Assembly: GCA_003225315.1 (NCBI GenBank)
Contig: QHZD01000018.1
Span: 432,299 to 496,298 of the forward strand
DNA from: Acidobacteriota bacterium
GTDB taxonomy: Bacteria > Acidobacteriota > Terriglobia > Acidiferrales > UBA7541
Direction of reading: 5' to 3'
Length of the DNA: 64,000 bases
Shown here: one piece after another, positions 1 through 64,000 of the stretch
Position numbering within the stretch: position 1 is the first letter of the stretch
How the letters are laid out: each line of letters opens with the position of its first letter
Made by a program: the position numbers and the translations under genes
The notes under the pieces: generated by a model
The model's database searches: none
Told to the model about the DNA's origin: nothing
The model's input: the letters and a program-made list of their open reading frames with translations, nothing else

Positions 1-1388
1 CGATCGACTTCGCCGGGCCGTGCGGGTGCTTCGAGTCCATCGGTAAGTAAGTACCCTTGTAGCGCGATGCCGTTGGTCCAAACCCTCTCGAGCGCGGCGA
101 TGTACTCGATCTGCAATTCGTAGAGCTTCCGCTGTGCGTCCAACACGCGGGGATACGACGCCAGCATCTGGCCATACTTCCCCACCATTAGCCCGTAAGC
201 CTTTTTCGCGCGGGGGAGCATCTCCTCGCGATACTCCGACGCCATCAGGCGCGCGTTCGCGTATTGATCGACTGCCGAGGCCGCGCGCTCGCGCAGCGTC
301 AGCGAAATGCGCTTTTTCTCCTGCACGGCGCGCTCGATATCCGCTCGCGCCGCCGTCACATTTCCCTGGTTTCGATTGAAGAGCGGAATCTCCACGGCCA
401 CTTCCGCGATCCCTTCCCACCCTTTCGCAAGCGGAACGCTCCCGAGCAAATCGTGGTTGTATTCCATTCCGCCCCGAACTTGAACATCGGGAATCGCCTC
501 ACGCCTGGCGCGGGTGAAAACGTTTTGTGCGCGTGCTTCCGCCACATCGGCGATTCGAACGGCGGGACTCTCTTTCGCGATTGCCTCCACGGCCTCTTCT
601 TCGTTTACTTCCGGCCAGCCCTTTTCTAAGTCGCCCGCCACTGTCGCCAGTGGCAAACCCGGCTGTCCAATCACCGCCGCCAAAGAACGCCATTCTTCAC
701 GCAGCGTGTTTTCCTGCATTCGCGCGCCTATGCGCATTCTCTGCGCTTCCACTTCAGCTTCGAGCACTTCGGTTTCGTCGGCCTGCCCAGTGTTCATCAA
801 ACGCCGTTGCGTCTCCGTGCTGTCTTGCGCGATCGCAGCCATGTCGCGCCGGGCGTCGAGCAATTCCTGCACCGCCAGCACGCGCAGAAACGCCATCTTC
901 ACGGCGCTCTGCACCCGCATTTTCTGCTCTTCAGCTTCTATCTCCGCGAGCTTTACATCCTTTGCGAAAACTTCGCGGCTCAACGCGAGTTTCCTACCCG
1001 TGACCACTGCCTGCTGAACAAAAAATCCCTGTTTTCCGCCGCCGACCGATCCTCCACGGATTTCATCGCCTGTGTAAGCCACCGTCGGATTTGGATACAG
1101 CCCCGATTGTTGCATCCGTGCCTTGGAGGCACGGATCTCCGCCTCCGCTTGCCACAACGTGGGATTCGCTTCGCCCGCAATCTTCTCCGCTTGCTCCAGC
1201 GTGAACAGCGCGCCCTTCGCAATTTCCTGCGCTCTGCCCATCCGTGGATATTCCGGCCTTACCGCGGCCATTTGCATCGGATGGCCCTGTTCCTGTGCGG
1301 GCATCTTCATCTCCTGCGCCCGCACGGCGCCAGCCATCACCAGCAAGCTCGCAATAACAATCACTCGGCACTTCATCGACGGTCGCAT
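1..1388 (-). CDS. TolC/CzcC-like outer-membrane efflux protein, 3' end cut by window start
   Basis: Read directly from the minus strand: MRPSMKCRVIVIASLLVMAGAVRAQEMKMPAQ... FTLEQAEKIAGEANPTLWQAEAEIRASKARMQQSGLYPNPTVAYTGDE. The frame stays open to position 1; it is absent from the ORF track because it has no stop in the window. Signal peptide and OEP repeat pattern. Confidence 0.85.
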   Translation of the reverse strand, partial: MRPSMKCRVIVIASLLVMAGAVRAQEMKMPAQEQGHPMQMAAVRPEYPRMGRAQEIAKGALFTLEQAEKIAGEANPTLWQAEAEIRASKARMQQSGLYPNPTVAYTGDEIRGGSVGGGKQGFFVQQAVVTGRKLALSREVFAKDVKLAEIEAEEQKMRVQSAVKMAFLRVLAVQELLDARRDMAAIAQDSTETQRRLMNTGQADETEVLEAEVEAQRMRIGARMQENTLREEWRSLAAVIGQPGLPLATVAGDLEKGWPEVNEEEAVEAIAKESPAVRIADVAEARAQNVFTRARREAIPDVQVRGGMEYNHDLLGSVPLAKGWEGIAEVAVEIPLFNRNQGNVTAARADIERAVQEKKRISLTLRERAASAVDQYANARLMASEYREEMLPRAKKAYGLMVGKYGQMLASYPRVLDAQRKLYELQIEYIAALERVWTNGIALQGYLLTDGLEAPARPGEVD

Positions 1389-1449
1389 GGTCTCTCCTCT
1401 TCTTCTCCGTGAACTCTGTGTTCTCTGCGTTGAAACTTTTTTCAACTTT

Positions 1450-2769
1450 TCACGACTCATGGTGATGCTCCGTTGCCGCGCCGGGTGCCTTCTTTCGCGC
1501 GAGGATGGCGTCATATTCTTTCTCCGGCAACACGCGTACCATGGTCATCATTCCCATCATTCCCGCGCTCCAATTTTTCGGCAGGCCGTAGGTTTCCGGT
1601 TTTTCTACGACTTCGTCCATACCCATTTCCATGAAAGCATCCTGCGGAAATCCCGGCACCCTCTCCGCGTTCTGAGCGATCGGTGCGTGGTGCACGTGCT
1701 CGAACGGAACGCTTTTCGCGAGCGACTCCATCTGACTCATCGCTTTCATCTCGGTCTGGTCCGCCGTTTCGATCTGCCGGTCACGCAGCAAATCCATCAT
1801 GCTGTTCATCATGTGGTGCGGCAGGTGGCAGTGGATCATCCACGCGCCGGGATATTTCGCCTCGAACTCCATGACGCGCGCCTGCGCCACTCCCACAAGC
1901 ACGGTGTTCATAGGAACCCACGTCGATTCCGGCGCGCGCCCGCCTTCCGTGCCGGTGACCACGAACTGGTGCCCATGCAGGTGAATGGGGTGATGATCCA
2001 TTCCAAGATTGACGATGCGCAGCCGCACCCGGCTCCCCAGCCGCGCCAGCAGCGGCGTCGTCATCGGCGCGGAAACTCCGTTGAACGTCAGCCAGTTGAA
2101 CTCCATCGCTGCCGTGTTCGGGACGGTATTGCTCGGCAGCACGGCCCATTCCTGCAAGATCAGTCCGTAGTCATGATCCGCGCGTGGCTTGTAATCTTTT
2201 TGCGGGTGCGCCACGAAAAATCCGATTTGCCCCATCATTTCCTGCATGGCGCTATGCGCGTGGTAGAAGAACGTCCCCTCCTGGTGCACGGTGAATTCGT
2301 AAACGTACTTCTCGCCGGGAGCGACCGGCTTCTGGCTGATGTAAGGTACGCCGTCCTGCGCGATGGGGATTTCCAGGCCATGCCAGTGCAGGGAAGTGGA
2401 CTCCGGCAGGCGGTTCTCGAAAATCACGCGCACGCGGTCGCCCTGCTGCACCTGGATTGTCGGCCCGGGGCAACTTCCGTTGTAGCCCCAGGCGTCAATG
2501 TTCTTGAACGGCGCGATTTTCCTCTTTACCGGTTCGGCCACGAGGCGGAAAACTTTAACGCTACCATCCATCTCGTGCGGCAAATCCGTCAAATCCGGCG
2601 TCACCATGGGCAGCGGCGCGCCCGTAGCCGGTGTGTCCAGGTGATTTGCCTCACGCGGACGCATCCGCATGGGTTTTTCGGCCTGAGCTTCCAGACTCTT
2701 GCTCATTCCCAACAGCCCCGCGCCGAATATCGCTGCATCTTGAAAAAATCTTCTTCGTGTCCCGCTCAT
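1450..2769 (-). CDS. Multicopper oxidase (CopA-like), Tat-type signal MSGTRRRFFQDAA
   Basis: Cupredoxin copper motifs: SLHWHGLE, GTFFYHAHS, HPIHLHGHQF, WMIHCHLPHHM. The likely start is internal to the 480-aa ORF (1450..2892). Confidence 0.88.
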   Translation of the reverse strand: MSGTRRRFFQDAAIFGAGLLGMSKSLEAQAEKPMRMRPREANHLDTPATGAPLPMVTPDLTDLPHEMDGSVKVFRLVAEPVKRKIAPFKNIDAWGYNGSCPGPTIQVQQGDRVRVIFENRLPESTSLHWHGLEIPIAQDGVPYISQKPVAPGEKYVYEFTVHQEGTFFYHAHSAMQEMMGQIGFFVAHPQKDYKPRADHDYGLILQEWAVLPSNTVPNTAAMEFNWLTFNGVSAPMTTPLLARLGSRVRLRIVNLGMDHHPIHLHGHQFVVTGTEGGRAPESTWVPMNTVLVGVAQARVMEFEAKYPGAWMIHCHLPHHMMNSMMDLLRDRQIETADQTEMKAMSQMESLAKSVPFEHVHHAPIAQNAERVPGFPQDAFMEMGMDEVVEKPETYGLPKNWSAGMMGMMTMVRVLPEKEYDAILARKKAPGAATEHHHES

Positions 2770-2931
2770 TTTTTCCTCCTGAACTTCCTGTTGCTGCAAG
2801 TCGCGTCCCTCGCGAATGAAAATGGGAAATATTCGGCGTTGCACGCCGCTGAAACCGTTTCTTTTGCGCACGCAGGCCGACCTCCCGCTCATCGCGAGAT
2901 TGGCTGCTTTTAGTTTTTCAGGAGGGACAAC

Positions 2932-3360
2932 TCAGATTCGAAAGACAGTGGAAACTACAGGCGTAAACCCGCTAGAGAAATCATGCGGCCGGCAAAACCA
3001 TGAATCGGAAAGCATTGTCGTGGCTGCTGGATTTTCCTGCCCAGTCGCGAAGAATGTTCCATCGGACGCGCTCAAGCGCGATTCGCCGGAAGCGCTGCCA
3101 AACGGAGTGGAAGCCGAAACTACCGCGGGCAATTCCGGCAAATTGCAATTTCGAGTCCCGTGTACGAGCAGCGCCTCGTGGTGCATGGTGCCAGCTCGAT
3201 GGCAAATCCCATTTCCTGTCGCAGAAGCATCGGCTCGCCCGCAATTCTGAACCGCGCAAAGCGGCGCACAGGCCGGCGCCACTACAAGGGCCCCAATCGC
3301 CAGCAGACTCAACGCCCGCAGCGCCCATCTCGCGCTTCGAATTCGCATCACCCTTGGCAT
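2932..3360 (-). CDS. Small secreted Cys/His-containing hypothetical protein upstream of the copper oxidase
   Basis: 142 aa, hydrophobic N-terminal signal (LRALSLLAIGALVVAPACAPLCA), CAPLC and GICHRAGTMHHEA. Co-directional with the oxidase and TolC genes. Confidence 0.55.
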   Translation of the reverse strand: MPRVMRIRSARWALRALSLLAIGALVVAPACAPLCAVQNCGRADASATGNGICHRAGTMHHEALLVHGTRNCNLPELPAVVSASTPFGSASGESRLSASDGTFFATGQENPAATTMLSDSWFCRPHDFSSGFTPVVSTVFRI

Positions 3361-3593
3361 CCTGTGATTACGCTACGCCGGCCGTCAGCCTGCGTCAACC
3401 TCACCGTGCTACTGCGCACAGAAAGGACAATGCTTCAATTGCCGTCTCGTCCTCGACTTTCAGTAGACCTTTTTAGACGGGATGCTCTCGTTCTCGGTTC
3501 ACCTCCAGTCCACTGACAGTTCATCCCCGGTGCATTGTTCCTGCTCCCTGAACGCGAGAGAGTGCACACCGCAGTTGGACACAGGAGGCTGCC

Positions 3594-3857
3594 GTGCAAA
3601 CGAAGCTCAAGGACGACGGTCGCAAATGGCTGTGGGGGTTCCTGGCAGTCATCATGATGTCCAAACTTTACTTCGTTCAGGAACTGCTCGCAGTGTTCGC
3701 CCTCTTCTCGCTGGGCTTTGCAGCGATCGCCTTGGTGGTCGCAAGCCTCTACACACTTCAACATTGCTGGGAACTGGCCGTGGTGCGCCTTGCAGATTTC
3801 CGCCGGCCGGTCATGAACGTGGCCCCAGTCACCCGCGAGAATCAGAAAGCCGCCTAA
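3594..3857 (+). CDS. Small two-helix membrane protein (paralogue of 59222..59521)
   Basis: 87 aa, GTG start after acaGGAGGctgcc. Aligns with MKTKDKSRKWMWTFLAVLVSLQMYFVWELLAVFVLFAVGFAAIAF of the 59-kb gene. Confidence 0.7.
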   Translation: MQTKLKDDGRKWLWGFLAVIMMSKLYFVQELLAVFALFSLGFAAIALVVASLYTLQHCWELAVVRLADFRRPVMNVAPVTRENQKAA

Positions 3858-3911
3858 GAACCGAGCCCGGCTTTGGCGGGCCCAAACCCAAAGATTAAGG
3901 AAACGCTTGTT

Positions 3912-3940
3912 CTGACATCTCCCCGATCCCGCGCTATACT
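3912..3940 (+). promoter_or_regulatory. Sigma70-like promoter CTGACA-N17-TATACT
   Basis: -35 CTGACA 3912-3917, 17-nt spacer, -10 TATACT 3935-3940. Confidence 0.6.
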
Positions 3941-3998
3941 CGGACTCACTCGACACTCTTGTCGACATCGGCGTTCCTGCCGAGAAGGAGGTGATCCA

Positions 3999-4019
3999 GT
4001 GAGGTACGGTTTACGTTGA
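3999..4019 (+). CDS. Candidate 6-aa micro-ORF, (M)RYGLR
   Basis: GTG AGG TAC GGT TTA CGT TGA, 7 nt after AAGGAGG. Very short, so coding status is uncertain. Confidence 0.3.
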   Translation: MRYGLR

Positions 4020-4027
4020 AGTAGTAA

Positions 4028-4066
4028 GGGAGGCGCTTGTGAGTTGCCGAGCGCCTCTCTTTTTTG
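4028..4066 (+). terminator. Rho-independent terminator
   Basis: GGGAGGCGCT ... AGCGCCTCTC stem (one G-U) followed by a T-rich tract (cttttttg). Confidence 0.8.
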
Positions 4067-4239
4067 TCCCGCCTGCCTGAATTCCCCGTGATGCGAGTCT
4101 GGCGCACACTTCCACTTAGTAAATGCTTGTAATGAGCTGCAGAAAAACTGTCTTTGCCAGCCACGCAACAATTCCTCTATTGCTACTGTCGTGTCGAGTA
4201 GAATCTCACCGTCGTACGTTTGGCGGGAAGGTGCAAATT

Positions 4240-5115
4240 ATGCCCCAGAGCGTCGCAGTTGCTATCGTCCATGGGATTGGCAGGCAGAAAGAAGACTTTG
4301 CTTCAGCAATAATTCAACAATTGCGCATGCGTGTGAGGCAGCAGCTCGGAGAGGACCCTCAAGAAGCGCCGCGCTTCTTCTTCCAGCCAGTCTATTGGGC
4401 TCCGGTGCTGCAAAACGAAGAGGATGAGCTCTGGAGCCGCCTCCGCAAAGGGGGAAGTTTGGGCTGGACCGGGTTGCGCGAGTTCATGGAGGATTTCGCT
4501 GCCGACGCCATCGCCTATCAACCCATCGAAGGCAGGCGCGATGCTTATGACAGGGTACATGCTGTGTTCGCGGATTCCCTGCGGCGTCTGGCGCAGCAGG
4601 CTGGTCCTCATGCCCCTCTATGTGTAATCTCCCACAGCCTCGGCACAGTAATTGCCTGCAATTTCTTCTATGACCTGCAGACGCACTCTTCTGAGAAGCC
4701 ATTGATTGCGCCAACTGTGCGCCAAAAACTGGGCGATGCTCCGCTCGCTTGTGGGGAGACGTTGACGCTGTTCTATACCATGGGCAGTCCCGTCGCGCTA
4801 TGGAGCCTGCGCTACGAAAACTTCGGTAAACCCATACACGTGCCATCACCTAAGTTGCACAGCCACTACCCGATTCTTGCAGGCGAATGGGTGAATTTCT
4901 ATGGCAAAGCGGATGTCATTGGCTATCCGCTGAAGGAACTCAACGCCGATTACCGTGTGGCGGTGACTTCCGATTGTCCGGTCCTTGTTGGGGGCCCGCT
5001 TGCATTCTGGAATCCGCTCTCGCACATGGCGTATTTTGGAGATACGGACGTCTTAGGGCCAATCGCTGAAGGCCTGGTTGGCGTCTGGCAGACCATCAAT
5101 GCAGCGCAGCGGTAA
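4240..5115 (+). CDS. Alpha/beta-hydrolase-like serine esterase/lipase
   Basis: VAIVHGIGRQ near the N-terminus and nucleophile-elbow-like VISHSLGTV. Start chosen at MPQSV within the 330-aa ORF. Confidence 0.65.
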   Translation: MPQSVAVAIVHGIGRQKEDFASAIIQQLRMRVRQQLGEDPQEAPRFFFQPVYWAPVLQNEEDELWSRLRKGGSLGWTGLREFMEDFAADAIAYQPIEGRRDAYDRVHAVFADSLRRLAQQAGPHAPLCVISHSLGTVIACNFFYDLQTHSSEKPLIAPTVRQKLGDAPLACGETLTLFYTMGSPVALWSLRYENFGKPIHVPSPKLHSHYPILAGEWVNFYGKADVIGYPLKELNADYRVAVTSDCPVLVGGPLAFWNPLSHMAYFGDTDVLGPIAEGLVGVWQTINAAQR

Positions 5116-5328
5116 CCAGGCAACTATGGGCGCGAAGGTTTCGGCGCCAACGGGATCAGCGCGATGCCTACGATAATTAGGGCGGGAACATCGCCCAGCA
5201 GATGTGCATGCTCGCCCGTGTTCATCAATGCCTGCACTGCCATGATGCCAGCGTGAACAAGGCTCGACCATGCGGCGAACGCGATGAAATTCGGGGCCTA
5301 AGAGTTTACATTCCGGAGGGCCGTCCGC

Positions 5329-6699
5329 ATGAAATACGACGCCATCATCATCGGCTCCGGCCAGGCCGGCAATCCTCTTGCTTATCGGATGGCCGACTTA
5401 GGATGGTCCGTGGCGCTCGTCGAGAAAAAGCATCTGGGTGGCACCTGCATCAACACCGGCTGCACGCCCACCAAATCAATGGTCCACCGCGCGCAAGTCG
5501 CTCACTATGCGCGAAACGCCGCGCGCTGGGGTGTTAGCGCTTCGAATGTCAGCGTCGATCTGCCCAAAATTGTCGTGCAAAAAGACGAAGTGGTCCTCAG
5601 CTTTCGCGGTGGCCAGCAGAAGCAGGTCGACAAGCGCCCCAACCTTCGCCTCCATCACGGCCATGCCCGTTTTGTTGCCCCGCATCAACTTCAGGTCGGT
5701 GACGAACTGCTCGAAAGCGACAAAATCTTCATCAACACTGGCGGCCGCCCGACCGCTCCTCCGATTCCTGGCCTCGAAACTGTTTCCTATCTCACCAACG
5801 AATCGGTTATGCAGTTAACGTCTCTCCCCGAGCATCTCCTCATTCTCGGCGGCGGCTACATCGGCATGGAATTTGGCCAGATGTTTCGCCGCTACGGCAG
5901 CCGCGTCACCGTTCTTCACACCGGCAAACAAATTATTTCGCGTGAAGATCCGGAGACTGCCGCCGAGCTGCAGAGAGCCCTCGAAGCCGAAGGAATTCAA
6001 TTCCTGCTCAACACTCGTACGACTCGCGTGGAAAACAGAAATACAGCAGTCACCCTGTCATTTGAATCGCCCGCAGGTGCATCGGGCGTGACTGGCTCGC
6101 ATCTCTTAGTCGCCACTGGCCGCCGCCCAAACACCGACGATCTCGGTCTCGACAAAGCCGGCATTGAAACCGACCAGAGCGGCTACATCAAAGTGAACGG
6201 CCGGCTCGAGACCAATGTTCCCGGCGTCTGGGCCCTCGGCGATTGCAAGGGCGGCCCCGCTTTCACGCACATTTCCTACAACGATTTCCAGATTGTTTAC
6301 GGCAATTTGATGGAAGGGAAAAATCTCTCGATTGAAAATCGCCTCGTTCCTTCCTGCGTTTTCACCGATCCGCAACTCGGCGGCGTTGGCATGACCGAGA
6401 AAGAAGCTCGCGCCAAAGGTTTCAAATTAAAAATCGGCCGATGCCCAATGACTAATGTAGCCCGCGCTATCGAGCGCGGAGAAACCGCCGGCCTCATGAA
6501 GATCGTCATCGATGCTTCGAACGACCGCATCCTGGGCGCTTCCATCCTCGCTTCCGAAGGCGGCGAACTCGTGCAAATCCTCAGCACGCTCATGCTCGCA
6601 AGGCAGCCGTACACTTTGCTGAAAGGCGCGGTGTACATTCACCCCACGCTCGCCGAAGGTTTCTTCGCTCTAATGGAAGACGTCAAACCAGTTGACTGA
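5329..6699 (+). CDS. Class I pyridine nucleotide-disulfide oxidoreductase (mercuric reductase / lipoamide dehydrogenase-like)
   Basis: IIIGSGQAGNPLAYRMA FAD motif, GGTCINTGCTPTK redox-disulfide motif, LILGGGYIGMEFGQ NAD motif, C-terminal IHPTLAEGF. Confidence 0.9.
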   Translation: MKYDAIIIGSGQAGNPLAYRMADLGWSVALVEKKHLGGTCINTGCTPTKSMVHRAQVAHYARNAARWGVSASNVSVDLPKIVVQKDEVVLSFRGGQQKQVDKRPNLRLHHGHARFVAPHQLQVGDELLESDKIFINTGGRPTAPPIPGLETVSYLTNESVMQLTSLPEHLLILGGGYIGMEFGQMFRRYGSRVTVLHTGKQIISREDPETAAELQRALEAEGIQFLLNTRTTRVENRNTAVTLSFESPAGASGVTGSHLLVATGRRPNTDDLGLDKAGIETDQSGYIKVNGRLETNVPGVWALGDCKGGPAFTHISYNDFQIVYGNLMEGKNLSIENRLVPSCVFTDPQLGGVGMTEKEARAKGFKLKIGRCPMTNVARAIERGETAGLMKIVIDASNDRILGASILASEGGELVQILSTLMLARQPYTLLKGAVYIHPTLAEGFFALMEDVKPVD

Positions 6700-6794
6700 G
6701 TGGAAGATCGCTTCGAAAGCCACGATAAGAGCACCAGTGGTATTCTCCCAACGGCAGTTTCGGCGGCAAGAAGGCGGAGGCCACGACAAAACTC

Positions 6795-7523
6795 ATGGAA
6801 AGTCTCAAGGATCAAGTTGCTGTGGTGACGGGCGCAAGCAGCGGCATCGGCAAAGCGATTGCCCTCTCGATTGCAGCGCACGGCGCTGAGGTTTGCCTGG
6901 TCGCGCGCCGCCGCGAACTCCTGGAAGACGTTGCCAAGCGAATCCATGGGCTGGGCTCCAGCGGCCATGCGTGTCCCGTCGATCTCACCAACGACGAAGA
7001 CATTCGCAGCCTGGGCGAGCACTGTCAGAAAGATTTTGGCCGAGTAAGTATTCTAGTGCTCTGCGGCGGCGCCATTTTCCACGGACCGCTTGCGAAAGCT
7101 TCGCTCGCTGATTTTGATTTGATGTATCGTTCGAACGTCCGCGGCCACTACCTCATGATTCAGACCATGCTTCCTCTGCTGCGCAAGAGCAGAGGGCAAA
7201 TCGTTTTCATCAATTCTTCCGCCGGGCTTCGTTCCCCCGCCACCACTGGACAGTTTTCCGCCACGCAACACGCCTTTCGCTCCATCGCCGACAGTTTGCG
7301 CGAAGAAGTGAACCCTGACGGCATCCGCGTCCTTAGCGTTTACCCGGGCCGCACCGCCACTCCGCGCGTCGCGAAACTTTTCGAGAAAGAAGGCCGCGCC
7401 TACCAGCCCGATCTGCTGATGCAGCCGGAAGACATCGCGGAAATGGTCACTCACTCGCTCCGCCTTCCGCGTACCGCCGAAGTCACCGACATCAGCATCA
7501 GGCCGATGCAAAAGTCTTACTAA
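6795..7523 (+). CDS. Short-chain dehydrogenase/reductase
   Basis: VVTGASSGIGKAIA cofactor motif. The catalytic Tyr position of YxxxK is divergent (FSATQHAFRS). Confidence 0.85.
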   Translation: MESLKDQVAVVTGASSGIGKAIALSIAAHGAEVCLVARRRELLEDVAKRIHGLGSSGHACPVDLTNDEDIRSLGEHCQKDFGRVSILVLCGGAIFHGPLAKASLADFDLMYRSNVRGHYLMIQTMLPLLRKSRGQIVFINSSAGLRSPATTGQFSATQHAFRSIADSLREEVNPDGIRVLSVYPGRTATPRVAKLFEKEGRAYQPDLLMQPEDIAEMVTHSLRLPRTAEVTDISIRPMQKSY

Positions 7524-7554
7524 TTTCCAACTTCCAATTTCTATTTTCTGAATC

Positions 7555-7631
7555 TGGTGGGGCTGGGGAGATTCGAACTCCCGACAAACGGTTTAGGAAA
7601 CTGCTGCTCTATCCATCTGAGCTACAGCCCC
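7555..7631 (-). tRNA. tRNA-Arg (anticodon CCT), CCA encoded
   Basis: GGGGCTG/CAGCCCC acceptor, GCTC/GAGC D-stem, TTCCTAA anticodon loop, GGGAG-TTCGAAT-CTCCC T-arm, encoded CCA. Confidence 0.93.
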
Positions 7632-7726
7632 GCTCTTCCATTGTAATGCTTCCCGGCCATTTTCGCTCCGCCCGAGTTTATCCATTGTCAAAGCGCCCTG
7701 GTTGTCAAAGGGCCTGCTCGTCAAAA

Positions 7727-8515
7727 CTATGGTGCCGCCGCTCCCGGCGTAGTGGGCTGCGGATTCGATTTCGGCGCAGGTGTAATCTTGCTGATGCGCA
7801 AACTCCGAAAGATCGTCGGCCAATATTCTCGCAGCGCGTTACTTGCCGTGTACAAGCCGATCCGTATCCCGTAGCGCTGGAACGTCCGGCCCGCTGTTTG
7901 TTCTTTCACCGGCAAATAGCTATTTGCCAGGCTCTCCGCCAGCAGCGGTCCCAGCATTCCCGCCCAATTCGCCGCGTCTTTTCCTTCATCCGTGCGCGCC
8001 ACCACGATGCGGCTCAGCGCGTAGCCCACGCGATGCCCAAACCCGCCGTGCAGCGTCACGAAGTAGCGCGGGTCGCGGTGCAGCGCGGACGAAATCACAA
8101 ACGTTCCGAAAAAATTCGTCGATGCCGCCGTAGCCATCGAAGTGCCGAAACGCTTTCCGTATCCAGCCATTCCCTGGCCATAGCCGGCCAGCGAATTCTG
8201 CGCTTGCCCGATTCCGGCGCCCACCGCGGAACTGAGAAGACGCGAAGGAGCAATGCTCTGATCCGCGAAAAGTTCGAACTTCTGCTTCACGCTCAGCGGG
8301 CCGGCGCTGGTGGCGATATCGGGAAAGAAAATCGAGCGCCGTTCCAGAACTTCGATGGTCGTTTGGACACGATTTTGCCGCTTCTGCGCGCTTTCCTGTT
8401 TTGCGACGGGCGCATCGGGAAGGTCTTGCGGCTTCGGCTGCTGCTGCGCCGACGCCGTTGCGGCGACGCCCACCAGGAATGCCATTAGTCGCACAGCCGA
8501 TGAGCCGTGGCGCAT
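7727..8515 (-). CDS. Secreted hypothetical protein
   Basis: 262 aa with signal peptide (MAFLVGVAATASAQQQ). Co-directional with the next gene. Confidence 0.65.
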   Translation of the reverse strand: MRHGSSAVRLMAFLVGVAATASAQQQPKPQDLPDAPVAKQESAQKRQNRVQTTIEVLERRSIFFPDIATSAGPLSVKQKFELFADQSIAPSRLLSSAVGAGIGQAQNSLAGYGQGMAGYGKRFGTSMATAASTNFFGTFVISSALHRDPRYFVTLHGGFGHRVGYALSRIVVARTDEGKDAANWAGMLGPLLAESLANSYLPVKEQTAGRTFQRYGIRIGLYTASNALREYWPTIFRSLRISKITPAPKSNPQPTTPGAAAP

Positions 8516-8578
8516 TCCTTCATCCTAACATGAACGCAAAATTTCCCTCTTTCCACGTCGCCCCACCCCTCTGCGTTC

Positions 8579-9310
8579 TCAGGCGCTCAACGACCGCGCG
8601 ATGCGGAATCCATAATCCGCGTACTGAAATTCCGGGGGAATGCTGGACCGCGCCGCCGTGCGTGTCACCTTAATATGATGGCGCCAGGAGCCGCCCCGCG
8701 AAGCCTTGCGCGTGCCGCTCTTTGGCCCCTGCGGATTTCGCTCCGGCGAATGCGCGTAGTAGCCGTCGTCATACCAGTCGGAGCACCATTCATGGACGTT
8801 CTCGCCCACGTTGTAGAGCCCGTAAGCGTTCGGCTTATACAGCCCCACGGGCTCCGGCCCCAGCTTCCATCGTTTGTCGTAATCGGGAACTGTTTCCGGA
8901 GGCGCGTCTCCCCACGGGTACAGAAAACTTTCTTGGCCGCCGCGCGCCGCGCGTTCCCATTCGGCTTCGGTCGGCAAGCGATAGCGTTTGCCGGTCATTC
9001 CGCTCAGCCACTCGCAGTAGCTCGCCGCTTCGTGCCAGGACATGGCCACGACGGGCATTTGCGGATCATTGAAATTCGCGTCATTCCAGTGCGGCGGCGG
9101 AGCGCCCTTGGTGGCTGCAAGAAAGCGCGCGTACTCCGCGTTCGTAGCCTGGTAAATCGCCATCTCGAACGAATCCACCCACACGCGGTGCACGGGCTTT
9201 TCGTCGTCGCGCCCGGTCTCGCAGCCCATCGCGAACCAGCCCTCCGCGATAGGCTCCATCATCGGCTCGATCGCGCCGACCTGGGCTGCACTCTTGGACG
9301 TGGCCACCAT
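8579..9310 (-). CDS. SUMF1/formylglycine-generating-enzyme-like domain protein
   Basis: EGWFAMGCETGRDDEKPVHRV, YRLPTEAEWERAARGG, NVHEWCSDWY, SRGGSWRHH, YGFRIARS. Start chosen at MVATSK. Confidence 0.85.
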   Translation of the reverse strand: MVATSKSAAQVGAIEPMMEPIAEGWFAMGCETGRDDEKPVHRVWVDSFEMAIYQATNAEYARFLAATKGAPPPHWNDANFNDPQMPVVAMSWHEAASYCEWLSGMTGKRYRLPTEAEWERAARGGQESFLYPWGDAPPETVPDYDKRWKLGPEPVGLYKPNAYGLYNVGENVHEWCSDWYDDGYYAHSPERNPQGPKSGTRKASRGGSWRHHIKVTRTAARSSIPPEFQYADYGFRIARSLSA

Positions 9311-9389
9311 ATGCTCCGATCCAAGTCTCCCATGATTATAGCGGCCGATCGGCAGTTGAAATGAGAAATGGTTAGTCAACAGAGCCCCT

Positions 9390-9495
9390 CCCCCACCCGG
9401 GTGGTTTTTCGCAAAGAGTGCGGAACCGCTTGAAAACAAAAGAGTTGAGTTTTGCAGGCGTGCAAAAGAGTGCGCAAGAATATGAAAACAAAGAC
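9390..9495. repeat. Dispersed intergenic repeat, copy A
   Basis: cccccacccgggtg...gcaaagagtgcggaac...acaaaagagttgagttttg...gcaaaagagtgcgcaaga closely matches 41665..41770. Confidence 0.85.
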
Positions 9496-9611
9496 GATAA
9501 GATGAAAACGGGCGGTCCATATTCTCGACACGGTCGGGATCTTCGACTGACAGGCTGAAAGAACGCGGGACTTACGGGGCAGGCGGCCGTGGAACTGCTG
9601 ATTCACGGGGA

Positions 9612-9640
9612 ATGGTAACACAAAGCGTTAACTTTGTCAA
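9612..9640 (-). promoter_or_regulatory. Sigma70-like promoter TTGACA-N17-TACCAT
   Basis: Minus strand -35 at 9635-9640, -10 at 9612-9617. Confidence 0.55.
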
Positions 9641-9947
9641 GAAATGACTCACTAGTACTGGGACTATCATTTGGAAATCGAACCTGGAAAATCGAAATTG
9701 AGGGAGCCTTTCCCGACAGGGTCGGGGCAGACGGGACAAGCAGGGATTCCGTGTTGGGATTTGAGGCGGAAGGGAGATTGAAACGGAGGGGTTTAGTGCG
9801 GCGCACCTGAGGGATGGTTGTAAGTTAGAGACGAATTCAAAATCCGTACCATTTGGTGACAGTCGAGGGCTTGAACAACGCGCCCGTGCAAGCGTCACAG
9901 ACTCATCTGTTTTCCAGTACTTTTGCACAGCGTTGAGGTGTAACCAG

Positions 9948-9975
9948 TTGACCCTATGTCAGATACTGTTATCCT
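9948..9975 (+). promoter_or_regulatory. Candidate promoter TTGACC-N16-TATCCT upstream of the DHH cassette
   Basis: -35 at 9948-9953, -10 at 9970-9975. Confidence 0.35.
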
Positions 9976-10030
9976 TTTGAGGAAAGAGAACTAGACCGCT
10001 GGAGCTTGCTTAGGACGTGGGATTAGATAC

Positions 10031-11020
10031 ATGAGGCGAGAAGGAACTCTGTATCTTCATTTTCCCTGCTTTGACGGGCTTGTGTCGGCTGTACTAGCAT
10101 CGGACTTCCTTGAACAGAACGGATGGAAATTCAATCGTCGATTCTGTCCAGTCAACTATCATCTGAGACCCACTTGGATATCGAGCCACTTGCGCCCTCC
10201 ATGCGCGGTAGTCGATTTTCTTTATCATTCTGATGCACAGTTTTGGGCGGATCATCACTCGACCACTTTTCTCTCTGGAGAAATGCGAGCGGAATACGAG
10301 AGTAGAAAAAGCCTTTGGGTCCAATACGACAGCCAAGTTGGCTCGTGCGCTCTTTTGCTCTGGAAGAATCTGTCGAGTTGGTTTGTTTCGAAACATAGCA
10401 ACTATCAGGAGATGGTGTATTGGGCGGATAAAATCGATTCTGCTCGGTATCTGAACGTGCAAGAAGCAATCTTGGGAGATAGTCCAGCTCTGAAGATTTA
10501 CCGTAGCCTGATCCTTCGAAGTGACACTGAGTTCTGCGTCCTCCTAATAAGAGCGTTGCGCAGGAAGAGCCTAGCTGAAGTTGCGAGGCTTCCCGAAATT
10601 CTTAACAAATCCGAAGAAGTGCGCTCCTTGAATGAGGCTGGCCTAAAGCGTTTTCGTAATTATGCGCATCTTGAATTCGGTGACATCGTTGTTTTCGATC
10701 TCGACGCGAGCCCTAACGATATCGTTAGCCGGTATGCTCCCTTTTACTTCTTCCCCAAAGCTCGCTATTCCATCGGAATGACGCGCCGTGAAGGCACCGC
10801 GAAAATAACGGCGATGAGGAATCCCTGGCTTGAATTCGAAAGTGTTCCTCTGGGAGCCATATTCGAGCGCTACGGAGGTGGCGGTCATCAACGCGTCGCT
10901 TCAGTCATTTTGACGAAGATGGATGCGCACAAAAGTGATACCGTGCTTAGCGAATTGGTTTCTGAGATTCAAAAGCAAGACTCGACGTATTTTCGGCCGA
11001 TTCGTCAGGCACTGGGATGA
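10031..11020 (+). CDS. DHH/DHHA1-superfamily phosphoesterase-like protein
   Basis: Motif I-like HFPCFDGLVSAVLA, motif III-like FWADHHST, DHHA1-like FERYGGGGHQRVAS. Confidence 0.75.
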   Translation: MRREGTLYLHFPCFDGLVSAVLASDFLEQNGWKFNRRFCPVNYHLRPTWISSHLRPPCAVVDFLYHSDAQFWADHHSTTFLSGEMRAEYESRKSLWVQYDSQVGSCALLLWKNLSSWFVSKHSNYQEMVYWADKIDSARYLNVQEAILGDSPALKIYRSLILRSDTEFCVLLIRALRRKSLAEVARLPEILNKSEEVRSLNEAGLKRFRNYAHLEFGDIVVFDLDASPNDIVSRYAPFYFFPKARYSIGMTRREGTAKITAMRNPWLEFESVPLGAIFERYGGGGHQRVASVILTKMDAHKSDTVLSELVSEIQKQDSTYFRPIRQALG

Positions 11021-11922
11021 TTGAAAAATTCAACTTTTACGATGTCTATGGTTATTTCCTACCCGGCTTGTCATTGTTGGGCTTGATTTTCCTTCCGTTT
11101 GGCCTCGTGAAGCATCAATGGCCAGCGACAGAACTGAGTTCCGCACTCGGGGCTATAGTTTTCGCGTATATATTGGGCCACGTTATCCAGACTATCGCTT
11201 TTAGAGCTTTCCCCTCAGCGCTTCTCGATTCTCTCGGAAACCGGAGATACCCCTCTGAACTTTTCCTGGACCACAAATACCCTGAGTTCTCGGAAGAATT
11301 TAAAGGTAGCCTCGCCAAAGTTGTGAAGGATGCCTTCGACATAGATCTGGCCATAGAAAAAGCACCGGCAAAGCGCGATGATCCTGAATTCGCACCAATT
11401 TCGCGCAGGCGACAGGATGCATTCCTTCTGAGTCGAGGTGTCCTAATAAGAGAGAAGATTGCAGCGTATGCGGAACAATCTCAAGGTATGTATACCTTAA
11501 TGCGGGGACTAGCAACCTCTTTTGTGTTGGGATTTGCGTATTTTGCAGGATGGTCTCTGTCCCTTTTCAAGGGTGAGTGCCTGACAGCATTGGCCTTGGT
11601 GCTGATTGTTTTGGGCTTGTTGAGCACCCTCGTGGTTGCAGCATGCTTTCTGCGATCGAAGCCTCAGGTGCCAATTTGGGTAGATAGAATTAGTCTTATG
11701 GGGCTGATGCTGACTTCGTTGGGAGTCGGATACCTGTTCGGGCTGAAAACCGTAGAGTCACCTCTACAAGCTAGAGCGCTTGGTGTAGTGTCAATCGTTA
11801 CAATCATCTTTGCCCTTCGATGTTTTGGTTCGTACAAAAGTTTTGCGCGGGATTTCGCAAAGGCAGTTTGGCGTGACTTCGCGGGCCATCGGCTGGTTCC
11901 TCCCGCAGCTGGTCACGGCTAG
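11017..11922 (+). CDS. Polytopic membrane protein translationally coupled to the DHH phosphoesterase
   Basis: ATGA overlap with the upstream gene. Hydrophobic segments YDVYGYFLPGLSLLGLIFLPFG, ALGAIVFAYILGHVIQ, SFVLGFAYFAGWSL, LALVLIVLGLLSTLVVAACF, LMLTSLGVGYLFGL, VVSIVTIIFALRC. Confidence 0.75.
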   Translation: MIEKFNFYDVYGYFLPGLSLLGLIFLPFGLVKHQWPATELSSALGAIVFAYILGHVIQTIAFRAFPSALLDSLGNRRYPSELFLDHKYPEFSEEFKGSLAKVVKDAFDIDLAIEKAPAKRDDPEFAPISRRRQDAFLLSRGVLIREKIAAYAEQSQGMYTLMRGLATSFVLGFAYFAGWSLSLFKGECLTALALVLIVLGLLSTLVVAACFLRSKPQVPIWVDRISLMGLMLTSLGVGYLFGLKTVESPLQARALGVVSIVTIIFALRCFGSYKSFARDFAKAVWRDFAGHRLVPPAAGHG

Positions 11923-12156
11923 AGGTCGCTCGGATACTCGACACGTGCGATTCACTCTGACGGGGCCAGATAATAGACGGGCTTAAGTGGAAGCAGAAGC
12001 TTCTGGGATTCAGCCCGCGAGGAACACGGGGAGTCCCACAAAGCGGGGCAAAGCCCGGCGCTACGCAAGATGGCATCGGCGCCAGCGTCGTCCGACCGTG
12101 CTAACATCGTGCCTCCGACCTAATCTGCGCTTGTTCCTACCGGACCGGAGGCTGCC

Positions 12157-13881
12157 GTGAATAAGACATTGAAGATTGTGTTGATTGTGGTGGGTGTGCT
12201 GGTTGTGGTGATGCTTGTGGCGCCGTTTTTGATCCCCGTGAACCAGTTCCGGCCCATCATTGAAGAGAAAGCTTCGGCGGCGGTGGGACGCAAAGTGCAA
12301 CTGGGCAATATTAGCCTCTCGCTGATCAGCGGATCGCTTTCCGCGGAAAACCTCTCCATCGGCGACGACCCGAAGTTCAGCTCTGCTCCGTTCCTGACGG
12401 CAAAGTCGCTGGATGTGGGCGTGGAAATGATGCCGCTGATTCTCTCGAAGACGCTGAATGTTACCGGCGTGACGATTGCCAGTCCTAAAGTGACCTTGCT
12501 GCATAACGGGGCCGGACAATGGAACTATTCTTCGCTGGGCGGAGCCGCCGCGAAAGCGGAGGCCAAGAAGGCGCCTGCGGAAAAGCCTTCGCCTACGGCA
12601 GGCGCGGCGGAAGTTTCCATCAAGAAACTTACGCTGAGCGACGGCAGCATCATCGTGGGCTCGACGAATTCGCAGAAGCGCAGCACGTATGACCACGTCA
12701 ACGTGACGGCTTCGGCTGTTTCGCTGACTTCCAAGTTTCCGGTTACGGTCGCAGCCGATCTGCCCGCCGGCGGCAAACTCAAGCTGGACGGGACGTTCGG
12801 CCCGGTAGATCAAGCGGACACCGCGCTGACTCCGCTGAACGCCAAGCTGAACGTTGCGGGATTGAATCTTGCTTCCACGGGATTCCTCGATCCTTCCATG
12901 GGCCTTGGCGGGATTGTGGACCTGGATGCCAATCTGTCCTCGCAAGGCGGCGAAGCGCAGACCAAAGGCAACGCCAAACTGTCCAAGGCGCTGTTGGTTG
13001 CCGGCGGTTCACCGGCCGGGGTTCCCGTGACGGTGAATTTCGCTACGAAGTACAATCTGCGCAAGGACGCCGGAGTGCTCAATCCGTCGACGCTCAATAT
13101 CGGCAGCGCCGCGGCGCATCTCTCCGGCACGTTTCAGTCGCCCGGAGACGAAACCATCGTCAATGCCAAGGTCGAAGGCGAGAACATGCCCGCCCGCGAC
13201 CTGGAAGCGTTTCTCCCCGCACTGGGCATTCACCTTCCGAAAGGCGCTTCGCTGGCCGCCGGCGCGCTCAACACAAACCTGAATATCACGGGGCCGACCA
13301 ACAAACTGATCACCACGGGCACAGTCGGTTTGTATAACGCGAAACTGGCGGGCTTTGACCTGGGATCGCGGATGTCCACGATTTCCGCGCTGACCGGCTT
13401 GAAAACCGGCCAGGATTTGGACATCGAAAAAATCACCACCAATTTGCACATGGCTCCTACCGGGCTGGAAGCTCAGAATTTCCTGGCGGCGATTCCCGCG
13501 CTCGGCACGCTGGTCGGCGCGGGAACGCTGGATGCGAAAAATAATCTGGACTTCAAAATGGCGGCGACGCTGGCGAACACCGCGACTTACACGTCGTCAG
13601 GAGGCGCGCCGGCGTCGGGAATCGGAGGCCTCCTGGGCGCTATCGGCGGAGGCAAGGGCGGGTGCAAGGGAGCGACGATTCCTTTTCAGATTCACGGCAC
13701 GACGGCTGACCCGAAGTTTGTACCGGACATCGGCGGGATTGCGGCTAGCTTGCTCCAGTCGCAGTTGGGCTGCGCCGGTGGGACGGCTCCCGGAGCTAAA
13801 ACCAATTTGCAGCAGCAAACGCAAAATCCGGCGGACGCGATTAATGCGTTGGGGGAATTGTTTAAGAAGAAAAAGCCTTGA
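12157..13881 (+). CDS. AsmA-family protein
   Basis: N-terminal TM helix then PFLIPVNQFRPIIEEKASAAVGRKVQLGNISLS and a C-terminal AsmA-like repeat region. Confidence 0.8.
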   Translation: MNKTLKIVLIVVGVLVVVMLVAPFLIPVNQFRPIIEEKASAAVGRKVQLGNISLSLISGSLSAENLSIGDDPKFSSAPFLTAKSLDVGVEMMPLILSKTLNVTGVTIASPKVTLLHNGAGQWNYSSLGGAAAKAEAKKAPAEKPSPTAGAAEVSIKKLTLSDGSIIVGSTNSQKRSTYDHVNVTASAVSLTSKFPVTVAADLPAGGKLKLDGTFGPVDQADTALTPLNAKLNVAGLNLASTGFLDPSMGLGGIVDLDANLSSQGGEAQTKGNAKLSKALLVAGGSPAGVPVTVNFATKYNLRKDAGVLNPSTLNIGSAAAHLSGTFQSPGDETIVNAKVEGENMPARDLEAFLPALGIHLPKGASLAAGALNTNLNITGPTNKLITTGTVGLYNAKLAGFDLGSRMSTISALTGLKTGQDLDIEKITTNLHMAPTGLEAQNFLAAIPALGTLVGAGTLDAKNNLDFKMAATLANTATYTSSGGAPASGIGGLLGAIGGGKGGCKGATIPFQIHGTTADPKFVPDIGGIAASLLQSQLGCAGGTAPGAKTNLQQQTQNPADAINALGELFKKKKP

Positions 13882-13952
13882 GGCAGAAAACTAGAAAGTA
13901 GAAACTAGAAATTAGGAATTCAAAACAGAAACAGAAACCGTAAAGAGATTCT

Positions 13953-16610
13953 TCATTCGTAACGGAGGGCGACGATGGGGTCGACACGCATCGCGCGGCG
14001 CGCTGGGATCCAGCAAGCCAAGCAGCCGACGATCAGAATGAGCGCGGCGCTTCCGGAGAACGTCCAGGGATCGCTGGACTTCACGCCGTAGAGTTCGCTG
14101 GCGATGACGCGGACGGCTCCGAGCGCCGCGACGGAGCCGATGACGGCTCCGAATGCAACGAGAGTCAATCCTTGCCGCAGGACCATGTGCAACACGTCGG
14201 CGCGCGCGGCGCCTAACGCCATGCGCACGCCGATTTCCTGGGTACGGCGCGCCACAGAATACGAAACGACGCCGTAAACTCCCAGCAACGCCAGCATCAA
14301 GCCCACACCAGCAAATACTCCGAGAAGAACGGTGTGCATGCGCTGATCGCCAACGGATTCCGCAATTGTCTCCGTCAGAGTCATGACGTGGCGCACGGGT
14401 TGGTCAGGATATCCGGCCCAGATTTGCCGCGAAATCGTTCCGGCCAGCGCATCGGGATTTGCTTGCGTGCGGACGATCAGATGATGCGAACCCACGCCCC
14501 ACTGGAAGAGAGCGAGATAAAACTCCGGCGTGGCCTCATCCTGTATCTCGACATCGCGGGCATTGGCGACGACGCCGACAATCTCGTTCCACTGCGGAGT
14601 TCCCTTGCCGTCCGTGGAAACGCTCATGCGTTTTCCAACGATGTCCAGCGTGCCCCAATATTTGCGGGCCATCGCTTCGTTGACCATGACGACTCTTTGC
14701 GCGCCTTGCTGGTCCTGCTCGGCGAACTCGCGGCCGCGCACGAGAGAAATGCCCAGCATGCGGAAATACTCCGGTGAGATGTACCGCCCGATGACGCTCT
14801 CCGTTACGGCGGATTGTTCGGGAAGCGCGCCTTCCAGTTGCAAGCCGGAATGCTCGTACATCATTCCGTCCAAGATGCCGTGATCGGAGGCGACAACGTC
14901 TTCGACTCCCGGCAGGCGGCGCACGCGCGCGAGCATGTCTTTCAAACGCACGATCTGGCCGGTGGCATTAGCGTCGGAATCCTCGCGGTTCCACTGCGGC
15001 GGCTGCGGCAAGTCGAATGTGAGGAGACGGGCGGAGCGGAAGCCGGGATTCTGGTGAAGTAAATGAGCGAGCGTCTGCATCATGAGGGTCGAGCCGATGA
15101 GCAGAATGAAAGCGAGGGCTACTTCCACAACGACGAGCGCATTGCCAAATCGCGAAGTGCCGGTGACACTTCCCGCGGTTCCTTCTTTCAGAGCATCGCT
15201 TGGAGCCATGCGCGCGGCACGGCGCGCCGGTGCGAGACCGAAGACAACTCCTGAAACCAGAGAACTCGCGAGCGCGAACCAGAGTAAGGTCCAATCGGGA
15301 GTTATTTCGGCGAGACGTGGTGTGCCGCTCGGGGCAATGGCGCGAAAAACCTGGACGATTCCCGCAGCCAGGGCAATTCCCACCGCACCGCCGAGCAATG
15401 CCAAGAGGCAGCTTTCGACCAGGCCTTGACGCTGCAGTCTTCCGGGCGAGGCGCCCAGCGCGGCGCGCACGGCCATTTCGCGGTTTCTGCCCCAGCTTCG
15501 CGCCATCAACAGACTCGTCAAGTTGGCGCAAGCGATCAGAAGGACGAAGGTGGCTGCTGCGAGCAGAACGAGGTAACTTTGCCGCGCATCGTGGACGCGA
15601 CTCTCCAGGAGCGGCTCTGCGGAAAGTTTGTATCCCTTGCCGAGAGCCGGATCTAATTTCGCGATCCGCTGCGCGATGGTAGCGAGTTCCGCTTGCAGAG
15701 TTTCGAGCCTCTCTCCTTTCCGCAATCTGCCGAGGACTTGGAACCTGAAGAACTTTTGATTTTGCTCGATTTCCGACGTCAATGAGAGCGGCAACCAAAT
15801 TTCGGACCTTTCTGGAAACGCAAAACCTTTGGCCGCGACCCCAACGATGGTGTAGACCTCTTTGTCCAGAATTAGTTTTCGGCCAATCACGCCGGAATCT
15901 GTTGCAAAACGAGTGCGCCAGAGAGCATCGCTGATGACCGCTACGCGGTTCTGTCCGGGCTGATGATCCTGTTCGGAGAGCAACCGCCCTTGCTGCGCGT
16001 AGCCTCCCAGTTCTTCGAAGAATCCGCTGGAGACACCCGTTGCGCGCAGCACTTCCGGCTGGTCCACACCGGTCAACGTTCTGTCTGTGGCCCAGAAGGC
16101 CGCTGTCTCCTCCAACATAGTGGCTTGCGAGCGAACTTCCTGGAAAGCAGGCCAGGTCAGAGCGAGCGTGAAGTTGGGGAACATAGCCGTTTTGGTATGG
16201 AAGGCGACGATTCGCGCAGAGTCTTTGTACGGCAGCGGACGCAACACCATGGCATTCACGATGCTGAAAATGGCGGTGTTCGCGCCGATGCCGAGGGCCA
16301 GCGTGAGGGCCGCGACGGCGGTGAAGCCGGGATTCTTGCGGAGCATGCGGAAGGCGAAACGCAAGTCCTGGAAAAGTGTTTCGAGAAGAGGAAGACCGCG
16401 GCGGTCGCGGTAGATTTCTTTCGTTTGCTCGATGCCCCCGAGTTTGATGAGGGCCTGGCGATATGCTTCTGCGGGGCTCATGCCGGCACGGAGATTGTCT
16501 TCGATGTGCATTTGGAGATGGCTTTCCATCTCCACCGAAAAGTCCCGATCTTGCCGCGCCTTGCGGAATAGTCCTTCGAATCGCAACAGCCATGCTCGGG
16601 TTTTTCTCAT
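13953..16610 (-). CDS. ADOP-type ABC transporter permease (MacB/FtsX-like)
   Basis: [55 protein letters not shown]-terminal [15 protein letters not shown]. Confidence 0.92.
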   Translation of the reverse strand: MRKTRAWLLRFEGLFRKARQDRDFSVEMESHLQMHIEDNLRAGMSPAEAYRQALIKLGGIEQTKEIYRDRRGLPLLETLFQDLRFAFRMLRKNPGFTAVAALTLALGIGANTAIFSIVNAMVLRPLPYKDSARIVAFHTKTAMFPNFTLALTWPAFQEVRSQATMLEETAAFWATDRTLTGVDQPEVLRATGVSSGFFEELGGYAQQGRLLSEQDHQPGQNRVAVISDALWRTRFATDSGVIGRKLILDKEVYTIVGVAAKGFAFPERSEIWLPLSLTSEIEQNQKFFRFQVLGRLRKGERLETLQAELATIAQRIAKLDPALGKGYKLSAEPLLESRVHDARQSYLVLLAAATFVLLIACANLTSLLMARSWGRNREMAVRAALGASPGRLQRQGLVESCLLALLGGAVGIALAAGIVQVFRAIAPSGTPRLAEITPDWTLLWFALASSLVSGVVFGLAPARRAARMAPSDALKEGTAGSVTGTSRFGNALVVVEVALAFILLIGSTLMMQTLAHLLHQNPGFRSARLLTFDLPQPPQWNREDSDANATGQIVRLKDMLARVRRLPGVEDVVASDHGILDGMMYEHSGLQLEGALPEQSAVTESVIGRYISPEYFRMLGISLVRGREFAEQDQQGAQRVVMVNEAMARKYWGTLDIVGKRMSVSTDGKGTPQWNEIVGVVANARDVEIQDEATPEFYLALFQWGVGSHHLIVRTQANPDALAGTISRQIWAGYPDQPVRHVMTLTETIAESVGDQRMHTVLLGVFAGVGLMLALLGVYGVVSYSVARRTQEIGVRMALGAARADVLHMVLRQGLTLVAFGAVIGSVAALGAVRVIASELYGVKSSDPWTFSGSAALILIVGCLACWIPARRAMRVDPIVALRYE

Positions 16611-16659
16611 AATCATGCCTCGCGACCCTGGCCGTCTGAAAGACCGGCCACTACAATAG

Positions 16660-19299
16660 CTATTCGTGGCGCAGCGCCACCATGGGATCGACGCGCATGG
16701 CGCGCCGCGCGGGCACCAAACACGCCAGCAGAACCACACAAATAAGCAAAGTGGCAACGAAAACGAAAGTCAGGGGATCGGAAGCGGTGACGCCGTAAAG
16801 CAGCGAGCGAATCAGCCGCGTGGCGGCTGCCGCCACTGCAATGCCGATAGCCAAACCAAGCAAGGCTAGCCGCACCCCTTGTCCGAGCACGAGACGGACT
16901 ACTTCGATCGGACGCGCACCGAGAGCCATGCGTATGCCAATTTCGTGTGTACGCTGGGCGACGAACTGCGCCATTACTCCATAGATGCCGACTGCGGCTA
17001 GTAGCAACGCCAAGCTTGCAAACGCAGTGAGCAACGCCATGTTGAAGCGATGGGGCGCAAAGGTATGCCCAAGACGCTGCTCCATAGTCTCCGGTCCCAG
17101 CAGCCCCATGTGGTTGTCGATCGAGGTCATGGTGCTGCGAACCGCAGGGAGGAACGAAAAGGGCTCAGAATTGGTGCGCAGGATGATCGCGGCGTCGTAG
17201 TCAGGCATGTTGTCCTGGAGAATTTGCGAGACCGGCAAGTACGCGGTAGGACTCCGATCGCTATCCCACCCGAAATATCGTTCATCGGCCACCACGCCCA
17301 CGATGGTCCACCACGCGGCCAGATTGTCCGCCCCAAGTTTGACTCTCAGACCAACGGCGTTCTCGCCGGGGAAAAGCGAGCGCGCCGCGGCTTCATTCAA
17401 AATGACTGCCGGACTCGCGCCATGAACGTCTGCATTAGAGAATTCGCGGCCTGCAAGCAGGGGAAGGCGCATGGTTCGAAAGTAATTGGGACTTATGGGA
17501 TTGTAGACGATGTCCGGAGCGTGGTTGGGATCCATGTCAGGGTGTTCAGAGGTGATCACAGGCCCGTCGACCTCCTCGCCGCCTGGAGGGATGGAGTGGG
17601 ACATGGCAACGGAATGCACTCCGGGAATCGCGCTCATGCGTTTGAGCACGCGGCGATAGAAGTCCTCGGCTTGCGCCGCTTTCCGTATTGGGGGCGACAA
17701 ATAGAAGGTCAGGAGGTTTCGCGAATCGTAACCGGGATCGGCGGAGAGGAGCTTAATAAAACTGCGCACGGCAAGCCCCGCGCCGGCAAGCAATACGAGA
17801 GACAGGGCGATCTCGGCCACCACAAGAGACTGGCGCACCAAACCGCGATCGGCTCCCGAAGTCGCACGCGCGCTTCCTTCCTTCAAGCAGTCCGCAAGAT
17901 TCACGCGGGAGTTCCGCGAAGCGGGAACCAGGCCAAAAAGAATGGTTGCGACGAGCGAAATACCGAGCGAAAAGAGCAGCACCGGAAGATTAATTTGGAC
18001 TTCTTCCAGCCGCGGCACATTCCCTGGACTAAAAACACGGAACGCTTGCAATCCGAAATGGCCAGCGAGCAAACCGAGGGCGCATCCGAGAAAACCAAGC
18101 AACACGCTTTCGGTTACGTACTGGCGCAGCAGCCGGCCCGCACCGGCACCGAGGGCGCTGCGCACAGCAATCTCACCTCGACGTCGCACGCCTTGAGCCA
18201 AGAGCAGGTTGCCGACGTTCGCGCAAGCGATAAGAAGAACGAGGCCGACCGCCGCGAGCATGATCAAAAGCGCCTCGCGAATCCGATGGCCTACCCTGGT
18301 GAGCATGGGGATTACAATGGCGCCTTGCTCGGCGTCGTCCGCGGGGTACTCCTTTTCGAGGGCGCGGGCGATGGAGTCCATTTCGCTCTGCGCCTGGCGC
18401 AGGGATACGCCCTCTTTAACTCGACCGATCACCGACATGAAATTTTCACCGCGCAAAGTTGTCTCAAGATTCAGCGGAATGAAAATCTGCGCGTCCCCCA
18501 TCATGACGTAGCGAAAATCGTGGGGCAGTACGCCTACAACTGTGAACGGCTGGTTGTTGATGGTAAGTGTCCGGCCGACCCATCCCGGGTCACCGCCGAG
18601 GCGCTTCTTCCAGAATGAGTGAGTAATCAACGCAACGCGGTCATTGCCAGTGTGTTCTTCTGGTTCCAGAAAATCGCGGCCGAGTATTGGCGCGACTTCC
18701 AGAACCGATAGAAAATTAGGCGATACAGCGGCGCCCAAAATATTCTCAGGCTCGTTACCGAACATGACGGTGAAACCGCGGCCATCGAATCCCGCGAGAA
18801 ATTGAAACTGCCTGGCGCGCGCCCGCCAATCGAGGAAGTTAGGCCCCGAAACGGGCACGGGATGATCGAACCTTGGCGCGGTTCGCGCGACGACCACAAG
18901 CTGTTCGGGTCGCGGGTAGGGTAGCGGCTGCAAGAGCACGCCGTTCACGATGCTGAAAATGGCGGTGTTGACACCGATGCCGAGGGCCAGCGTCAGGACC
19001 GCGACACATGTAAAGCCGGGGTTCTTGCGGAGCATGCGCGCGCCGTAGCGGAAGTCTTGCAGCATCGTTTCAAAGAAAGGGAGGCTACGCCGGTCGCGAT
19101 AGATTTCTTTGGTTTGCTCGATGCCGCCGAGTTTGATGAGGGCTTGGCGCCGCGCTTCTGCGTGGGTCATCCCGGCGCGGAGATTGTCTTCGATGTGTAG
19201 TTGGAGATGGCTTTCCATCTCGGCGGCGAGATCGCGGTCACGCTGGGCCTTGCGAAAGAGGGCGGCGAGCCGGAAGAAGAGAGCGCGCAACTGCCTCAT
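16660..19299 (-). CDS. ADOP-type ABC transporter permease (MacB/FtsX-like)
   Basis: Paralogue of the preceding gene. Start overlaps the PadR gene stop by 4 nt (ATGA). Confidence 0.92.
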
Positions 19300-19640
19300 G
19301 CGGATTCCTTTCCAGGAGCCAGAAACCGCGCGAGGATTTCCGTGGTCTGCTCCCATTCGCGCGTTTCCTTTTCCAACTGCTTGCGCCCGGCGCGCGTCAG
19401 TTTGTAGTACTTGGCTTTGCGGTGGTTATCCGAGGTGCCCCACTCGGAGGAAACGTAGCCTTCCTGCTCGAGCTTCAGAAGGGCGGGGTAGAGCGTTCCG
19501 TAGTTCACGGCGAGCAGGTCGCCGCTGGTCTGCTCGATACGGCGCGCAATTCCGTAACCGTGCAGCGGCCTCAGGGCTTGCAGAGTTTTCAGCACCATCA
19601 AGGCCAGCGTTCCTTGCCAGACCTCCGCTCGTTCGCCCAT
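19296..19640 (-). CDS. PadR-family transcriptional regulator
   Basis: [61 protein letters not shown]. Confidence 0.93.
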
Positions 19641-19658
19641 CGTGTTCTCCGGTAGCTC

Positions 19659-19708
19659 CTATTGGATGCCCATACCCATATGCACCAGTTCCTATGGGAA
19701 TGCAATAG
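19659..19708. promoter_or_regulatory. Candidate PadR operator (interrupted dyad)
   Basis: CTATTGGATGCCCATA (19659-19674) and TATGGGAATGCAATAG (19693-19708); the second, reverse-complemented, is CTATTGCATTCCCATA (14/16 match). Confidence 0.6.
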
Positions 19709-19867
19709 AAGAGACGGCAGACCCCGGCATTTTGTTTCCGGGTTTCTTGAATTTTTTTTCGGCCCTGCCTTCTTGACTCTTCCGAAACTTCCCACTAGCC
19801 TCATGCGTCTACCTTTGCGGTTGCCGGGGGATGGTTGTCCTTTCAACGCCTTCGTGAGGAGTTTTGC

Positions 19868-21550
19868 ATGCGTTCCAAGATCATTCTGTGGTGTGTCTCA
19901 GCGGTTTGCTTCATGGCGCTCTGCGCTGCGCCGCCTGCACAGGCACAAGGAGGCGAGCCGCAATACTTCGCGATTCGCGGTGCCAAAGTTGTTCCCGTTG
20001 CAGGGTCGCCGATGGAGAACGCCACAATCGTTATCGCTCGCGGACTGCTCACGGCCGTTGGAAAGGACATTGCCATTCCGCCCGAGGCGTGGGTGGTCGA
20101 CGGGAAAGGGCTTACCGTTTATCCGGGGCTGATCGATTCCTTTACTGATGTGGGGCTTTCCGTCGCGCCACCGGCAAGCGGCGAAGCTGGCCCACGCCGC
20201 TCACAAGAGGGCGCGCACGGTCCCGAGGACCGCCCCTACTCCACACCGTGGCGAACCGCAGCGGATGAAGCCACCCTGAGCGACAAGCGCATCGAAACCT
20301 GGCGCAACGGAGGATTCACTACAGTTGTGTCTTCGCCAAAAGGTGGAATTTTTCCTGGGCAGGCGGCAGTGCTGGATCTCGCGGGCGAACGGGCGGGAGA
20401 TTTGGTGGTGAAGTCGCCGGTGGCGATTCCGGTGACGTTCCAGACTTCGGGCGGATTCGGCGGCGGGTTTCCGAGCTCGATCATGGGCACGCTGGCATAC
20501 ATTCACCAGGTCTGGCTGGACACGGAATGGAGCATCAAGGCGCAGGCTACGTATGAAAAAAATCCTCGCGGCGTGGCACGGCCGCGCTATGACCGAACAG
20601 AAGCGGCGCTTGCCGAGGCGCTGGAAGATCACGCGCAGGTTTTGATTCCCGCGAACAATGCCATACAGCTCCGGCGCGCGCTAGAGCTGGTCGATCGCTG
20701 GAAGGTCAAGGATGCAACTTACGCCATTTATGGGGGGCAGATGGCTTACGAAGTTGCTCCCGAAATTGCCACGAAGAAACTTCCCGTGCTTGTGAACCTG
20801 AAGTGGCCCGAAGCCGAGAAAGACGCCGATCCCGAAGACAAGCCGTCGCTGCGGACGCTGCAGTTCCGCGATCGCGCGCCGTCTTCGCCGGGGGCGCTGG
20901 CCAAAGCCGGCGTCAAGTTTGCTTTTTATTCCGGAGGCATCACGTCGCCGAAGGATACGCTTAAAGCCGCGAAGAAATCGATTGACGCGGGCCTTGCGCC
21001 GGACGCTGCGCTTCGCGCACTGACACTTTCGGCGGCGGAAATTTTCGGCGTCGCCGACCGCCTGGGCTCCATTGAAAACGGGAAAATCGCGAATCTTGTG
21101 GTTACCGATGGCGACCTTTTCGAGGAAAAAACCAAGATCAAAATGGTTTTTGCCGACGGTCGCCGATTTGAAATTCGCGAACCGGAGAAACCGAAAGAGC
21201 CGCCGAAAGGCGACATCACCGGAAAATGGAAACTCGCCTACACCACGCCAGATGGGCCCGAGGAGTCCACCGCCGACCTCGCCATGGATAAGGACGGCAC
21301 CATCTCCGGTACTCTCACGAGCAAGCGCGGCACCGCCTCGATCATCAGCGGCTATCTGAGCGTGGATAAGTTCAGCTTCACCATCAACATTTCAATTGAG
21401 GGATCTGCCGCGGATGTCATTTTCTCCGGCGCGTTTGATGGGACGTCGTTGAAGGGCACCATCCACGTGCAAGGTATCTCGTTGGATTTCACCGGCGTCA
21501 AACCCACGATCACTACTACTGCGGCGGCCACGCTTGGAGGTGCCCAGTGA
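19868..21550 (+). CDS. Secreted amidohydrolase-family protein, HxH motif absent
   Basis: Signal peptide; YPGLIDSFTDVG where GxxDxHxH is expected; C-terminal LTLSAAEIFGVADRLGSIENGKIANLVVTDGDLF. Confidence 0.8.
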   Translation: MRSKIILWCVSAVCFMALCAAPPAQAQGGEPQYFAIRGAKVVPVAGSPMENATIVIARGLLTAVGKDIAIPPEAWVVDGKGLTVYPGLIDSFTDVGLSVAPPASGEAGPRRSQEGAHGPEDRPYSTPWRTAADEATLSDKRIETWRNGGFTTVVSSPKGGIFPGQAAVLDLAGERAGDLVVKSPVAIPVTFQTSGGFGGGFPSSIMGTLAYIHQVWLDTEWSIKAQATYEKNPRGVARPRYDRTEAALAEALEDHAQVLIPANNAIQLRRALELVDRWKVKDATYAIYGGQMAYEVAPEIATKKLPVLVNLKWPEAEKDADPEDKPSLRTLQFRDRAPSSPGALAKAGVKFAFYSGGITSPKDTLKAAKKSIDAGLAPDAALRALTLSAAEIFGVADRLGSIENGKIANLVVTDGDLFEEKTKIKMVFADGRRFEIREPEKPKEPPKGDITGKWKLAYTTPDGPEESTADLAMDKDGTISGTLTSKRGTASIISGYLSVDKFSFTINISIEGSAADVIFSGAFDGTSLKGTIHVQGISLDFTGVKPTITTTAAATLGGAQ

Positions 21551-23067
21551 AGGGCTCATTTGGATTTTTCATCAATGTAAAGAACGTGCGATTTGCGAGC
21601 CTCCTTTCTATTCTTTGCTTGCCGTTGATGGCCGCTGCCGCTCCGCCGGATGTGCCGGCGGTCATCGTGATTCGAAACGCCACGATCCTCACTGTTTCGC
21701 ATGGAAACATCGAACACGGCTCCATCCTTATTAAGGATGGCAAAATCGCAGAAGTGGGCGTGTCCGTCAACGCCCCGAAAGATGCACAGGTAATTGATGC
21801 CGCGGGGCAGTTCGTGATTCCGGGCATTATCGATTGCCATTCGCACATCGCGGCGGAAAGCATCAACGAGGGCAGCGTTTCCGTCTCTTCGATGGTGAAC
21901 ATGGCGGAGATTCTGAACCCGGAGGACATCGACATTTATCGTGATTTAGCTGGCGGAGTCACGTCGGCGAATATCCTTCACGGTTCCGCCAATGCCATCG
22001 GCGGGCAGACACTGGTCATTAAACTGCGTTGGGGCCAGCCCGCGGCGAAGCTTCCGTTTGAAGGCGCGCTACCCGGCATCAAGTTCGCGCTGGGCGAAAA
22101 TCCGAAGCGCTCGAACTTCAGCATACCGGGACAGCCCCGGCGGTATCCCGCCACGCGCATGGGAGTCGAAGAAACGATTCGCGGGGCGTTCAGCGAAGCG
22201 CGGGATTACAAGAAAACGTGGGATGAGCACAACAAGCGCGTTGCTGCTGGCGAAAAAAACCTTATCGCGCCGCGCCGCGATCTGCGCCTCGAACCGCTTG
22301 TCGAAGTGCTGGAAGGAAAACGCTACGTGCACTCGCACTGCTACCGTGAGGATGAAATCCTGATGTTGCTTCGCGTCGCGAAAGAGTTTGGCTTCAAAGT
22401 CCGAACGTTCCAGCACGTTCTGGAGGGCTACAAAGTCGCCGATGAACTGGCTGCTGCGGGCGTCGGCGCTTCCACTTTTTCAGATTGGTGGGCGTACAAA
22501 GTGGAGGCCTACGACGCGGTTCCGTATAACGCGGCACTCATGACCCAACGCGGTGTGGTCGTCTCCATCAATTCGGATGACGCCGAAGAAGCCACGCATT
22601 TGAATCAGGAAGCTGCCAAGAGCATGAAGTACGGCGGGCTTTCGCACGACGAAGCGCTGAAAATGGTCACACTGAATCCCGCGATGCAGCTCGGGATTGA
22701 CAAGCGCGTGGGCACGATTGACGTCGGCAAAGACGCCGACCTCGCAATTTACAATCGCGACCCGCTGAGCGCCTACGCCGTGGTGCAGAAGACGCTTATC
22801 GATGGCCGGGTTTACTTCGATCTTCAGCGGGACATCGCGGAACGCGCCGAGCGCGAAAAAGAGAAGAAAGCGCTCATCGACAGATTCAAGAAAGCGGCGG
22901 AGAAGAAGCCGGAAGAGAAAAAGCCTGACGCTGCCGGTCAAAAGCCCGGCGAAAAGAAACCCGAAGAGAAAAAGCCGGAAGTAAAGAAGCCGGAAGAAAA
23001 GCCCAAGCCACCTCAAACGGACGGCGCCGACTCGAGCGCAACGGTTACTCTAGGGGGTGCGCTGTGA
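21547..23067 (+). CDS. Secreted amidohydrolase-family protein
   Basis: PGIIDCHSHIAAE metal-binding motif, VTLNPAMQLGIDKRVGTIDVGKDADLAIYNRDPL; K/E/P-rich C-terminal tail; ATGA overlaps on both sides. Confidence 0.88.
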   Translation: MKGSFGFFINVKNVRFASLLSILCLPLMAAAAPPDVPAVIVIRNATILTVSHGNIEHGSILIKDGKIAEVGVSVNAPKDAQVIDAAGQFVIPGIIDCHSHIAAESINEGSVSVSSMVNMAEILNPEDIDIYRDLAGGVTSANILHGSANAIGGQTLVIKLRWGQPAAKLPFEGALPGIKFALGENPKRSNFSIPGQPRRYPATRMGVEETIRGAFSEARDYKKTWDEHNKRVAAGEKNLIAPRRDLRLEPLVEVLEGKRYVHSHCYREDEILMLLRVAKEFGFKVRTFQHVLEGYKVADELAAAGVGASTFSDWWAYKVEAYDAVPYNAALMTQRGVVVSINSDDAEEATHLNQEAAKSMKYGGLSHDEALKMVTLNPAMQLGIDKRVGTIDVGKDADLAIYNRDPLSAYAVVQKTLIDGRVYFDLQRDIAERAEREKEKKALIDRFKKAAEKKPEEKKPDAAGQKPGEKKPEEKKPEVKKPEEKPKPPQTDGADSSATVTLGGAL

Positions 23068-24407
23068 AAACCACTCCGACCGCTCTTCGAGCCGCACTGA
23101 TTCTTATCGCGGTCTGCGTTCTACGAGCTATTGCAGGCGCGCAGGCACCGCCCTCCAACACCTATGCGATTACTCACGCGAAAATCTTCACGCTCGCAGG
23201 TAGCGCCATCGAAGACGGCACGGTCGTCTTTCGCGATGGAAAAATTACAGCTGTCGGTGCCGGGATTGAAATCCCAGCGGGTGCGCAGGTCACCGACGCA
23301 AAGGGATTGCAAGTCTATCCTGGGATCTTCGATTCGATCACACAGATGGGATTGCGGGAGATTGGCGCCGTCAGCGCGACTGTCGATTCGACGGAGACGG
23401 GAAACTACAATCCGGACGTCGTCGCAGCCACAGCCGTATCTCCGTCGAGCGAACACATTCCCGTCACGCGCGCGGCGGGCATCACGGAAGTTCTCGCCGT
23501 TCCCGGCAGCGGCGGATTTGATTCCGGCGGATCCAACAGCGTAATCGGCGGCCAAGCTTCGGCGATCCACATTGCCGGCTGGGCCATCGACGAAATGCTC
23601 ATTAAAAAGAGCACGGCGATGGTGATCCGCTGGCCGGAGATTGAGACACAAACGTTCGACTTCGCGACCTTCTCGCGCAAAGAAAAACCATACACCGAGG
23701 CCAAACAGGAATACGACAAGCAAGTGAATGAAATCACCGACTGGCTGGAGCGCGCCCGCCACTATGCACAAGCTATGGAGAAAGGCTCGCCCGCAAAATA
23801 CGATCGCGACCTGAAGCTTGAGGCGCTAGCGCCGGTCGTTCGGCGCGAACTGCCTGTGCTGGTGTTTGCCGATCGCGCGCGAGAGATTCGCAACGCCGTC
23901 GAATTTTGCGACAAGCAGGAGCTAAGGATGATCCTCGCCGGCGGCGAAGAGGCTTACAAAGTGAAGGACCTTCTCCGTTCGAAAGGTGTGCCCGTCATCC
24001 TGCGGCCGATGCTTACGCTCCCTCCCGAAGAGGATGATCCTTACGATCGGTTGCTTTCCCAGCCTGCGGAGCTTGCCGCTGCCGGCGTGAAGTTCGCCTT
24101 CGCCAGCTTTGACAATTCCTTTGCGCGGCGGCTGGGACAAAACGCCGCTAACGCTGTCGCGCACGGCCTGCCGTATGACGAGGCGCTCAAGGCCGTCACG
24201 ATTTATCCCGCGCAGATTTTTGGCCTCGGCGATCAGATCGGGACCATCGAGCAGGGCAAATTTGCCAACCTCATAGTCACCAATGGCGACCCGCTCGAAC
24301 TGACCACCGACATCAAGTACCTCTTTATCCGGGGACAACTGACGTCCATGGAGAACCGGCACCTGCGCCTTTACGAGAAGTACTTAAAGCGGCCGAAATC
24401 GCAGTAA
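23064..24407 (+). CDS. Secreted amidohydrolase-family protein, HxH motif absent
   Basis: YPGIFDSITQMG where HxH is expected; ALKAVTIYPAQIFGLGDQIGTIEQGKFANLIVTNGDPL. Confidence 0.8.
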   Translation: MKTTPTALRAALILIAVCVLRAIAGAQAPPSNTYAITHAKIFTLAGSAIEDGTVVFRDGKITAVGAGIEIPAGAQVTDAKGLQVYPGIFDSITQMGLREIGAVSATVDSTETGNYNPDVVAATAVSPSSEHIPVTRAAGITEVLAVPGSGGFDSGGSNSVIGGQASAIHIAGWAIDEMLIKKSTAMVIRWPEIETQTFDFATFSRKEKPYTEAKQEYDKQVNEITDWLERARHYAQAMEKGSPAKYDRDLKLEALAPVVRRELPVLVFADRAREIRNAVEFCDKQELRMILAGGEEAYKVKDLLRSKGVPVILRPMLTLPPEEDDPYDRLLSQPAELAAAGVKFAFASFDNSFARRLGQNAANAVAHGLPYDEALKAVTIYPAQIFGLGDQIGTIEQGKFANLIVTNGDPLELTTDIKYLFIRGQLTSMENRHLRLYEKYLKRPKSQ

Positions 24408-24530
24408 TTTGCTGGTATCTGCAATCGTCGGGGCGTAGCCTTCTTTCGCTTCCCCCACAATAAAACTACGTCTCAAGACCACATTCCAAGAAACTTTTTG
24501 TCCAAAGTTGCGTTTCTATAGTTGAATCTC

Positions 24531-26081
24531 ATGCGTACACGTCTGCTTATTGCACTCATCGTTTTGATTCTCGCTGCGGGGATGCGTCCTGCCCGCGCGC
24601 AGGAGGAGCCGGGCAAGATTGTGGAGCAGTACGTGAAGGCTGCCGGCGGCAGTAAGGCGCTCGGCAGGATTCAAACCTTGATCCTCGAAGGGGCTTTCAC
24701 GAGCGACGACGGGAAAACCGGGACGTACACGCTGGATACCAAGCTGCCGAACCGCTACTACTCGGAATTGCTGACCGGCGATAAGAACCTGATAGAGGCG
24801 TACAACGGGAAGTCGGCATGGCATCAGAATGCCGCCGGCGAGCTCGGCACGCTGGTAGGCCCTGAAGGAATGCAATTGGAAGCGGCGGCGCAGTATTACA
24901 ACTCCCGGCTGCTGAACCTTAAGAAAAACAAAATCACGCTGGCGTTTGCGGGGCACGCGCAAGTGCGCGGCAGAGACACGCTGCAGCTCAAGGTGACCAC
25001 GGCGACGGGAGTAAAGCGGCAAGTATTCTTCGATCCGCAGACACACCTCATCGTGAAGGAAGCGGCGACGGTGGGAGGCATCGAAGAGGAGATTCTCTAC
25101 GACGACTACGGAGCGGTTGACGGCGTAAAGTTGCCACACAAAATCGAGCTGCACCGCGGGAACGAAAAGTACGACGTCAACGTCACACGCGCGGCGATCA
25201 ATGGAACCGTTGGCGAACGCATGTTTGATTTTCCCATCAAATCGCAAGTCAAGCTGCCAGACCTGAAAGCGTTGTTCAAAGAGATTGATGACAACCAGAA
25301 GGCCATCGACAAGCTCAAAGAGAATTACGCGGGATCGCAGTCCGAGGAAGAAACGGAATTCGAGAGTGACGGGCGCGTAAAAAAACACGAAGGCAACGAG
25401 TACACGTTTTTCTATCTCAACGGGGATGAGATCACTACGCTGGTGAAAAAAGACGGAAAGCCGCTGAGCGACGCAGAACAGAAAAAGGAAAACGAGAAGA
25501 CGCAAAAACGCATTGAAGAACACCAGAAACGCGCCACCAAGAAAGAAGCGAAGGAAGAAAAGGCAAAAGAAGAAGGAAAGAGCGAGGAAAAAGATGAGCC
25601 TGGGATTGAGATATTCTTGCGCGCGTGCCAGTTTGTGAATCCTCGGCGGGAGCGTTTTCGCGGGCAAGACGTGCTGGTTTTCGATTTCGAGCCGAATCCT
25701 GAATTCAAGGCGCACAAACTGGCTGAAAAAGTAGTGCAGAAACTCGCCGGAGTCGTTTGGGTGGACGAGAAGGCGCACGACGTGGCGCGGCTGGAAGCCT
25801 ATTTCACCGGCGACATGAAAATTGCCGGCGGCTTGCTGGCGAACCTGCAGAAGGGCACCAGCTTCGTTTTCGAGCAATCGTTTGTGAATAATGAAGTGTG
25901 GCTGCCGACGTACATGGAGGCGCACGTTGGGGTGCGCTTCCTGCTGGTGAAAGGAATCAAGGCCAGCATCGTGACACGCTATTGGGACTATAGGAAATTC
26001 AACGTGGAGACGCTTTCCACAATCTTCAAGCCAAAGGGGGCGAGCGAAGCTCCTGCCGATCCTCCAACGAAACCCGAGTGA
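24531..26081 (+). CDS. Secreted outer-membrane lipoprotein-sorting-like hypothetical protein with K/E-rich central segment
   Basis: Signal peptide, AAGGSKALGRIQTLILEG, C-terminal beta-rich region; EKKDEP/KKEAKEEKAKEEGKSEE low complexity. Confidence 0.7.
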   Translation: MRTRLLIALIVLILAAGMRPARAQEEPGKIVEQYVKAAGGSKALGRIQTLILEGAFTSDDGKTGTYTLDTKLPNRYYSELLTGDKNLIEAYNGKSAWHQNAAGELGTLVGPEGMQLEAAAQYYNSRLLNLKKNKITLAFAGHAQVRGRDTLQLKVTTATGVKRQVFFDPQTHLIVKEAATVGGIEEEILYDDYGAVDGVKLPHKIELHRGNEKYDVNVTRAAINGTVGERMFDFPIKSQVKLPDLKALFKEIDDNQKAIDKLKENYAGSQSEEETEFESDGRVKKHEGNEYTFFYLNGDEITTLVKKDGKPLSDAEQKKENEKTQKRIEEHQKRATKKEAKEEKAKEEGKSEEKDEPGIEIFLRACQFVNPRRERFRGQDVLVFDFEPNPEFKAHKLAEKVVQKLAGVVWVDEKAHDVARLEAYFTGDMKIAGGLLANLQKGTSFVFEQSFVNNEVWLPTYMEAHVGVRFLLVKGIKASIVTRYWDYRKFNVETLSTIFKPKGASEAPADPPTKPE

Positions 26082-26137
26082 ACGCTACCGAAGTGCACAG
26101 TGAGTCGCGCTAGATTCTCTGAGGTACAATCCTGCGC

Positions 26138-26611
26138 ATGAACCCGGCGCACGATCCCGGCTCGGAAGGAAATTTCGGGAGAGCTTGGGTCTTTCTCTGT
26201 TTGGCGTTTTGCGCACATGTAGCGGATGAAGCGCTGACGGGCTTCCTTCCCGTTTACAATGCCACGGTTCTAGCGATGCGCAGCCAACATAAGTGGTTTC
26301 CGATGCCGACGTTCGGATTCCGCGAATGGCTGACCGGGCTTATCGTTGCGAATCTTGTTTTCTTACTGCTGACGCCGTTTGCCTTTCGAAACGCCTGGTG
26401 GTTGCGGCCGCTGGCGTATTTCTGCGCCGGCGTCCATTTTCTGAACGGAATGGGCCACACGCTGGCGACCATCTTTGGTCAAACCGTCTCAACCATTCAT
26501 TTCGCGCGTCCGGCGCCTGGCTTTTATTCTTCTCCACTGCTTTTCGCAAGTTCGATCTATCTTCTGATTCGTTTGCGTGCAACGCGCCGAAGCCTGGCAG
26601 CCGTTTCTTGA
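26138..26611 (+). CDS. Small polytopic membrane protein, possibly HXXEE-like
   Basis: 157 aa with FCAHVADEALTGFLPVYN and several hydrophobic helices. Confidence 0.55.
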   Translation: MNPAHDPGSEGNFGRAWVFLCLAFCAHVADEALTGFLPVYNATVLAMRSQHKWFPMPTFGFREWLTGLIVANLVFLLLTPFAFRNAWWLRPLAYFCAGVHFLNGMGHTLATIFGQTVSTIHFARPAPGFYSSPLLFASSIYLLIRLRATRRSLAAVS

Positions 26612-26641
26612 AGGTGTAAGGCAAGAATTTGAGGGAGAAAC

Positions 26642-27778
26642 ATGCGAAGAAATAATCGTCCTAACTTTTTCTTGATGATCGTGGCCCTGCTGGCTTGCGC
26701 AAGGGGTGATTTGCGCGCGCAGGCGAAGCCGGAAATGAAGGCGGAGGACGCGCCGCTGCGTGTGGCGCTTGCAGGACTCGTGCATGGCCATGCGTTCGGA
26801 CTCTTCGATCAGTTTCAGCACCGGACGGACCTGCAAATCGTGGGAATCGCCGAATCCGATCAGCAACTCGCTGCTCAATTTGGAAGAAAATACGGCTTGC
26901 AACCGGATATCTTCTATTCCGATCTGGAAGAGATGCTGAAGAAGACCCATCCTCAAGCGGTTCTCGCGTATACCAATACCTACGATCATCGACGCGTGGT
27001 GGAAATCTGCGCGAGGCACGGCGTTCCGGTGATGATGGAAAAGCCACTGGCGGTCAGCCTGGAGGATGCGCGCGCCATCGAGAGAGCGGCGCATGAAGCG
27101 AAGATTCAGGTTTTGGTGAATTACGAGACCACTTGGTATCGCAGCAATCAGGCGGCTTATGACCTGGCCCATGAAAACGCGATTGGAGAAATTCGAAAAA
27201 TTGTCGTGCACGATGGCCATCACGGCCCGAAAGAAATCAACGTCGGGCCGGAGTTTCTTGCCTGGCTCACCGATCCCAAACTGAACGGCGCGGGCGCCCT
27301 CTTTGATTTTGGCTGCTATGGCGCCGATCTAGCGACCTGGCTGATGGATGGCCGCCGGCCGGACTCAGTGACCGCGGTGACGCAGCAAATCAAGCCGGAT
27401 GTGTACCCGCGAGTGGACGATGAAGCGACAATCATCCTGACTTATCCCCACGCGCAAGCGATTATTCAGGCTTCCTGGAATTGGCCGTTCTCCAGAAAAG
27501 ACATGGAAGTATACGCGCAGAAAGGCTACGCCATTACCGTTGGGCGCGATCAACTGCGCGTCCGACTTCCCGAGAAAGAGGAGACTTCAGCTGAAGCCAA
27601 GCCATTGGAGAAATCGAAGGAAGATTCCGTTTCCTATTTGAGAGCAGTGCTTTTAAGGGGGATGAAGCCGGAAGGACTGTCGTCGCTTGAAACGAATGTG
27701 ATCGTTACGGAAATTCTCGGTGCTGCCAGGCAGTCCGCGGCTACGGGCAAGACCATTTCTTTGGCGGGAATTCGGTAA
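26642..27778 (+). CDS. Gfo/Idh/MocA-family oxidoreductase
   Basis: RVALAGLVHGHAFGLF..., MMEKPLAVSLEDARAIERAA. Confidence 0.88.
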   Translation: MRRNNRPNFFLMIVALLACARGDLRAQAKPEMKAEDAPLRVALAGLVHGHAFGLFDQFQHRTDLQIVGIAESDQQLAAQFGRKYGLQPDIFYSDLEEMLKKTHPQAVLAYTNTYDHRRVVEICARHGVPVMMEKPLAVSLEDARAIERAAHEAKIQVLVNYETTWYRSNQAAYDLAHENAIGEIRKIVVHDGHHGPKEINVGPEFLAWLTDPKLNGAGALFDFGCYGADLATWLMDGRRPDSVTAVTQQIKPDVYPRVDDEATIILTYPHAQAIIQASWNWPFSRKDMEVYAQKGYAITVGRDQLRVRLPEKEETSAEAKPLEKSKEDSVSYLRAVLLRGMKPEGLSSLETNVIVTEILGAARQSAATGKTISLAGIR

Positions 27779-27799
27779 ACGCGCTGCGAGGCGCGATTT

Positions 27800-30652
27800 T
27801 TATTTTGCAGAAACGGAGCGGTCCAGCACTTCGCGGACCTTTTCCGAGAGGACTTGCGGCGTAAATGGTTTTTGCAGGAAGGAAATTCCTTCCTCAAGAG
27901 TCCCGTCTTGCGCGATCACATTGTACGTGTAGCCCGACATGTACAGTACCCGCAGATTGGGATAGCGCCCGGTGAGCCGCTTGGCAAGGTCACGTCCGCT
28001 GGAACCCGGCATCACAATGTCCGTCAGGAGCAAGTGGATTTCCGCTCCGTTATTTCCGGCCAAGCGCTCCGCCTCCTCGGGTGTATGCGCTTCGATTACC
28101 TTGTAGCCGCGCTGGGAGAGAACCATTTGCGCCAGCTCGCGTACGGCGGACTCGTCTTCAACAAGCAGGATGGTTTCGTGGGCTTTGCGCGCTGTGGAAG
28201 GGAGAGTCTCTTGAGCCGGCAGATCCTGGACTGCATCCTTGACACGGGGCAGATAAACTTTGAAGGTGGTGCCTTTTCCCAGCTCGCTGTACACCCAAAC
28301 GTAGCCGCCGCTCTGCTTCACTATGCCGTACACCGTCGATAGACCAAGCCCGGTACCCCGGCCGCTCTCCTTCGTGGTGTAAAAGGGCTCGAAAATGTGG
28401 GCGACCGTTTCGGCGCTCATGCCGATGCCGGTGTCCGAGACCGCCAGCAGGACATACGGTCCCGGACGGACTATCGCGTGATCGAGCGTGTACGCGGAGT
28501 CCAGATCGACGTTGCTTGTTTCAATGACGATGCGGCCGCCTTCAGGCAAGGCGTCACGCGCATTCACGACCAAATTCATGATGACCTGCTCGACTTGGCC
28601 CGGATCCGCCTTGATTGTTGCGACGTCCTTGGACACAAATGTTTTCATCTCGATGTTGGCGCTCATCAGTCGCCGGAGGAGGTGGTCGAGATTCACAACG
28701 ATGGAGTTGAGATCGATGATTTTTGGCCGCAGAACTTGCTTGCGGCTGAAAGCGAGCAACTGCCGTACCAGCGTGACGGCGCGATCGGCGGCGTCTTCAA
28801 TGCGCCGGATGTCGCTGTGCAGCGCAGGTTGATTCAAGCAGCGCTGCAATGCGATCTCGATGTAACCTTTAATGATCGTTAGTAGATTATTGAAATCGTG
28901 CGCGACGCCGCCCGCCAGCCTGCCCACCGCTTCCATCTTGCGCGCCTGCTGGAGCTGATTTTCGAGCAATTTGCGCTCGGTGATATCGACAATCAGGCCT
29001 TCCATGACGGGATGGCTATCACTGCCGCGCACCACGACTGCTGTGTCGCTGACCCAAATAATCTGTCCATCCTTGTGTGTAATGCGATATTCGGCCTGGA
29101 AGGGCTCGCCGCGCGAGCTGGCCTCCTCCGCGGCGTGCACTATGGGATGATCTTCGGCAGGAATGTGGCGTATCCATTCCTTGGAAGTCGAGAGCCATTC
29201 GTCCACGGAGTAGCCGAACATCGTTTCGATCTGCGGGCTGACGTACAGCCATTGGCCCTTAACACCAAGCTCCGCGATATAGCTGATGGCCGCGACCTGC
29301 TCGACGAGCATGCGGTATTTGATTTCGGCTTCGGCGCGAGCACGTTGCGCGCTGACTTTCTCCGTGATGTCGCGGCTCACGCAGATGGTGCCGCCATCGG
29401 ACAGGGCGGTTATAGCCATTTCCATGGGGAGCGCGGTTCCGTCGGCATGATGTACGGTGATGGGCCCATACCATCTGCCATGTTGTTGCAACGCCCGACG
29501 AATGTCCTGTTCCACGGGAGCCACGTCTCGCTCCTGGGCGACCTCACGCCATGATTTTCCCAGCAATGTCTCCGGACCTGCGTCAGCGACCATTCGTGCG
29601 TACGCCGGATTTACGTAAATGTATTTTCCCGCCGCATCCAGGATGGCCATGCCGTTGATTGCCGAATCCATGGCCAGGGTATGCGTCTGCACGGCGTTCG
29701 CGCTTTTTGTCTCGCGAGACTGGCTAATTCCCAGGCGTGCGGCATAGCAGAGGATGGAAACTCCAAGGAGCGAGAAGCGAAGCAGGCGCCACTCTGCTTC
29801 CAGTTGTGCCACTTGCCAGAGAATGATCAATGGCGCAAGCGCGTACGTGGCGTTGGTTAGCATCAAATCGCCGACTGTCTTTTGCCGGATTCGCGAGCCA
29901 GCCTGGACCGCGGGACTGGGCTGCCATTGCGCCGCCCACATTGCAGCCACGAGAAACGGCAAAGTCCACAGCAGGTCTCGGAGCGTCCCTGTCGGAGCCG
30001 GCTTGACGACTTGCAGGTACTGAGCCACTGCCGCGCACACCGTCAAGAACAGCAGATAAAGAGCGAAACCGCCGTAGAGTTTCCGAAAGTGCTGCTTCCG
30101 CGCGCGCAGCGCCTGCAAGGCAGCCAACAGGGTGAGCGCCGCGTCTTCCACATTCTCGACGCGCATCTCCCGCAGGAAGGCGGAGTAGTGGTCAAGACGA
30201 CGAGCCGGAAGGTAGTAGAACTCGACGTAGATAAAGAAAAAGACGATTCCGATCTGTACGAAGTCGAGTGCGGATTCCGCGTCGATCCGGGGCGAATCTT
30301 TGTCCTGATCCAGGAACAAAATCATCGCCAACAGCACGCTTTCCAGACCAAACAGAAAGCGCACCACCGAGGTTGCGGGCGGCTCGGTGTGCAGCACCAC
30401 TTCGTAGTACATCCAGCCCAGGTTCGCCGCGCCCCACAGCGCAACGCCCGTGGCCAAAATCAGCCAGAAGGGGCGGCTCAAGCCGCGTCCGCGGCGATAT
30501 GCCGCGAGTGCCATGACCGCGGCAAAACCGCAAGCGAGGATTTGCAGAAGATTTGCGAGCAGAGATCCAGTCGCAGTGGTACCCAGCGTCGCCGCTTCGC
30601 AAAGATGCAGCGCGACAATTACCGCCGCAAGGATCAGGGGCTTCCGGAGCAT
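27800..30652 (-). CDS. Membrane-anchored PAS hybrid sensor histidine kinase with C-terminal receiver
   Basis: N-terminal multi-TM region, two PAS domains, GGVAHDFNNLLTIIKGY H-box, HATPase (GTGLGLSTVYGIVKQSGG), receiver (LLVEDESAVRELA...LLLTDIVMPG). Confidence 0.93.
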   Translation of the reverse strand: MLRKPLILAAVIVALHLCEAATLGTTATGSLLANLLQILACGFAAVMALAAYRRGRGLSRPFWLILATGVALWGAANLGWMYYEVVLHTEPPATSVVRFLFGLESVLLAMILFLDQDKDSPRIDAESALDFVQIGIVFFFIYVEFYYLPARRLDHYSAFLREMRVENVEDAALTLLAALQALRARKQHFRKLYGGFALYLLFLTVCAAVAQYLQVVKPAPTGTLRDLLWTLPFLVAAMWAAQWQPSPAVQAGSRIRQKTVGDLMLTNATYALAPLIILWQVAQLEAEWRLLRFSLLGVSILCYAARLGISQSRETKSANAVQTHTLAMDSAINGMAILDAAGKYIYVNPAYARMVADAGPETLLGKSWREVAQERDVAPVEQDIRRALQQHGRWYGPITVHHADGTALPMEMAITALSDGGTICVSRDITEKVSAQRARAEAEIKYRMLVEQVAAISYIAELGVKGQWLYVSPQIETMFGYSVDEWLSTSKEWIRHIPAEDHPIVHAAEEASSRGEPFQAEYRITHKDGQIIWVSDTAVVVRGSDSHPVMEGLIVDITERKLLENQLQQARKMEAVGRLAGGVAHDFNNLLTIIKGYIEIALQRCLNQPALHSDIRRIEDAADRAVTLVRQLLAFSRKQVLRPKIIDLNSIVVNLDHLLRRLMSANIEMKTFVSKDVATIKADPGQVEQVIMNLVVNARDALPEGGRIVIETSNVDLDSAYTLDHAIVRPGPYVLLAVSDTGIGMSAETVAHIFEPFYTTKESGRGTGLGLSTVYGIVKQSGGYVWVYSELGKGTTFKVYLPRVKDAVQDLPAQETLPSTARKAHETILLVEDESAVRELAQMVLSQRGYKVIEAHTPEEAERLAGNNGAEIHLLLTDIVMPGSSGRDLAKRLTGRYPNLRVLYMSGYTYNVIAQDGTLEEGISFLQKPFTPQVLSEKVREVLDRSVSAK

Positions 30653-30819
30653 TCCTTGTCGTACTCTTTCGGGTTCGATTAGGGCTAATTGCCCAAATCT
30701 ATTTTAGGGGGGAATTCCAAGGCTCTTGGCACAATCCGTCCCTCGGCGTGCCCTGCCAGATACGGGACTGCGCAGCAGCAACCGAATGGTGATTCTGCTT
30801 AGATTTCAGTTTGCCGAGT

Positions 30820-32619
30820 CTAGCGGCCCTCGAGAGGGTAGCGGTCCTGCGCCTGGACGGCAGCAGCAACGCGGCGGCGCAGCGCGATGGTGTCCAGGGG
30901 TGCGCGCTTGGCGAAACGCTTGAGCACGGCCATCTGCGTGGTGAGCATGTCACCTTCGTGAATCGTGGCAATGGCGCGCCGGGCCTCACACTCGACGCGC
31001 TCGGCGGCATCGTTGATAAAAACGCGCGCGGCATCGATCATCGTCTGCGATGCGGATTCACCCTTGGCCGCGGCAGCTTTTTGCGCGCGCAGCAGGGAAG
31101 ACTCCATCGCGTAGATTTCCATCACGATATTGGAGAGCGCGCCAATCAGTTCCTGCTCGTCGGCGAGCTTCTCGCGGAATTTCTGGACGGCGCCTCCGGC
31201 CGCTTGCAGGAACATTTTCTTGGCGTTGGCGACGACGCGTGCTTCGTTCGCGAGCACGCCTTCCGGCGCTTCCTCGAAGGATGGCCCCGCAAGGATCTCA
31301 TCCGCCAGCTTCATAGCGGCGGGAATCAGCGGGAGTTGCCCGGCCATGGCGCGCTTCATCAGCATTTGGATGATGAGCATACGGTTGATTTCGTTGGTGC
31401 CTTCGAAAATTCGGTTGATGCGTGAATCGCGGTATGCGCGGCAAACGGGATATTCTTCGTGGAAGCCGTAACCGCCGAAAATCTGCACCGCTTCGTCAAC
31501 GACGAAATCCAACATTTCGCTCCCGTAGACCTTGGCAATGGAACTCTCGATGGCGTATTCCTCGAGAACTTTCATCGTGTTTTGGATTTTGTCGCCAGAG
31601 CCGGAAGCCGCGGCCATCGCCGCTTCGATGTTTCCCGCCGAACGGTACACCATCGATTCCACCGCGAAAATCTGGATGGCCATCTCCGCCAGCTTTTCCT
31701 TCATCAATCCGAAATCGCCAATCTGTTTTCCAAACGCTTTGCGCTCTTTCGCATATTTCGAGGAGGTCATCAGCACGTGCTTCGAGCCGCCCACGCAGGA
31801 AGCGCCCAGCGTGAATCGCCCCGCATTCAGAATGTTGAACGCCACGATGTGCCCGCGGCCGATTTCGTGCAGCAGGTTTTCCTTTGGGACCTTGCAGTTT
31901 TCCAGGAAAATCGGCGTTGTCGAGCTCCCGTGAATGCCCATCTTGTGCTCTTCGTTGCCGGGCTTGAAGCCGGGGAAAGTGCGCTCGACGATAAACGCCG
32001 TGAATTTTTCGCCATCCACTTTGGCAAAAACAATGTAGACATCGGCGAAACCGCCGTTAGTGATCCACATTTTCTGGCCGTTGAGGATGTAATGCGTGCC
32101 TTCTTTGTTCAATTCGGCGCGCGTCAGGGAGTTCTGCGCGTCCGATCCGGCTTGCGGCTCGGAAAGGCAGTACGCGCCGATCCATTCGCCAGTCGCGAGC
32201 TTCGGCAAATACTTTTTCTTCTGCGCTTCCGTGCCAAAGTAAACAATCGGCAGGGTGCCGATGCCGGCGTGCGCCCCGTGCGTTACCGCAAAGCCGCCGT
32301 AGATCGAAAGTTTTTCCGTAAGGACCGTGGTGGAAATCTTGTCCAGGCCTGCGCCGCCGAATTCTTCCGGTACGCCTCCGCCCATCAAGCCGACTTCGCC
32401 GCCCTTTTTCACCAGTTGCGGCATCAGCCCGGGCTTCTTATTCTCCAAATCCTTGATGATCGGGAAGACTTCCTTGAGGACAAATTCTTCCGCCGTCTGC
32501 CCGATCAATTTCTGGTCGTCGGTCAAATCAGCAGGCGTGAATACATCGCCCGGCTGCGGCGATTCCAGGAGAAAGCTTCCTCCCTTTGCCGCGGGCTTGG
32601 TAAGAGTAGCGGTGGCCAT
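30820..32619 (-). CDS. Acyl-CoA dehydrogenase family protein
   Basis: YCLSEPQAGSDAQNSLTRA, KMWITNGGFADVYIVFAKV, IFGGYGFHEEYPVCRAYRDSRINRIFEGTNEINR. Confidence 0.93.
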   Translation of the reverse strand: MATATLTKPAAKGGSFLLESPQPGDVFTPADLTDDQKLIGQTAEEFVLKEVFPIIKDLENKKPGLMPQLVKKGGEVGLMGGGVPEEFGGAGLDKISTTVLTEKLSIYGGFAVTHGAHAGIGTLPIVYFGTEAQKKKYLPKLATGEWIGAYCLSEPQAGSDAQNSLTRAELNKEGTHYILNGQKMWITNGGFADVYIVFAKVDGEKFTAFIVERTFPGFKPGNEEHKMGIHGSSTTPIFLENCKVPKENLLHEIGRGHIVAFNILNAGRFTLGASCVGGSKHVLMTSSKYAKERKAFGKQIGDFGLMKEKLAEMAIQIFAVESMVYRSAGNIEAAMAAASGSGDKIQNTMKVLEEYAIESSIAKVYGSEMLDFVVDEAVQIFGGYGFHEEYPVCRAYRDSRINRIFEGTNEINRMLIIQMLMKRAMAGQLPLIPAAMKLADEILAGPSFEEAPEGVLANEARVVANAKKMFLQAAGGAVQKFREKLADEQELIGALSNIVMEIYAMESSLLRAQKAAAAKGESASQTMIDAARVFINDAAERVECEARRAIATIHEGDMLTTQMAVLKRFAKRAPLDTIALRRRVAAAVQAQDRYPLEGR

Positions 32620-32859
32620 GTCGGGCGCTCCTAGCGGGAAGTCTTTGTAACTGATCTTGATCTAACGGCTATCTGCGGCACACAACGCAATCAATTCAAT
32701 CCATTTTACTCCCGTGCCCACTCGCAGTAAACACAGTTAAGTCGCCCGTGTCGCAAGAGTTTTCAACTCCTTACAGTTGGCCACCCTTACATTGAAACTG
32801 GCCAGGGAAGCATTCCGCTGTATAATCCACGCTCATTCCACGCATCACTGAGGATCCGA

Positions 32860-34824
32860 ATGAAACCGCTCCGCTGCTTTCCCACGCTCACTCTGCTCGT
32901 ACCGATGTTCGGCAGTCTCTTCCTCGCCGATCTCGCCGCAGCCCAAGCTCCGCCGCCCGTTTCAACGCTGCCCAGTGAAACGCCGGCGCAGTTTACTCCC
33001 GTCACCGGCAGTTTCGACTACGCACGCCGCGACGTGATGATTCCCATGCGCGACGGAGTCAAGCTGCACACCGTTATCCTCGTGCCCAAAGGCGCCAAGA
33101 ACGTGCCCATTCTGTTTACGCGCACCCCTTACGACGCCAACGATCTCACTACGCGGGCGCACAGCTCTCATCTCGGACCCAGCCTCCATGGCTATGACAA
33201 CGCTCTCGAAGTGATTCTCGAAGGCGGTTACATCCGCGTCGTTCAGGACGTGCGCGGCAAGTACGGCTCCGAGGGCGACTATGTGATGACGCGTCCCCTG
33301 CGTGGTCCGTTGAATCCCACGGCGGTCGATCACTCGACCGACACATACGACACGATCGAATGGCTGGTGAAAAATATTCCGGAGAGCAACGGTAAAGTGG
33401 GAATCATCGGCATTTCTTATGACGGATTTTTGCCGTTGATGGCGCTGGTCAATCCGCACCCTGCTCTCAAAGTGGCCGTGCCGATGAACCCCATGGTCGA
33501 CGGCTGGATGGGCGACGATTGGTTTCACTACGGTGCGTTTCGTGAACAGAACATGCCGTACATCTACGAGCAGGAAGCCACGCGCAAAAACGACGAGCAC
33601 TGGTGGACCAGCCATTACGATGATTACGACATGTACCTGCAAGCGGGCTCGGCTGGCGAACTGGGCCGCCGGCACGGTCTCGAACAAATCGGCTTCTGGA
33701 GAAAAATTCTCGATCACCCGGCTTACGACGCTTTCTGGCAGCAGCAAGCGATGGATAAGATTCTCGCCGCGCAGCCGCTGAAAGTCCCGACAATGCTCGT
33801 CGACAGCTTGTGGGATCAGGAGGATATTTACGGCGCGACGGCGGTCTACAAGGCCATCAAACCGAAAGACACTGCTAATGACAAAGTTTTCCTGGTGATG
33901 GGCCCCTGGCATCACGGTCAGGAGATCGATGACGCCAGCCGGCTTGGCGCGCTGAAATTCGGAAGCGATACCGGACTCTATTTTCGCAGAGAGATTTTGG
34001 CGCCGTTCCTCGCCCAATATTTGAAAGACGGCGCGCCGAAAAGCGATGTGGCGCCGGTGTCAGCATTTGAAACCGGCACGAATACCTGGCGGCGTTTGCC
34101 CGCGTGGCCCGCCGGCTGTTCCAGCGGCTGCACCGTAAAACCGTCGCCGCTCTATCTCAACGCGGGGCTAAAGCTAAGCTTCACCGCGCCAGCGGGCGAA
34201 TCGTCATTCGATGAATATGTGTCCGACCCTGCCAAGCCTGTGCCGTATCGCGCGCGACCCATTCAAGCTGTGGGCTACTCCAATGGCATGACCTGGTCGC
34301 AGTGGCTTGTGGACGACCAGCGCGAAGCGTCCGGCCGGCCGGATGTGGCCGTGTTCGTCTCCGACGCCTTGAGCGCGCCGGTGAAAATCAGCGGACAGCC
34401 GATCGCCAACCTGGTTGCCTCCACCAGCGGGACAGATTCCGATTGGGTCGTCAAGCTGATCGACCTCTACTCCGACGAAGTGGGCGCGCAACCCGAAATG
34501 GGTGGCTATCAGCTTATGGTTGCGGCGGACATTTTCCGTGGCCGCTACCGCGAGAGTTTTGAAACTCCCAAAGCTCTCGCGCCGGACAAACCGCTGCTCT
34601 ATCGCTTCGCGCTTCCCACGGTGAATCACGTGTTCCTTCCGGGCCACCGCATCATGGTGCAAATTCAATCAAGTTGGTTCCCGCTTTACGATCGGAATCC
34701 GCAAACTTTTGTTCTCAATATTTTCTGGGCCAAGCCCGGTGACTATCGCAAAGCCACGCAGCGCATCTACCACGCGCCCGGCCAAGCCACTTTCATCGAG
34801 TTGCCTTTGGTTACCGCGCCCTGA
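32860..34824 (+). CDS. CocE/NonD-family hydrolase (X-Pro dipeptidyl-peptidase S15-like)
   Basis: VMIPMRDGVKLHTVILVPKGAKNVPILFTRTPY, VQDVRGKYGSEGDY, GIIGISYDGF. Confidence 0.9.
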   Translation: MKPLRCFPTLTLLVPMFGSLFLADLAAAQAPPPVSTLPSETPAQFTPVTGSFDYARRDVMIPMRDGVKLHTVILVPKGAKNVPILFTRTPYDANDLTTRAHSSHLGPSLHGYDNALEVILEGGYIRVVQDVRGKYGSEGDYVMTRPLRGPLNPTAVDHSTDTYDTIEWLVKNIPESNGKVGIIGISYDGFLPLMALVNPHPALKVAVPMNPMVDGWMGDDWFHYGAFREQNMPYIYEQEATRKNDEHWWTSHYDDYDMYLQAGSAGELGRRHGLEQIGFWRKILDHPAYDAFWQQQAMDKILAAQPLKVPTMLVDSLWDQEDIYGATAVYKAIKPKDTANDKVFLVMGPWHHGQEIDDASRLGALKFGSDTGLYFRREILAPFLAQYLKDGAPKSDVAPVSAFETGTNTWRRLPAWPAGCSSGCTVKPSPLYLNAGLKLSFTAPAGESSFDEYVSDPAKPVPYRARPIQAVGYSNGMTWSQWLVDDQREASGRPDVAVFVSDALSAPVKISGQPIANLVASTSGTDSDWVVKLIDLYSDEVGAQPEMGGYQLMVAADIFRGRYRESFETPKALAPDKPLLYRFALPTVNHVFLPGHRIMVQIQSSWFPLYDRNPQTFVLNIFWAKPGDYRKATQRIYHAPGQATFIELPLVTAP

Positions 34825-35037
34825 CCCGCAGCAGTGGGCAGTCCAATCACTCCTCCGCGGACAGTGGGTCATCGGCTTCCGAGTAGCCGGTGATCCGGCC
34901 ACAATCGGAAGCAACTCCAAACGGAGCTTCCTACTTCCCACAACGGGGCTTCTGGAACGCTTTGCAGAACTTTAGTCAAGTGTCGTGTTCAACCGCTAAA
35001 GCGCAAGATCAAAAAGGCCCTTCCGCGTCTATCAGCT

Positions 35038-38000
35038 CTACCAATCTAACCGCAATCCGAACTGGATCAGCCGCGGATTTGCGTTGCTGTCGCTCGTGAT
35101 CGTGCCCGCGGTGGATGAAGTGGGCACGCCACCCGAGAACTGCAGGTTGCTCGAAGGCAGATTGAAGTTGACCTTGTTGAATATGTTAAAGAAGTCCATC
35201 CGGAACTGAAACCGGTGCGTCTCTCCTAAGGGAAAGTTTTTCATAACGGCGAAATCCATATTTGTCAGCGTTGGCCCCGTGAAGCGATTGCGTCCAACAT
35301 TTCCGATGGTTCCGGCAACCGGCTGCGTGAACAGCGGACAACCTGTATTGTGACAGTTGAAAACATTGTTGGGGTCCGAGTAATCGATGGTGATGTCAGT
35401 CACGCCCGGAGCAAAGTTGGGGCGGTCCGCAAACTGGTTCAAGCCGCTATAGTCAAAGGCAGTTCCCGCAAGGATCGTGAAGGGAAATCCGGATCGGTAG
35501 TTGAAGATTCCGGAAGTGTCCCACCCGCCGATCACGTGGCCCAACGGGCCATGAACACCATTAAGCCAGCGGCGATGCGGACCAAAGGGAAGTTCGTAGA
35601 TATAAGTCGCAACGACGCGATGAGTCACGTCAAACGAGGAACGTCCGCGTTCTACTCCGCGATTGCGTGGATCCGCGTAGGAACCAAACTCACCATCGGA
35701 ACCAAAGAAACTGGAGTTGTCGTCCAAGGAGCGGCCAAACGTGTAGGAAGCCGTATAGCTAATCCCATGAACAGCCCGCTTATGGAAGGTGGCCACCAAC
35801 CCGTTATAAGTCGAGTTGCTGACAAATGCCCCTTGGAAGATGCCCGCGTACTGTTGGAAAGGGAAAGTTCGCTGGTTCGGTGTCTGATCGCCTCGCCTGG
35901 TCGGGTCGACCACGGCCGTGACGGTCGGCTCATTGCCGTCCAGGAACGTGCCGAGCTTGCGACCCTGCGATCCAACATAAGAAATCCCAATCGAATAGTT
36001 GGTTCCCAACTGCCGTTCGACTTCCAATGCGTAGTTCATCGCATAGGCCGTGCGGGCATTCAAGTCCCAGGCATTAAAAGTGATGATCCCGCGACTCCCG
36101 CCCGGCACCGTCCCATCCGCGGCGAAGAGGCTGCGATTCTGATTCAACGCGGTGCCCCAGGTGTAGGTCGACGTTGGAAGCGTGGTCGACAAGACCAGGG
36201 GCAAATTCAATCCCATATTGACGGGGATATTCGCAAAGATATCGTCAAAGCTCGCACGGAAACCCGTGCGAATCACGGTTTTCCCATCGCCAAACAACCA
36301 AGGTAGTATCTTCGGGTTCCAGGCAATCCCAAGCAACGGGGCGTAATTGTTGTAGTCGCCACTGAGTTGTCCACTCCGGGGCAGGAAAAAATTCACAGGA
36401 GTCAGGGTAATGGCGTCGCGACCAAGTTTCGTTGGGTCTATGTCAATTCGCAGGTTGGAATTCAGGGCCATCATGCCAATCCCCGGCACGAAGTTGCTCC
36501 CACGGTCAAGCTTTTCTCTGGATTGTCCAAAGTACTCCCAGCGAAATCCGTAGTTGATTGTCAGGTTTTTTTTGGCCTTGAACGAGTCTTGCGCGTAATA
36601 CGACCAAACGTATCGCGACCAGGTGCGAAATGTGCCGCCGGGTCCAGTTCTTAATGATCCCCTTTGCGGCTGTCCGGTGGCAAATCGCGCAAAGCTCGGA
36701 AAGGAGATTGCTCCGCGATAGTTGCCGTTCAAGAAGCGATTCGTTTGCTCGTGGCGCAACCCGCCACCGACCTTAAGCGTGTGGCGCGACCAGCCGTGTG
36801 GAGCGATTAAGGAAAGGTTATCGTAGGCTTCGATGGTGTTCGTGGCGCGCCCCTGGGGCATGTTCGTTCCGGCCCCCAGACCTCCGAAACCTGTAATGGA
36901 GATATTGGGCAGCCCTCCATCGAGAGGGTCCACCTTCGTGTCCACGTAGCCGGGTAGCGGATTTCCGCTCGCGTCAGTAAAGATGCTCGCCGGATTCAGG
37001 CTGACATCTGAAGGCGCAAACTTCGTGCGATTGCGCGAAAACGCCGCATGGGCTTCATTGACGAAACTTGCCCGGGCCCAGTTCTCTTGAATGAGCATGG
37101 AATGCTGACCGGGCAGATTGGTGATATTGCCGTGGAAGGGAAAGGTCAGACTTTGCACCTGGTCAGAGCTTCCGCGGAGCCAAGCATAACGCCCGGTGAG
37201 ATGGTGATTGGCAGTGATATTGTGATCCACGCGCCAGAAATAGGTGTCGTTGTTATTGATGGTGGCCGCGGTTCCCGTCCAGTTCGTGCCGCCAACCAGC
37301 GGTGTGTTCGCATCCGGGAAAAATGCCAGCACTTTCAGAGAGACCGGATCGGTGACTGTGGCCCGCTCTGCAACGGTTGGCACTCGAGCAGTAAGGGGTT
37401 GCTGAGTCTTATCCCGGAAGGCCTCGTAGCTAAACAACCAAAAGGTCTTGTCGCGAACAATCCGGCCGCCAGCCGTGCCGCCGAACTGATGCCGGCGTAG
37501 TGCGTTCTTTGCCTTCCCTGCGCGATTCAAAAAGAAGTCATTGGCGTCCAGCAGGTCGTTCCGGCCGGTGTAGAAGAGCGTCCCGTGAAGCGCATTGGTG
37601 CCGGACTTGGTGATGATGGATACTTGGGCGCCGCTGCTGCGTCCGACATCCGTGCTGGCAATGCTGGTCTGAACATTAAACTCCTGGATGGCATCCGTCA
37701 GGTGGAACAGATTGAGGGGACCGTTAACCTGCGGGTCGTTGTTGCTCACGCCGTCCAAGGTGTAGTTGTTCGACTGAGTCCTCATACCAGCCACAGAAAA
37801 ACCCACCACCTGAGTCCCTGGAGCGCCCTGTATCGTTCCGGGGGCCGTGAGCGCCAGAGCCAGAATATCGCGGCCAAGCATGGGCAGATTTGAAACCTCT
37901 TTCAGATCAACTGAGCGATTGACAGTGGTCCTGTCCGTCTCGATCAGCGGAATTTCCGACGTCACCTCCACGACTTGGGTGACCTCGCCAACCTCGAAGT

Positions 38001-38331
38001 GCAGGTCGGCCCGAACCACGGAGCCGACGTTCACGACGATTTCCGTATGGTGCAACCGGTGGAAGCCTTTGGCCTCGGCGAGCACTTCATATGTGGCAGG
38101 GCGTAGGGCTAGAAACTCAAAGTAGCCCTCGGAACTGGTTGTGAGGGTCTTCGCCTCCCCAGTGGCCACATTCCGAAGGGTCACTTGTGTCCCCGCAACA
38201 GTCGCGCCGCTTTGATCGTATGTGTTGCCCACCACGCTGCCCGTGGGCTGTTGAGCAAACGTGACGGAGCAGACTGCGATCATCAAGGGGCACAATGAGA
38301 TACTCAGCCGTAGAAATCGACGGAATTTCAT
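35038..38331 (-). CDS. TonB-dependent receptor with N-terminal carboxypeptidase-regulatory-like domain
   Basis: GSVVGNTYDQSGATVAGTQVTLRNVATGEAKTLTTSSEGYFEF, plug-like region, C-terminal HRFQFRMDFFNIFNKVNF. Confidence 0.9.
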   Translation of the reverse strand: MKFRRFLRLSISLCPLMIAVCSVTFAQQPTGSVVGNTYDQSGATVAGTQVTLRNVATGEAKTLTTSSEGYFEFLALRPATYEVLAEAKGFHRLHHTEIVVNVGSVVRADLHFEVGEVTQVVEVTSEIPLIETDRTTVNRSVDLKEVSNLPMLGRDILALALTAPGTIQGAPGTQVVGFSVAGMRTQSNNYTLDGVSNNDPQVNGPLNLFHLTDAIQEFNVQTSIASTDVGRSSGAQVSIITKSGTNALHGTLFYTGRNDLLDANDFFLNRAGKAKNALRRHQFGGTAGGRIVRDKTFWLFSYEAFRDKTQQPLTARVPTVAERATVTDPVSLKVLAFFPDANTPLVGGTNWTGTAATINNNDTYFWRVDHNITANHHLTGRYAWLRGSSDQVQSLTFPFHGNITNLPGQHSMLIQENWARASFVNEAHAAFSRNRTKFAPSDVSLNPASIFTDASGNPLPGYVDTKVDPLDGGLPNISITGFGGLGAGTNMPQGRATNTIEAYDNLSLIAPHGWSRHTLKVGGGLRHEQTNRFLNGNYRGAISFPSFARFATGQPQRGSLRTGPGGTFRTWSRYVWSYYAQDSFKAKKNLTINYGFRWEYFGQSREKLDRGSNFVPGIGMMALNSNLRIDIDPTKLGRDAITLTPVNFFLPRSGQLSGDYNNYAPLLGIAWNPKILPWLFGDGKTVIRTGFRASFDDIFANIPVNMGLNLPLVLSTTLPTSTYTWGTALNQNRSLFAADGTVPGGSRGIITFNAWDLNARTAYAMNYALEVERQLGTNYSIGISYVGSQGRKLGTFLDGNEPTVTAVVDPTRRGDQTPNQRTFPFQQYAGIFQGAFVSNSTYNGLVATFHKRAVHGISYTASYTFGRSLDDNSSFFGSDGEFGSYADPRNRGVERGRSSFDVTHRVVATYIYELPFGPHRRWLNGVHGPLGHVIGGWDTSGIFNYRSGFPFTILAGTAFDYSGLNQFADRPNFAPGVTDITIDYSDPNNVFNCHNTGCPLFTQPVAGTIGNVGRNRFTGPTLTNMDFAVMKNFPLGETHRFQFRMDFFNIFNKVNFNLPSSNLQFSGGVPTSSTAGTITSDSNANPRLIQFGLRLDW

Positions 38332-38692
38332 GTTCTCACCTCTTTTAACTGAACGATCGGCGGGTAACGCAAAGACACAATCCGTAGGCTGCTGAGAAGA
38401 CAACCGCCACTGGCCAAACACACCACCGTTGGCGATGGATTAACAAATCCAAGTATCGAAGTCAAGTCACAGATGATAAAAGAAAACTAAATTCACTGGT
38501 TATGGCCGTACTGGGAATCTAAGGGCTCATCAGCCGTGATCGAAGCCACAGAGCCAACAGCGTCGAAGAGATGTTCTGGGCGTATCATCCGTAACCCGGG
38601 AAACTGAGCCAGTACACCTCCGCACCTTCGCGTGACTCTTCCGCTCGGTCCTTGTTATGCTGACACCCTCTCAATTCGACTTAGGAGTGGAT

Positions 38693-40300
38693 ATGATGCG
38701 CAACATTTTTTTGACGATTCCTTTCTTCGCTTGCGCTGCAATTTCTTCGGCGCAGCAGAATGGTTCGGCTTCACACTTCGATGGGAACTCTTGGTGGGCG
38801 CACGTCAAATTCCTGGCGGACGATTCTCTCGAAGGACGCGACACGGGCAGCGAAGGTCTTCGCAAAGCGCAAGCGTACGCCGTCGAGCAACTTCAAAAAG
38901 CCGGCCTCGAGCCTGCAGGTTCGAACGGCTTCTACCAGCCTGTGCGTTTCAACCAATACGAAGTCGATGAAGCCAAGTCCTCGCTCGCGCTCGTCACCAA
39001 CGGCCAGACGAAGCCACTTTCGTTTGCCGACGATGCCTTCATCGGCACTCGCGCCACGCATGCTTCGGTCACGCTTTCCGCGCCTCTGGTTTTCATCGGC
39101 TACGGCCTGCAAATTCCGGAAAAGAATCTCGACGAGCTTGCCGGGCTCGACCTCAAAGGCAAAATCGTCGTCTATCTTGCAGGTTCTCCTTCGGACATTC
39201 CCACCGCGCTGGCTTCGCATTACCAAACCGCTGCTGAGCGCTGGAAATCGCTGCGCGCTGCCGGAGCCATCGGCACTATCGCGATTATGAATCCCGCGTC
39301 CATGGATATTCCCTGGCCGCGCATTTCCGTCAATCGCAATCACCCTTCGATGGATCTTGCCGACGCCGAGTTCAATGAAACCCCGGGCCAGCGGCTGGGA
39401 GTAACATTCAACCCCACTTACGCCGAACAGCTTTTCGCCGGTTCCGGCCACACCTTCGCGGAAATCGCTGCCTTGGGCAAAGACCGCAAACCTCTTCCGC
39501 ACTTTCCATTGGCTGTTTCGCTCAAAGCGAATGCAGTCATACTCACGAAGTCTCTCGAATCCTCCAACATCGTCGGCAAACTTCCCGGTTCCGATCCTGC
39601 CCTCAAGAATGAATTCGTCGTTCTCTCCGCGCACATAGACCACGTCGGCATCGGCGCGCCCATCAACGGCGACCGGATTTACAACGGCGCGATGGATGAC
39701 GGCTCCGGCAGCGCCCTGGTGATGGACATTGCTGCAAATCTGAAAGCGCATCCGAAGAAAATTCAACGCTCGATTCTCTTCCTTCTTGTGACAGCAGAAG
39801 AAAAAGGTCTGCTCGGTTCCAAATATTTCGCCGCGCATCCTACGGTGCCGGCAAAATCCATCGTTGCGGATGTCAACGTGGACATGTTTCTTCCCATCGT
39901 TCCCCTGAAAATCTTGAAAATTGAGGGCATTGAAGAATCCGACCTAGGCGCGCGCGCTGCTGCGATTGCGCAGTCGATGGGTATCAAACCCATTCCTGAT
40001 CCTGAGCCGCTGCGCAATGCGTTCATTCGAAGCGATCAGTACAGCTTCATCAAGAAAGGCGTTCCCGCCGTCAAAGTGGACGTGGGATTCGAACTCGGCA
40101 CACCGGAGCAGAAAATTTTCAAGGACTGGCTCACCAATCGGTACCACGCGCCGAGCGACGACGTGAACCAGCCTGTCGATCTCAAGGCTGCTGCGGGTTA
40201 CGAGGAATTCACGCGGCGCCTGCTCCTCGAGACGGCCAATACTCTCGAGCGTCCGCGCTGGAAGACGGAATCGTTCTTCCGGCGCTACGCCGCCGACTAA
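38693..40300 (+). CDS. Secreted M28-family peptidase
   Basis: VVLSAHIDHVGIGAPINGDRIYNGAMDDGSGSALVMDIA, LFLLVTAEEKGLLGSKYF; SD ggag upstream. Confidence 0.9.
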   Translation: MMRNIFLTIPFFACAAISSAQQNGSASHFDGNSWWAHVKFLADDSLEGRDTGSEGLRKAQAYAVEQLQKAGLEPAGSNGFYQPVRFNQYEVDEAKSSLALVTNGQTKPLSFADDAFIGTRATHASVTLSAPLVFIGYGLQIPEKNLDELAGLDLKGKIVVYLAGSPSDIPTALASHYQTAAERWKSLRAAGAIGTIAIMNPASMDIPWPRISVNRNHPSMDLADAEFNETPGQRLGVTFNPTYAEQLFAGSGHTFAEIAALGKDRKPLPHFPLAVSLKANAVILTKSLESSNIVGKLPGSDPALKNEFVVLSAHIDHVGIGAPINGDRIYNGAMDDGSGSALVMDIAANLKAHPKKIQRSILFLLVTAEEKGLLGSKYFAAHPTVPAKSIVADVNVDMFLPIVPLKILKIEGIEESDLGARAAAIAQSMGIKPIPDPEPLRNAFIRSDQYSFIKKGVPAVKVDVGFELGTPEQKIFKDWLTNRYHAPSDDVNQPVDLKAAAGYEEFTRRLLLETANTLERPRWKTESFFRRYAAD

Positions 40301-40338
40301 ATTTCATTTGCATAGTTAGCCGTTCTTCAAAGCACCGA

Positions 40339-41550
40339 TCAAGAGAGTCGCTCGAAAATACCGGCGGCGCCCATGCCGCCGCCGATGCACATGGTGACCA
40401 TGCCGTAGCGCATGTTGCGGCGCTGCAATTCGCGGATGATGGTGGCGGTGAGTTTTGCGCCGGTGCAGCCAAGCGGGTGGCCGAGGGCAATGGCGCCGCC
40501 GTTGGGATTGACGCGCGAAGCATCGAGGCCGGCTTGCTGGATGACCGCGAGCGATTGCGCGGCGAAGGCTTCGTTAAGTTCGATGACAGCGATGTCGTTC
40601 AGCGAAAGTCCCGCGAGCTTTAATGCTTTCGGAATGGCTTGAACCGGGCCGATACCGAATTCTTCGGGGAGAACACCGGCGGTAGCGTAGGCGACGAAGC
40701 GCCCGAGCGGCTTGAGTCCCAGCGATTTGGCGCGCGCGTCACTCATGATGACGGTTGCGGCCGCGCCGTCGCTCATCGGGGAACTATTTCCGGCAGTCAC
40801 GGTTCCCTTGGCGTGGAACGCAGGCTTGAGTTTTGCAAGGACGTCAAGGTTCGTATCGGCGCGTGGAATTTCGTCGGTCGCGAACGTAAACGTCTGAGTC
40901 GCCGGTTTGACGGGTGACTTTGGTTTGGAGGACGCGCCGTTGCCGTTCGGCAGTGAAGTGATTTTCACTTCGACGGGAATCGTTTCGTCCTTGAAATTTC
41001 CGGCAGCGACGGCGGCGAGAGCCTTCTTGTGAGAATCGGCGGAGAACTGGTCGGCTTGCTCGCGAGTGATGCCGAATTTGCGCGCGATGTTTTCCGTGCC
41101 CAGGCCCATGTTGATGTAAGCGTCGGGATAATTGTCGACGAGCCAGGGATTCGGAGAAATCTTGTTGCCGCCCATGGGCACCATGGACATGGACTCGGTG
41201 CCGCCGGCGAGGATGACCTGGGCGGAGCCGGAGCGGATACGCTCCGCGGCGAGAGCGATGGCCTGCAGGCCGGAAGAGCAAAAGCGGTTGATGGTCATCG
41301 CGCTGGTTTCGACGGGAAGACCGGCACGAAGAGCGGCGATGCGCGCGACGTTCATGCCCTGTTCGCCCTCGGGCATAGCGCAGCCGAGGATCACGTCGTC
41401 AATTTCCTTGGCATCGAGCCCGGGGACGCGGGCGAGCGCTTCCTTGATGGCGAGGGCGGCGAGATCGTCGGGGCGCGTGGCTCGGAGCGAACCTTTGTAG
41501 GCGCGGCCGACGGGAGTGCGAATGGCTGAGACGATGACGGCTTCAGGCAT
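40339..41550 (-). CDS. Acetyl-CoA acetyltransferase (thiolase)
   Basis: [73 protein letters not shown]. Confidence 0.94.
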
Positions 41551-41664
41551 GGCGGGACCTCGAAAAGAGAAAAGCCTCAGGCCTAAAGGCCTGAGGTACA
41601 GGTTCATTGTTGAGCGAGAAAGGGGAAAAAGCAAATTGTCGTGATTGGTGAGAGTCACAGGGAT

Positions 41665-41770
41665 ACCCCACCCCCGGGTGTTTTGAGCAAAGAGTGCGGA
41701 AACGATTGAGAACAAAAGAGTTGAGTTTTTGGTGAGTGCAAAAGAGTGCGCAAGAGTCTGAAAAGAAAGA
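41665..41770. repeat. Dispersed intergenic repeat, copy B
   Basis: Matches copy A at 9390..9495, including three CAAA(A)GAGT blocks 25-26 nt apart. Confidence 0.85.
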
Positions 41771-41857
41771 ACTTGCATGAGAAGCGAGTTCCCTTGGCTA
41801 ACTCGCGCAAGTCTTCCAAGACTTGCGAGGGCACCCCCCACCCCTGGTTTTTTGTAA

Positions 41858-41942
41858 GTGTTGCATCTAAAGGATTTAGGTTTTCCGTAAGTCTTGTGTT
41901 TGCCGCAACTTGCGGGGAGGCCCATAGGTGTTGCATCTAAAG
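41858..41942. repeat. Short direct repeat GTGTTGCATCTAAAG, two copies 70 bp apart
   Basis: Exact copies at 41858-41872 and 41928-41942, each followed by an agg/gttagg-like tail. Confidence 0.75.
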
Positions 41943-42149
41943 AGGTTAGGGGAGCGAGGAGTTGGCGAGAACGAAACGGCGAGAAATGCGAAGAGTTTGT
42001 GACAGTAGGACGGAGCGCTCGGAGGCCGGGCACGGTTCGCAAAGCGCCCTCCTTTCCGACAGGGTTGGAATCTGTGATCCCAGCAGGACGGGATCTACAA
42101 TTACCGGTAGGTCGGGCAGGCGGAAGGAATGTGCCGACTTAACGAGACG

Positions 42150-42177
42150 ATTATACCATATCGGTAACATATGTCAA
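42150..42177 (-). promoter_or_regulatory. Consensus sigma70-like promoter TTGACA-N16-TATAAT
   Basis: Minus strand -35 at 42172-42177, -10 at 42150-42155. Confidence 0.65.
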
Positions 42178-42293
42178 GGATTACTTTAAGTCGTTTAGAT
42201 ACTGAAGGATAGGATGATGTCGTTTGAGGCGAACGTCGCGTCCTTTGGGAAACCAACCGCCGTTACAGCAGTCAAGCGCGTCCACGTCTTTGT

Positions 42294-43319
42294 TTAAGGA
42301 TGATCCATCCGCGTAAGGTTAGAGGCCGCCCAATCGCGCCAGTATGAGATGTATTTGGCCTCGTGCCCACGGAATTCGGGAAAAGCCGGTGTCCACTCGT
42401 CCTGCTTAGTTATTTCCCCCAGCCCAACCACAGCGTAATAGCGGACCTGTTCGTTGCTATTGTTTAGCAAGCGGGAGAGAGGTTCCAAGGCATCCTCAGA
42501 TCCGGTCTGGCGAAGTGCAATTGCCGCTCCCTTAACGACGTACGGATTGTTGGTCTCTATGAGGCGCTTCAGTGCTGGCACTGACTTCGGGTCTTTCAAA
42601 CCTCCTAGTGAACCGGCAAGATTTGAAATCACGTTGCTGGAAAGCCCATCCGGATGGAGTAATGCAGCCTCTACCGCTTCTAGGCCTGCAACATCGTTCC
42701 GAGCGACCAGAGCCCTGGCCACATCGAGACGCACGGTCCCTGAGGGACTCTTTAGGGCTTGTCGCAGTGTGTCTCTCGCAAGATCGGTCTTTAGCGTGCC
42801 TAAAGCATCAAGAACCCAGAACAAATCCGCATCCGGCACCTGGGGAGCCATAAGAACCTGCCCGAGAGCCACTGTTACCTGGTCCTGTACGTCACCTTCA
42901 GGAATCTTCACGTTGCGCACGGCGGGCAGTGACGGGTGCAGGGGATCAGTGAAACGAACGTGGTTTTGAAGTGCCGCAAGGAAAAAGAGCCCGTACTGAC
43001 CTGGTACGACGCTCTGGATTCCAATTGGCATTTGCGGCAGGGCGAAGTCAACAAAGAGGTTCTGCGCATGAGGAGACCCCTTTAATAGGTGGTCCACATG
43101 TAGCACCGCCTCGAAAGCGGTTGCCGGAATCGACCCACCGCCAAGATCAAGAGTGGTCGGTCCGCGGTCAGTGACGGAGACGATCTGGCCAATGACAATA
43201 ATATCGGCTTGGCTGGTGAGGGAAGCCACATCTAAGGTACGGATGACGGTCGAGTTTATCGGCCCACTTGCTAAGAGAATTACGAGAAGGACTATCAAAA
43301 TTGTGGTCTTCGGGAACAT
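42294..43319 (-). CDS. Secreted HEAT-repeat protein, copy 1
   Basis: Signal peptide; repeats LKSPSGTVRLDVARALVARND, SVPALKRLIETNNPYVVKGAAIALRQTGSEDALEPLSRLL; C-terminal YISYWRDWAAS. Confidence 0.75.
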   Translation of the reverse strand: MFPKTTILIVLLVILLASGPINSTVIRTLDVASLTSQADIIVIGQIVSVTDRGPTTLDLGGGSIPATAFEAVLHVDHLLKGSPHAQNLFVDFALPQMPIGIQSVVPGQYGLFFLAALQNHVRFTDPLHPSLPAVRNVKIPEGDVQDQVTVALGQVLMAPQVPDADLFWVLDALGTLKTDLARDTLRQALKSPSGTVRLDVARALVARNDVAGLEAVEAALLHPDGLSSNVISNLAGSLGGLKDPKSVPALKRLIETNNPYVVKGAAIALRQTGSEDALEPLSRLLNNSNEQVRYYAVVGLGEITKQDEWTPAFPEFRGHEAKYISYWRDWAASNLTRMDHP

Positions 43320-43331
43320 TTTAGCCTCAAC

Positions 43332-44219
43332 TCACGGAGCTGGCGTGGTGACGCCGGTATACGCCGCGTGGTCAGTGTACTTCTGAATTGTGTTCGTTTC
43401 CACGCGCGGGCCGAAGCCGGTGTTGCACGTACCGATCCGCCATTCCTGACCCCAGTGTTGCACCGCAGGCCCATTCTGGTTCACGTTGTATACTGGTGTC
43501 GGAATCCGCGAGGGTACCTCTCCTTGGATTTCATCTTCGATTTCAGCATTTTGGATTGTTGGGCATCCAAACGGGTTCGGCCCTGGTTGTCGCCAGTTTG
43601 TTCCTGGGTAATCGGCAACGAGGGGCGCATTCCAGTTCTCGTTGACATTGATGCTCGATGGCAGCGCGGTTAAGAGATTGTCCAAGACAATGTTAAACAC
43701 ATGTGTCTGCCATACGTAGGTAGGATCCGAGACGTACGTTGGCGTTGGATGTGCGCTGTCAGTTCCAAATGTGTAGGGAGCCCGAACGGTGAGCTTGAAC
43801 GGGTCTGACGTGAGCCCACCTACCGTGACGGTTATGCTGACATCGTTAGCATTGCTGCTTTGCCCGATGCTCGTGACTTGCACACTGGCGGACGTACCCG
43901 TGGACAAGCTTACCTTATCAGAACCAGCGGTAATGGCCCATTGGTAGGAAGTGCCGGTCCCACCCGAATTGGCCGTCAAAGTGGTCTGATTTGCATAACC
44001 CGACACCCCGGCGCCTAACCCGTTGAACCACCATAGAGTGTTGGGCCCGCTGATGGTGGGAGTGACGTTGGCGGGGGCGCTTTCCTGCGGGGACCCGGTG
44101 GGGCAGGATGGCGGGGTATTACAGATTTGGCCGGTGTAGACAGGGAGCACGTCAAAAATGAAGTAAATGGTTGCCGATCCGACGCCGACGCCCTTGACGT
44201 TGCCAGAGCTGTCCACCAA
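43332..44219 (-). pseudogene. 5'-truncated copy of the Ig-like secreted protein encoded at 45272..47953
   Basis: VDSSGNVKGVGVGSATIYF...APANVTPTISGPNT...VQHWGQEWRIGTCNTGFGPRVETNTIQKYTDHAAYTGVTTPAP aligns with the C-terminal ~290 aa of the 893-aa protein. It has no signal peptide or SD, and is in frame with the upstream HEAT ORF after one TAG. Confidence 0.6.
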
Positions 44220-44222
44220 TCG

Positions 44223-45242
44223 CTATCGACTTTGTGACCAGTCCCGCCAATGCCTGAGGTATTTGCCCTGGTCCGATTTAAAGTCATCCATGTTTGGACG
44301 CCAGTCCATCTGCCCCGTGATCTCCGCGAGCCCGGTGACGCTAAAGTACCGAACTTGAAAATCCGCGTCACCGATGGCGGACAGCAAAGGATCGATGCAT
44401 GAAGTGGAACCGACGTGCATGAGCGCTGAGGCCGCGGCGCGTCGTGTCTCAACGCTGCTCACGTGCAGCAACTTTGTCAACGAGGGAACCGCACGCTCGT
44501 CTTTTACACCTTCGGAAATTGCGTAAGATAAATTATGGAGAAGGTATAGGTGAGGGGGTAGGGCGGGATCCTGTTTCAGCAAGGCTTCTTCGGCAAACTG
44601 CAAAGTGGATATGTCATTATGCTCAAGCAATGCTGCGGCAACGGACAGGCGTAAGATAATATCTTTTACATCCGCGATATGCCTTAGCACGCGAATAGCC
44701 GCCGGGTTTTTGCTGCTATTAAGAGTGAAAATCGCCTCTCGCTTTTCTTCCGGGGAAGTTCTTGTGGATTCTAGCACAGCACCCAGTTCGTTGATGACCC
44801 GTTCAATCGCGGTTTCCCCTTGGGTCTCGGTGCCAGGGATAGCTGCGACGGACGGAAAGTAGGGGTCCGCAAGTCTGAGTTCGCCAGAAGATTCCGCCAG
44901 GAAAAACACTCGATACGTCTGCGGTGCGATGGACGCCCAGCCAACGAATTCGTCCGGAACAAGGAAGCGGAAGCTCAAAGACGAAGGGAGGCTCTTGGCA
45001 GTACCTTTCAGAACGTGACCCACATGAAGCTCCGCGAGCATCGCCCAGGCCGGAAGTGTTCGGTCGCCGAATTGTACAGTTGTCTTTTCGACCCGTCGAA
45101 CTAACGTTATCTGGCCAACGGCGATAAGGGAGGCCTCATTTGTTACTCTGTCGAGACCAAGTGTAGGGACGACAGTTGCCTGGGCAACGAATACGCACAA
45201 CAAGGTGAGCGCAACCGACGCGAATAGTGAGTTTCGTACCAT
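44223..45242 (-). CDS. Secreted HEAT-repeat protein, copy 2
   Basis: Homologous to copy 1 (STVIRTLDVASLTSQADIIVIGQIVSV vs ATVVPTLGLDRVTNEASLIAVGQITLV; VRYYAVVGLGEITKQDEW vs VRYFSVTGLAEITGQMDW). Confidence 0.75.
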   Translation of the reverse strand: MVRNSLFASVALTLLCVFVAQATVVPTLGLDRVTNEASLIAVGQITLVRRVEKTTVQFGDRTLPAWAMLAELHVGHVLKGTAKSLPSSLSFRFLVPDEFVGWASIAPQTYRVFFLAESSGELRLADPYFPSVAAIPGTETQGETAIERVINELGAVLESTRTSPEEKREAIFTLNSSKNPAAIRVLRHIADVKDIILRLSVAAALLEHNDISTLQFAEEALLKQDPALPPHLYLLHNLSYAISEGVKDERAVPSLTKLLHVSSVETRRAAASALMHVGSTSCIDPLLSAIGDADFQVRYFSVTGLAEITGQMDWRPNMDDFKSDQGKYLRHWRDWSQSR

Positions 45243-45271
45243 GGCTTCTTCTCCAGACCTTACACATTGCT

Positions 45272-47953
45272 TTAGGGTGCGGGAGAAACAATTGAGGTAT
45301 GTGTGGCGCGCCCAATATATTTTTGTATCGTATCGGTTTGGATTCTGCTCCCAAATCCCGTCGCTATGCTACCCACTCGCCACTCTTGTCCCCAGTGTTC
45401 AACGGCGGTGCTGTTGCCATCGCAGGTGGCCAGAGGTGTGTGAGAGGCGTCCTCACCTTGAATCGCATCAGCGAACGCTGAACCAGGTTCGTCAAACCCA
45501 TTCGGGTCTCCTCGCCGCCAGTTTGTTCCGTTGTAGTCGGGAACGACTCCGGTCGTCCAGTTCTCATTTACTGGCATGTGGGAAGGAAGCGTTGAACCCA
45601 ATTGGTCTTTGACAGTGTAATTCACAGTAGTCTTATAACCGTAGTCTTGGTCGCAGGCTGTTATGATTGTGCCTAGCACGGACAGATTCGGGGTGCGGGT
45701 AGTAATCAAGAACGGGGCCGAAGTCTGTCCGTTTGCAGTGGCTGTTAGTGTAACGTCGCCCACGCTTGAGCTAAAAGCTGTGCCGGAACTTAGCACGCTA
45801 ATGGACGACCCCGTAAAGGATGACACGGTAATTTTGTCGCTGCCTGCGGTTATGTTCCACGTGGTCGAGGAATCGCCGCCGTTTGCAGTGAGGTGTGCGG
45901 AGGTTGTGTAGCCGGAAACTGTAAGATTACCAAAATACCAGACTGTATTGGGCCCGGAGACTGTGGGCGTGACGTTGGCGGGGGCTTGGACAGTGGGAGC
46001 GCCTTGGGGGCAAGAAGGCTGCGGACTGCAGAATGTGCCAGTGTAGTTAACGAAGTAGTTGGAGGAACTAAACTGAATGGTTGCGGAGCCGACAGAGACT
46101 CCGGTCACATTGCCGGAACCGTCCACGGTCATGACCGAAGTATTTGAGCTGGACCATGTACCCGGCCCGATTGAACCGACGTTCCCGTAGCAGTCGGTCA
46201 TCTGGGTGGAGCAAGGCATGGTTTCACCGATGACGCAATAAATTGGATTCGGACTAATCCCGAATTGGTTGTAGCCACAGCAGGTAATATAGGTACAGCC
46301 GCAGGTCGCGCTGGAAACGTTGTAGAGACCACCATCGATGACGAGGGTGATATTCTCCTTGGTATCTTTGGCGCTGGCGAAGACGGCACTGCCTTCCTGG
46401 ATGCCCGGCGGAATGACGTTGCCGTCAGCGTCGGGCTTAATTTCGGCGATAAGCATGGCCATGTCGATCATGGTGGAGGCCTGAGCTTCCAGGTGCACTG
46501 GAAGAACGTACTGGCCGGAGCCGTCGCCATAGTAGAAGGTAACGGCAATATCCTGTGCCGCTTCTGTTGGATTCCACAGACTAAACATGGTGTCGTTTCC
46601 GTTGGTAACGCCCCAGTAGTTGGCGAACTTGCTTTGACTGCGGCCCACCCCCTGAGCCCCGACTTCGAAAACGTACGTTCCACTCTGGTCCACGCTGCCA
46701 GAGGCAAGGACTAGGTCACCGGCTTTGCCGACGAACGACGTGGAGAGATTGATCGAGCCGTTGAAATTCTTTAGACTAACGGAGCTGAGCGCGGCTTGAA
46801 TGTCAACTTGCCTGGTTTCGAACGGGGCGAGATGCTTAGCTCGAAGATTCCGAGTGACCGGAGCGTTGCCCTCCATGCTCATCATGTAATTTAGTTGCAA
46901 GCTAACGTCCAAAGGTTTTTCCGTGGTATTGCGGAGGACGAGGTAGGGGCTGAACGTAGTTTCCTTGGGAAAGCCGGGCATCATCATGGGGTCGGGTTTG
47001 CCTACCATCAAGCCAACGGTGGCGTAAGTTATGCCGGTGACAGGAGCGGAACTCATGTCATGCGCCCAAAAGGGAATGTTGGCAGAATAGCCTTCGGCAC
47101 CGTTTTCGAGACCTCCCGTAACTAGCACGCTTCCCGGCTGGCCGATGTATTGGACGCGGATCCCCCCGCTCTTTGATGGGGAGGGATTGCTGGCGAAGTC
47201 TTCCAAATGGAACATCTGGGTAGTATGCGCGGAAAGGCTGATCGTGTGTGCGGCTTGCGGTTCATCCCCTTCATCCCCGTGGGCGACGAGCTGCACGCTG
47301 GCTTGCGTGTCGGCCTCGGTTACGTTGCTGAGAGCGATCCAGCCCGAAACGCCCGGGTCGTGCTTCCACCAGAGGCCTTCAAGGGTTTGCTGCATTGCGT
47401 CGCCCCTGGGCTCCAAGAAGGGAGAAGTATAGCTCAAGCTGCGCGAAGCGTCGATTACGGCCATTGATGCGGTCACATGACCGGGCGAGGGGTAGCTGTA
47501 GATTAGGGCAGCGCTGCCAAATTGCGAGGTGTGACTTGCGGTCGCAGGAGGCGCGGCGGCCAAGGCATCGTTGATATTTACCGTGGCAACTCCGGAGACG
47601 GCCACGTGAACCGAGGCAAGCATATAGGGAGTTCCGTCAGCCATGAAGAGCACGGGAGTCACGTCCATGGGCGCGACGACCAAAACATTTTTGATGCGAA
47701 TGGTGGAGACAAAGCTGCCGTCGGTGCGCCAGAGGCCCGAGTAGAGGGTGTAAGTCTTGTTCGCTTGGGCGGGAGTGCTCGCGGGGCGGGATGCTTGCAC
47801 GCGGTTTGATCGCGGAAGGATTGCATCATTGGCGGCAACGGAAGCGAGCGTGAACGCAACAGCCGCAAGGATTGCCGTGCCAGCCGCCAAGAATAAACGA
47901 GTCCGATTTGAACGTATTCTCTTTCCTACCGAACTTGCGAAGTGCTTGAACAT
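45272..47953 (-). CDS. Large secreted protein with C-terminal Ig-like domains
   Basis: 893 aa, N-terminal signal/TM segment, Cys-rich CGCTYITCCGYNQF...CVIGETMPCSTQMTDCYG, BIG2-like VMTVDGSGNVTGVSVGSATIQF. Confidence 0.75.
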   Translation of the reverse strand: MFKHFASSVGKRIRSNRTRLFLAAGTAILAAVAFTLASVAANDAILPRSNRVQASRPASTPAQANKTYTLYSGLWRTDGSFVSTIRIKNVLVVAPMDVTPVLFMADGTPYMLASVHVAVSGVATVNINDALAAAPPATASHTSQFGSAALIYSYPSPGHVTASMAVIDASRSLSYTSPFLEPRGDAMQQTLEGLWWKHDPGVSGWIALSNVTEADTQASVQLVAHGDEGDEPQAAHTISLSAHTTQMFHLEDFASNPSPSKSGGIRVQYIGQPGSVLVTGGLENGAEGYSANIPFWAHDMSSAPVTGITYATVGLMVGKPDPMMMPGFPKETTFSPYLVLRNTTEKPLDVSLQLNYMMSMEGNAPVTRNLRAKHLAPFETRQVDIQAALSSVSLKNFNGSINLSTSFVGKAGDLVLASGSVDQSGTYVFEVGAQGVGRSQSKFANYWGVTNGNDTMFSLWNPTEAAQDIAVTFYYGDGSGQYVLPVHLEAQASTMIDMAMLIAEIKPDADGNVIPPGIQEGSAVFASAKDTKENITLVIDGGLYNVSSATCGCTYITCCGYNQFGISPNPIYCVIGETMPCSTQMTDCYGNVGSIGPGTWSSSNTSVMTVDGSGNVTGVSVGSATIQFSSSNYFVNYTGTFCSPQPSCPQGAPTVQAPANVTPTVSGPNTVWYFGNLTVSGYTTSAHLTANGGDSSTTWNITAGSDKITVSSFTGSSISVLSSGTAFSSSVGDVTLTATANGQTSAPFLITTRTPNLSVLGTIITACDQDYGYKTTVNYTVKDQLGSTLPSHMPVNENWTTGVVPDYNGTNWRRGDPNGFDEPGSAFADAIQGEDASHTPLATCDGNSTAVEHWGQEWRVGSIATGFGSRIQTDTIQKYIGRATHTSIVSPAP

Positions 47954-47993
47954 GGTCTCCTCCGATTACGTGTGCCGGGCATGAACGAGAAAT

Positions 47994-49586
47994 TTAATTG
48001 GGACCGTGAGAGGGCATTTTGGGCCGGCCGTTTTCGTCAACGACCGGGCTGGTGGTTTGCGATGGCAGGACTTGCAAGGTTTTGAGAAATTCGATGAGGC
48101 AATCGCGGTCGAAAGGGCTGAGGGCTTCGAAGGCTTGGCGTGAGGCGAGAGCTTCGCCGGAATGGGCGAGGACGGCTTCGCGCATGGTGGTGAATTTGCC
48201 GTGGTGCATGAAGGGGCCGGAATTGGCCGTGCCCCAGAGCTTGCGAGTGATGAACTTGGTGTTGCCCTGGAAGAAGGCGGCCGAACCGGCGGGCTGATTC
48301 TGGTCGAGCGGTTCGGCGTTGGGGTCAGATGGGCCCGTTGTGATGTCGTGGAGTTTCAAGTCTGTGAACGCAGGAACCCAGACGACGCCATGCGGGTCGG
48401 GCTTGAGGCGGGGGCCGGGAAGATCATCGCTGGTGAGGTCAACGGCGAGTGATGGCGCGTCGCCGACGCGCAGATTGCCGGAAGCGTTGTAGGGATTCGG
48501 TTCGGAATAAATCCAACCGTTGTTTGTCAAAGGAAGTTCGGGGATGTGGCAGTTGACGCAGCCGATTTCTGAAAAACGCTGCTCACCGATGCGCACAGCC
48601 TTTTCGATTTCCGGACCGTTGGGGATAACTCGTCCGGGAACGGGCAGCGTCGCCTGGTAGAGCGTGACGGCGGTGACATCGGCGGTCGTAAGTTCGTTGA
48701 CGAAACCGTCGGCGTCTTCGTCGACTCCCAGGCCAAAGCGCTCTTCCGCCTGGATTCCGTGGTGCTGATTGAAGGCGTTGATGGTGAACTGACGAAGAGA
48801 AATTGCGGCGCCAGCCTGATGAAACGGCATGATGACCAAACTGGAAGGATGGCGGGAATCCGGTGAGGCCAAACTTGGAGTGGGCAATCCTTGAACGCGG
48901 GACGTGTCCCAGGTTCCATCCACGCCACGGGCCAAGACGCCGAAAGACACGCCCTTCGTAACGAGAGCTTTGGAAGCGCCAGAAGGGATGGAGTCACGAA
49001 TGGCTTGAAGATCGGCGGTCATCTGGCGGGCGAGCATTTCGATGAAGCCAGAACCGTTCATGCCAATGGTTTTGCGCTCATTGGCGAAGGTTTGCTGAGT
49101 GACGAAGCTGCCGCGCTCGTCGAGAGCGCCCGCAGTGGCCATACTGTCGCTGTGATTGAACGAAATGAAATCGAAACGCTGGCCGAGAACGAAGACATTC
49201 GTTACGCGGTCGCCGCCTCCTCCTGTGGATGGGAGGTTGTGGCAGCCGGAGCAAGAGTTGGCGTCAGGCCCGGAGAGGCGATTGAAATTGAAAGGGAAAA
49301 CCAGCGGAGTGGAAGGATCGGAGAGCCTAGCGCCGTTTGCGGTGCCCTTGGAAAGGGGCCGGCCAGCGCCTTCTTGAGCGGTCCAGCGCGCGGTGAATAA
49401 TTTTTCGCCAAAGGCAAGGAGTTGAGGGATGGAGAACTGCAATTCGTCGCCGTCCTGCAAGTGGCGGGGAACGGCTACTTCGCGGCCGATCTGCGAAGGC
49501 GCGTTTTGTGCCCTTGCGGCGAAAGCCAACAAGCAGAACGAGAATAGAACGGCCAACGTGGTTGGCCACCTGCGAGGACGGCGCAC
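47994..49586 (-). CDS. Secreted di-haem cytochrome c / di-haem oxidoreductase-like protein
   Basis: Two CxxCH sites: SCSGCHNLPSTGGGGDR and GCVNCHIPELPLT; signal peptide; GTWDTSRVQGLPTPSLASPDSRHPSSLVIMPFHQ. Confidence 0.85.
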   Translation of the reverse strand: MRRPRRWPTTLAVLFSFCLLAFAARAQNAPSQIGREVAVPRHLQDGDELQFSIPQLLAFGEKLFTARWTAQEGAGRPLSKGTANGARLSDPSTPLVFPFNFNRLSGPDANSCSGCHNLPSTGGGGDRVTNVFVLGQRFDFISFNHSDSMATAGALDERGSFVTQQTFANERKTIGMNGSGFIEMLARQMTADLQAIRDSIPSGASKALVTKGVSFGVLARGVDGTWDTSRVQGLPTPSLASPDSRHPSSLVIMPFHQAGAAISLRQFTINAFNQHHGIQAEERFGLGVDEDADGFVNELTTADVTAVTLYQATLPVPGRVIPNGPEIEKAVRIGEQRFSEIGCVNCHIPELPLTNNGWIYSEPNPYNASGNLRVGDAPSLAVDLTSDDLPGPRLKPDPHGVVWVPAFTDLKLHDITTGPSDPNAEPLDQNQPAGSAAFFQGNTKFITRKLWGTANSGPFMHHGKFTTMREAVLAHSGEALASRQAFEALSPFDRDCLIEFLKTLQVLPSQTTSPVVDENGRPKMPSHGPN

Positions 49587-49765
49587 GGTCGCGTCTCCCA
49601 GGCTGGGCGAACGTGAACTCGAACCTGAACTTACTAACTAACGAACATGGACATCAGCGGGGAAGAACCAGGGGAGGCTGAGGAACCGATGGAGCCCGCG
49701 CTAATTCGCGGCGCAGAATAATTTTTTGCTTGGAGTTTTGTCAATCCGGTGAATACTTCAAAAAA

Positions 49766-49787
49766 AGTACTAGCTGAGATTAGTACT
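49766..49787. promoter_or_regulatory. Perfect interrupted dyad AGTACTA-N8-TAGTACT upstream of the cytochrome operon
   Basis: AGTACTA 49766-49772, TAGTACT 49781-49787, with flanking A and T runs. Confidence 0.45.
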
Positions 49788-49824
49788 GCATCTTTTTGGC
49801 AATACTGAAGAAATACCGTAAAGA

Positions 49825-49960
49825 CTAGAATCCATCTCATAAATCAGAGGCCCGGGAAAGTCCGGGATGCTTCAGGGGCTAAAGCCCACTTTTTCTGAAG
49901 CGTTTTCGGCACGGCTGAAGCCGTGCCCTCCTAAAGAGCCATTTATGAGATGGCTTCTAG
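49825..49960. mobile_element. REPIN/MITE-like element with nested hairpins (non-coding)
   Basis: Terminal inverted repeats 49825-49844 and 49941-49960 (19/20); internal hairpins GCTTCAG...CTGAAGC around GGGCTAAAGCCC, and GGCACGGCTGAAGCCGTGCC. Confidence 0.55.
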
Positions 49961-49982
49961 TATCGTGCGCACGACGAGGCTA

Positions 49983-50036
49983 TTCGGCGCGGAGGGCTTC
50001 GACGGGGTCGACGGCGGAGGCGCGGCGCGAGGCATT
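49983..50036 (-). pseudogene. Relic of an ADOP permease 3' end (last ~17 codons and stop)
   Basis: GCC TCG CGC CGC GCC TCC GCC GTC GAC CCC GTC GAA GCC CTC CGC GCC GAA TAG encodes ASRRASAVDPVEALRAE*. 44 nt identical to the intact gene at 52473-52516. Confidence 0.75.
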
Positions 50037-52327
50037 CAGAAATCGAGACTGAGGCCGAGCGTCGGCGTGATGGGCAAGCCCGGATTAGTAAAGAGAGCGG
50101 GTGGAGCTGGCGGCGGGTTGATCACGAAGGCGAACAGTCGCGGATTATTGTGATTCGTGGTGTTCAAGACTTCGCCATAGAGGCTGATTTTTGCTTTGCG
50201 TAGCGACCAGGACTTGTCGGCGCGCAAGTCAAGACGCTCGTAAGGTCCGATGCGAACTGTCGAAAGAAACATTACCGCAGGGAATCCTGAGCCGTAAAAG
50301 GCCTTGGCGCTGACCCGTACGTTTGGCCTGAGACGATAGCTTCCAAAGATGTTCGCTGTGTGTCGCTGATCTTGCAATGTCGGTTCATACGGCTGGTTCA
50401 GTCCAACGGGAGAAAAAGGCGGAGGTAAAGAAACTTGATAGGTCCGAGACTTGGCGAAGACAAGCGTGTACCCAATCCAGCCCGAGAGGCGGTTTTCGCT
50501 GCGACGCTGGAGGATGAACTGCACGCCCCGGGAATAATCTCGGCCGAAAAGCGCGGAAGGCTTAAGAAGAGCGGACGGGGAGGTGAGGCTGGCGAAGGAA
50601 TACAGATCCGCTCGATCTTCGTTCTGCCTGTCAAACGCCTCGATTCGGAAACGCGAGCGCTCCCCCAACCTCTGATCAACCGCGAACAAGAAATGAGAAG
50701 AAGAAAGCGGCAGGCTGCCAAATCCGAGGAACGATGCTCCGTTTGAGATTGCGAAGGAAACGCCGGCGCGCGTGGGCAACTGTGCGTACTGTCCCCAGCC
50801 CGCTTCCAACTGGGTGTTCGGAGCGACGCGCAGCGTCACGGAGGACTGGCCGCTGAACGGTTGGACTCGGAGAGTGTCGAGCCTGCCCCAGCGGAAACCG
50901 CCCTGCAACCGGAGGCGGTCTTTCCAAAACTGGATGGACTGCTGAACGTAGGCGTCCTGACGAAGATCGGAAAACTGAAACGAGACGAAGATCGGCGCTT
51001 GACCGGTGACGAAAGTGTCGGAAGCGAAAGCTTGGCTTGGGCGGCGTAGTGAGTATCCAGCCTGCAGGATGGCCCGCGGGCGCCAGCCCCAGGAAAAGTT
51101 GGTCCCGGCCGACCGCTCATAGTCCCGCGACTTGTCGATCAACTGAGCAGAGGCGTTGTCTTCTTCAAAGCGCGTAGACACGTAAGCACCGTAAACATCC
51201 AGGACGAGATTGGAGGAAGGACTCCAGCGCCAACCCAGGCGGCCAATAGCGAGATCATTGACGCCCTTGCGAAGCTCCGTCGGTGGGGAAGTTGGCGGCA
51301 GATTCGGATCATCAATGCTGAGCCGGCCTCCCGTGACCAGGAAGCTAAGAGTCTGCGCGGGAGTGAGATTGTAGGTGAGCTTGACGTCGGCGTCGTAAAA
51401 ACCATCCTGGGAAAAGCGCGTACTGCCCACAGCATTCACCAAGTAGCCGATGTAGCTTTTGCGCGCGTCGACCAACCAAGTTCCTTTGTGACCAAGGCCG
51501 CCTTCGCCGAGGATCTCGCTATAACCGAGGCCTGCGGAACCGTGGAAATGTGGCGGGCCCTCGCTTCCTGTTCTCGTGCGAATGGCCAAAGCAGCGCCGA
51601 TGCCGTCCGCATAGCGAACCGGATATGCCACGGGGATCAGGCGGATGTCTTCGACATCATTCCCGGTAAACAGGCTGAGGCTCGGTGCGTCCGCCGTATT
51701 TGCGACAGTGTGGATCAGATTGGGTACCAGGACGTCGTCCACATAAATGCCGACCTGGGAATACGGAGCGCCCATCACGCTGAATTGAGCCAGGAAATCA
51801 TTGTTGGCGGACGGGGAGACGCCGGGGAGGGCCTGCAAAGAGCGGAAAGGATCGTCGGCCAGAACCGTTGCGGTCTGGCGAAGCTCACTGCTGGTGAGGG
51901 TAAGGTCGCCCACCGCAGGCCAGTCTTTTGCTTCAAAGACATCCCCTTTCACCTCGACGCGTTCGGTTAATCGAAAGTTTTCGGGCGCGAGACTAATGAC
52001 GAACTCTTTTGCTTCGTCCAGGGATGCCAATTGGACGGAAACCTGGAAGGAGCGGTAGCCGACGCCACTCGCCTGCAGCACATAGGCTCCCGCAGGGAGA
52101 TGGGAAAAGCGGAACTTTCCGTCTGGCCCGGTGACTGTTGTGATGCTGGTTCCCAGAAGCGCCACCTGGATCTTGGCCAGTGGCTCGCCACCCTGGGCAT
52201 TTGTGACAATGCCGCTCACGTCCGCCGCCGGAACAGGAATAGCCATCGCCAGAGAACCGAGAAAAAGCAAAAGCGCAGCTCTGCAAAACTGCCGAAACCG
52301 TTGAGCCACCACCGGGTTACAACTCAT
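50036..52327 (-). CDS. TonB-dependent receptor-like outer-membrane protein with carboxypeptidase-regulatory domain
   Basis: VSGIVTNAQGGEPLAKIQVALLGTSITTVTGPDGKFRFSHLPAGAYVLQASGVGYR; plug-like PGVSPSANNDFLAQFSVMGAPYSQVGIYVDDVLVPN. Confidence 0.87.
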   Translation of the reverse strand: MSCNPVVAQRFRQFCRAALLLFLGSLAMAIPVPAADVSGIVTNAQGGEPLAKIQVALLGTSITTVTGPDGKFRFSHLPAGAYVLQASGVGYRSFQVSVQLASLDEAKEFVISLAPENFRLTERVEVKGDVFEAKDWPAVGDLTLTSSELRQTATVLADDPFRSLQALPGVSPSANNDFLAQFSVMGAPYSQVGIYVDDVLVPNLIHTVANTADAPSLSLFTGNDVEDIRLIPVAYPVRYADGIGAALAIRTRTGSEGPPHFHGSAGLGYSEILGEGGLGHKGTWLVDARKSYIGYLVNAVGSTRFSQDGFYDADVKLTYNLTPAQTLSFLVTGGRLSIDDPNLPPTSPPTELRKGVNDLAIGRLGWRWSPSSNLVLDVYGAYVSTRFEEDNASAQLIDKSRDYERSAGTNFSWGWRPRAILQAGYSLRRPSQAFASDTFVTGQAPIFVSFQFSDLRQDAYVQQSIQFWKDRLRLQGGFRWGRLDTLRVQPFSGQSSVTLRVAPNTQLEAGWGQYAQLPTRAGVSFAISNGASFLGFGSLPLSSSHFLFAVDQRLGERSRFRIEAFDRQNEDRADLYSFASLTSPSALLKPSALFGRDYSRGVQFILQRRSENRLSGWIGYTLVFAKSRTYQVSLPPPFSPVGLNQPYEPTLQDQRHTANIFGSYRLRPNVRVSAKAFYGSGFPAVMFLSTVRIGPYERLDLRADKSWSLRKAKISLYGEVLNTTNHNNPRLFAFVINPPPAPPALFTNPGLPITPTLGLSLDF

Positions 52328-52465
52328 GACACCCCGCCTTTTAACGATCGGGCAAACAGCAAAGACCAATACACTTCGAATTCAAGATGAGCCAACCGGT
52401 ATTTGGGTTGCACACACGTGGGGAGGGATCGAGGCAAATACGGCCCGCACGCTGCGGAGTTGGGC

Positions 52466-54937
52466 CTACTCTGCGCGGAGGGCTTCGACGGGGTCGACGG
52501 CGGAGGCGCGGCGCGAAGGCAAATAGCTGGCGAGGAACGCGGTGGCGACAAGGCCGAGCGAAGCGGCGCCATAGGCGATGGGATCGACGGGGCTCACTTT
52601 GAATAGGAGCGAAGACATCAAGCGCATGACGATGATGGCCACAACGAGGCCACACGCTACGCCGATACCGGTCAGCGAAAGTCCGTGGCGAACGAACATG
52701 CCGGTGAGCGTCTGGTGCTGCGCGCCGAGAGCCATGCGAATGCCGATTTCGCGGGTGCGTTGAGAGACGGAATAGGCGATAACGCCGTAGATGCCGACGA
52801 CGCCAAGCAACAACGCCATGCAGCCGGCAACACCGAGCATGATGAGGGTGAAGGAAGTTCGCGCCATGGAGCGCTTGTAGAAGAAGTCCAGAGAGTGAAC
52901 GGCGGCGAGAGGAAGATTCGGATTCAGGGACCAGACCGCTTGGCGGACTTCGTTGAGGAAACTTTGCGAGCCGGTGCGGGAGCTGCGAAGGACGAAGGCC
53001 ACGTCGCGCATGGACATGGTGTCGTCGCTTTCAAAATGATCCATCAGGAGAGGCCAATAAACGATAGTTGGAGCGGGTTTGCTGACGCCTTCATCGTAAA
53101 CGTCGCCCACGACACCGATAATTTCCCGCCAGTCACCCTTGGTGCCGACACGGATACGCTTGCCGAGCGCGGCGGCGGGGTCATGCCAAAGTTCGCGAGC
53201 CATGTTTTCAGACACCATGGCGACGGAGATTTTCTTGTAGGTGTCGTTCCAGGTGATTTTTCGGCCGGCCACCAGGGGCGTGCCGACAGTATCCAGGTAT
53301 TCCTGCGAAATGAAACGGAAGGTGCGAAGCGGAGGAAGCTGGCCTTCGGCATCAGTGTGGCCCTCAACGAAGATGGGATCGTGCCAGCCTCCGCCGGTCA
53401 TGGGGAGCATGGAGACGACTCCCGCGGACGCGACGCCCGGAATCGCGGCAAGCCGGTGCAAGATTTCCTCTTCCGTGCGGGCGACCTGTTCGTTCTCTTT
53501 GACCATGGTGCTGGGAATCGAAATGCGGAAAGTTTGTAAAGAAGCAGGGCCGGAAAATCCGGGATTGACGTTGGCGAGGGCGCGGAAAGTTCGAATCATC
53601 AGGCCGGAGCAAATTAAAAGGACGAGCGCGAGAGCGACTTGCACGACGACGAGGACGCTGCGCGCGCGATGCTGCTCCTTGCTCTGGCTAAGGGCGCGGC
53701 CACCCTCGCGGATGCCAGTGCTGAGGCGCACTCCGGCGTACTTGAAGATGGGAATGGAGCCAAACAGGATGCTCGCGAGAAGTGAAATCAAAAGTGTGAA
53801 GAGCAGGACACGCCCATCAATGCCGATCTCGCGAACGCGAGGAAGTCCCGCGGGAGCGATGGCTGCAAGAACGCGCAACGTGGCGTAAGCGAGGCCCAAT
53901 CCAACGGTGCTGCCGAGCAATCCGAGAATGACACTTTCGAGCAGGAGATTGGCAGCGATGCGTGCGCGGCTGGCGCCCAAAGCGCCGCGAACGGCAAGTT
54001 CCTGTCGGCGGCCTTCGACGCGGACGAGAAGCAAGTTGGCGACGTTGGCGCAGGCGATCAGCAGCACCATGCCGATCGAGCCCATCAGGACCCAGAGGAC
54101 GCTGCCAACATCGCCGACGACATCGCGCTTAAGGGGACGCGCGTTGGGACCGATGTGAGCATCTTCGAAAAGCTTGAGGCTGAAACCTGGAGGCGCAGCA
54201 AAAGAACTCATAACGATGGGCAGCATGCGAGCAATGTCGGTGTTGACCTGTTCGATGGTGACGCCTGGCTTGAGCCTGGCGAGACCCTCGTAGCTAAAGT
54301 TGCCTAGGTGGGTTTTGGCGCGCTCAAACTGGAACGGGATGATTACGCCGGGCTCTTCCCAGTCCAAGAAGTGAAATCGCTGAGGCAGGACGCCAATGAT
54401 TTGGCGGGATTTGCCGTCCACGATGATATTGCGACCGACGACGGAAACATCGCCGCCAAATTTGCGGCGCCAATAGCCGTAAAAAAGCATGACGGTTTCG
54501 GGGGCCCCCGGCGAATCATCTTGCTTGGTAAAGCTGCGGCCCAGCAGGGGAGGCATGCCGAGGAGCGGAAGAGCGCCATCCGTGACGCGCAAGGCACGAA
54601 CTTGTTCTGGTTCGGCCACGCCGGTCACGCTCACGGAGTCGCCCGCGTAAAGACCGAGATCCTGGAGGGTGCGATTTTGGTCGCGGAAGATGAAGTAGTC
54701 GGAGGGGGACAGCTCGAATTCTTTGAGATTGATCCCGGGCGCGGTAAGCCAGACACCGATGAGCTCGTCGGGTTTGGGATAGGGCAAGGGCTTGAGCAAG
54801 ACTCCTTCTAGGACGCTGAAGACGACGGTGTTGGCCCCTACACCGGCGGCCAGCGTGATGAGCGTGATGACCGTGAACATGGGGGCGCGGCCAAGCCGTC
54901 GAAGAACTTGCTTGAGCTCGTTCTTAAAAGATCCCAT
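52466..54937 (-). CDS. ADOP-type ABC transporter permease (MacB/FtsX-like)
   Basis: ELKQVLRRLGRAPMFTVITLITLAAGVGANTVVFSVLEGVLLKPLPYPKPDELIGVW; C-terminal SRRASAVDPVEALRAE. Confidence 0.92.
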   Translation of the reverse strand: MGSFKNELKQVLRRLGRAPMFTVITLITLAAGVGANTVVFSVLEGVLLKPLPYPKPDELIGVWLTAPGINLKEFELSPSDYFIFRDQNRTLQDLGLYAGDSVSVTGVAEPEQVRALRVTDGALPLLGMPPLLGRSFTKQDDSPGAPETVMLFYGYWRRKFGGDVSVVGRNIIVDGKSRQIIGVLPQRFHFLDWEEPGVIIPFQFERAKTHLGNFSYEGLARLKPGVTIEQVNTDIARMLPIVMSSFAAPPGFSLKLFEDAHIGPNARPLKRDVVGDVGSVLWVLMGSIGMVLLIACANVANLLLVRVEGRRQELAVRGALGASRARIAANLLLESVILGLLGSTVGLGLAYATLRVLAAIAPAGLPRVREIGIDGRVLLFTLLISLLASILFGSIPIFKYAGVRLSTGIREGGRALSQSKEQHRARSVLVVVQVALALVLLICSGLMIRTFRALANVNPGFSGPASLQTFRISIPSTMVKENEQVARTEEEILHRLAAIPGVASAGVVSMLPMTGGGWHDPIFVEGHTDAEGQLPPLRTFRFISQEYLDTVGTPLVAGRKITWNDTYKKISVAMVSENMARELWHDPAAALGKRIRVGTKGDWREIIGVVGDVYDEGVSKPAPTIVYWPLLMDHFESDDTMSMRDVAFVLRSSRTGSQSFLNEVRQAVWSLNPNLPLAAVHSLDFFYKRSMARTSFTLIMLGVAGCMALLLGVVGIYGVIAYSVSQRTREIGIRMALGAQHQTLTGMFVRHGLSLTGIGVACGLVVAIIVMRLMSSLLFKVSPVDPIAYGAASLGLVATAFLASYLPSRRASAVDPVEALRAE

Positions 54938-55063
54938 GTCCTACCCTCCGCGCATGCCCGCTCATTGAAAGAGACACTTTGTTTGGCTGGTCAAAAGAGT
55001 GATACGACAGAGGGCCGGAGAAGTTCCCTGGAATTTTGGCACACGCGGCCGAAGTTGGATAGT

Positions 55064-56005
55064 TTATCTGACTTTGAGGAATACGCCTTTGCGCGGAATG
55101 AAGATCGTTCCGGGAGGCTCGACGCCGAACTTCCTGGAGTAGTCACCTTGGTTGACGGCAATACTGACGCGGTTGCGAGAATCAATGAACAGGAGCGAAT
55201 CGCCAACGGGGACATCCATGAAAGTTTTCACATAGGGCAGGACCACAGGTTTCTTGTTGATTTCGACTTTGACCAGGTCGCCGAAGTTGTAGGCCAGCTT
55301 CTTGAATTCGTCGCCGGGAATATCGGTGATCAGGGAGCCGAAGGGGTCATCGAGCGCGACAATGTCGCCGGCGATGCCTTTGTCGGTGGTGGTGGACGTT
55401 TTTGGTGCGAGGCGGACAAGTTGCGGAACTTCCGGGCCGACGAGGTAGAATTCCCATCCAGCGGCGAGATGCGCGCCCGCGGGAGAAAAAATATCGCGGC
55501 CATGAAAGGTGGAAGAAATCGGAGCCTGAATAATCCAGTTTGGATTAGTAATCTCGCGGGCGGAAGCCAGGCCGTCGCGGTCGATCACCGGCGTGATCAA
55601 GCCATTGTCGGGCAGAACGAAATACTGATCCTTCTTGGTTTTGACGATGACGGCTCTGCGCGAGGTGCCGACACCGGGGTCGACAACGGTCACAAAAACC
55701 GTTCCCGCAGGATAGTAGGGGGACACGCCTTCCAGGAAACGCGCGCCTTCTTCTACGGAGTAGGGCGTCACACGATGGGTGATGTCCATGATGCGCGCGT
55801 CCGGCGCGATGCTGAGCATGACGGCCTTGCAGATGGCCACGGCGTCGTTGGCGGTGCCGAAGTCGGTCATGAACACGATGATGGGCCGCGTGCCTGATTT
55901 GCCGGGGGCGGCTGGATCTCCCTGCGAAGGAGACTTCGAGCAGGCTGCGCTGGTCAGAGCGAGCACGAACAGAGACAGACAGAGCAAACGAATGCGGGAA
56001 AGCAT
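55064..56005 (-). CDS. SAM hydroxide adenosyltransferase / SAM hydrolase (DUF62)-family protein with lipoprotein-like signal peptide
   Basis: PIIVFMTDFGTANDAVAICKAVMLSIAPDARIMDITHRVTPYSVEEGARFL, VFVTVVDPGVGTSRRAVIVKT, FVLPDNGLITPV, FHGRDIFSPAGAHLA; N-terminal LFVLALTSAACSKS. Confidence 0.88.
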   Translation of the reverse strand: MLSRIRLLCLSLFVLALTSAACSKSPSQGDPAAPGKSGTRPIIVFMTDFGTANDAVAICKAVMLSIAPDARIMDITHRVTPYSVEEGARFLEGVSPYYPAGTVFVTVVDPGVGTSRRAVIVKTKKDQYFVLPDNGLITPVIDRDGLASAREITNPNWIIQAPISSTFHGRDIFSPAGAHLAAGWEFYLVGPEVPQLVRLAPKTSTTTDKGIAGDIVALDDPFGSLITDIPGDEFKKLAYNFGDLVKVEINKKPVVLPYVKTFMDVPVGDSLLFIDSRNRVSIAVNQGDYSRKFGVEPPGTIFIPRKGVFLKVR

Positions 56006-56139
56006 TAACGCTCCGTTACGGCTTTGTGATTTTCTTTCCAGTCAGTGTAAGCTGCGCGATTGACATTCGGCAAGGCGAGTTCTAGAAGATACACACGGCG
56101 GACGGAGCATTCGAGCGAATAGAGAAAGAAGGAGGCATC

Positions 56140-56385
56140 GTGGGAGGATTGATTTATTGGATCGTGGTCGGGCTGATTGCCGGTTGGCTTGCCGGACAAG
56201 TCATGAAGGGCGGAGGATATGGCGTGGTGGTAGACATTGTCCTGGGAATTCTCGGCGGGATTGTTGGCGGTTGGGTGTTCGGCGTACTAGGATTCCACGC
56301 AGGGGGAACGATTGCACAAATCATTGTTGCGTTCGTTGGCGCGGTGATTCTGGTGTGGGTCGCGCGAAAACTTAAAAAAGCGTAG
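56140..56385 (+). CDS. GlsB/YeaQ/YmgE-family small membrane protein
   Basis: IVVGLIAGWLAGQVMKGGGYGVVVDIVLGILGGIVGGWVFG. Confidence 0.88.
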   Translation: MGGLIYWIVVGLIAGWLAGQVMKGGGYGVVVDIVLGILGGIVGGWVFGVLGFHAGGTIAQIIVAFVGAVILVWVARKLKKA

Positions 56386-56402
56386 AAGAGTTTTACGAGA
56401 AT

Positions 56403-56456
56403 AACAAAACGCGTTGCTTAGAGGGAGGAATCACCCGGGGTAACGCGCTTTTGTTT
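56403..56456. terminator. Likely bidirectional intrinsic terminator between convergent genes
   Basis: AACAAAACGCGTTGC ... GTAACGCGCTTTTGTTT imperfect inverted repeat. Confidence 0.6.
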
Positions 56457-56465
56457 AGGGCAAGC

Positions 56466-57992
56466 CTAATGGGTCGCGCCAGGGTTTTGGTGCATAACCA
56501 GAAACCATTCGACGTTCGGGGCGCGCTGGTACTTCAGACGCAAGCGCGTTGATTTTGCCGCGACAAGATTCCCGAGTTTTTCCTGAACGAAGGCAAGTTG
56601 CTGTAGAGCAAGCGGGGAATGAGGATCAGCGGCAAGCTCATCAGCGGCGCCGAAAAGATCGCCCTGCTGGAAGAGGAGATAGCCCCGAGCGGATTCATAT
56701 GCATTTGTGACGACGAGGTCGCGCGAGGAAGTGGCGAGATCTTTGAGTTTGGCGACAGCTTCGGATGCGTCATTGGCCCGACCGTTGAGAGAAGCGACAC
56801 GGGCGCGTTCGCGGAGAACGTTGGCGCGATTGATATCCCGATCAGCTTCGCTCATCCCGGCAAGAGGCTTTTCCAGAAAAGCCGAGAGAGCATTGAGGCG
56901 GGTGAGTTCGTCACGAGAATCGGCGGCCAGCATCGCGCTGCCCAGCGCGATTTCGAATTGAGCGTTGGGTTCCTTCTTCCCGGCGGCCTCTTGGGCGAGT
57001 GCCGCAAGGGCTTTGCGGCCGTCGGCGGGGCGGCCCTCCCAGAAAAAAACGAGAGCTTGCGAGTATTTGGCATCGAGCTCGTCGAAAGGATTGTCCGTGA
57101 GCAGGATGGCGCGGTCATATTCTTTTCGCGCGTTGCTGAAATCGCCCATGAGAGTGCGCGTGCCGCCAAGACCTTCCTGCGAAGGCAGATACTTGGGATC
57201 AATCTTGAGAGCGGCAGCGTAGTAGTCAAGGGAGCCGGGATCGTCGCCGGCCATGCGAGAGACTTCACCGAGGGAGTCCTGGGGATTCGGAGAGCCGGGC
57301 TCGACTTCCGCATAGCGCTTCAAAGAAGCGATGGCATTCGCGGGATCGGGCGTGCCGGTGCCAATGTAAACGTAGCCAAGGCGATTCAAGACGGCCGGGA
57401 ACTTGGGATCGATCTGCAGAGCTGCTTCCATCATGGAGCGAGCGCGGTCATCATCCTGTTGGAGATAGAGCCATTCGGCGGTCATGTAGAGAATGTGCTT
57501 GTCGCGCGGGTAGCACTTCAAAAGGTCATTCATGCTGGAGATGGCGGGAAGCAGGTCGCGGTCCTGGATGCTGGTCATCCAGCGGACGAGGAGTTGCTCG
57601 TCTGGAGTAGCGTGTGGAAGAAGAGACTTGGCATTGGCGAGTGCAGCGGCATCCGGCATGATCCGGCGAGAAGCGAAGGAAAGCATGGCGTAGGCGAAGG
57701 CGGATTGCGGATCCGCTTCGGCGGCGCGTCGCGCCAGAACCGCGGACTCGCGGTAAATGGCGTTTTCATAGTTGTCTACTGCTTGCTCAAGCAAGCTGCG
57801 AGCTTGTACGGAACGTGTAGAAAGCGGGATGGCGCCGAAGAGGTGTTGACCGGCACGTGCTGCACGTGGAGTGCCGGCTTCGGTGCGGGCGGCGGCATTC
57901 TCGACGTGCGGAGAGGGCGCTTGCCCCCAGACGGTGGGTGTAAAGAGCGACGGGAAAATCAACAACCAGAAGCGCGCAGCGAATCGGTTCAT
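56466..57992 (-). CDS. Secreted TPR-repeat protein
   Basis: Signal peptide; repeated TPR pattern (ARSMMEAALQIDPKFPAVLNRLGYVYIGTG, DYYAAALKIDPKYLPSQEGLGGTRTLMGDFSNARKEYDRAI). Confidence 0.82.
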   Translation of the reverse strand: MNRFAARFWLLIFPSLFTPTVWGQAPSPHVENAAARTEAGTPRAARAGQHLFGAIPLSTRSVQARSLLEQAVDNYENAIYRESAVLARRAAEADPQSAFAYAMLSFASRRIMPDAAALANAKSLLPHATPDEQLLVRWMTSIQDRDLLPAISSMNDLLKCYPRDKHILYMTAEWLYLQQDDDRARSMMEAALQIDPKFPAVLNRLGYVYIGTGTPDPANAIASLKRYAEVEPGSPNPQDSLGEVSRMAGDDPGSLDYYAAALKIDPKYLPSQEGLGGTRTLMGDFSNARKEYDRAILLTDNPFDELDAKYSQALVFFWEGRPADGRKALAALAQEAAGKKEPNAQFEIALGSAMLAADSRDELTRLNALSAFLEKPLAGMSEADRDINRANVLRERARVASLNGRANDASEAVAKLKDLATSSRDLVVTNAYESARGYLLFQQGDLFGAADELAADPHSPLALQQLAFVQEKLGNLVAAKSTRLRLKYQRAPNVEWFLVMHQNPGATH

Positions 57993-58244
57993 GGCGAAAC
58001 ACTCTCCGTTTCCGCAAGTCAAAAAATGAGCTTAGATTGGAAACGTAGCGTGATGCGAGGGCCCGGGGATACTGGTCTGGAGGTCAGGTGTGCGAGATTA
58101 CAAAGACAGGGATAGCTGATTGGGGACAATGGAAGGGAGGCGCACAGTTGGGCACACGGAGAAAAACGCATGCTTGCCCCACGCCGCAACGAGTGAAGAT
58201 ACTGCAAAGAACACGCTTGAAAGTGAAAAGTGAGAATGGAAGTT

Positions 58245-58730
58245 ATGAAACAAAATGTCCGTGGGAACTGGCTGCGAATCGCTGCCCTATTGAGCATTGC
58301 TGCGATGGCCGGATACGCGAGCTTCGCCGCCATCAAAAACATGGCGGTCGTCATTTCCGCGGGGAGCAAGCTCTCGGACGTCCCTTTGGCCGACCTCGTG
58401 AAAATGTGCCGAGGCACACAGAAGACGTGGCCGGATGGAAAGAATTTCATTCTGGTCCTCAAGAATCCCGAGGCTCCCGAGATGCGCGTAGCGGTACAAA
58501 AACTCTTTGGCGACGCCAGCGGCGACTTGAAAGCGGCCATCGCGAAGTTGAAAGAGTCCCACTTGATGGTGAAGATTGTGGGAAGCGACGAAGACTTGCT
58601 GCGTACCGTGGAAGCCACTCCCGGCGCTGTCGGGATCCTGGACGTTTACTCCATCAACAGTTCGGTGAAAGTCCTTCGAGTTGACGGCAAGCTGCCTTTT
58701 GACATGGGCTACGCTCTGAAAGGGAATTAG
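58245..58730 (+). CDS. Secreted/anchored periplasmic phosphate-binding-like (PBP) domain protein
   Basis: N-terminal hydrophobic helix; VPLADLVKMCRGTQKTWPDGKNFILVLKNPEAPEMRVAVQKLFG; VEATPGAVGILDVYSIN. Confidence 0.6.
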   Translation: MKQNVRGNWLRIAALLSIAAMAGYASFAAIKNMAVVISAGSKLSDVPLADLVKMCRGTQKTWPDGKNFILVLKNPEAPEMRVAVQKLFGDASGDLKAAIAKLKESHLMVKIVGSDEDLLRTVEATPGAVGILDVYSINSSVKVLRVDGKLPFDMGYALKGN

Positions 58731-59221
58731 AGCGCCAGGTGCAGCTTCCTCAGATACACCTCCTCCGCAAGCCTGAGACTATTCCAACCTCAGACGGATT
58801 CTCTCCGCTTGTTGCTCAAAACTGGCCAGAGCTTGTAACGAAGCCGGGCGGGGAATCACCACGTAGGGAACACCTCTAAACTCCTGTACGAAGGTACAGG
58901 TTTTCCACAGGCAGTACAGGGAAAAAGAGGCGAAGACTATGGCGAAAGTCGATATGCATTTAAAGCTTTTGTTTTGTGCAATTTATAGAGTCTTGTGCAC
59001 AAAAGGAGCGGTACTAGGAGACTCGTTTAGGCCCAAAAATGTACCTTGTGTACCATCGCATTTTGGGACTGGAAGGTGTCAAATAGGACAGGTACAAGGG
59101 GTGAGGTTGGACCCTTCTCGCGAGTTGGTGCATCCAAGTAAGTGGTAAAGCAACTGAGGATGCGGGAAATAGACCAGCAGCCGAAGTGCAATGGGGTAGT
59201 GCCTGGGGGATATAGAAAAAG

Positions 59222-59521
59222 ATGAAGACCAAGGACAAGAGCCGGAAGTGGATGTGGACGTTCCTGGCAGTGCTGGTCTCGCTGCAGATGTATTTCGTGT
59301 GGGAACTCCTGGCAGTGTTTGTGCTGTTTGCCGTGGGATTCGCGGCCATCGCGTTTGCGGCTGGCAGTTTGTATATGCTGCATCGTGGCTGGGCATTGGC
59401 TGTGGACCGGGTTGCTGACAGCCAGCACCCGATCATGGTGGCCACGCGCCAGCACATTGATGCGATGGAAGACGTGGCGCGCAGGCCGTTCCGGCGTCCG
59501 AGGTCCGCGCCAGCCCGTTAA
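59222..59521 (+). CDS. Small two-helix membrane protein (paralogue of 3594..3857)
   Basis: 99 aa, KSRKWMWTFLAVLVSLQMYFVWELLAVFVLFAVGFAAIAFAAGSLYMLHRGWALAVDRVAD. Confidence 0.7.
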   Translation: MKTKDKSRKWMWTFLAVLVSLQMYFVWELLAVFVLFAVGFAAIAFAAGSLYMLHRGWALAVDRVADSQHPIMVATRQHIDAMEDVARRPFRRPRSAPAR

Positions 59522-59617
59522 GTTTGACGACTTTCTGGCACAGCCAGAGCACACACAGAGCCTGTCACCCTGCCTCCTTCAGGAATGACATTGGTTTCTG
59601 TGACCTGAGTACGAAGG

Positions 59618-59656
59618 AAAAGCCAACCGCCCTGAGAGAACGGTTGGCTTTTTCTT
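59618..59656 (+). terminator. Rho-independent terminator
   Basis: AAAAGCCAACCG-N11-CGGTTGGCTTTT perfect 12-bp stem followed by a T-rich tract. Confidence 0.88.
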
Positions 59657-59716
59657 TTGTGGGGATTGCGGATCACTCTGGCTGAGCGTCACATCGCTGA
59701 GTCGCGCCGCTTTGTC

Positions 59717-61291
59717 TTAGTGAGTGATGGGGTCGATGTCCGTATTAGGAATAATCCCCGCATCATCCTGAGTGCTCGATTCTTTGTCTCCCTCGAACAC
59801 AGTCTTACCGTTGTCCTTGACCAGACCGTCCAATGTAGATTTTGAATGTTCATCGACGGCGCTCACTGCCGCCACGAGACAGGAGTATAGGAAGGCCTTC
59901 ATTCCTTTCCGGAATTGGTCCGTGGAACGCTCGGCGGCGCGTGCTACTTCGGCCTCCACAGCCACGCGGCGTGCCTCAACCGCGGCGCGGCTTTCCGCGT
60001 CGAGTGACGAAAGGGCGGAAACCGCTCGTTCCTGCGTTTCGGAGAGAACGGCGTTTACGTGCAGGTCCGTCTGCCGCTGAAATGCCGCGAGCGCGGAATT
60101 CACAGCGCTTTGCACCAGCGCTTGCACTTCCGCGGAGCGCGCATCGATCTTCATGAGCGCTTCCTGCGTCACCGCCTGAGTATTCTCCAGCATGAGTTCG
60201 TAGCGGCGGTGCGCGGTACGGGCCGTTGCTCCCTCGAATTCCGAAGTCGCCCGGGCTACAGCTTCGCTCAGTCGAGCATTGATCTGGGGCTCCATTTCGC
60301 GCGTCATTCTTTCCACGAATTCTTGCGACTTCGCCAGTTCGCGGCGCAACTCCGCCGCCTGTTTCTCGAGCCGCTGCGCCATCTCCTCGGCCTGGCCGCG
60401 GTACTTTTCCATTTCTTCTTTCCATTGCGAAGCGATCTCTGCGGAAGATTCCGCCTTCGAGGAGAGCCGCAACGCCTCCGCACGGGTGGGGAACAGTTCC
60501 TCTATTTCTCGCACGCTTGAATTGCGCACGTCGTCGATCGAGCTAAGGGCTTCGCGCACGGCATCGTCAACGTGCTTGGTTACCGCTTCCTGCACTGCTT
60601 TCTCCGCGGCTTGCTGCAGTTTTCCCTGCATCGCGGCAATAATTGCGTCCGGAGTGATAACCACGCGCTGCAGTTTGGGGGCCTCGGCCGGTTTAGGTGC
60701 TTGTGGCTTCGAGGCGCCCGGCGACGGAGAAGGGAAGGTAGCGACCTCGGGCATTCTGTGCTCCGCGTTCTCCGGTGGCTCGTCGAGATTCACGGTCGCT
60801 GGCGGCGGATCCAGCGCAGGAGCGACTGCAGTTGCAAATTGCGCGACTGGCGTATTCGTTGTTCTAGGGTTCATCCAATCCTGTGGCGGCGTGACAATAC
60901 CCCAAACATTCCCCGGGTTCTCCAATTCCACGCCGACCTGCTGCAGCTCGCGCGAACTCTGCGAAGTGTGGACAGAGCGCACCCTTGCGCGCACCGCCGG
61001 TGGCTTGGGCTCGACATTCAATCCCACAACTTGTAACGTAACCCACGATCCGACGCCATAGTCGTGCCGCGAAGGATACCGGCAGCCATGCAGATTCAGG
61101 CTGGTCGAGACGGTTCTTTCCACAAACGGTTCGCCCAGGCGGTTTTGACCGAAGACAATCAGCGGGACGGAACGTTCAATGCGCGTACTTCGCCGCGCGT
61201 CTTCCCCAACGGAATGGTCAGGAGGACTAACCAGAGAAGATTGGCTCACGTCTCCTCCAGAAGGCGTAACCGTGCGTACCTCTCGCGGCAA
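59717..61291 (-). CDS. PilZ-domain-like protein with long coiled-coil C-terminus
   Basis: RRSTRIERSVPLIVFGQNRLGEPFVERTVSTSLNLHGCRYPSRHDYGVGSWVTLQVVG, then a long E/A/K/R-rich helical region. Confidence 0.75.
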   Translation of the reverse strand: MPREVRTVTPSGGDVSQSSLVSPPDHSVGEDARRSTRIERSVPLIVFGQNRLGEPFVERTVSTSLNLHGCRYPSRHDYGVGSWVTLQVVGLNVEPKPPAVRARVRSVHTSQSSRELQQVGVELENPGNVWGIVTPPQDWMNPRTTNTPVAQFATAVAPALDPPPATVNLDEPPENAEHRMPEVATFPSPSPGASKPQAPKPAEAPKLQRVVITPDAIIAAMQGKLQQAAEKAVQEAVTKHVDDAVREALSSIDDVRNSSVREIEELFPTRAEALRLSSKAESSAEIASQWKEEMEKYRGQAEEMAQRLEKQAAELRRELAKSQEFVERMTREMEPQINARLSEAVARATSEFEGATARTAHRRYELMLENTQAVTQEALMKIDARSAEVQALVQSAVNSALAAFQRQTDLHVNAVLSETQERAVSALSSLDAESRAAVEARRVAVEAEVARAAERSTDQFRKGMKAFLYSCLVAAVSAVDEHSKSTLDGLVKDNGKTVFEGDKESSTQDDAGIIPNTDIDPITH

Positions 61292-61421
61292 ATGGTAGCC
61301 GAAGCGCGCTCCATTGTCGATATTCCCATTGAAGGCGGGGGGACCAAGTGTTCCGGTGACGCTCCACCTTCCATGGAGACGGGCGTCGAGTGGATGATCC
61401 TGGCTGAAAAAACCGAGTAGA

Positions 61422-61754
61422 TCAATTCACAATGGGACCGCCGCCCTTGCCGAGAGCGGCCTCATCACCCTTGGTATGAAACACGCCAAAGTGAAATTCA
61501 TCGCCTCTCTTAATCATCACAGTGACCCGGGCTCTTGCAGGAAGCAAGATATCGATGCCTGCAATAGGTTCAGTGTTCGACTTCCAAAAACGAAGGCGAT
61601 AATCCTTCTTATCCTTGTTCACAAAGTGGACTCTACCTATCCAAGGTTCAACCTCAACTTTGCCGCTGGGGTAAGGTGCTTGATCGCGGATGGTAATCGT
61701 TGCCGATCGGGGAAGGGCATCCTGTTTTGCTCTTGCTGCTCCTGTTGTAGCCAC
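61422..61754 (-). CDS. Hypothetical protein
   Basis: Strong SD AAAGGAGGATCACC directly upstream of GTG; VATTGAARAKQDALPRSATITIRDQAPYPSG... Confidence 0.55.
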   Translation of the reverse strand: MATTGAARAKQDALPRSATITIRDQAPYPSGKVEVEPWIGRVHFVNKDKKDYRLRFWKSNTEPIAGIDILLPARARVTVMIKRGDEFHFGVFHTKGDEAALGKGGGPIVN

Positions 61755-61774
61755 GGTGATCCTCCTTTTACAGC

Positions 61775-64000
61775 TCAATGCTTTCCGCGGGGCCGGAAAC
61801 TTGGGTCAGCAAGGAGCCCCTGCAGTGCAGGGCGCTCCTGAAGGTCTGTCAAAGTGTACCCGTTCTTAAGGCTATCGCGGGCGAATTGGATGGCGCGCTT
61901 GCGGTCTCCGAGGTCGTCATAAGTCTCCGCGATATCGGCGAGAACGTCCGGGTCCTTGGGCGTTAGGGCGAGCGCTGCGTTGGCGGAGGCAAGGGCCTTT
62001 TGGCGAAGCTTGTCTTCAGCATAGTAGGTGCTGAGCATGGACTGCACGGGAGCCTCTTGAGAATTTACTGAGGCATATTGCTCCAGAAGAATTAGCGCCT
62101 TGGCGCGCGCGGAACGCATCTTTTCGTCATCTTTTAGAAAGGTGTAAGCGAGCTGCAAATTCGCCCACACACGCCAATCCTTGTCGTTGAGCTCGAGGGC
62201 CTTGCGGGTTGCTGCAGCGGATTCGGCATATCGCTTCTGGCTTTTGTACAACCAGCCGAGATTAGCGTAGGCCTGATAATTGGGTATGAGCTGAATTGAT
62301 TTTTGAAACGCCGCTTCCGCGGCAGCTGCGGACTGCGAATCGTTGAGCTCCATGTATTCGGCACCGAGGTCGCTGTAGCCCTCCGGACTGTCCGGAGTAA
62401 GTTCAATGACACGGCGATACTGCGCGAGGGAATCCTGCACGCGTTTGTGGCGGGCATAGAATGCTCCGAGAACGCTGTACGCCTCCCAGTAATCTGGCCG
62501 AAGAGCGATAGCGCGTTGGTAATTGGCTTCCGCGTCTGAGTTGCGGCCCATGTTCTCGTAGACATCTGCCAGGCCGATCAAAGCGCTTGCATCGCGTGGA
62601 TTGATATCGAGCGCTTTCTGAAATTCCTGGAGGGCGAGATCGTGCTTGCCCAAAGTCGTCTGGAGATGGCCCAAAGTGACGTGCACAGCAGGGAGACGAT
62701 CATCGAGTTGCAGGGCCATCCGGCAATTTGCGAAAGCTTGATCCACCCACGGCGCATAATGGTCCATGAGGAACTTCAAGCGATACGCTTCCCCGAGAGT
62801 TGCGTACCCCAGGGCAAAACGGGGGTTCTTCTCAACGGCTGAATTCAGCGCAGAAATGGCTAGGTCCGGGTTACCCGGCTTATCGAACCGCTCCATGTAG
62901 GCTAGCGCTTTGAGGTAGGACTCATAGGTGCCCGGCGCGACGCTTCCACCGCGCGTTTGGGCAGCTTCTGACGATTTGACTCTCATCATCCGAGCCAGGC
63001 CCGCGACAGCTTGGTTCTGGAGTGTGGCCAAATCACCGGTGCGATCTTCCAGTTCCGCCGAGCCGATTTGGCGGAGACGCTTCGAGTCGATTAGAGCGAC
63101 CGTTAGTTGCACTCCGGAGCCTTTGCGCCGGACGCTGCCTTGCACCACCATTGTGGCGCCGAGTTCGCGGAGGGCGGACGTGGGGTCATTGACGTTGCGG
63201 CTGCGGACGACGCTAGCGGGAACCACCCAAAGCGATTGCTGAGCGGCTTCCAGGTTCGAGAGTTCGTTGGTAAGTGAGTCCATCAGTCCCTCTGCGACCG
63301 GACCAAAACTAGGATCGTCGGTGGAGTTGGCGATCGGCAACACCGCAATATGTTTTTCGCTGCCTGCGTAGGCCAGGCCCGCAAAGCGTTGCCGCACCGG
63401 AGGAAGAAAGGACAGAGCGAAAGTGGCCAAAACCACTCCAACAGAAGCAACCAACAAACGCCGGACTCTGGTTGGATTGCTGGTAGTCCAGCTTGGCGTG
63501 GAAGCGTTGTGCATGTACTGCTTGAGCTCGCGGGCATTGACGGAATGCGTGTGCGTGGGTTCTTCGGCCAGGGCGGGGCTTGAAGTGATTTCGGCAAGTG
63601 CCCCTTCCAGATCGCGAAGCATTTCATCGGCGGCAGGATAGCGGCCCTCCGGCTTCTTGGAGAGGGCGCGATAAACAAGGGGGTGTACCGCCTTTGGAAC
63701 CACTTCAAGCCCCGCTGGCGGCTGGTTCAGAATGGCAAACGTCATTGCTCCTTGATTCGGCCGCAGGAACGGATGACAGCCGGTAATCATTTGCACGAGG
63801 ATTACGCCTAGGGCCCAGATGTCGCTGCGTTGGTCGATGGCTTCGCCGAGGATTTGCTCGGGAGCCATGTAGGGGAGCGTCCCGGTGGAAGAGATGCTTT
63901 GCGTAGCGCTGGCGGTGGCCACGACGCGGGCAAGGCCGAAGTCCACGATCTTGGCCACCTTCTCATTGGTGATAATAATGTTGGAAGGCTTGACGTCGCG
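61775..64000 (-). CDS. Ser/Thr protein kinase with C-terminal TPR repeats, 5' end cut by window end
   Basis: RDVKPSNIIITNEKVAKIVDFGLARV (the reading continues past the ORF-track start to the window edge), GTLPYMAPEQILG, DIWALGVILVQMITGCHPF, then TPRs. Confidence 0.93.
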   Translation of the reverse strand, partial: RDVKPSNIIITNEKVAKIVDFGLARVVATASATQSISSTGTLPYMAPEQILGEAIDQRSDIWALGVILVQMITGCHPFLRPNQGAMTFAILNQPPAGLEVVPKAVHPLVYRALSKKPEGRYPAADEMLRDLEGALAEITSSPALAEEPTHTHSVNARELKQYMHNASTPSWTTSNPTRVRRLLVASVGVVLATFALSFLPPVRQRFAGLAYAGSEKHIAVLPIANSTDDPSFGPVAEGLMDSLTNELSNLEAAQQSLWVVPASVVRSRNVNDPTSALRELGATMVVQGSVRRKGSGVQLTVALIDSKRLRQIGSAELEDRTGDLATLQNQAVAGLARMMRVKSSEAAQTRGGSVAPGTYESYLKALAYMERFDKPGNPDLAISALNSAVEKNPRFALGYATLGEAYRLKFLMDHYAPWVDQAFANCRMALQLDDRLPAVHVTLGHLQTTLGKHDLALQEFQKALDINPRDASALIGLADVYENMGRNSDAEANYQRAIALRPDYWEAYSVLGAFYARHKRVQDSLAQYRRVIELTPDSPEGYSDLGAEYMELNDSQSAAAAEAAFQKSIQLIPNYQAYANLGWLYKSQKRYAESAAATRKALELNDKDWRVWANLQLAYTFLKDDEKMRSARAKALILLEQYASVNSQEAPVQSMLSTYYAEDKLRQKALASANAALALTPKDPDVLADIAETYDDLGDRKRAIQFARDSLKNGYTLTDLQERPALQGLLADPSFRPRGKH

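Follow-up and report, generated by a model that had tools for sequence, protein, structure and literature searches.

A candidate small RNA with a full complement of the 16S rRNA 3′ tail and a six-codon frame is conserved in a family of soil Acidobacteria

In the window, the 64,000-nt stretch of an acidobacterial contig analyzed here, a small transcription unit lies complete on the plus strand at positions 3912–4066. It comprises a promoter, two hairpins, the segment AAGGAGGTGATCCAG, a six-codon ORF and a terminator. The RNA family is absent from Rfam, and its most conserved part is the full complement of the anti-Shine-Dalgarno (anti-SD) tail of 16S rRNA. Conserved are the stand-alone gene, its structure, the near-invariant anti-SD complement and a reading frame without a conserved peptide. 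From these features we infer transcription, capture of 30S subunits in vivo and a regulatory effect. Our preferred reading, which we hold with about even confidence, is that the unit encodes a structured minigene RNA that would capture 30S subunits and act as a decoy throttling translation.

Results

All elements of the unit described in the original prediction were found base for base. The sigma-70-type promoter CTGACA-N17-TATACT (3912–3940, +) has its hexamers at 3912–3917 and 3935–3940, and the transcript would start near 3946–3948. Hairpin 1 (TCGACA-CTCT-TGTCGA, 3950–3965, +) is seen in the two-hairpin subtype only, and hairpin 2 (TCGGC-GTTCCT-GCCGA, 3968–3983, +) is present in all subtypes, 0–1 nt upstream of the SD. 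The 13-mer AAGGAGGTGATCC (3985–3997, +) is complementary to the whole single-stranded 3′ tail of the 16S rRNA and extends to the 15 nt of AAGGAGGTGATCCAG with positions 3998–3999. It is followed by the ORF GTG AGG TAC GGT TTA CGT TGA (3999–4019, +), inside which lies an invariant SD-like TGAGG (4000–4004, +). The intrinsic terminator (4026–4066, +) has a stem region at 4026–4061, with GAGGCGC/GCGCCTC pairing at 4030–4036 and 4051–4057, and a T-tract at 4060–4065. The predicted RNA would be about 115–120 nt long. On the 5′ side of the terminator loop (4033–4043) most members read TTGTGA or GTGTGA, which exceeds the needs of an ordinary terminator. A tRNA gene at 7558–7631 on the minus strand is the sole Rfam gathering match in the window.

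Taken alone, the promoter (1 match, 0.9 expected) and the terminator (2 matches, 2.6 expected) are at chance level; it is their conservation that makes them credible. In the two-hairpin and the one-hairpin forms, almost every homologue has a TATAAT or TATACT hexamer at a set spacing from the SD (42–45 nt and 24–26 nt upstream, respectively), which would place the transcript start at the first hairpin in either form. The group with a TAGACA-type promoter (L061/L063/L081/L082) is more variable. The analysis across related genomes that the original prediction had proposed showed that hairpin 2 and the terminator covary: seven pairs carry double changes, in 28 cells as against 4.1 in shuffles and at most 7 in slid controls. 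Hairpin 2 is paired in 99.3% of cells, with double changes at two pairs, and the terminator stem in 98.8%. Hairpin 1 in A2 has compensatory changes at columns 5/16 and 7/14. The relatives do not show the pattern that the original prediction had named as its refutation, a normal SD in front of a longer ORF and nothing more: they keep the hairpin and the terminator as well as the 13-nt complement and the six-codon frame. This conservation across homologues supports the view that the unit is compact and stand-alone, that it holds a segment for binding the anti-SD and that the micro-ORF is real.

In a DNA search of 61 genomes, 20 (the window's own among them) had homologues, all of the same genus, and a covariance model placed the RNA in 22 of the 36 genomes of that genus. 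With a model built from 48 members the RNA was detected in 48 of 89 genomes of the family, about half being without a detectable copy. Of 299 genomes of the class, 39 were positive, every one of them from this family, and the model found none among the sampled class genomes outside it. According to named records the family is Ca. Acidiferrales, Acidobacteria group 2 (soil Acidobacteria), including Ca. Acidiferrum. Nearly all genomes surveyed were MAGs, and the home-made covariance models had short calibrations. Two weak matches in the phylum (G339/G582, E 8e-5 and 8e-4) share AAGGAGGTGATTC and have neither hairpin nor terminator; they were not accepted. In genus g12, AAGGAGGTGATCCTCTTG was attributed to chance, since similarity there extends over all of the surrounding sequence, as it would in protein-coding DNA. 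The core pattern was absent from IMG/VR viral contigs.

The gene is single-copy except in G033 (two copies) and G311 (an intact copy plus another that is divided between two contig ends). Four subtypes were distinguished (L058–L099, L108, L122, L129, L132): two-hairpin GTG, one-hairpin GTG, one-hairpin CTG, and CTG with the TAGACA-type promoter. They cut across genera, which together with the two copies in G033 and G311 suggests old paralogues or transfer.

Neighboring genes are common to close relatives only, and no downstream gene is conserved across the homologues. This bears on the idea, raised in the original prediction, of a leader-peptide attenuator of the downstream gene, an esterase at 4240. 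A micro-ORF followed by an intrinsic terminator would suit such a role, but the esterase is present in 3 of 36 genus members, the RNA in 22 of 36, and G028 has them on different contigs. Since the neighbors differ nearly everywhere, we regard the RNA as stand-alone and not as an esterase leader; the attenuator is largely refuted and very improbable.

The 3′ tail of the 16S rRNA in the same genome is CTGGATCACCTCCTTT. The 15-nt perfect complement that the original prediction had pointed out is exact against this gene. Within the 4.98 Mb genome the 15-mer occurs at this locus and in the complement of the 16S gene only (∼0.009 expected by chance). Sixteen AAGGAGGT sites have an NTG at SD-like spacing, of which the window locus alone has the 13-nt complement, the next longest being 10 nt. 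Predicted duplexes with the 16S tail have energies of −23.1 (13 nt) and −27.5 kcal/mol (15 nt) vs. −10.1 kcal/mol for AAGGAGG, a strong SD. For TGAGG the predicted value is −7.0 kcal/mol. Opening the SD in the folded RNA is predicted to cost ∼5 kcal/mol on average, and RNAfold pairs three SD bases within a small internal hairpin, which counts against ribosome capture.

The 13-mer shows one change on the tree of the 48 members (GTGGTCC, L075), and in the split copy of G311 it reads AGGGAGG. Both changes are A-to-G opposite U, so that G⋅U pairing is kept, though two changes are few. Like the strong predicted duplex, they argue for pairing with the ribosome. Alternatively, the purine-rich segment might target CU-rich sequences in mRNAs or in other sRNAs and not the ribosome. 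The hairpins and the terminator are the anatomy of a stand-alone sRNA and TGAGGTA could serve as a seed, but an exact 13-nt complement of the 16S tail with fixed places for start and stop is unexpected for an mRNA seed, and we judge this reading improbable. A CsrA sponge was dismissed with just one universal GGA, and so was a minus-strand 16S mimic, the promoter and T-tract being on the plus strand only.

Downstream of the 13-mer, all 48 members have [G/C]TG AGG, four further codons and a stop without any indels; the region from stop to terminator is variable in length. Codon changes were counted by parsimony on a tree built from the RNA itself. This test of the frame was post hoc, as the pattern was seen first, and the independent stop-codon changes are few. 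Codon 2 is AGG in 48/48, wobble base included, with zero changes, and codon 3 is TAY (Tyr) in 45/48, with seven changes of which four are synonymous. The stop codons (44 TGA, 3 TAA, 1 TAG) underwent four changes, all stop-to-stop. Codons 4–6 have 31 changes, 27 of them nonsynonymous, and the encoded peptides are diverse after MRY (MRYGLR, MRYTNN, MRYWKL, MRYSTN). Thus, the frame appears to be selected and the peptide not. An alternative frame in the CTG subtypes, GTG ATC CCT GAG GTA… (like MIPEVFDELI), was rejected: its GTG falls within the SD, it ends early in two members, and in the GTG subtypes it meets a stop at codon 4.

These counts bear on two further readings. In the first, the RNA would be a small mRNA with a functional hexapeptide of MRY plus three residues. 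The conserved frame and the near-constant Met-Arg-Tyr, with most codon 3 changes synonymous, are what one would expect of it. However, codons 4–6 drift freely, it is the nucleotides of AGG that are conserved, and little peptide is expected from the CTG starts found in 12 of the 48 members, so that this reading is, if anything, slightly less probable than binding to mRNAs. In the second, the nearest rival to ribosome capture, the strong SD would drive repeated translation of a CreT-like minigene, so that tRNA-Arg(CCU) and ribosomes would be sequestered and growth slowed, the peptide being irrelevant. This plan is shared by published CreT RNAs: a strong SD, an AUG or GUG start and a 4–6-codon ORF with rare Arg or Ile codons and a UGA stop precede a stem-loop, and the peptide plays no part in their action (PMC8501985, PMC10097628). 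AGG is invariant although synonymous codons exist, and AGG and TTA are among the rarest codons in the flanking genes (sixth rarest at 4.2 and second rarest at 2.3 per 1000, respectively). On the other hand, there is a single AGG and not two consecutive rare codons, conservation of TTA is limited to type A, neither an antitoxin nor a link to CRISPR-Cas was found, and AGG may be retained for its place in the SD-like TGAGG. By analogy such a minigene is conceivable, but we consider it unlikely. The CTG starts weaken the readings that call for efficient translation, and 30S capture fits them better, though CTG is a poor start codon and counts against capture as well.

A longer RNA of the same design, widespread in other Acidobacteria, was found by a pattern scan of the class and then a model of the family f6. 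Each f6 genome (loci L238–L257, L265–L267) has one AAGGAGGTGATCCATG within an RNA with its own promoter, hairpins and terminator and no conserved gene behind it. The ORF has 13–15 codons (e.g., MSIESNLSEGAEA), with indels of 6 nt only. The f6 model also matches loci in f4, f8, f11, and f52 (L284–L295), which have AAGGAGGTGGTCC and ORFs ending in EVAEA, EVAAA or EVADA. The parts of the long form are a TTGAC promoter, AAGGAGGTG[GA]TCC, an ORF ending in (R/S)E(V/G)AEA or similar and a AAATCCCAACAGCTTACCG motif; an internal GTGAGGTGGCTGAGGC is complementary to a downstream CCGCCTCAGGC. The long form looks like a translated mini-ORF RNA. The f6 model has no matches in the family of the window, and the long and short forms are mutually exclusive in this sample. 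In another acidobacterial family, L195/L196 have AAGGAGGTGATTCAGTGGATATAGATAAACATGG… at ∼1501–1592, followed by a 14-codon ORF (MDIDKHGMAEVASF) with strong hairpins; the stretch is conserved in two genomes.

Two f11 loci, L287 and L290, pass the gathering threshold of RF02471 Ms_IGR-5 (49.5 and 49.3 vs. 45 bits), and this actinobacterial family therefore extends to the Acidobacteria. Its consensus (AAGGAGGUGGUCC … GUGAGGUGGCUG), listed as a noncoding sRNA, has a 13-nt anti-SD complement followed by a short ORF, LIDLWTCEVAAR. In M. abscessus and M. smegmatis, ribosome-protected reads have been reported for homologues of Ms_IGR-5 (PMC4974804), and in Streptomyces RNA-seq supports such homologues as transcripts (PMC8079986, PMC8780764). 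When the covariance models of the window RNA and the long form were compared, the SD segment alone aligned (13.1 bits; ≤18.4 bits). Common descent with the long form or Ms_IGR-5 is not supported, as the models align little beyond the SD; judging from the shared plan, the window RNA may at most work like them.

Discussion

We propose that the 5′ end of the RNA is shielded by its one or two hairpins, which also keep the SD open, so that the 13–15 nt segment could pair with the complete single-stranded 16S 3′ tail, well past a normal SD. The NTG start 5–6 nt after AAGGAGGT, an ideal spacing, would then set the captured 30S on the six-codon frame. The rare second codon AGG would come next, and the internal GAGGT would be able to re-pair with the anti-SD. 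Counted from the T of GAGGT, the distance from TGAGG is 5 nt to codon 5 and 8 nt to codon 6, a geometry in which a ribosome near the stop could re-pair. The bound ribosome would idle through initiation, a few codons, termination and rebinding, and the RNA as a decoy would lower or buffer free 30S subunits.

In favor of ribosome capture are the family-wide conservation without synteny, the covariation of hairpin 2 and the terminator, the frame that stays fixed despite free codons 4–6, and the recurrence of RNAs of the same plan in the long acidobacterial form, with two members passing Ms_IGR-5. Against it, about half of the family genomes are without a detectable copy, and a very long SD may slow initiation escape without being a decoy. 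No paper describing a comparable anti-SD decoy sRNA was found.

The window RNA is a new, minimal form of a little-understood RNA design, linked by this design to the poorly understood sRNAs Ms_IGR-5 and CC2171. The window RNA, the long acidobacterial form, Ms_IGR-5 and CC2171 could possibly be one functional class over several phyla, ribosome-capture RNAs that set global translation capacity, but we hold this only tentatively and think it rather doubtful. If true, such RNAs would pair with the whole 16S tail and hold 30S subunits on a mini-ORF, as a translational counterpart of 6S RNA on RNA polymerase. Because Ms_IGR-5 and CC2171 occur in lab-tractable bacteria, the question whether bacteria make 30S-titrating RNAs becomes directly testable, with the window RNA as a minimal 115-nt model.

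An Rfam search of positions 3840–4240 gave zero matches at E ≤ 10 and none at gathering. The window RNA thus matches no described acidobacterial Rfam motif, including Acido-1, which the original prediction had named as an example to search against. It is also below the gathering thresholds of Ms_IGR-5 (45 bits; unmatched at E ≤ 10) and RF01867 CC2171 (75 bits). With CreT of the type VIII toxin-antitoxin system CreTA it shares the strong SD, the start codon, the rare-codon mini-ORF and the downstream stem-loop, but it has a single AGG, no CRISPR-Cas or CreA partner, a longer anti-SD complement that is its most conserved part, and a CTG start in a quarter of the members. Cas1 is absent from the genome of the window and from most carriers of the RNA; it is present in 16/89 family genomes with no tie to the RNA. 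Membership in CreTA, by location at CRISPR-Cas or CreA repression, was rejected, as Cas1 does not track the RNA. The consensus of the Caulobacter sRNA CC2171 has GAAAGGAGGUGAUCCAGUG, which is nearly the GAGAAGGAGGUGAUCCAGUG of the window RNA, but the remaining sequence and structure differ. The plan of Ms_IGR-5 is found in the window as AAGGAGGTGATCC (3985–3997) and GTGAGGT (3999–4005) in a short ORF. The long forms differ in their further helices, the CAACAGCUUACCG-type motif, another terminator and an ORF of 13–15 codons in the Acidobacteria and 12 in the Ms_IGR-5 consensus, as against six codons in about 115 nt. Like the window RNA, Ms_IGR-5 and its long acidobacterial relatives are stand-alone sRNAs with a promoter and a terminator, and they share with it the anti-SD complement AAGGAGGUG(G/A)UCC, a start codon and a short ORF with an internal GUGAGGU.

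Follow-up and report, generated by a model that had tools for sequence, protein, structure and literature searches.

Organisation of the locus

The window analysed here is a stretch of 64,000 nucleotides from an Acidobacteriota genome, in which two overlapping genes lie on the forward strand. The first (10031..11020, +) encodes a protein of 329 aa that is assigned to the DHH/DHHA1 phosphoesterase superfamily from its conserved motifs, an AlphaFold model and its best solved relative, PggH. The second (11017..11922, +) encodes a Csx27-family-like membrane protein of 301 aa, so named from a match to the PADLOC Csx27 profile. Both reading frames, and the ATGA stop/start overlap that couples them (11017..11020, +), are present as an earlier note on this DNA had described. 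The same overlap is seen in a second copy from the genus (L002/L040) and, with decayed partners, at loci L044 and L047. A possible sigma-70-type promoter, TTGACC-16-TATCCT (9948..9975, +), is located 55 bp upstream of the DHH gene; it is a consensus match only, and four such matches were found where 1.7 are expected by chance.

The pair differs in composition from its surroundings, with a GC content of 0.47–0.50 against 0.55–0.62 in the flanks and a GC3 of 0.49–0.51 against 0.57–0.735 in 20 other ORFs of the window, which bears out the impression, first gained by eye, that it is AT-richer than both flanks. The pair stands alone, flanked in the window by an FGE-sulfatase-like gene, an AsmA-family gene, MacB/FtsX-type permeases and amidohydrolases. 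No defence gene flanking the window copy was found with PADLOC, the sole match being a cross-match to an FtsX/LolE-type permease, and no messenger synthase adjoins the pair. The 720-bp non-coding stretch noted earlier depends on the start of the FGE-sulfatase gene, and becomes 510 bp if this ORF starts at 9520.

The DHH/DHHA1 enzyme

The HxPCxDG-, DHH- and GGGGHQ-like motifs reported for the first protein could all be located, as H10-x-P-C13-F-D15-G, D62, D74-H75-H76, D136 and GGGGH, and H10, D15, D62, D74-H75-H76, D136 and GGGGH do not vary among 14 aligned homologues. In motif I the position of the first Asp is taken by Cys13 in the window type and by Cys in the Acidobacteriota paralogue described below, and is Asp in a related family linked to rlmN-like genes.

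The AlphaFold model of the protein (pLDDT 90.9) has as its top match PggH, the pGpG-specific phosphodiesterase of Vibrio cholerae (7d62), by profile (E 2e-14), Foldseek (TM 0.70) and VIA (Z 24.8, the next being 19.1). The two share the DHH/DHHA1 fold over nearly the full length (283 residues, rmsd 3.3) at only 19% sequence identity. NrnA, the T. maritima PDE and RecJ match the fold with Z of ∼14–19. The window protein has no Pfam match, NCBIfam has none for the DHH family of the pair, and the housekeeping paralogue likewise escapes PF01368, the DHH profile of Pfam. DHHA1 is matched by 4 of 7 relatives, with a best E of 3e-4; a Pfam match of this kind marks a detection threshold and not a biological requirement.

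From its catalytic motifs and modelled fold, we assign the enzyme to the DHH/DHHA1 superfamily, the fold being a predicted one. Because PggH ranks best by all three methods, a small linear nucleotide is the most likely substrate, and the enzyme probably cuts small nucleotides.

The membrane protein is related to Csx27

In its AlphaFold2 model the membrane protein comprises two helices (residues 7–32 and 40–64), a soluble stretch, and four further helices (148–181, 187–213, 220–245 and 249–292). This matches the topology recognised earlier from the sequence, of about six helices with a soluble loop after the second. The model is of low confidence (pLDDT 65.6), and a fold search with it returned nothing significant. 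No Pfam family passes the cut-off for this protein, no transporter family matches it, so that the earlier possibility of a known transporter finds no backing, and no CorA match is found in Pfam, NCBIfam or PADLOC.

Kinship is found instead with Csx27, an accessory protein of type VI-B1 CRISPR systems. The PADLOC Csx27 profile matches the window protein with E 5e-6 and all 6 of the 6 family members (best 3.6e-8), and hhalign relates it to a Csx27-like protein of genome G256 (90.8%, E 1.2e-6). Compared with Csx27 as it is described in reviews citing Makarova et al. 2019, the window family shares an N-terminal F-x-[FYL]-Y-[DE]...PG segment and a conserved GH..Q in the second helix, but is longer, at ∼300 aa and about six helices against ∼200 aa and four. 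It also differs in having a DHH enzyme as partner and in falling below the NCBIfam Csx27 equivalog (NF040557, 20.2 bits against a curated cut-off of 65); among the neighbours no Cas13b was noticed. We conclude from these sequence comparisons that the protein belongs to a wider Csx27 family, with two extra helices. To our knowledge Csx27 has no established mechanism. The architecture first suggested for the locus, a nucleotide phosphodiesterase beside a polytopic membrane protein, is supported.

Conservation of the pair

The pair is found in nine Acidobacteriota genomes, including that of the window, and in one distant Planctomycetota genome, at unrelated sites; the gene order of the window recurs in all nine other genomes. 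At the nine Acidobacteriota loci and the Planctomycetota locus (L095) the genes are adjacent and on the same strand, with an overlap or a gap of at most ∼26 bp. Of 396 genomes sampled across the phylum, 3 have a match to the membrane protein, and in all three it lies directly behind a DHH gene. At L095 the DHH gene, 33% identical, precedes a membrane gene that shares the N-terminal segment and is interrupted by the end of the contig. A second Planctomycetota record (L045) has a DHH gene of the pair clade and no membrane partner in its draft genome, the contig ending ∼100 bp behind it.

The second copy in the genus, in G035 (L002/L040), occupies a different genomic site, keeps the ATGA overlap and encodes proteins 66% and 56% identical to those of the window. 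Between the window and this copy, its closest homologue, synonymous sites are saturated (pS 0.78–0.82) and pN is low (0.21–0.28), which indicates purifying selection on both genes. The further Acidobacteriota loci are those of G351, palsa_191 (L042), REEB315 (L043), Centralia_MAG_86 (L041), gp7 (L044, the same contig as G380), gp3 (L046) and bog_172 (L047). Of these nine copies, those of the window, G035, G351, L042 and L043 are intact and four are partly decayed: L041 has a frameshift in the membrane gene, L044 retains only the first residues of the membrane gene, both genes are broken in L046, and L047 combines a truncated DHH gene, which has lost the DHH motif, with an open membrane gene. 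As the decayed copies come from draft metagenome assemblies, single frameshifts could be errors. With one gene decayed beside an intact other in L041, L044 and L047, neither can be strictly dependent on the other.

Given a gene order kept in nine other genomes, and proteins still 56–66% identical where synonymous sites are saturated, the pattern is far beyond chance, and we conclude that the pair is a real two-gene cassette scattered in soil Acidobacteria. The earlier note had asked whether the two genes co-occur across distant genomes and near known defence genes. They do co-occur across distant genomes, at the nine Acidobacteriota loci and L095; proximity to defence genes is limited to the decayed copy L046, the only carrier locus near TIR and toxin-antitoxin (RelE) genes, most others lying among ordinary or housekeeping genes.

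An inserted and mobile cassette

An empty site is seen in G008, which a comparison of the downstream gene singles out as the nearest relative found within the genus (92% identity at the protein level). The flanks are collinear with the window, at 83.5% identity over 7553–9448 and 85.6% over 12090–13994, and the 2.64 kb between them (9449..12089, no strand), which contain the cassette, correspond in G008 to 0.65 kb (654 bp) of unrelated sequence with no similarity to either gene. No RNA families were found within this variable segment. The site in G008 is clean, and the window pair is an inserted cassette; the direction of change, gain in the window or loss in G008, is judged from the rarity of the pair. 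In G008 the site (L082 5250–6020) contains a different small minus-strand ORF (MKKKTEKRRRPDELRREYDLSKLKGG...), and the interval that separates the FGE-sulfatase gene from the AsmA gene may therefore be generally variable.

Close homologues of the window DHH gene occur in only 2 of 95 genomes of the order, a rarity that points to a mobile, patchily kept element, and neighbours are unrelated from one carrier site to the next. Together with the empty site and the GC3 shift, these observations support horizontal transfer of the pair.

A tRNA-Arg(CCT) does lie ∼2.4 kb away (7555–7631), as had been noted, but the G008 alignment runs unbroken from 7553 to 9448, so that the tRNA falls within the aligned flank and is not the insertion point. 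An imperfect 12-bp direct repeat, ATTCTCGACACG/ATACTCGACACG, brackets the cassette at 9521–9532 and 11934–11945; as the best flanking repeat (11/12) it was considered as a target-site duplication and rejected, being one of many at chance level. The window site yielded neither an integrase nor a convincing target duplication. Spread on phages or plasmids was likewise rejected, the pair having no match in IMG/VR, INPHARED or PLSDB.

Distinction from the housekeeping paralogue

A DHH gene related to that of the window is present in nearly all genomes of the order (83 of 95 match), as would be expected if the window gene were a vertically inherited housekeeping nanoRNase that happens to lie beside an unrelated transporter. 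The tree separates the two types. Window-type DHH genes form one clade (95/92), apart from the apparently housekeeping paralogue of the Acidobacteriota (100/100), and the window's own genome carries a paralogue of the housekeeping type elsewhere (G000:C9:272513-273433; L031 4439–5458), only 23% identical to the window copy and with the motifs CFDG, FDHHQSAFL and GGGGHPRVSA. The window copy is moreover absent from G008, and its neighbour shows no transporter-family match. Tree, separate paralogue and empty site rule out a vertical housekeeping origin, which the earlier note had left open, and we give this explanation next to no credence. PF01368 has no match anywhere in the window's genome (97.6% complete), which suggests that the usual RecJ/NrnA may be missing or divergent there.

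The sister clade of the window type is a Planctomycetota DHH family that lies beside rlmN-like genes, has no such membrane partner, and carries the motif I sequence H-R-D-F-D-G; the label "rlmN-like" is a reading of the downstream sequence and not a profile match. In this family (L102–L124) the DHH gene is followed directly by the rlmN-like gene in ∼20 Planctomycetota genomes, a conserved arrangement of which we know of no earlier description.

Comparison with NrN–CorA and a proposed function

The arrangement resembles that of NrN and CorA in Bacteroides fragilis (PMC10600005). NrN belongs to the DHH phosphodiesterases and is structurally closest to PggH and GdpP (PMC10600005), and CorA is the membrane effector of a SAM-AMP type III-B CRISPR system in which both proteins are needed for immunity (PMC10600005; PMC12255297); CorA has some toxicity when produced on its own, and this is relieved by NrN (PMC10600005). 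In each case the gene of a DHH-family phosphodiesterase, with PggH as its nearest structural match, stands beside that of a known or candidate membrane effector, and the proposed logic is that of a messenger-degrading enzyme and a gated membrane protein. The systems differ in that the window membrane protein is Csx27-like and, by the searches run, not a CorA, in that the window genome lacks Cas10 and a synthase adjacent to the pair, and in that the substrate of the window enzyme is only predicted.

No Cas10 palm match was found in the window's genome or in G035, and Cas10 occurs in 3 of 9 carriers, compared with 66 of the 297 genomes of the background. A link to type III CRISPR was rejected on this lack of enrichment, and any signal must have another source. 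Since no messenger synthase lies beside the pair, the signal would have to originate at another place in the cell or with the invader.

We tentatively favour, at somewhat less than an even chance, a mobile module in which the DHH phosphodiesterase tunes a Csx27-like membrane effector by removing its gating nucleotide, much as NrN does for CorA but without CRISPR. The enzyme, metal-dependent and co-translated with the effector, would hydrolyse a small linear (di)nucleotide or short oligonucleotide and so clear the molecule that gates its partner; the latter would be a channel or membrane-damaging effector, acting against phage or foreign DNA. A defence role is plausible, with indirect support from the relatedness of the membrane protein to Csx27 and from the analogy with NrN–CorA. 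Against the favoured module count the lack of an adjacent synthase and of a Cas10 link, the mostly housekeeping neighbourhoods, the decayed partners, the DHH gene of L045 that has no membrane partner in its draft genome, and the low-confidence membrane model. The more specific proposal of a stand-alone, CRISPR-independent immune module, its Csx27-type effector gated by a nucleotide signal that the infected cell or invader makes and the DHH partner clears, we regard as doubtful.

The main rival, although unlikely in our estimate, is a DNA channel coupled to an exonuclease, in which the Csx27-like protein would pass single-stranded DNA and a RecJ-like DHH enzyme degrade it, for the destruction or salvage of foreign DNA during uptake. 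Csx27-family proteins are predicted by Makarova et al. 2019, as cited in PMC7642515 and PMC8209922, to form channels for ssDNA with a link to the machinery of natural transformation. Among the fold matches, PggH is followed by RecJ and RecJ-Cdc45 (Z 15–19), and in G256 the Csx27-like protein has an MBL-fold-like protein on either side. The window enzyme, however, at 329 aa lacks the extra domains of RecJ and has a dinucleotide phosphodiesterase as its closest relative, and no competence genes are seen near the pair at the loci inspected.

Two other explanations dispense with protection of the host, and both seem to us improbable. The membrane protein could be a toxin neutralised by the DHH enzyme, the element maintaining itself by addiction; the translational coupling of two patchy, mobile genes, the relief of CorA toxicity by NrN (PMC10600005) and the RelE and TIR genes adjoining L046 would all suit such an element. 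The open membrane gene beside a truncated DHH gene in L047 would be forbidden under addiction unless that membrane protein is inactive, and weakens the case for strict addiction. Equally, the cassette might be a mobile regulator with no part in defence, its enzyme adjusting the breakdown products of c-di-GMP or c-di-AMP and its membrane protein serving as an envelope-stress sensor or transporter. PggH is described as acting on pGpG in c-di-GMP signalling (JBC 2022, as cited in PMC10600005), and ordinary genes are the neighbours at most sites, but the patchiness, repeated decay and Csx27 kinship fit conflict systems better than core signalling.

If the proposal of a stand-alone immune module is correct, nucleotide-gated membrane immunity would extend to the Csx27 family and give a hint of what Csx27 senses. 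As a CRISPR-free pair, the cassette offers a minimal system in which to ask whether proteins of the Csx27 type act as membrane effectors under nucleotide control or as channels for DNA, and it bears on whether a phosphodiesterase with a membrane effector recurs as a defence design beyond CRISPR. In the literature searched we found no description of a Csx27-like/DHH pairing; an earlier mention is possible, the key Csx27 family paper lying outside that search.

Other Csx27-like loci

Csx27-like proteins also occur in other settings. In G256 (L051 5608–12952) the Csx27-like protein and its two MBL-fold-like neighbours, one recognised by a weak Lactamase_B match and the other by eye only, lie near a GMT-wHTH protein and a probable Eco57I-like restriction enzyme, in what looks like a defence-rich region. 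In G553 (L096 814–2184) the gene of an LRAT-domain protein immediately precedes that of a short Csx27-like protein, and an integrase fragment lies still further upstream; on a Polymorphobacter plasmid a Csx27-like protein is surrounded by uncharacterised genes, with an integrase and HipA nearby. Judged from these MBL-fold, LRAT and other neighbours, the partners of Csx27-like proteins seem to include a variety of enzymes, the DHH protein among them.
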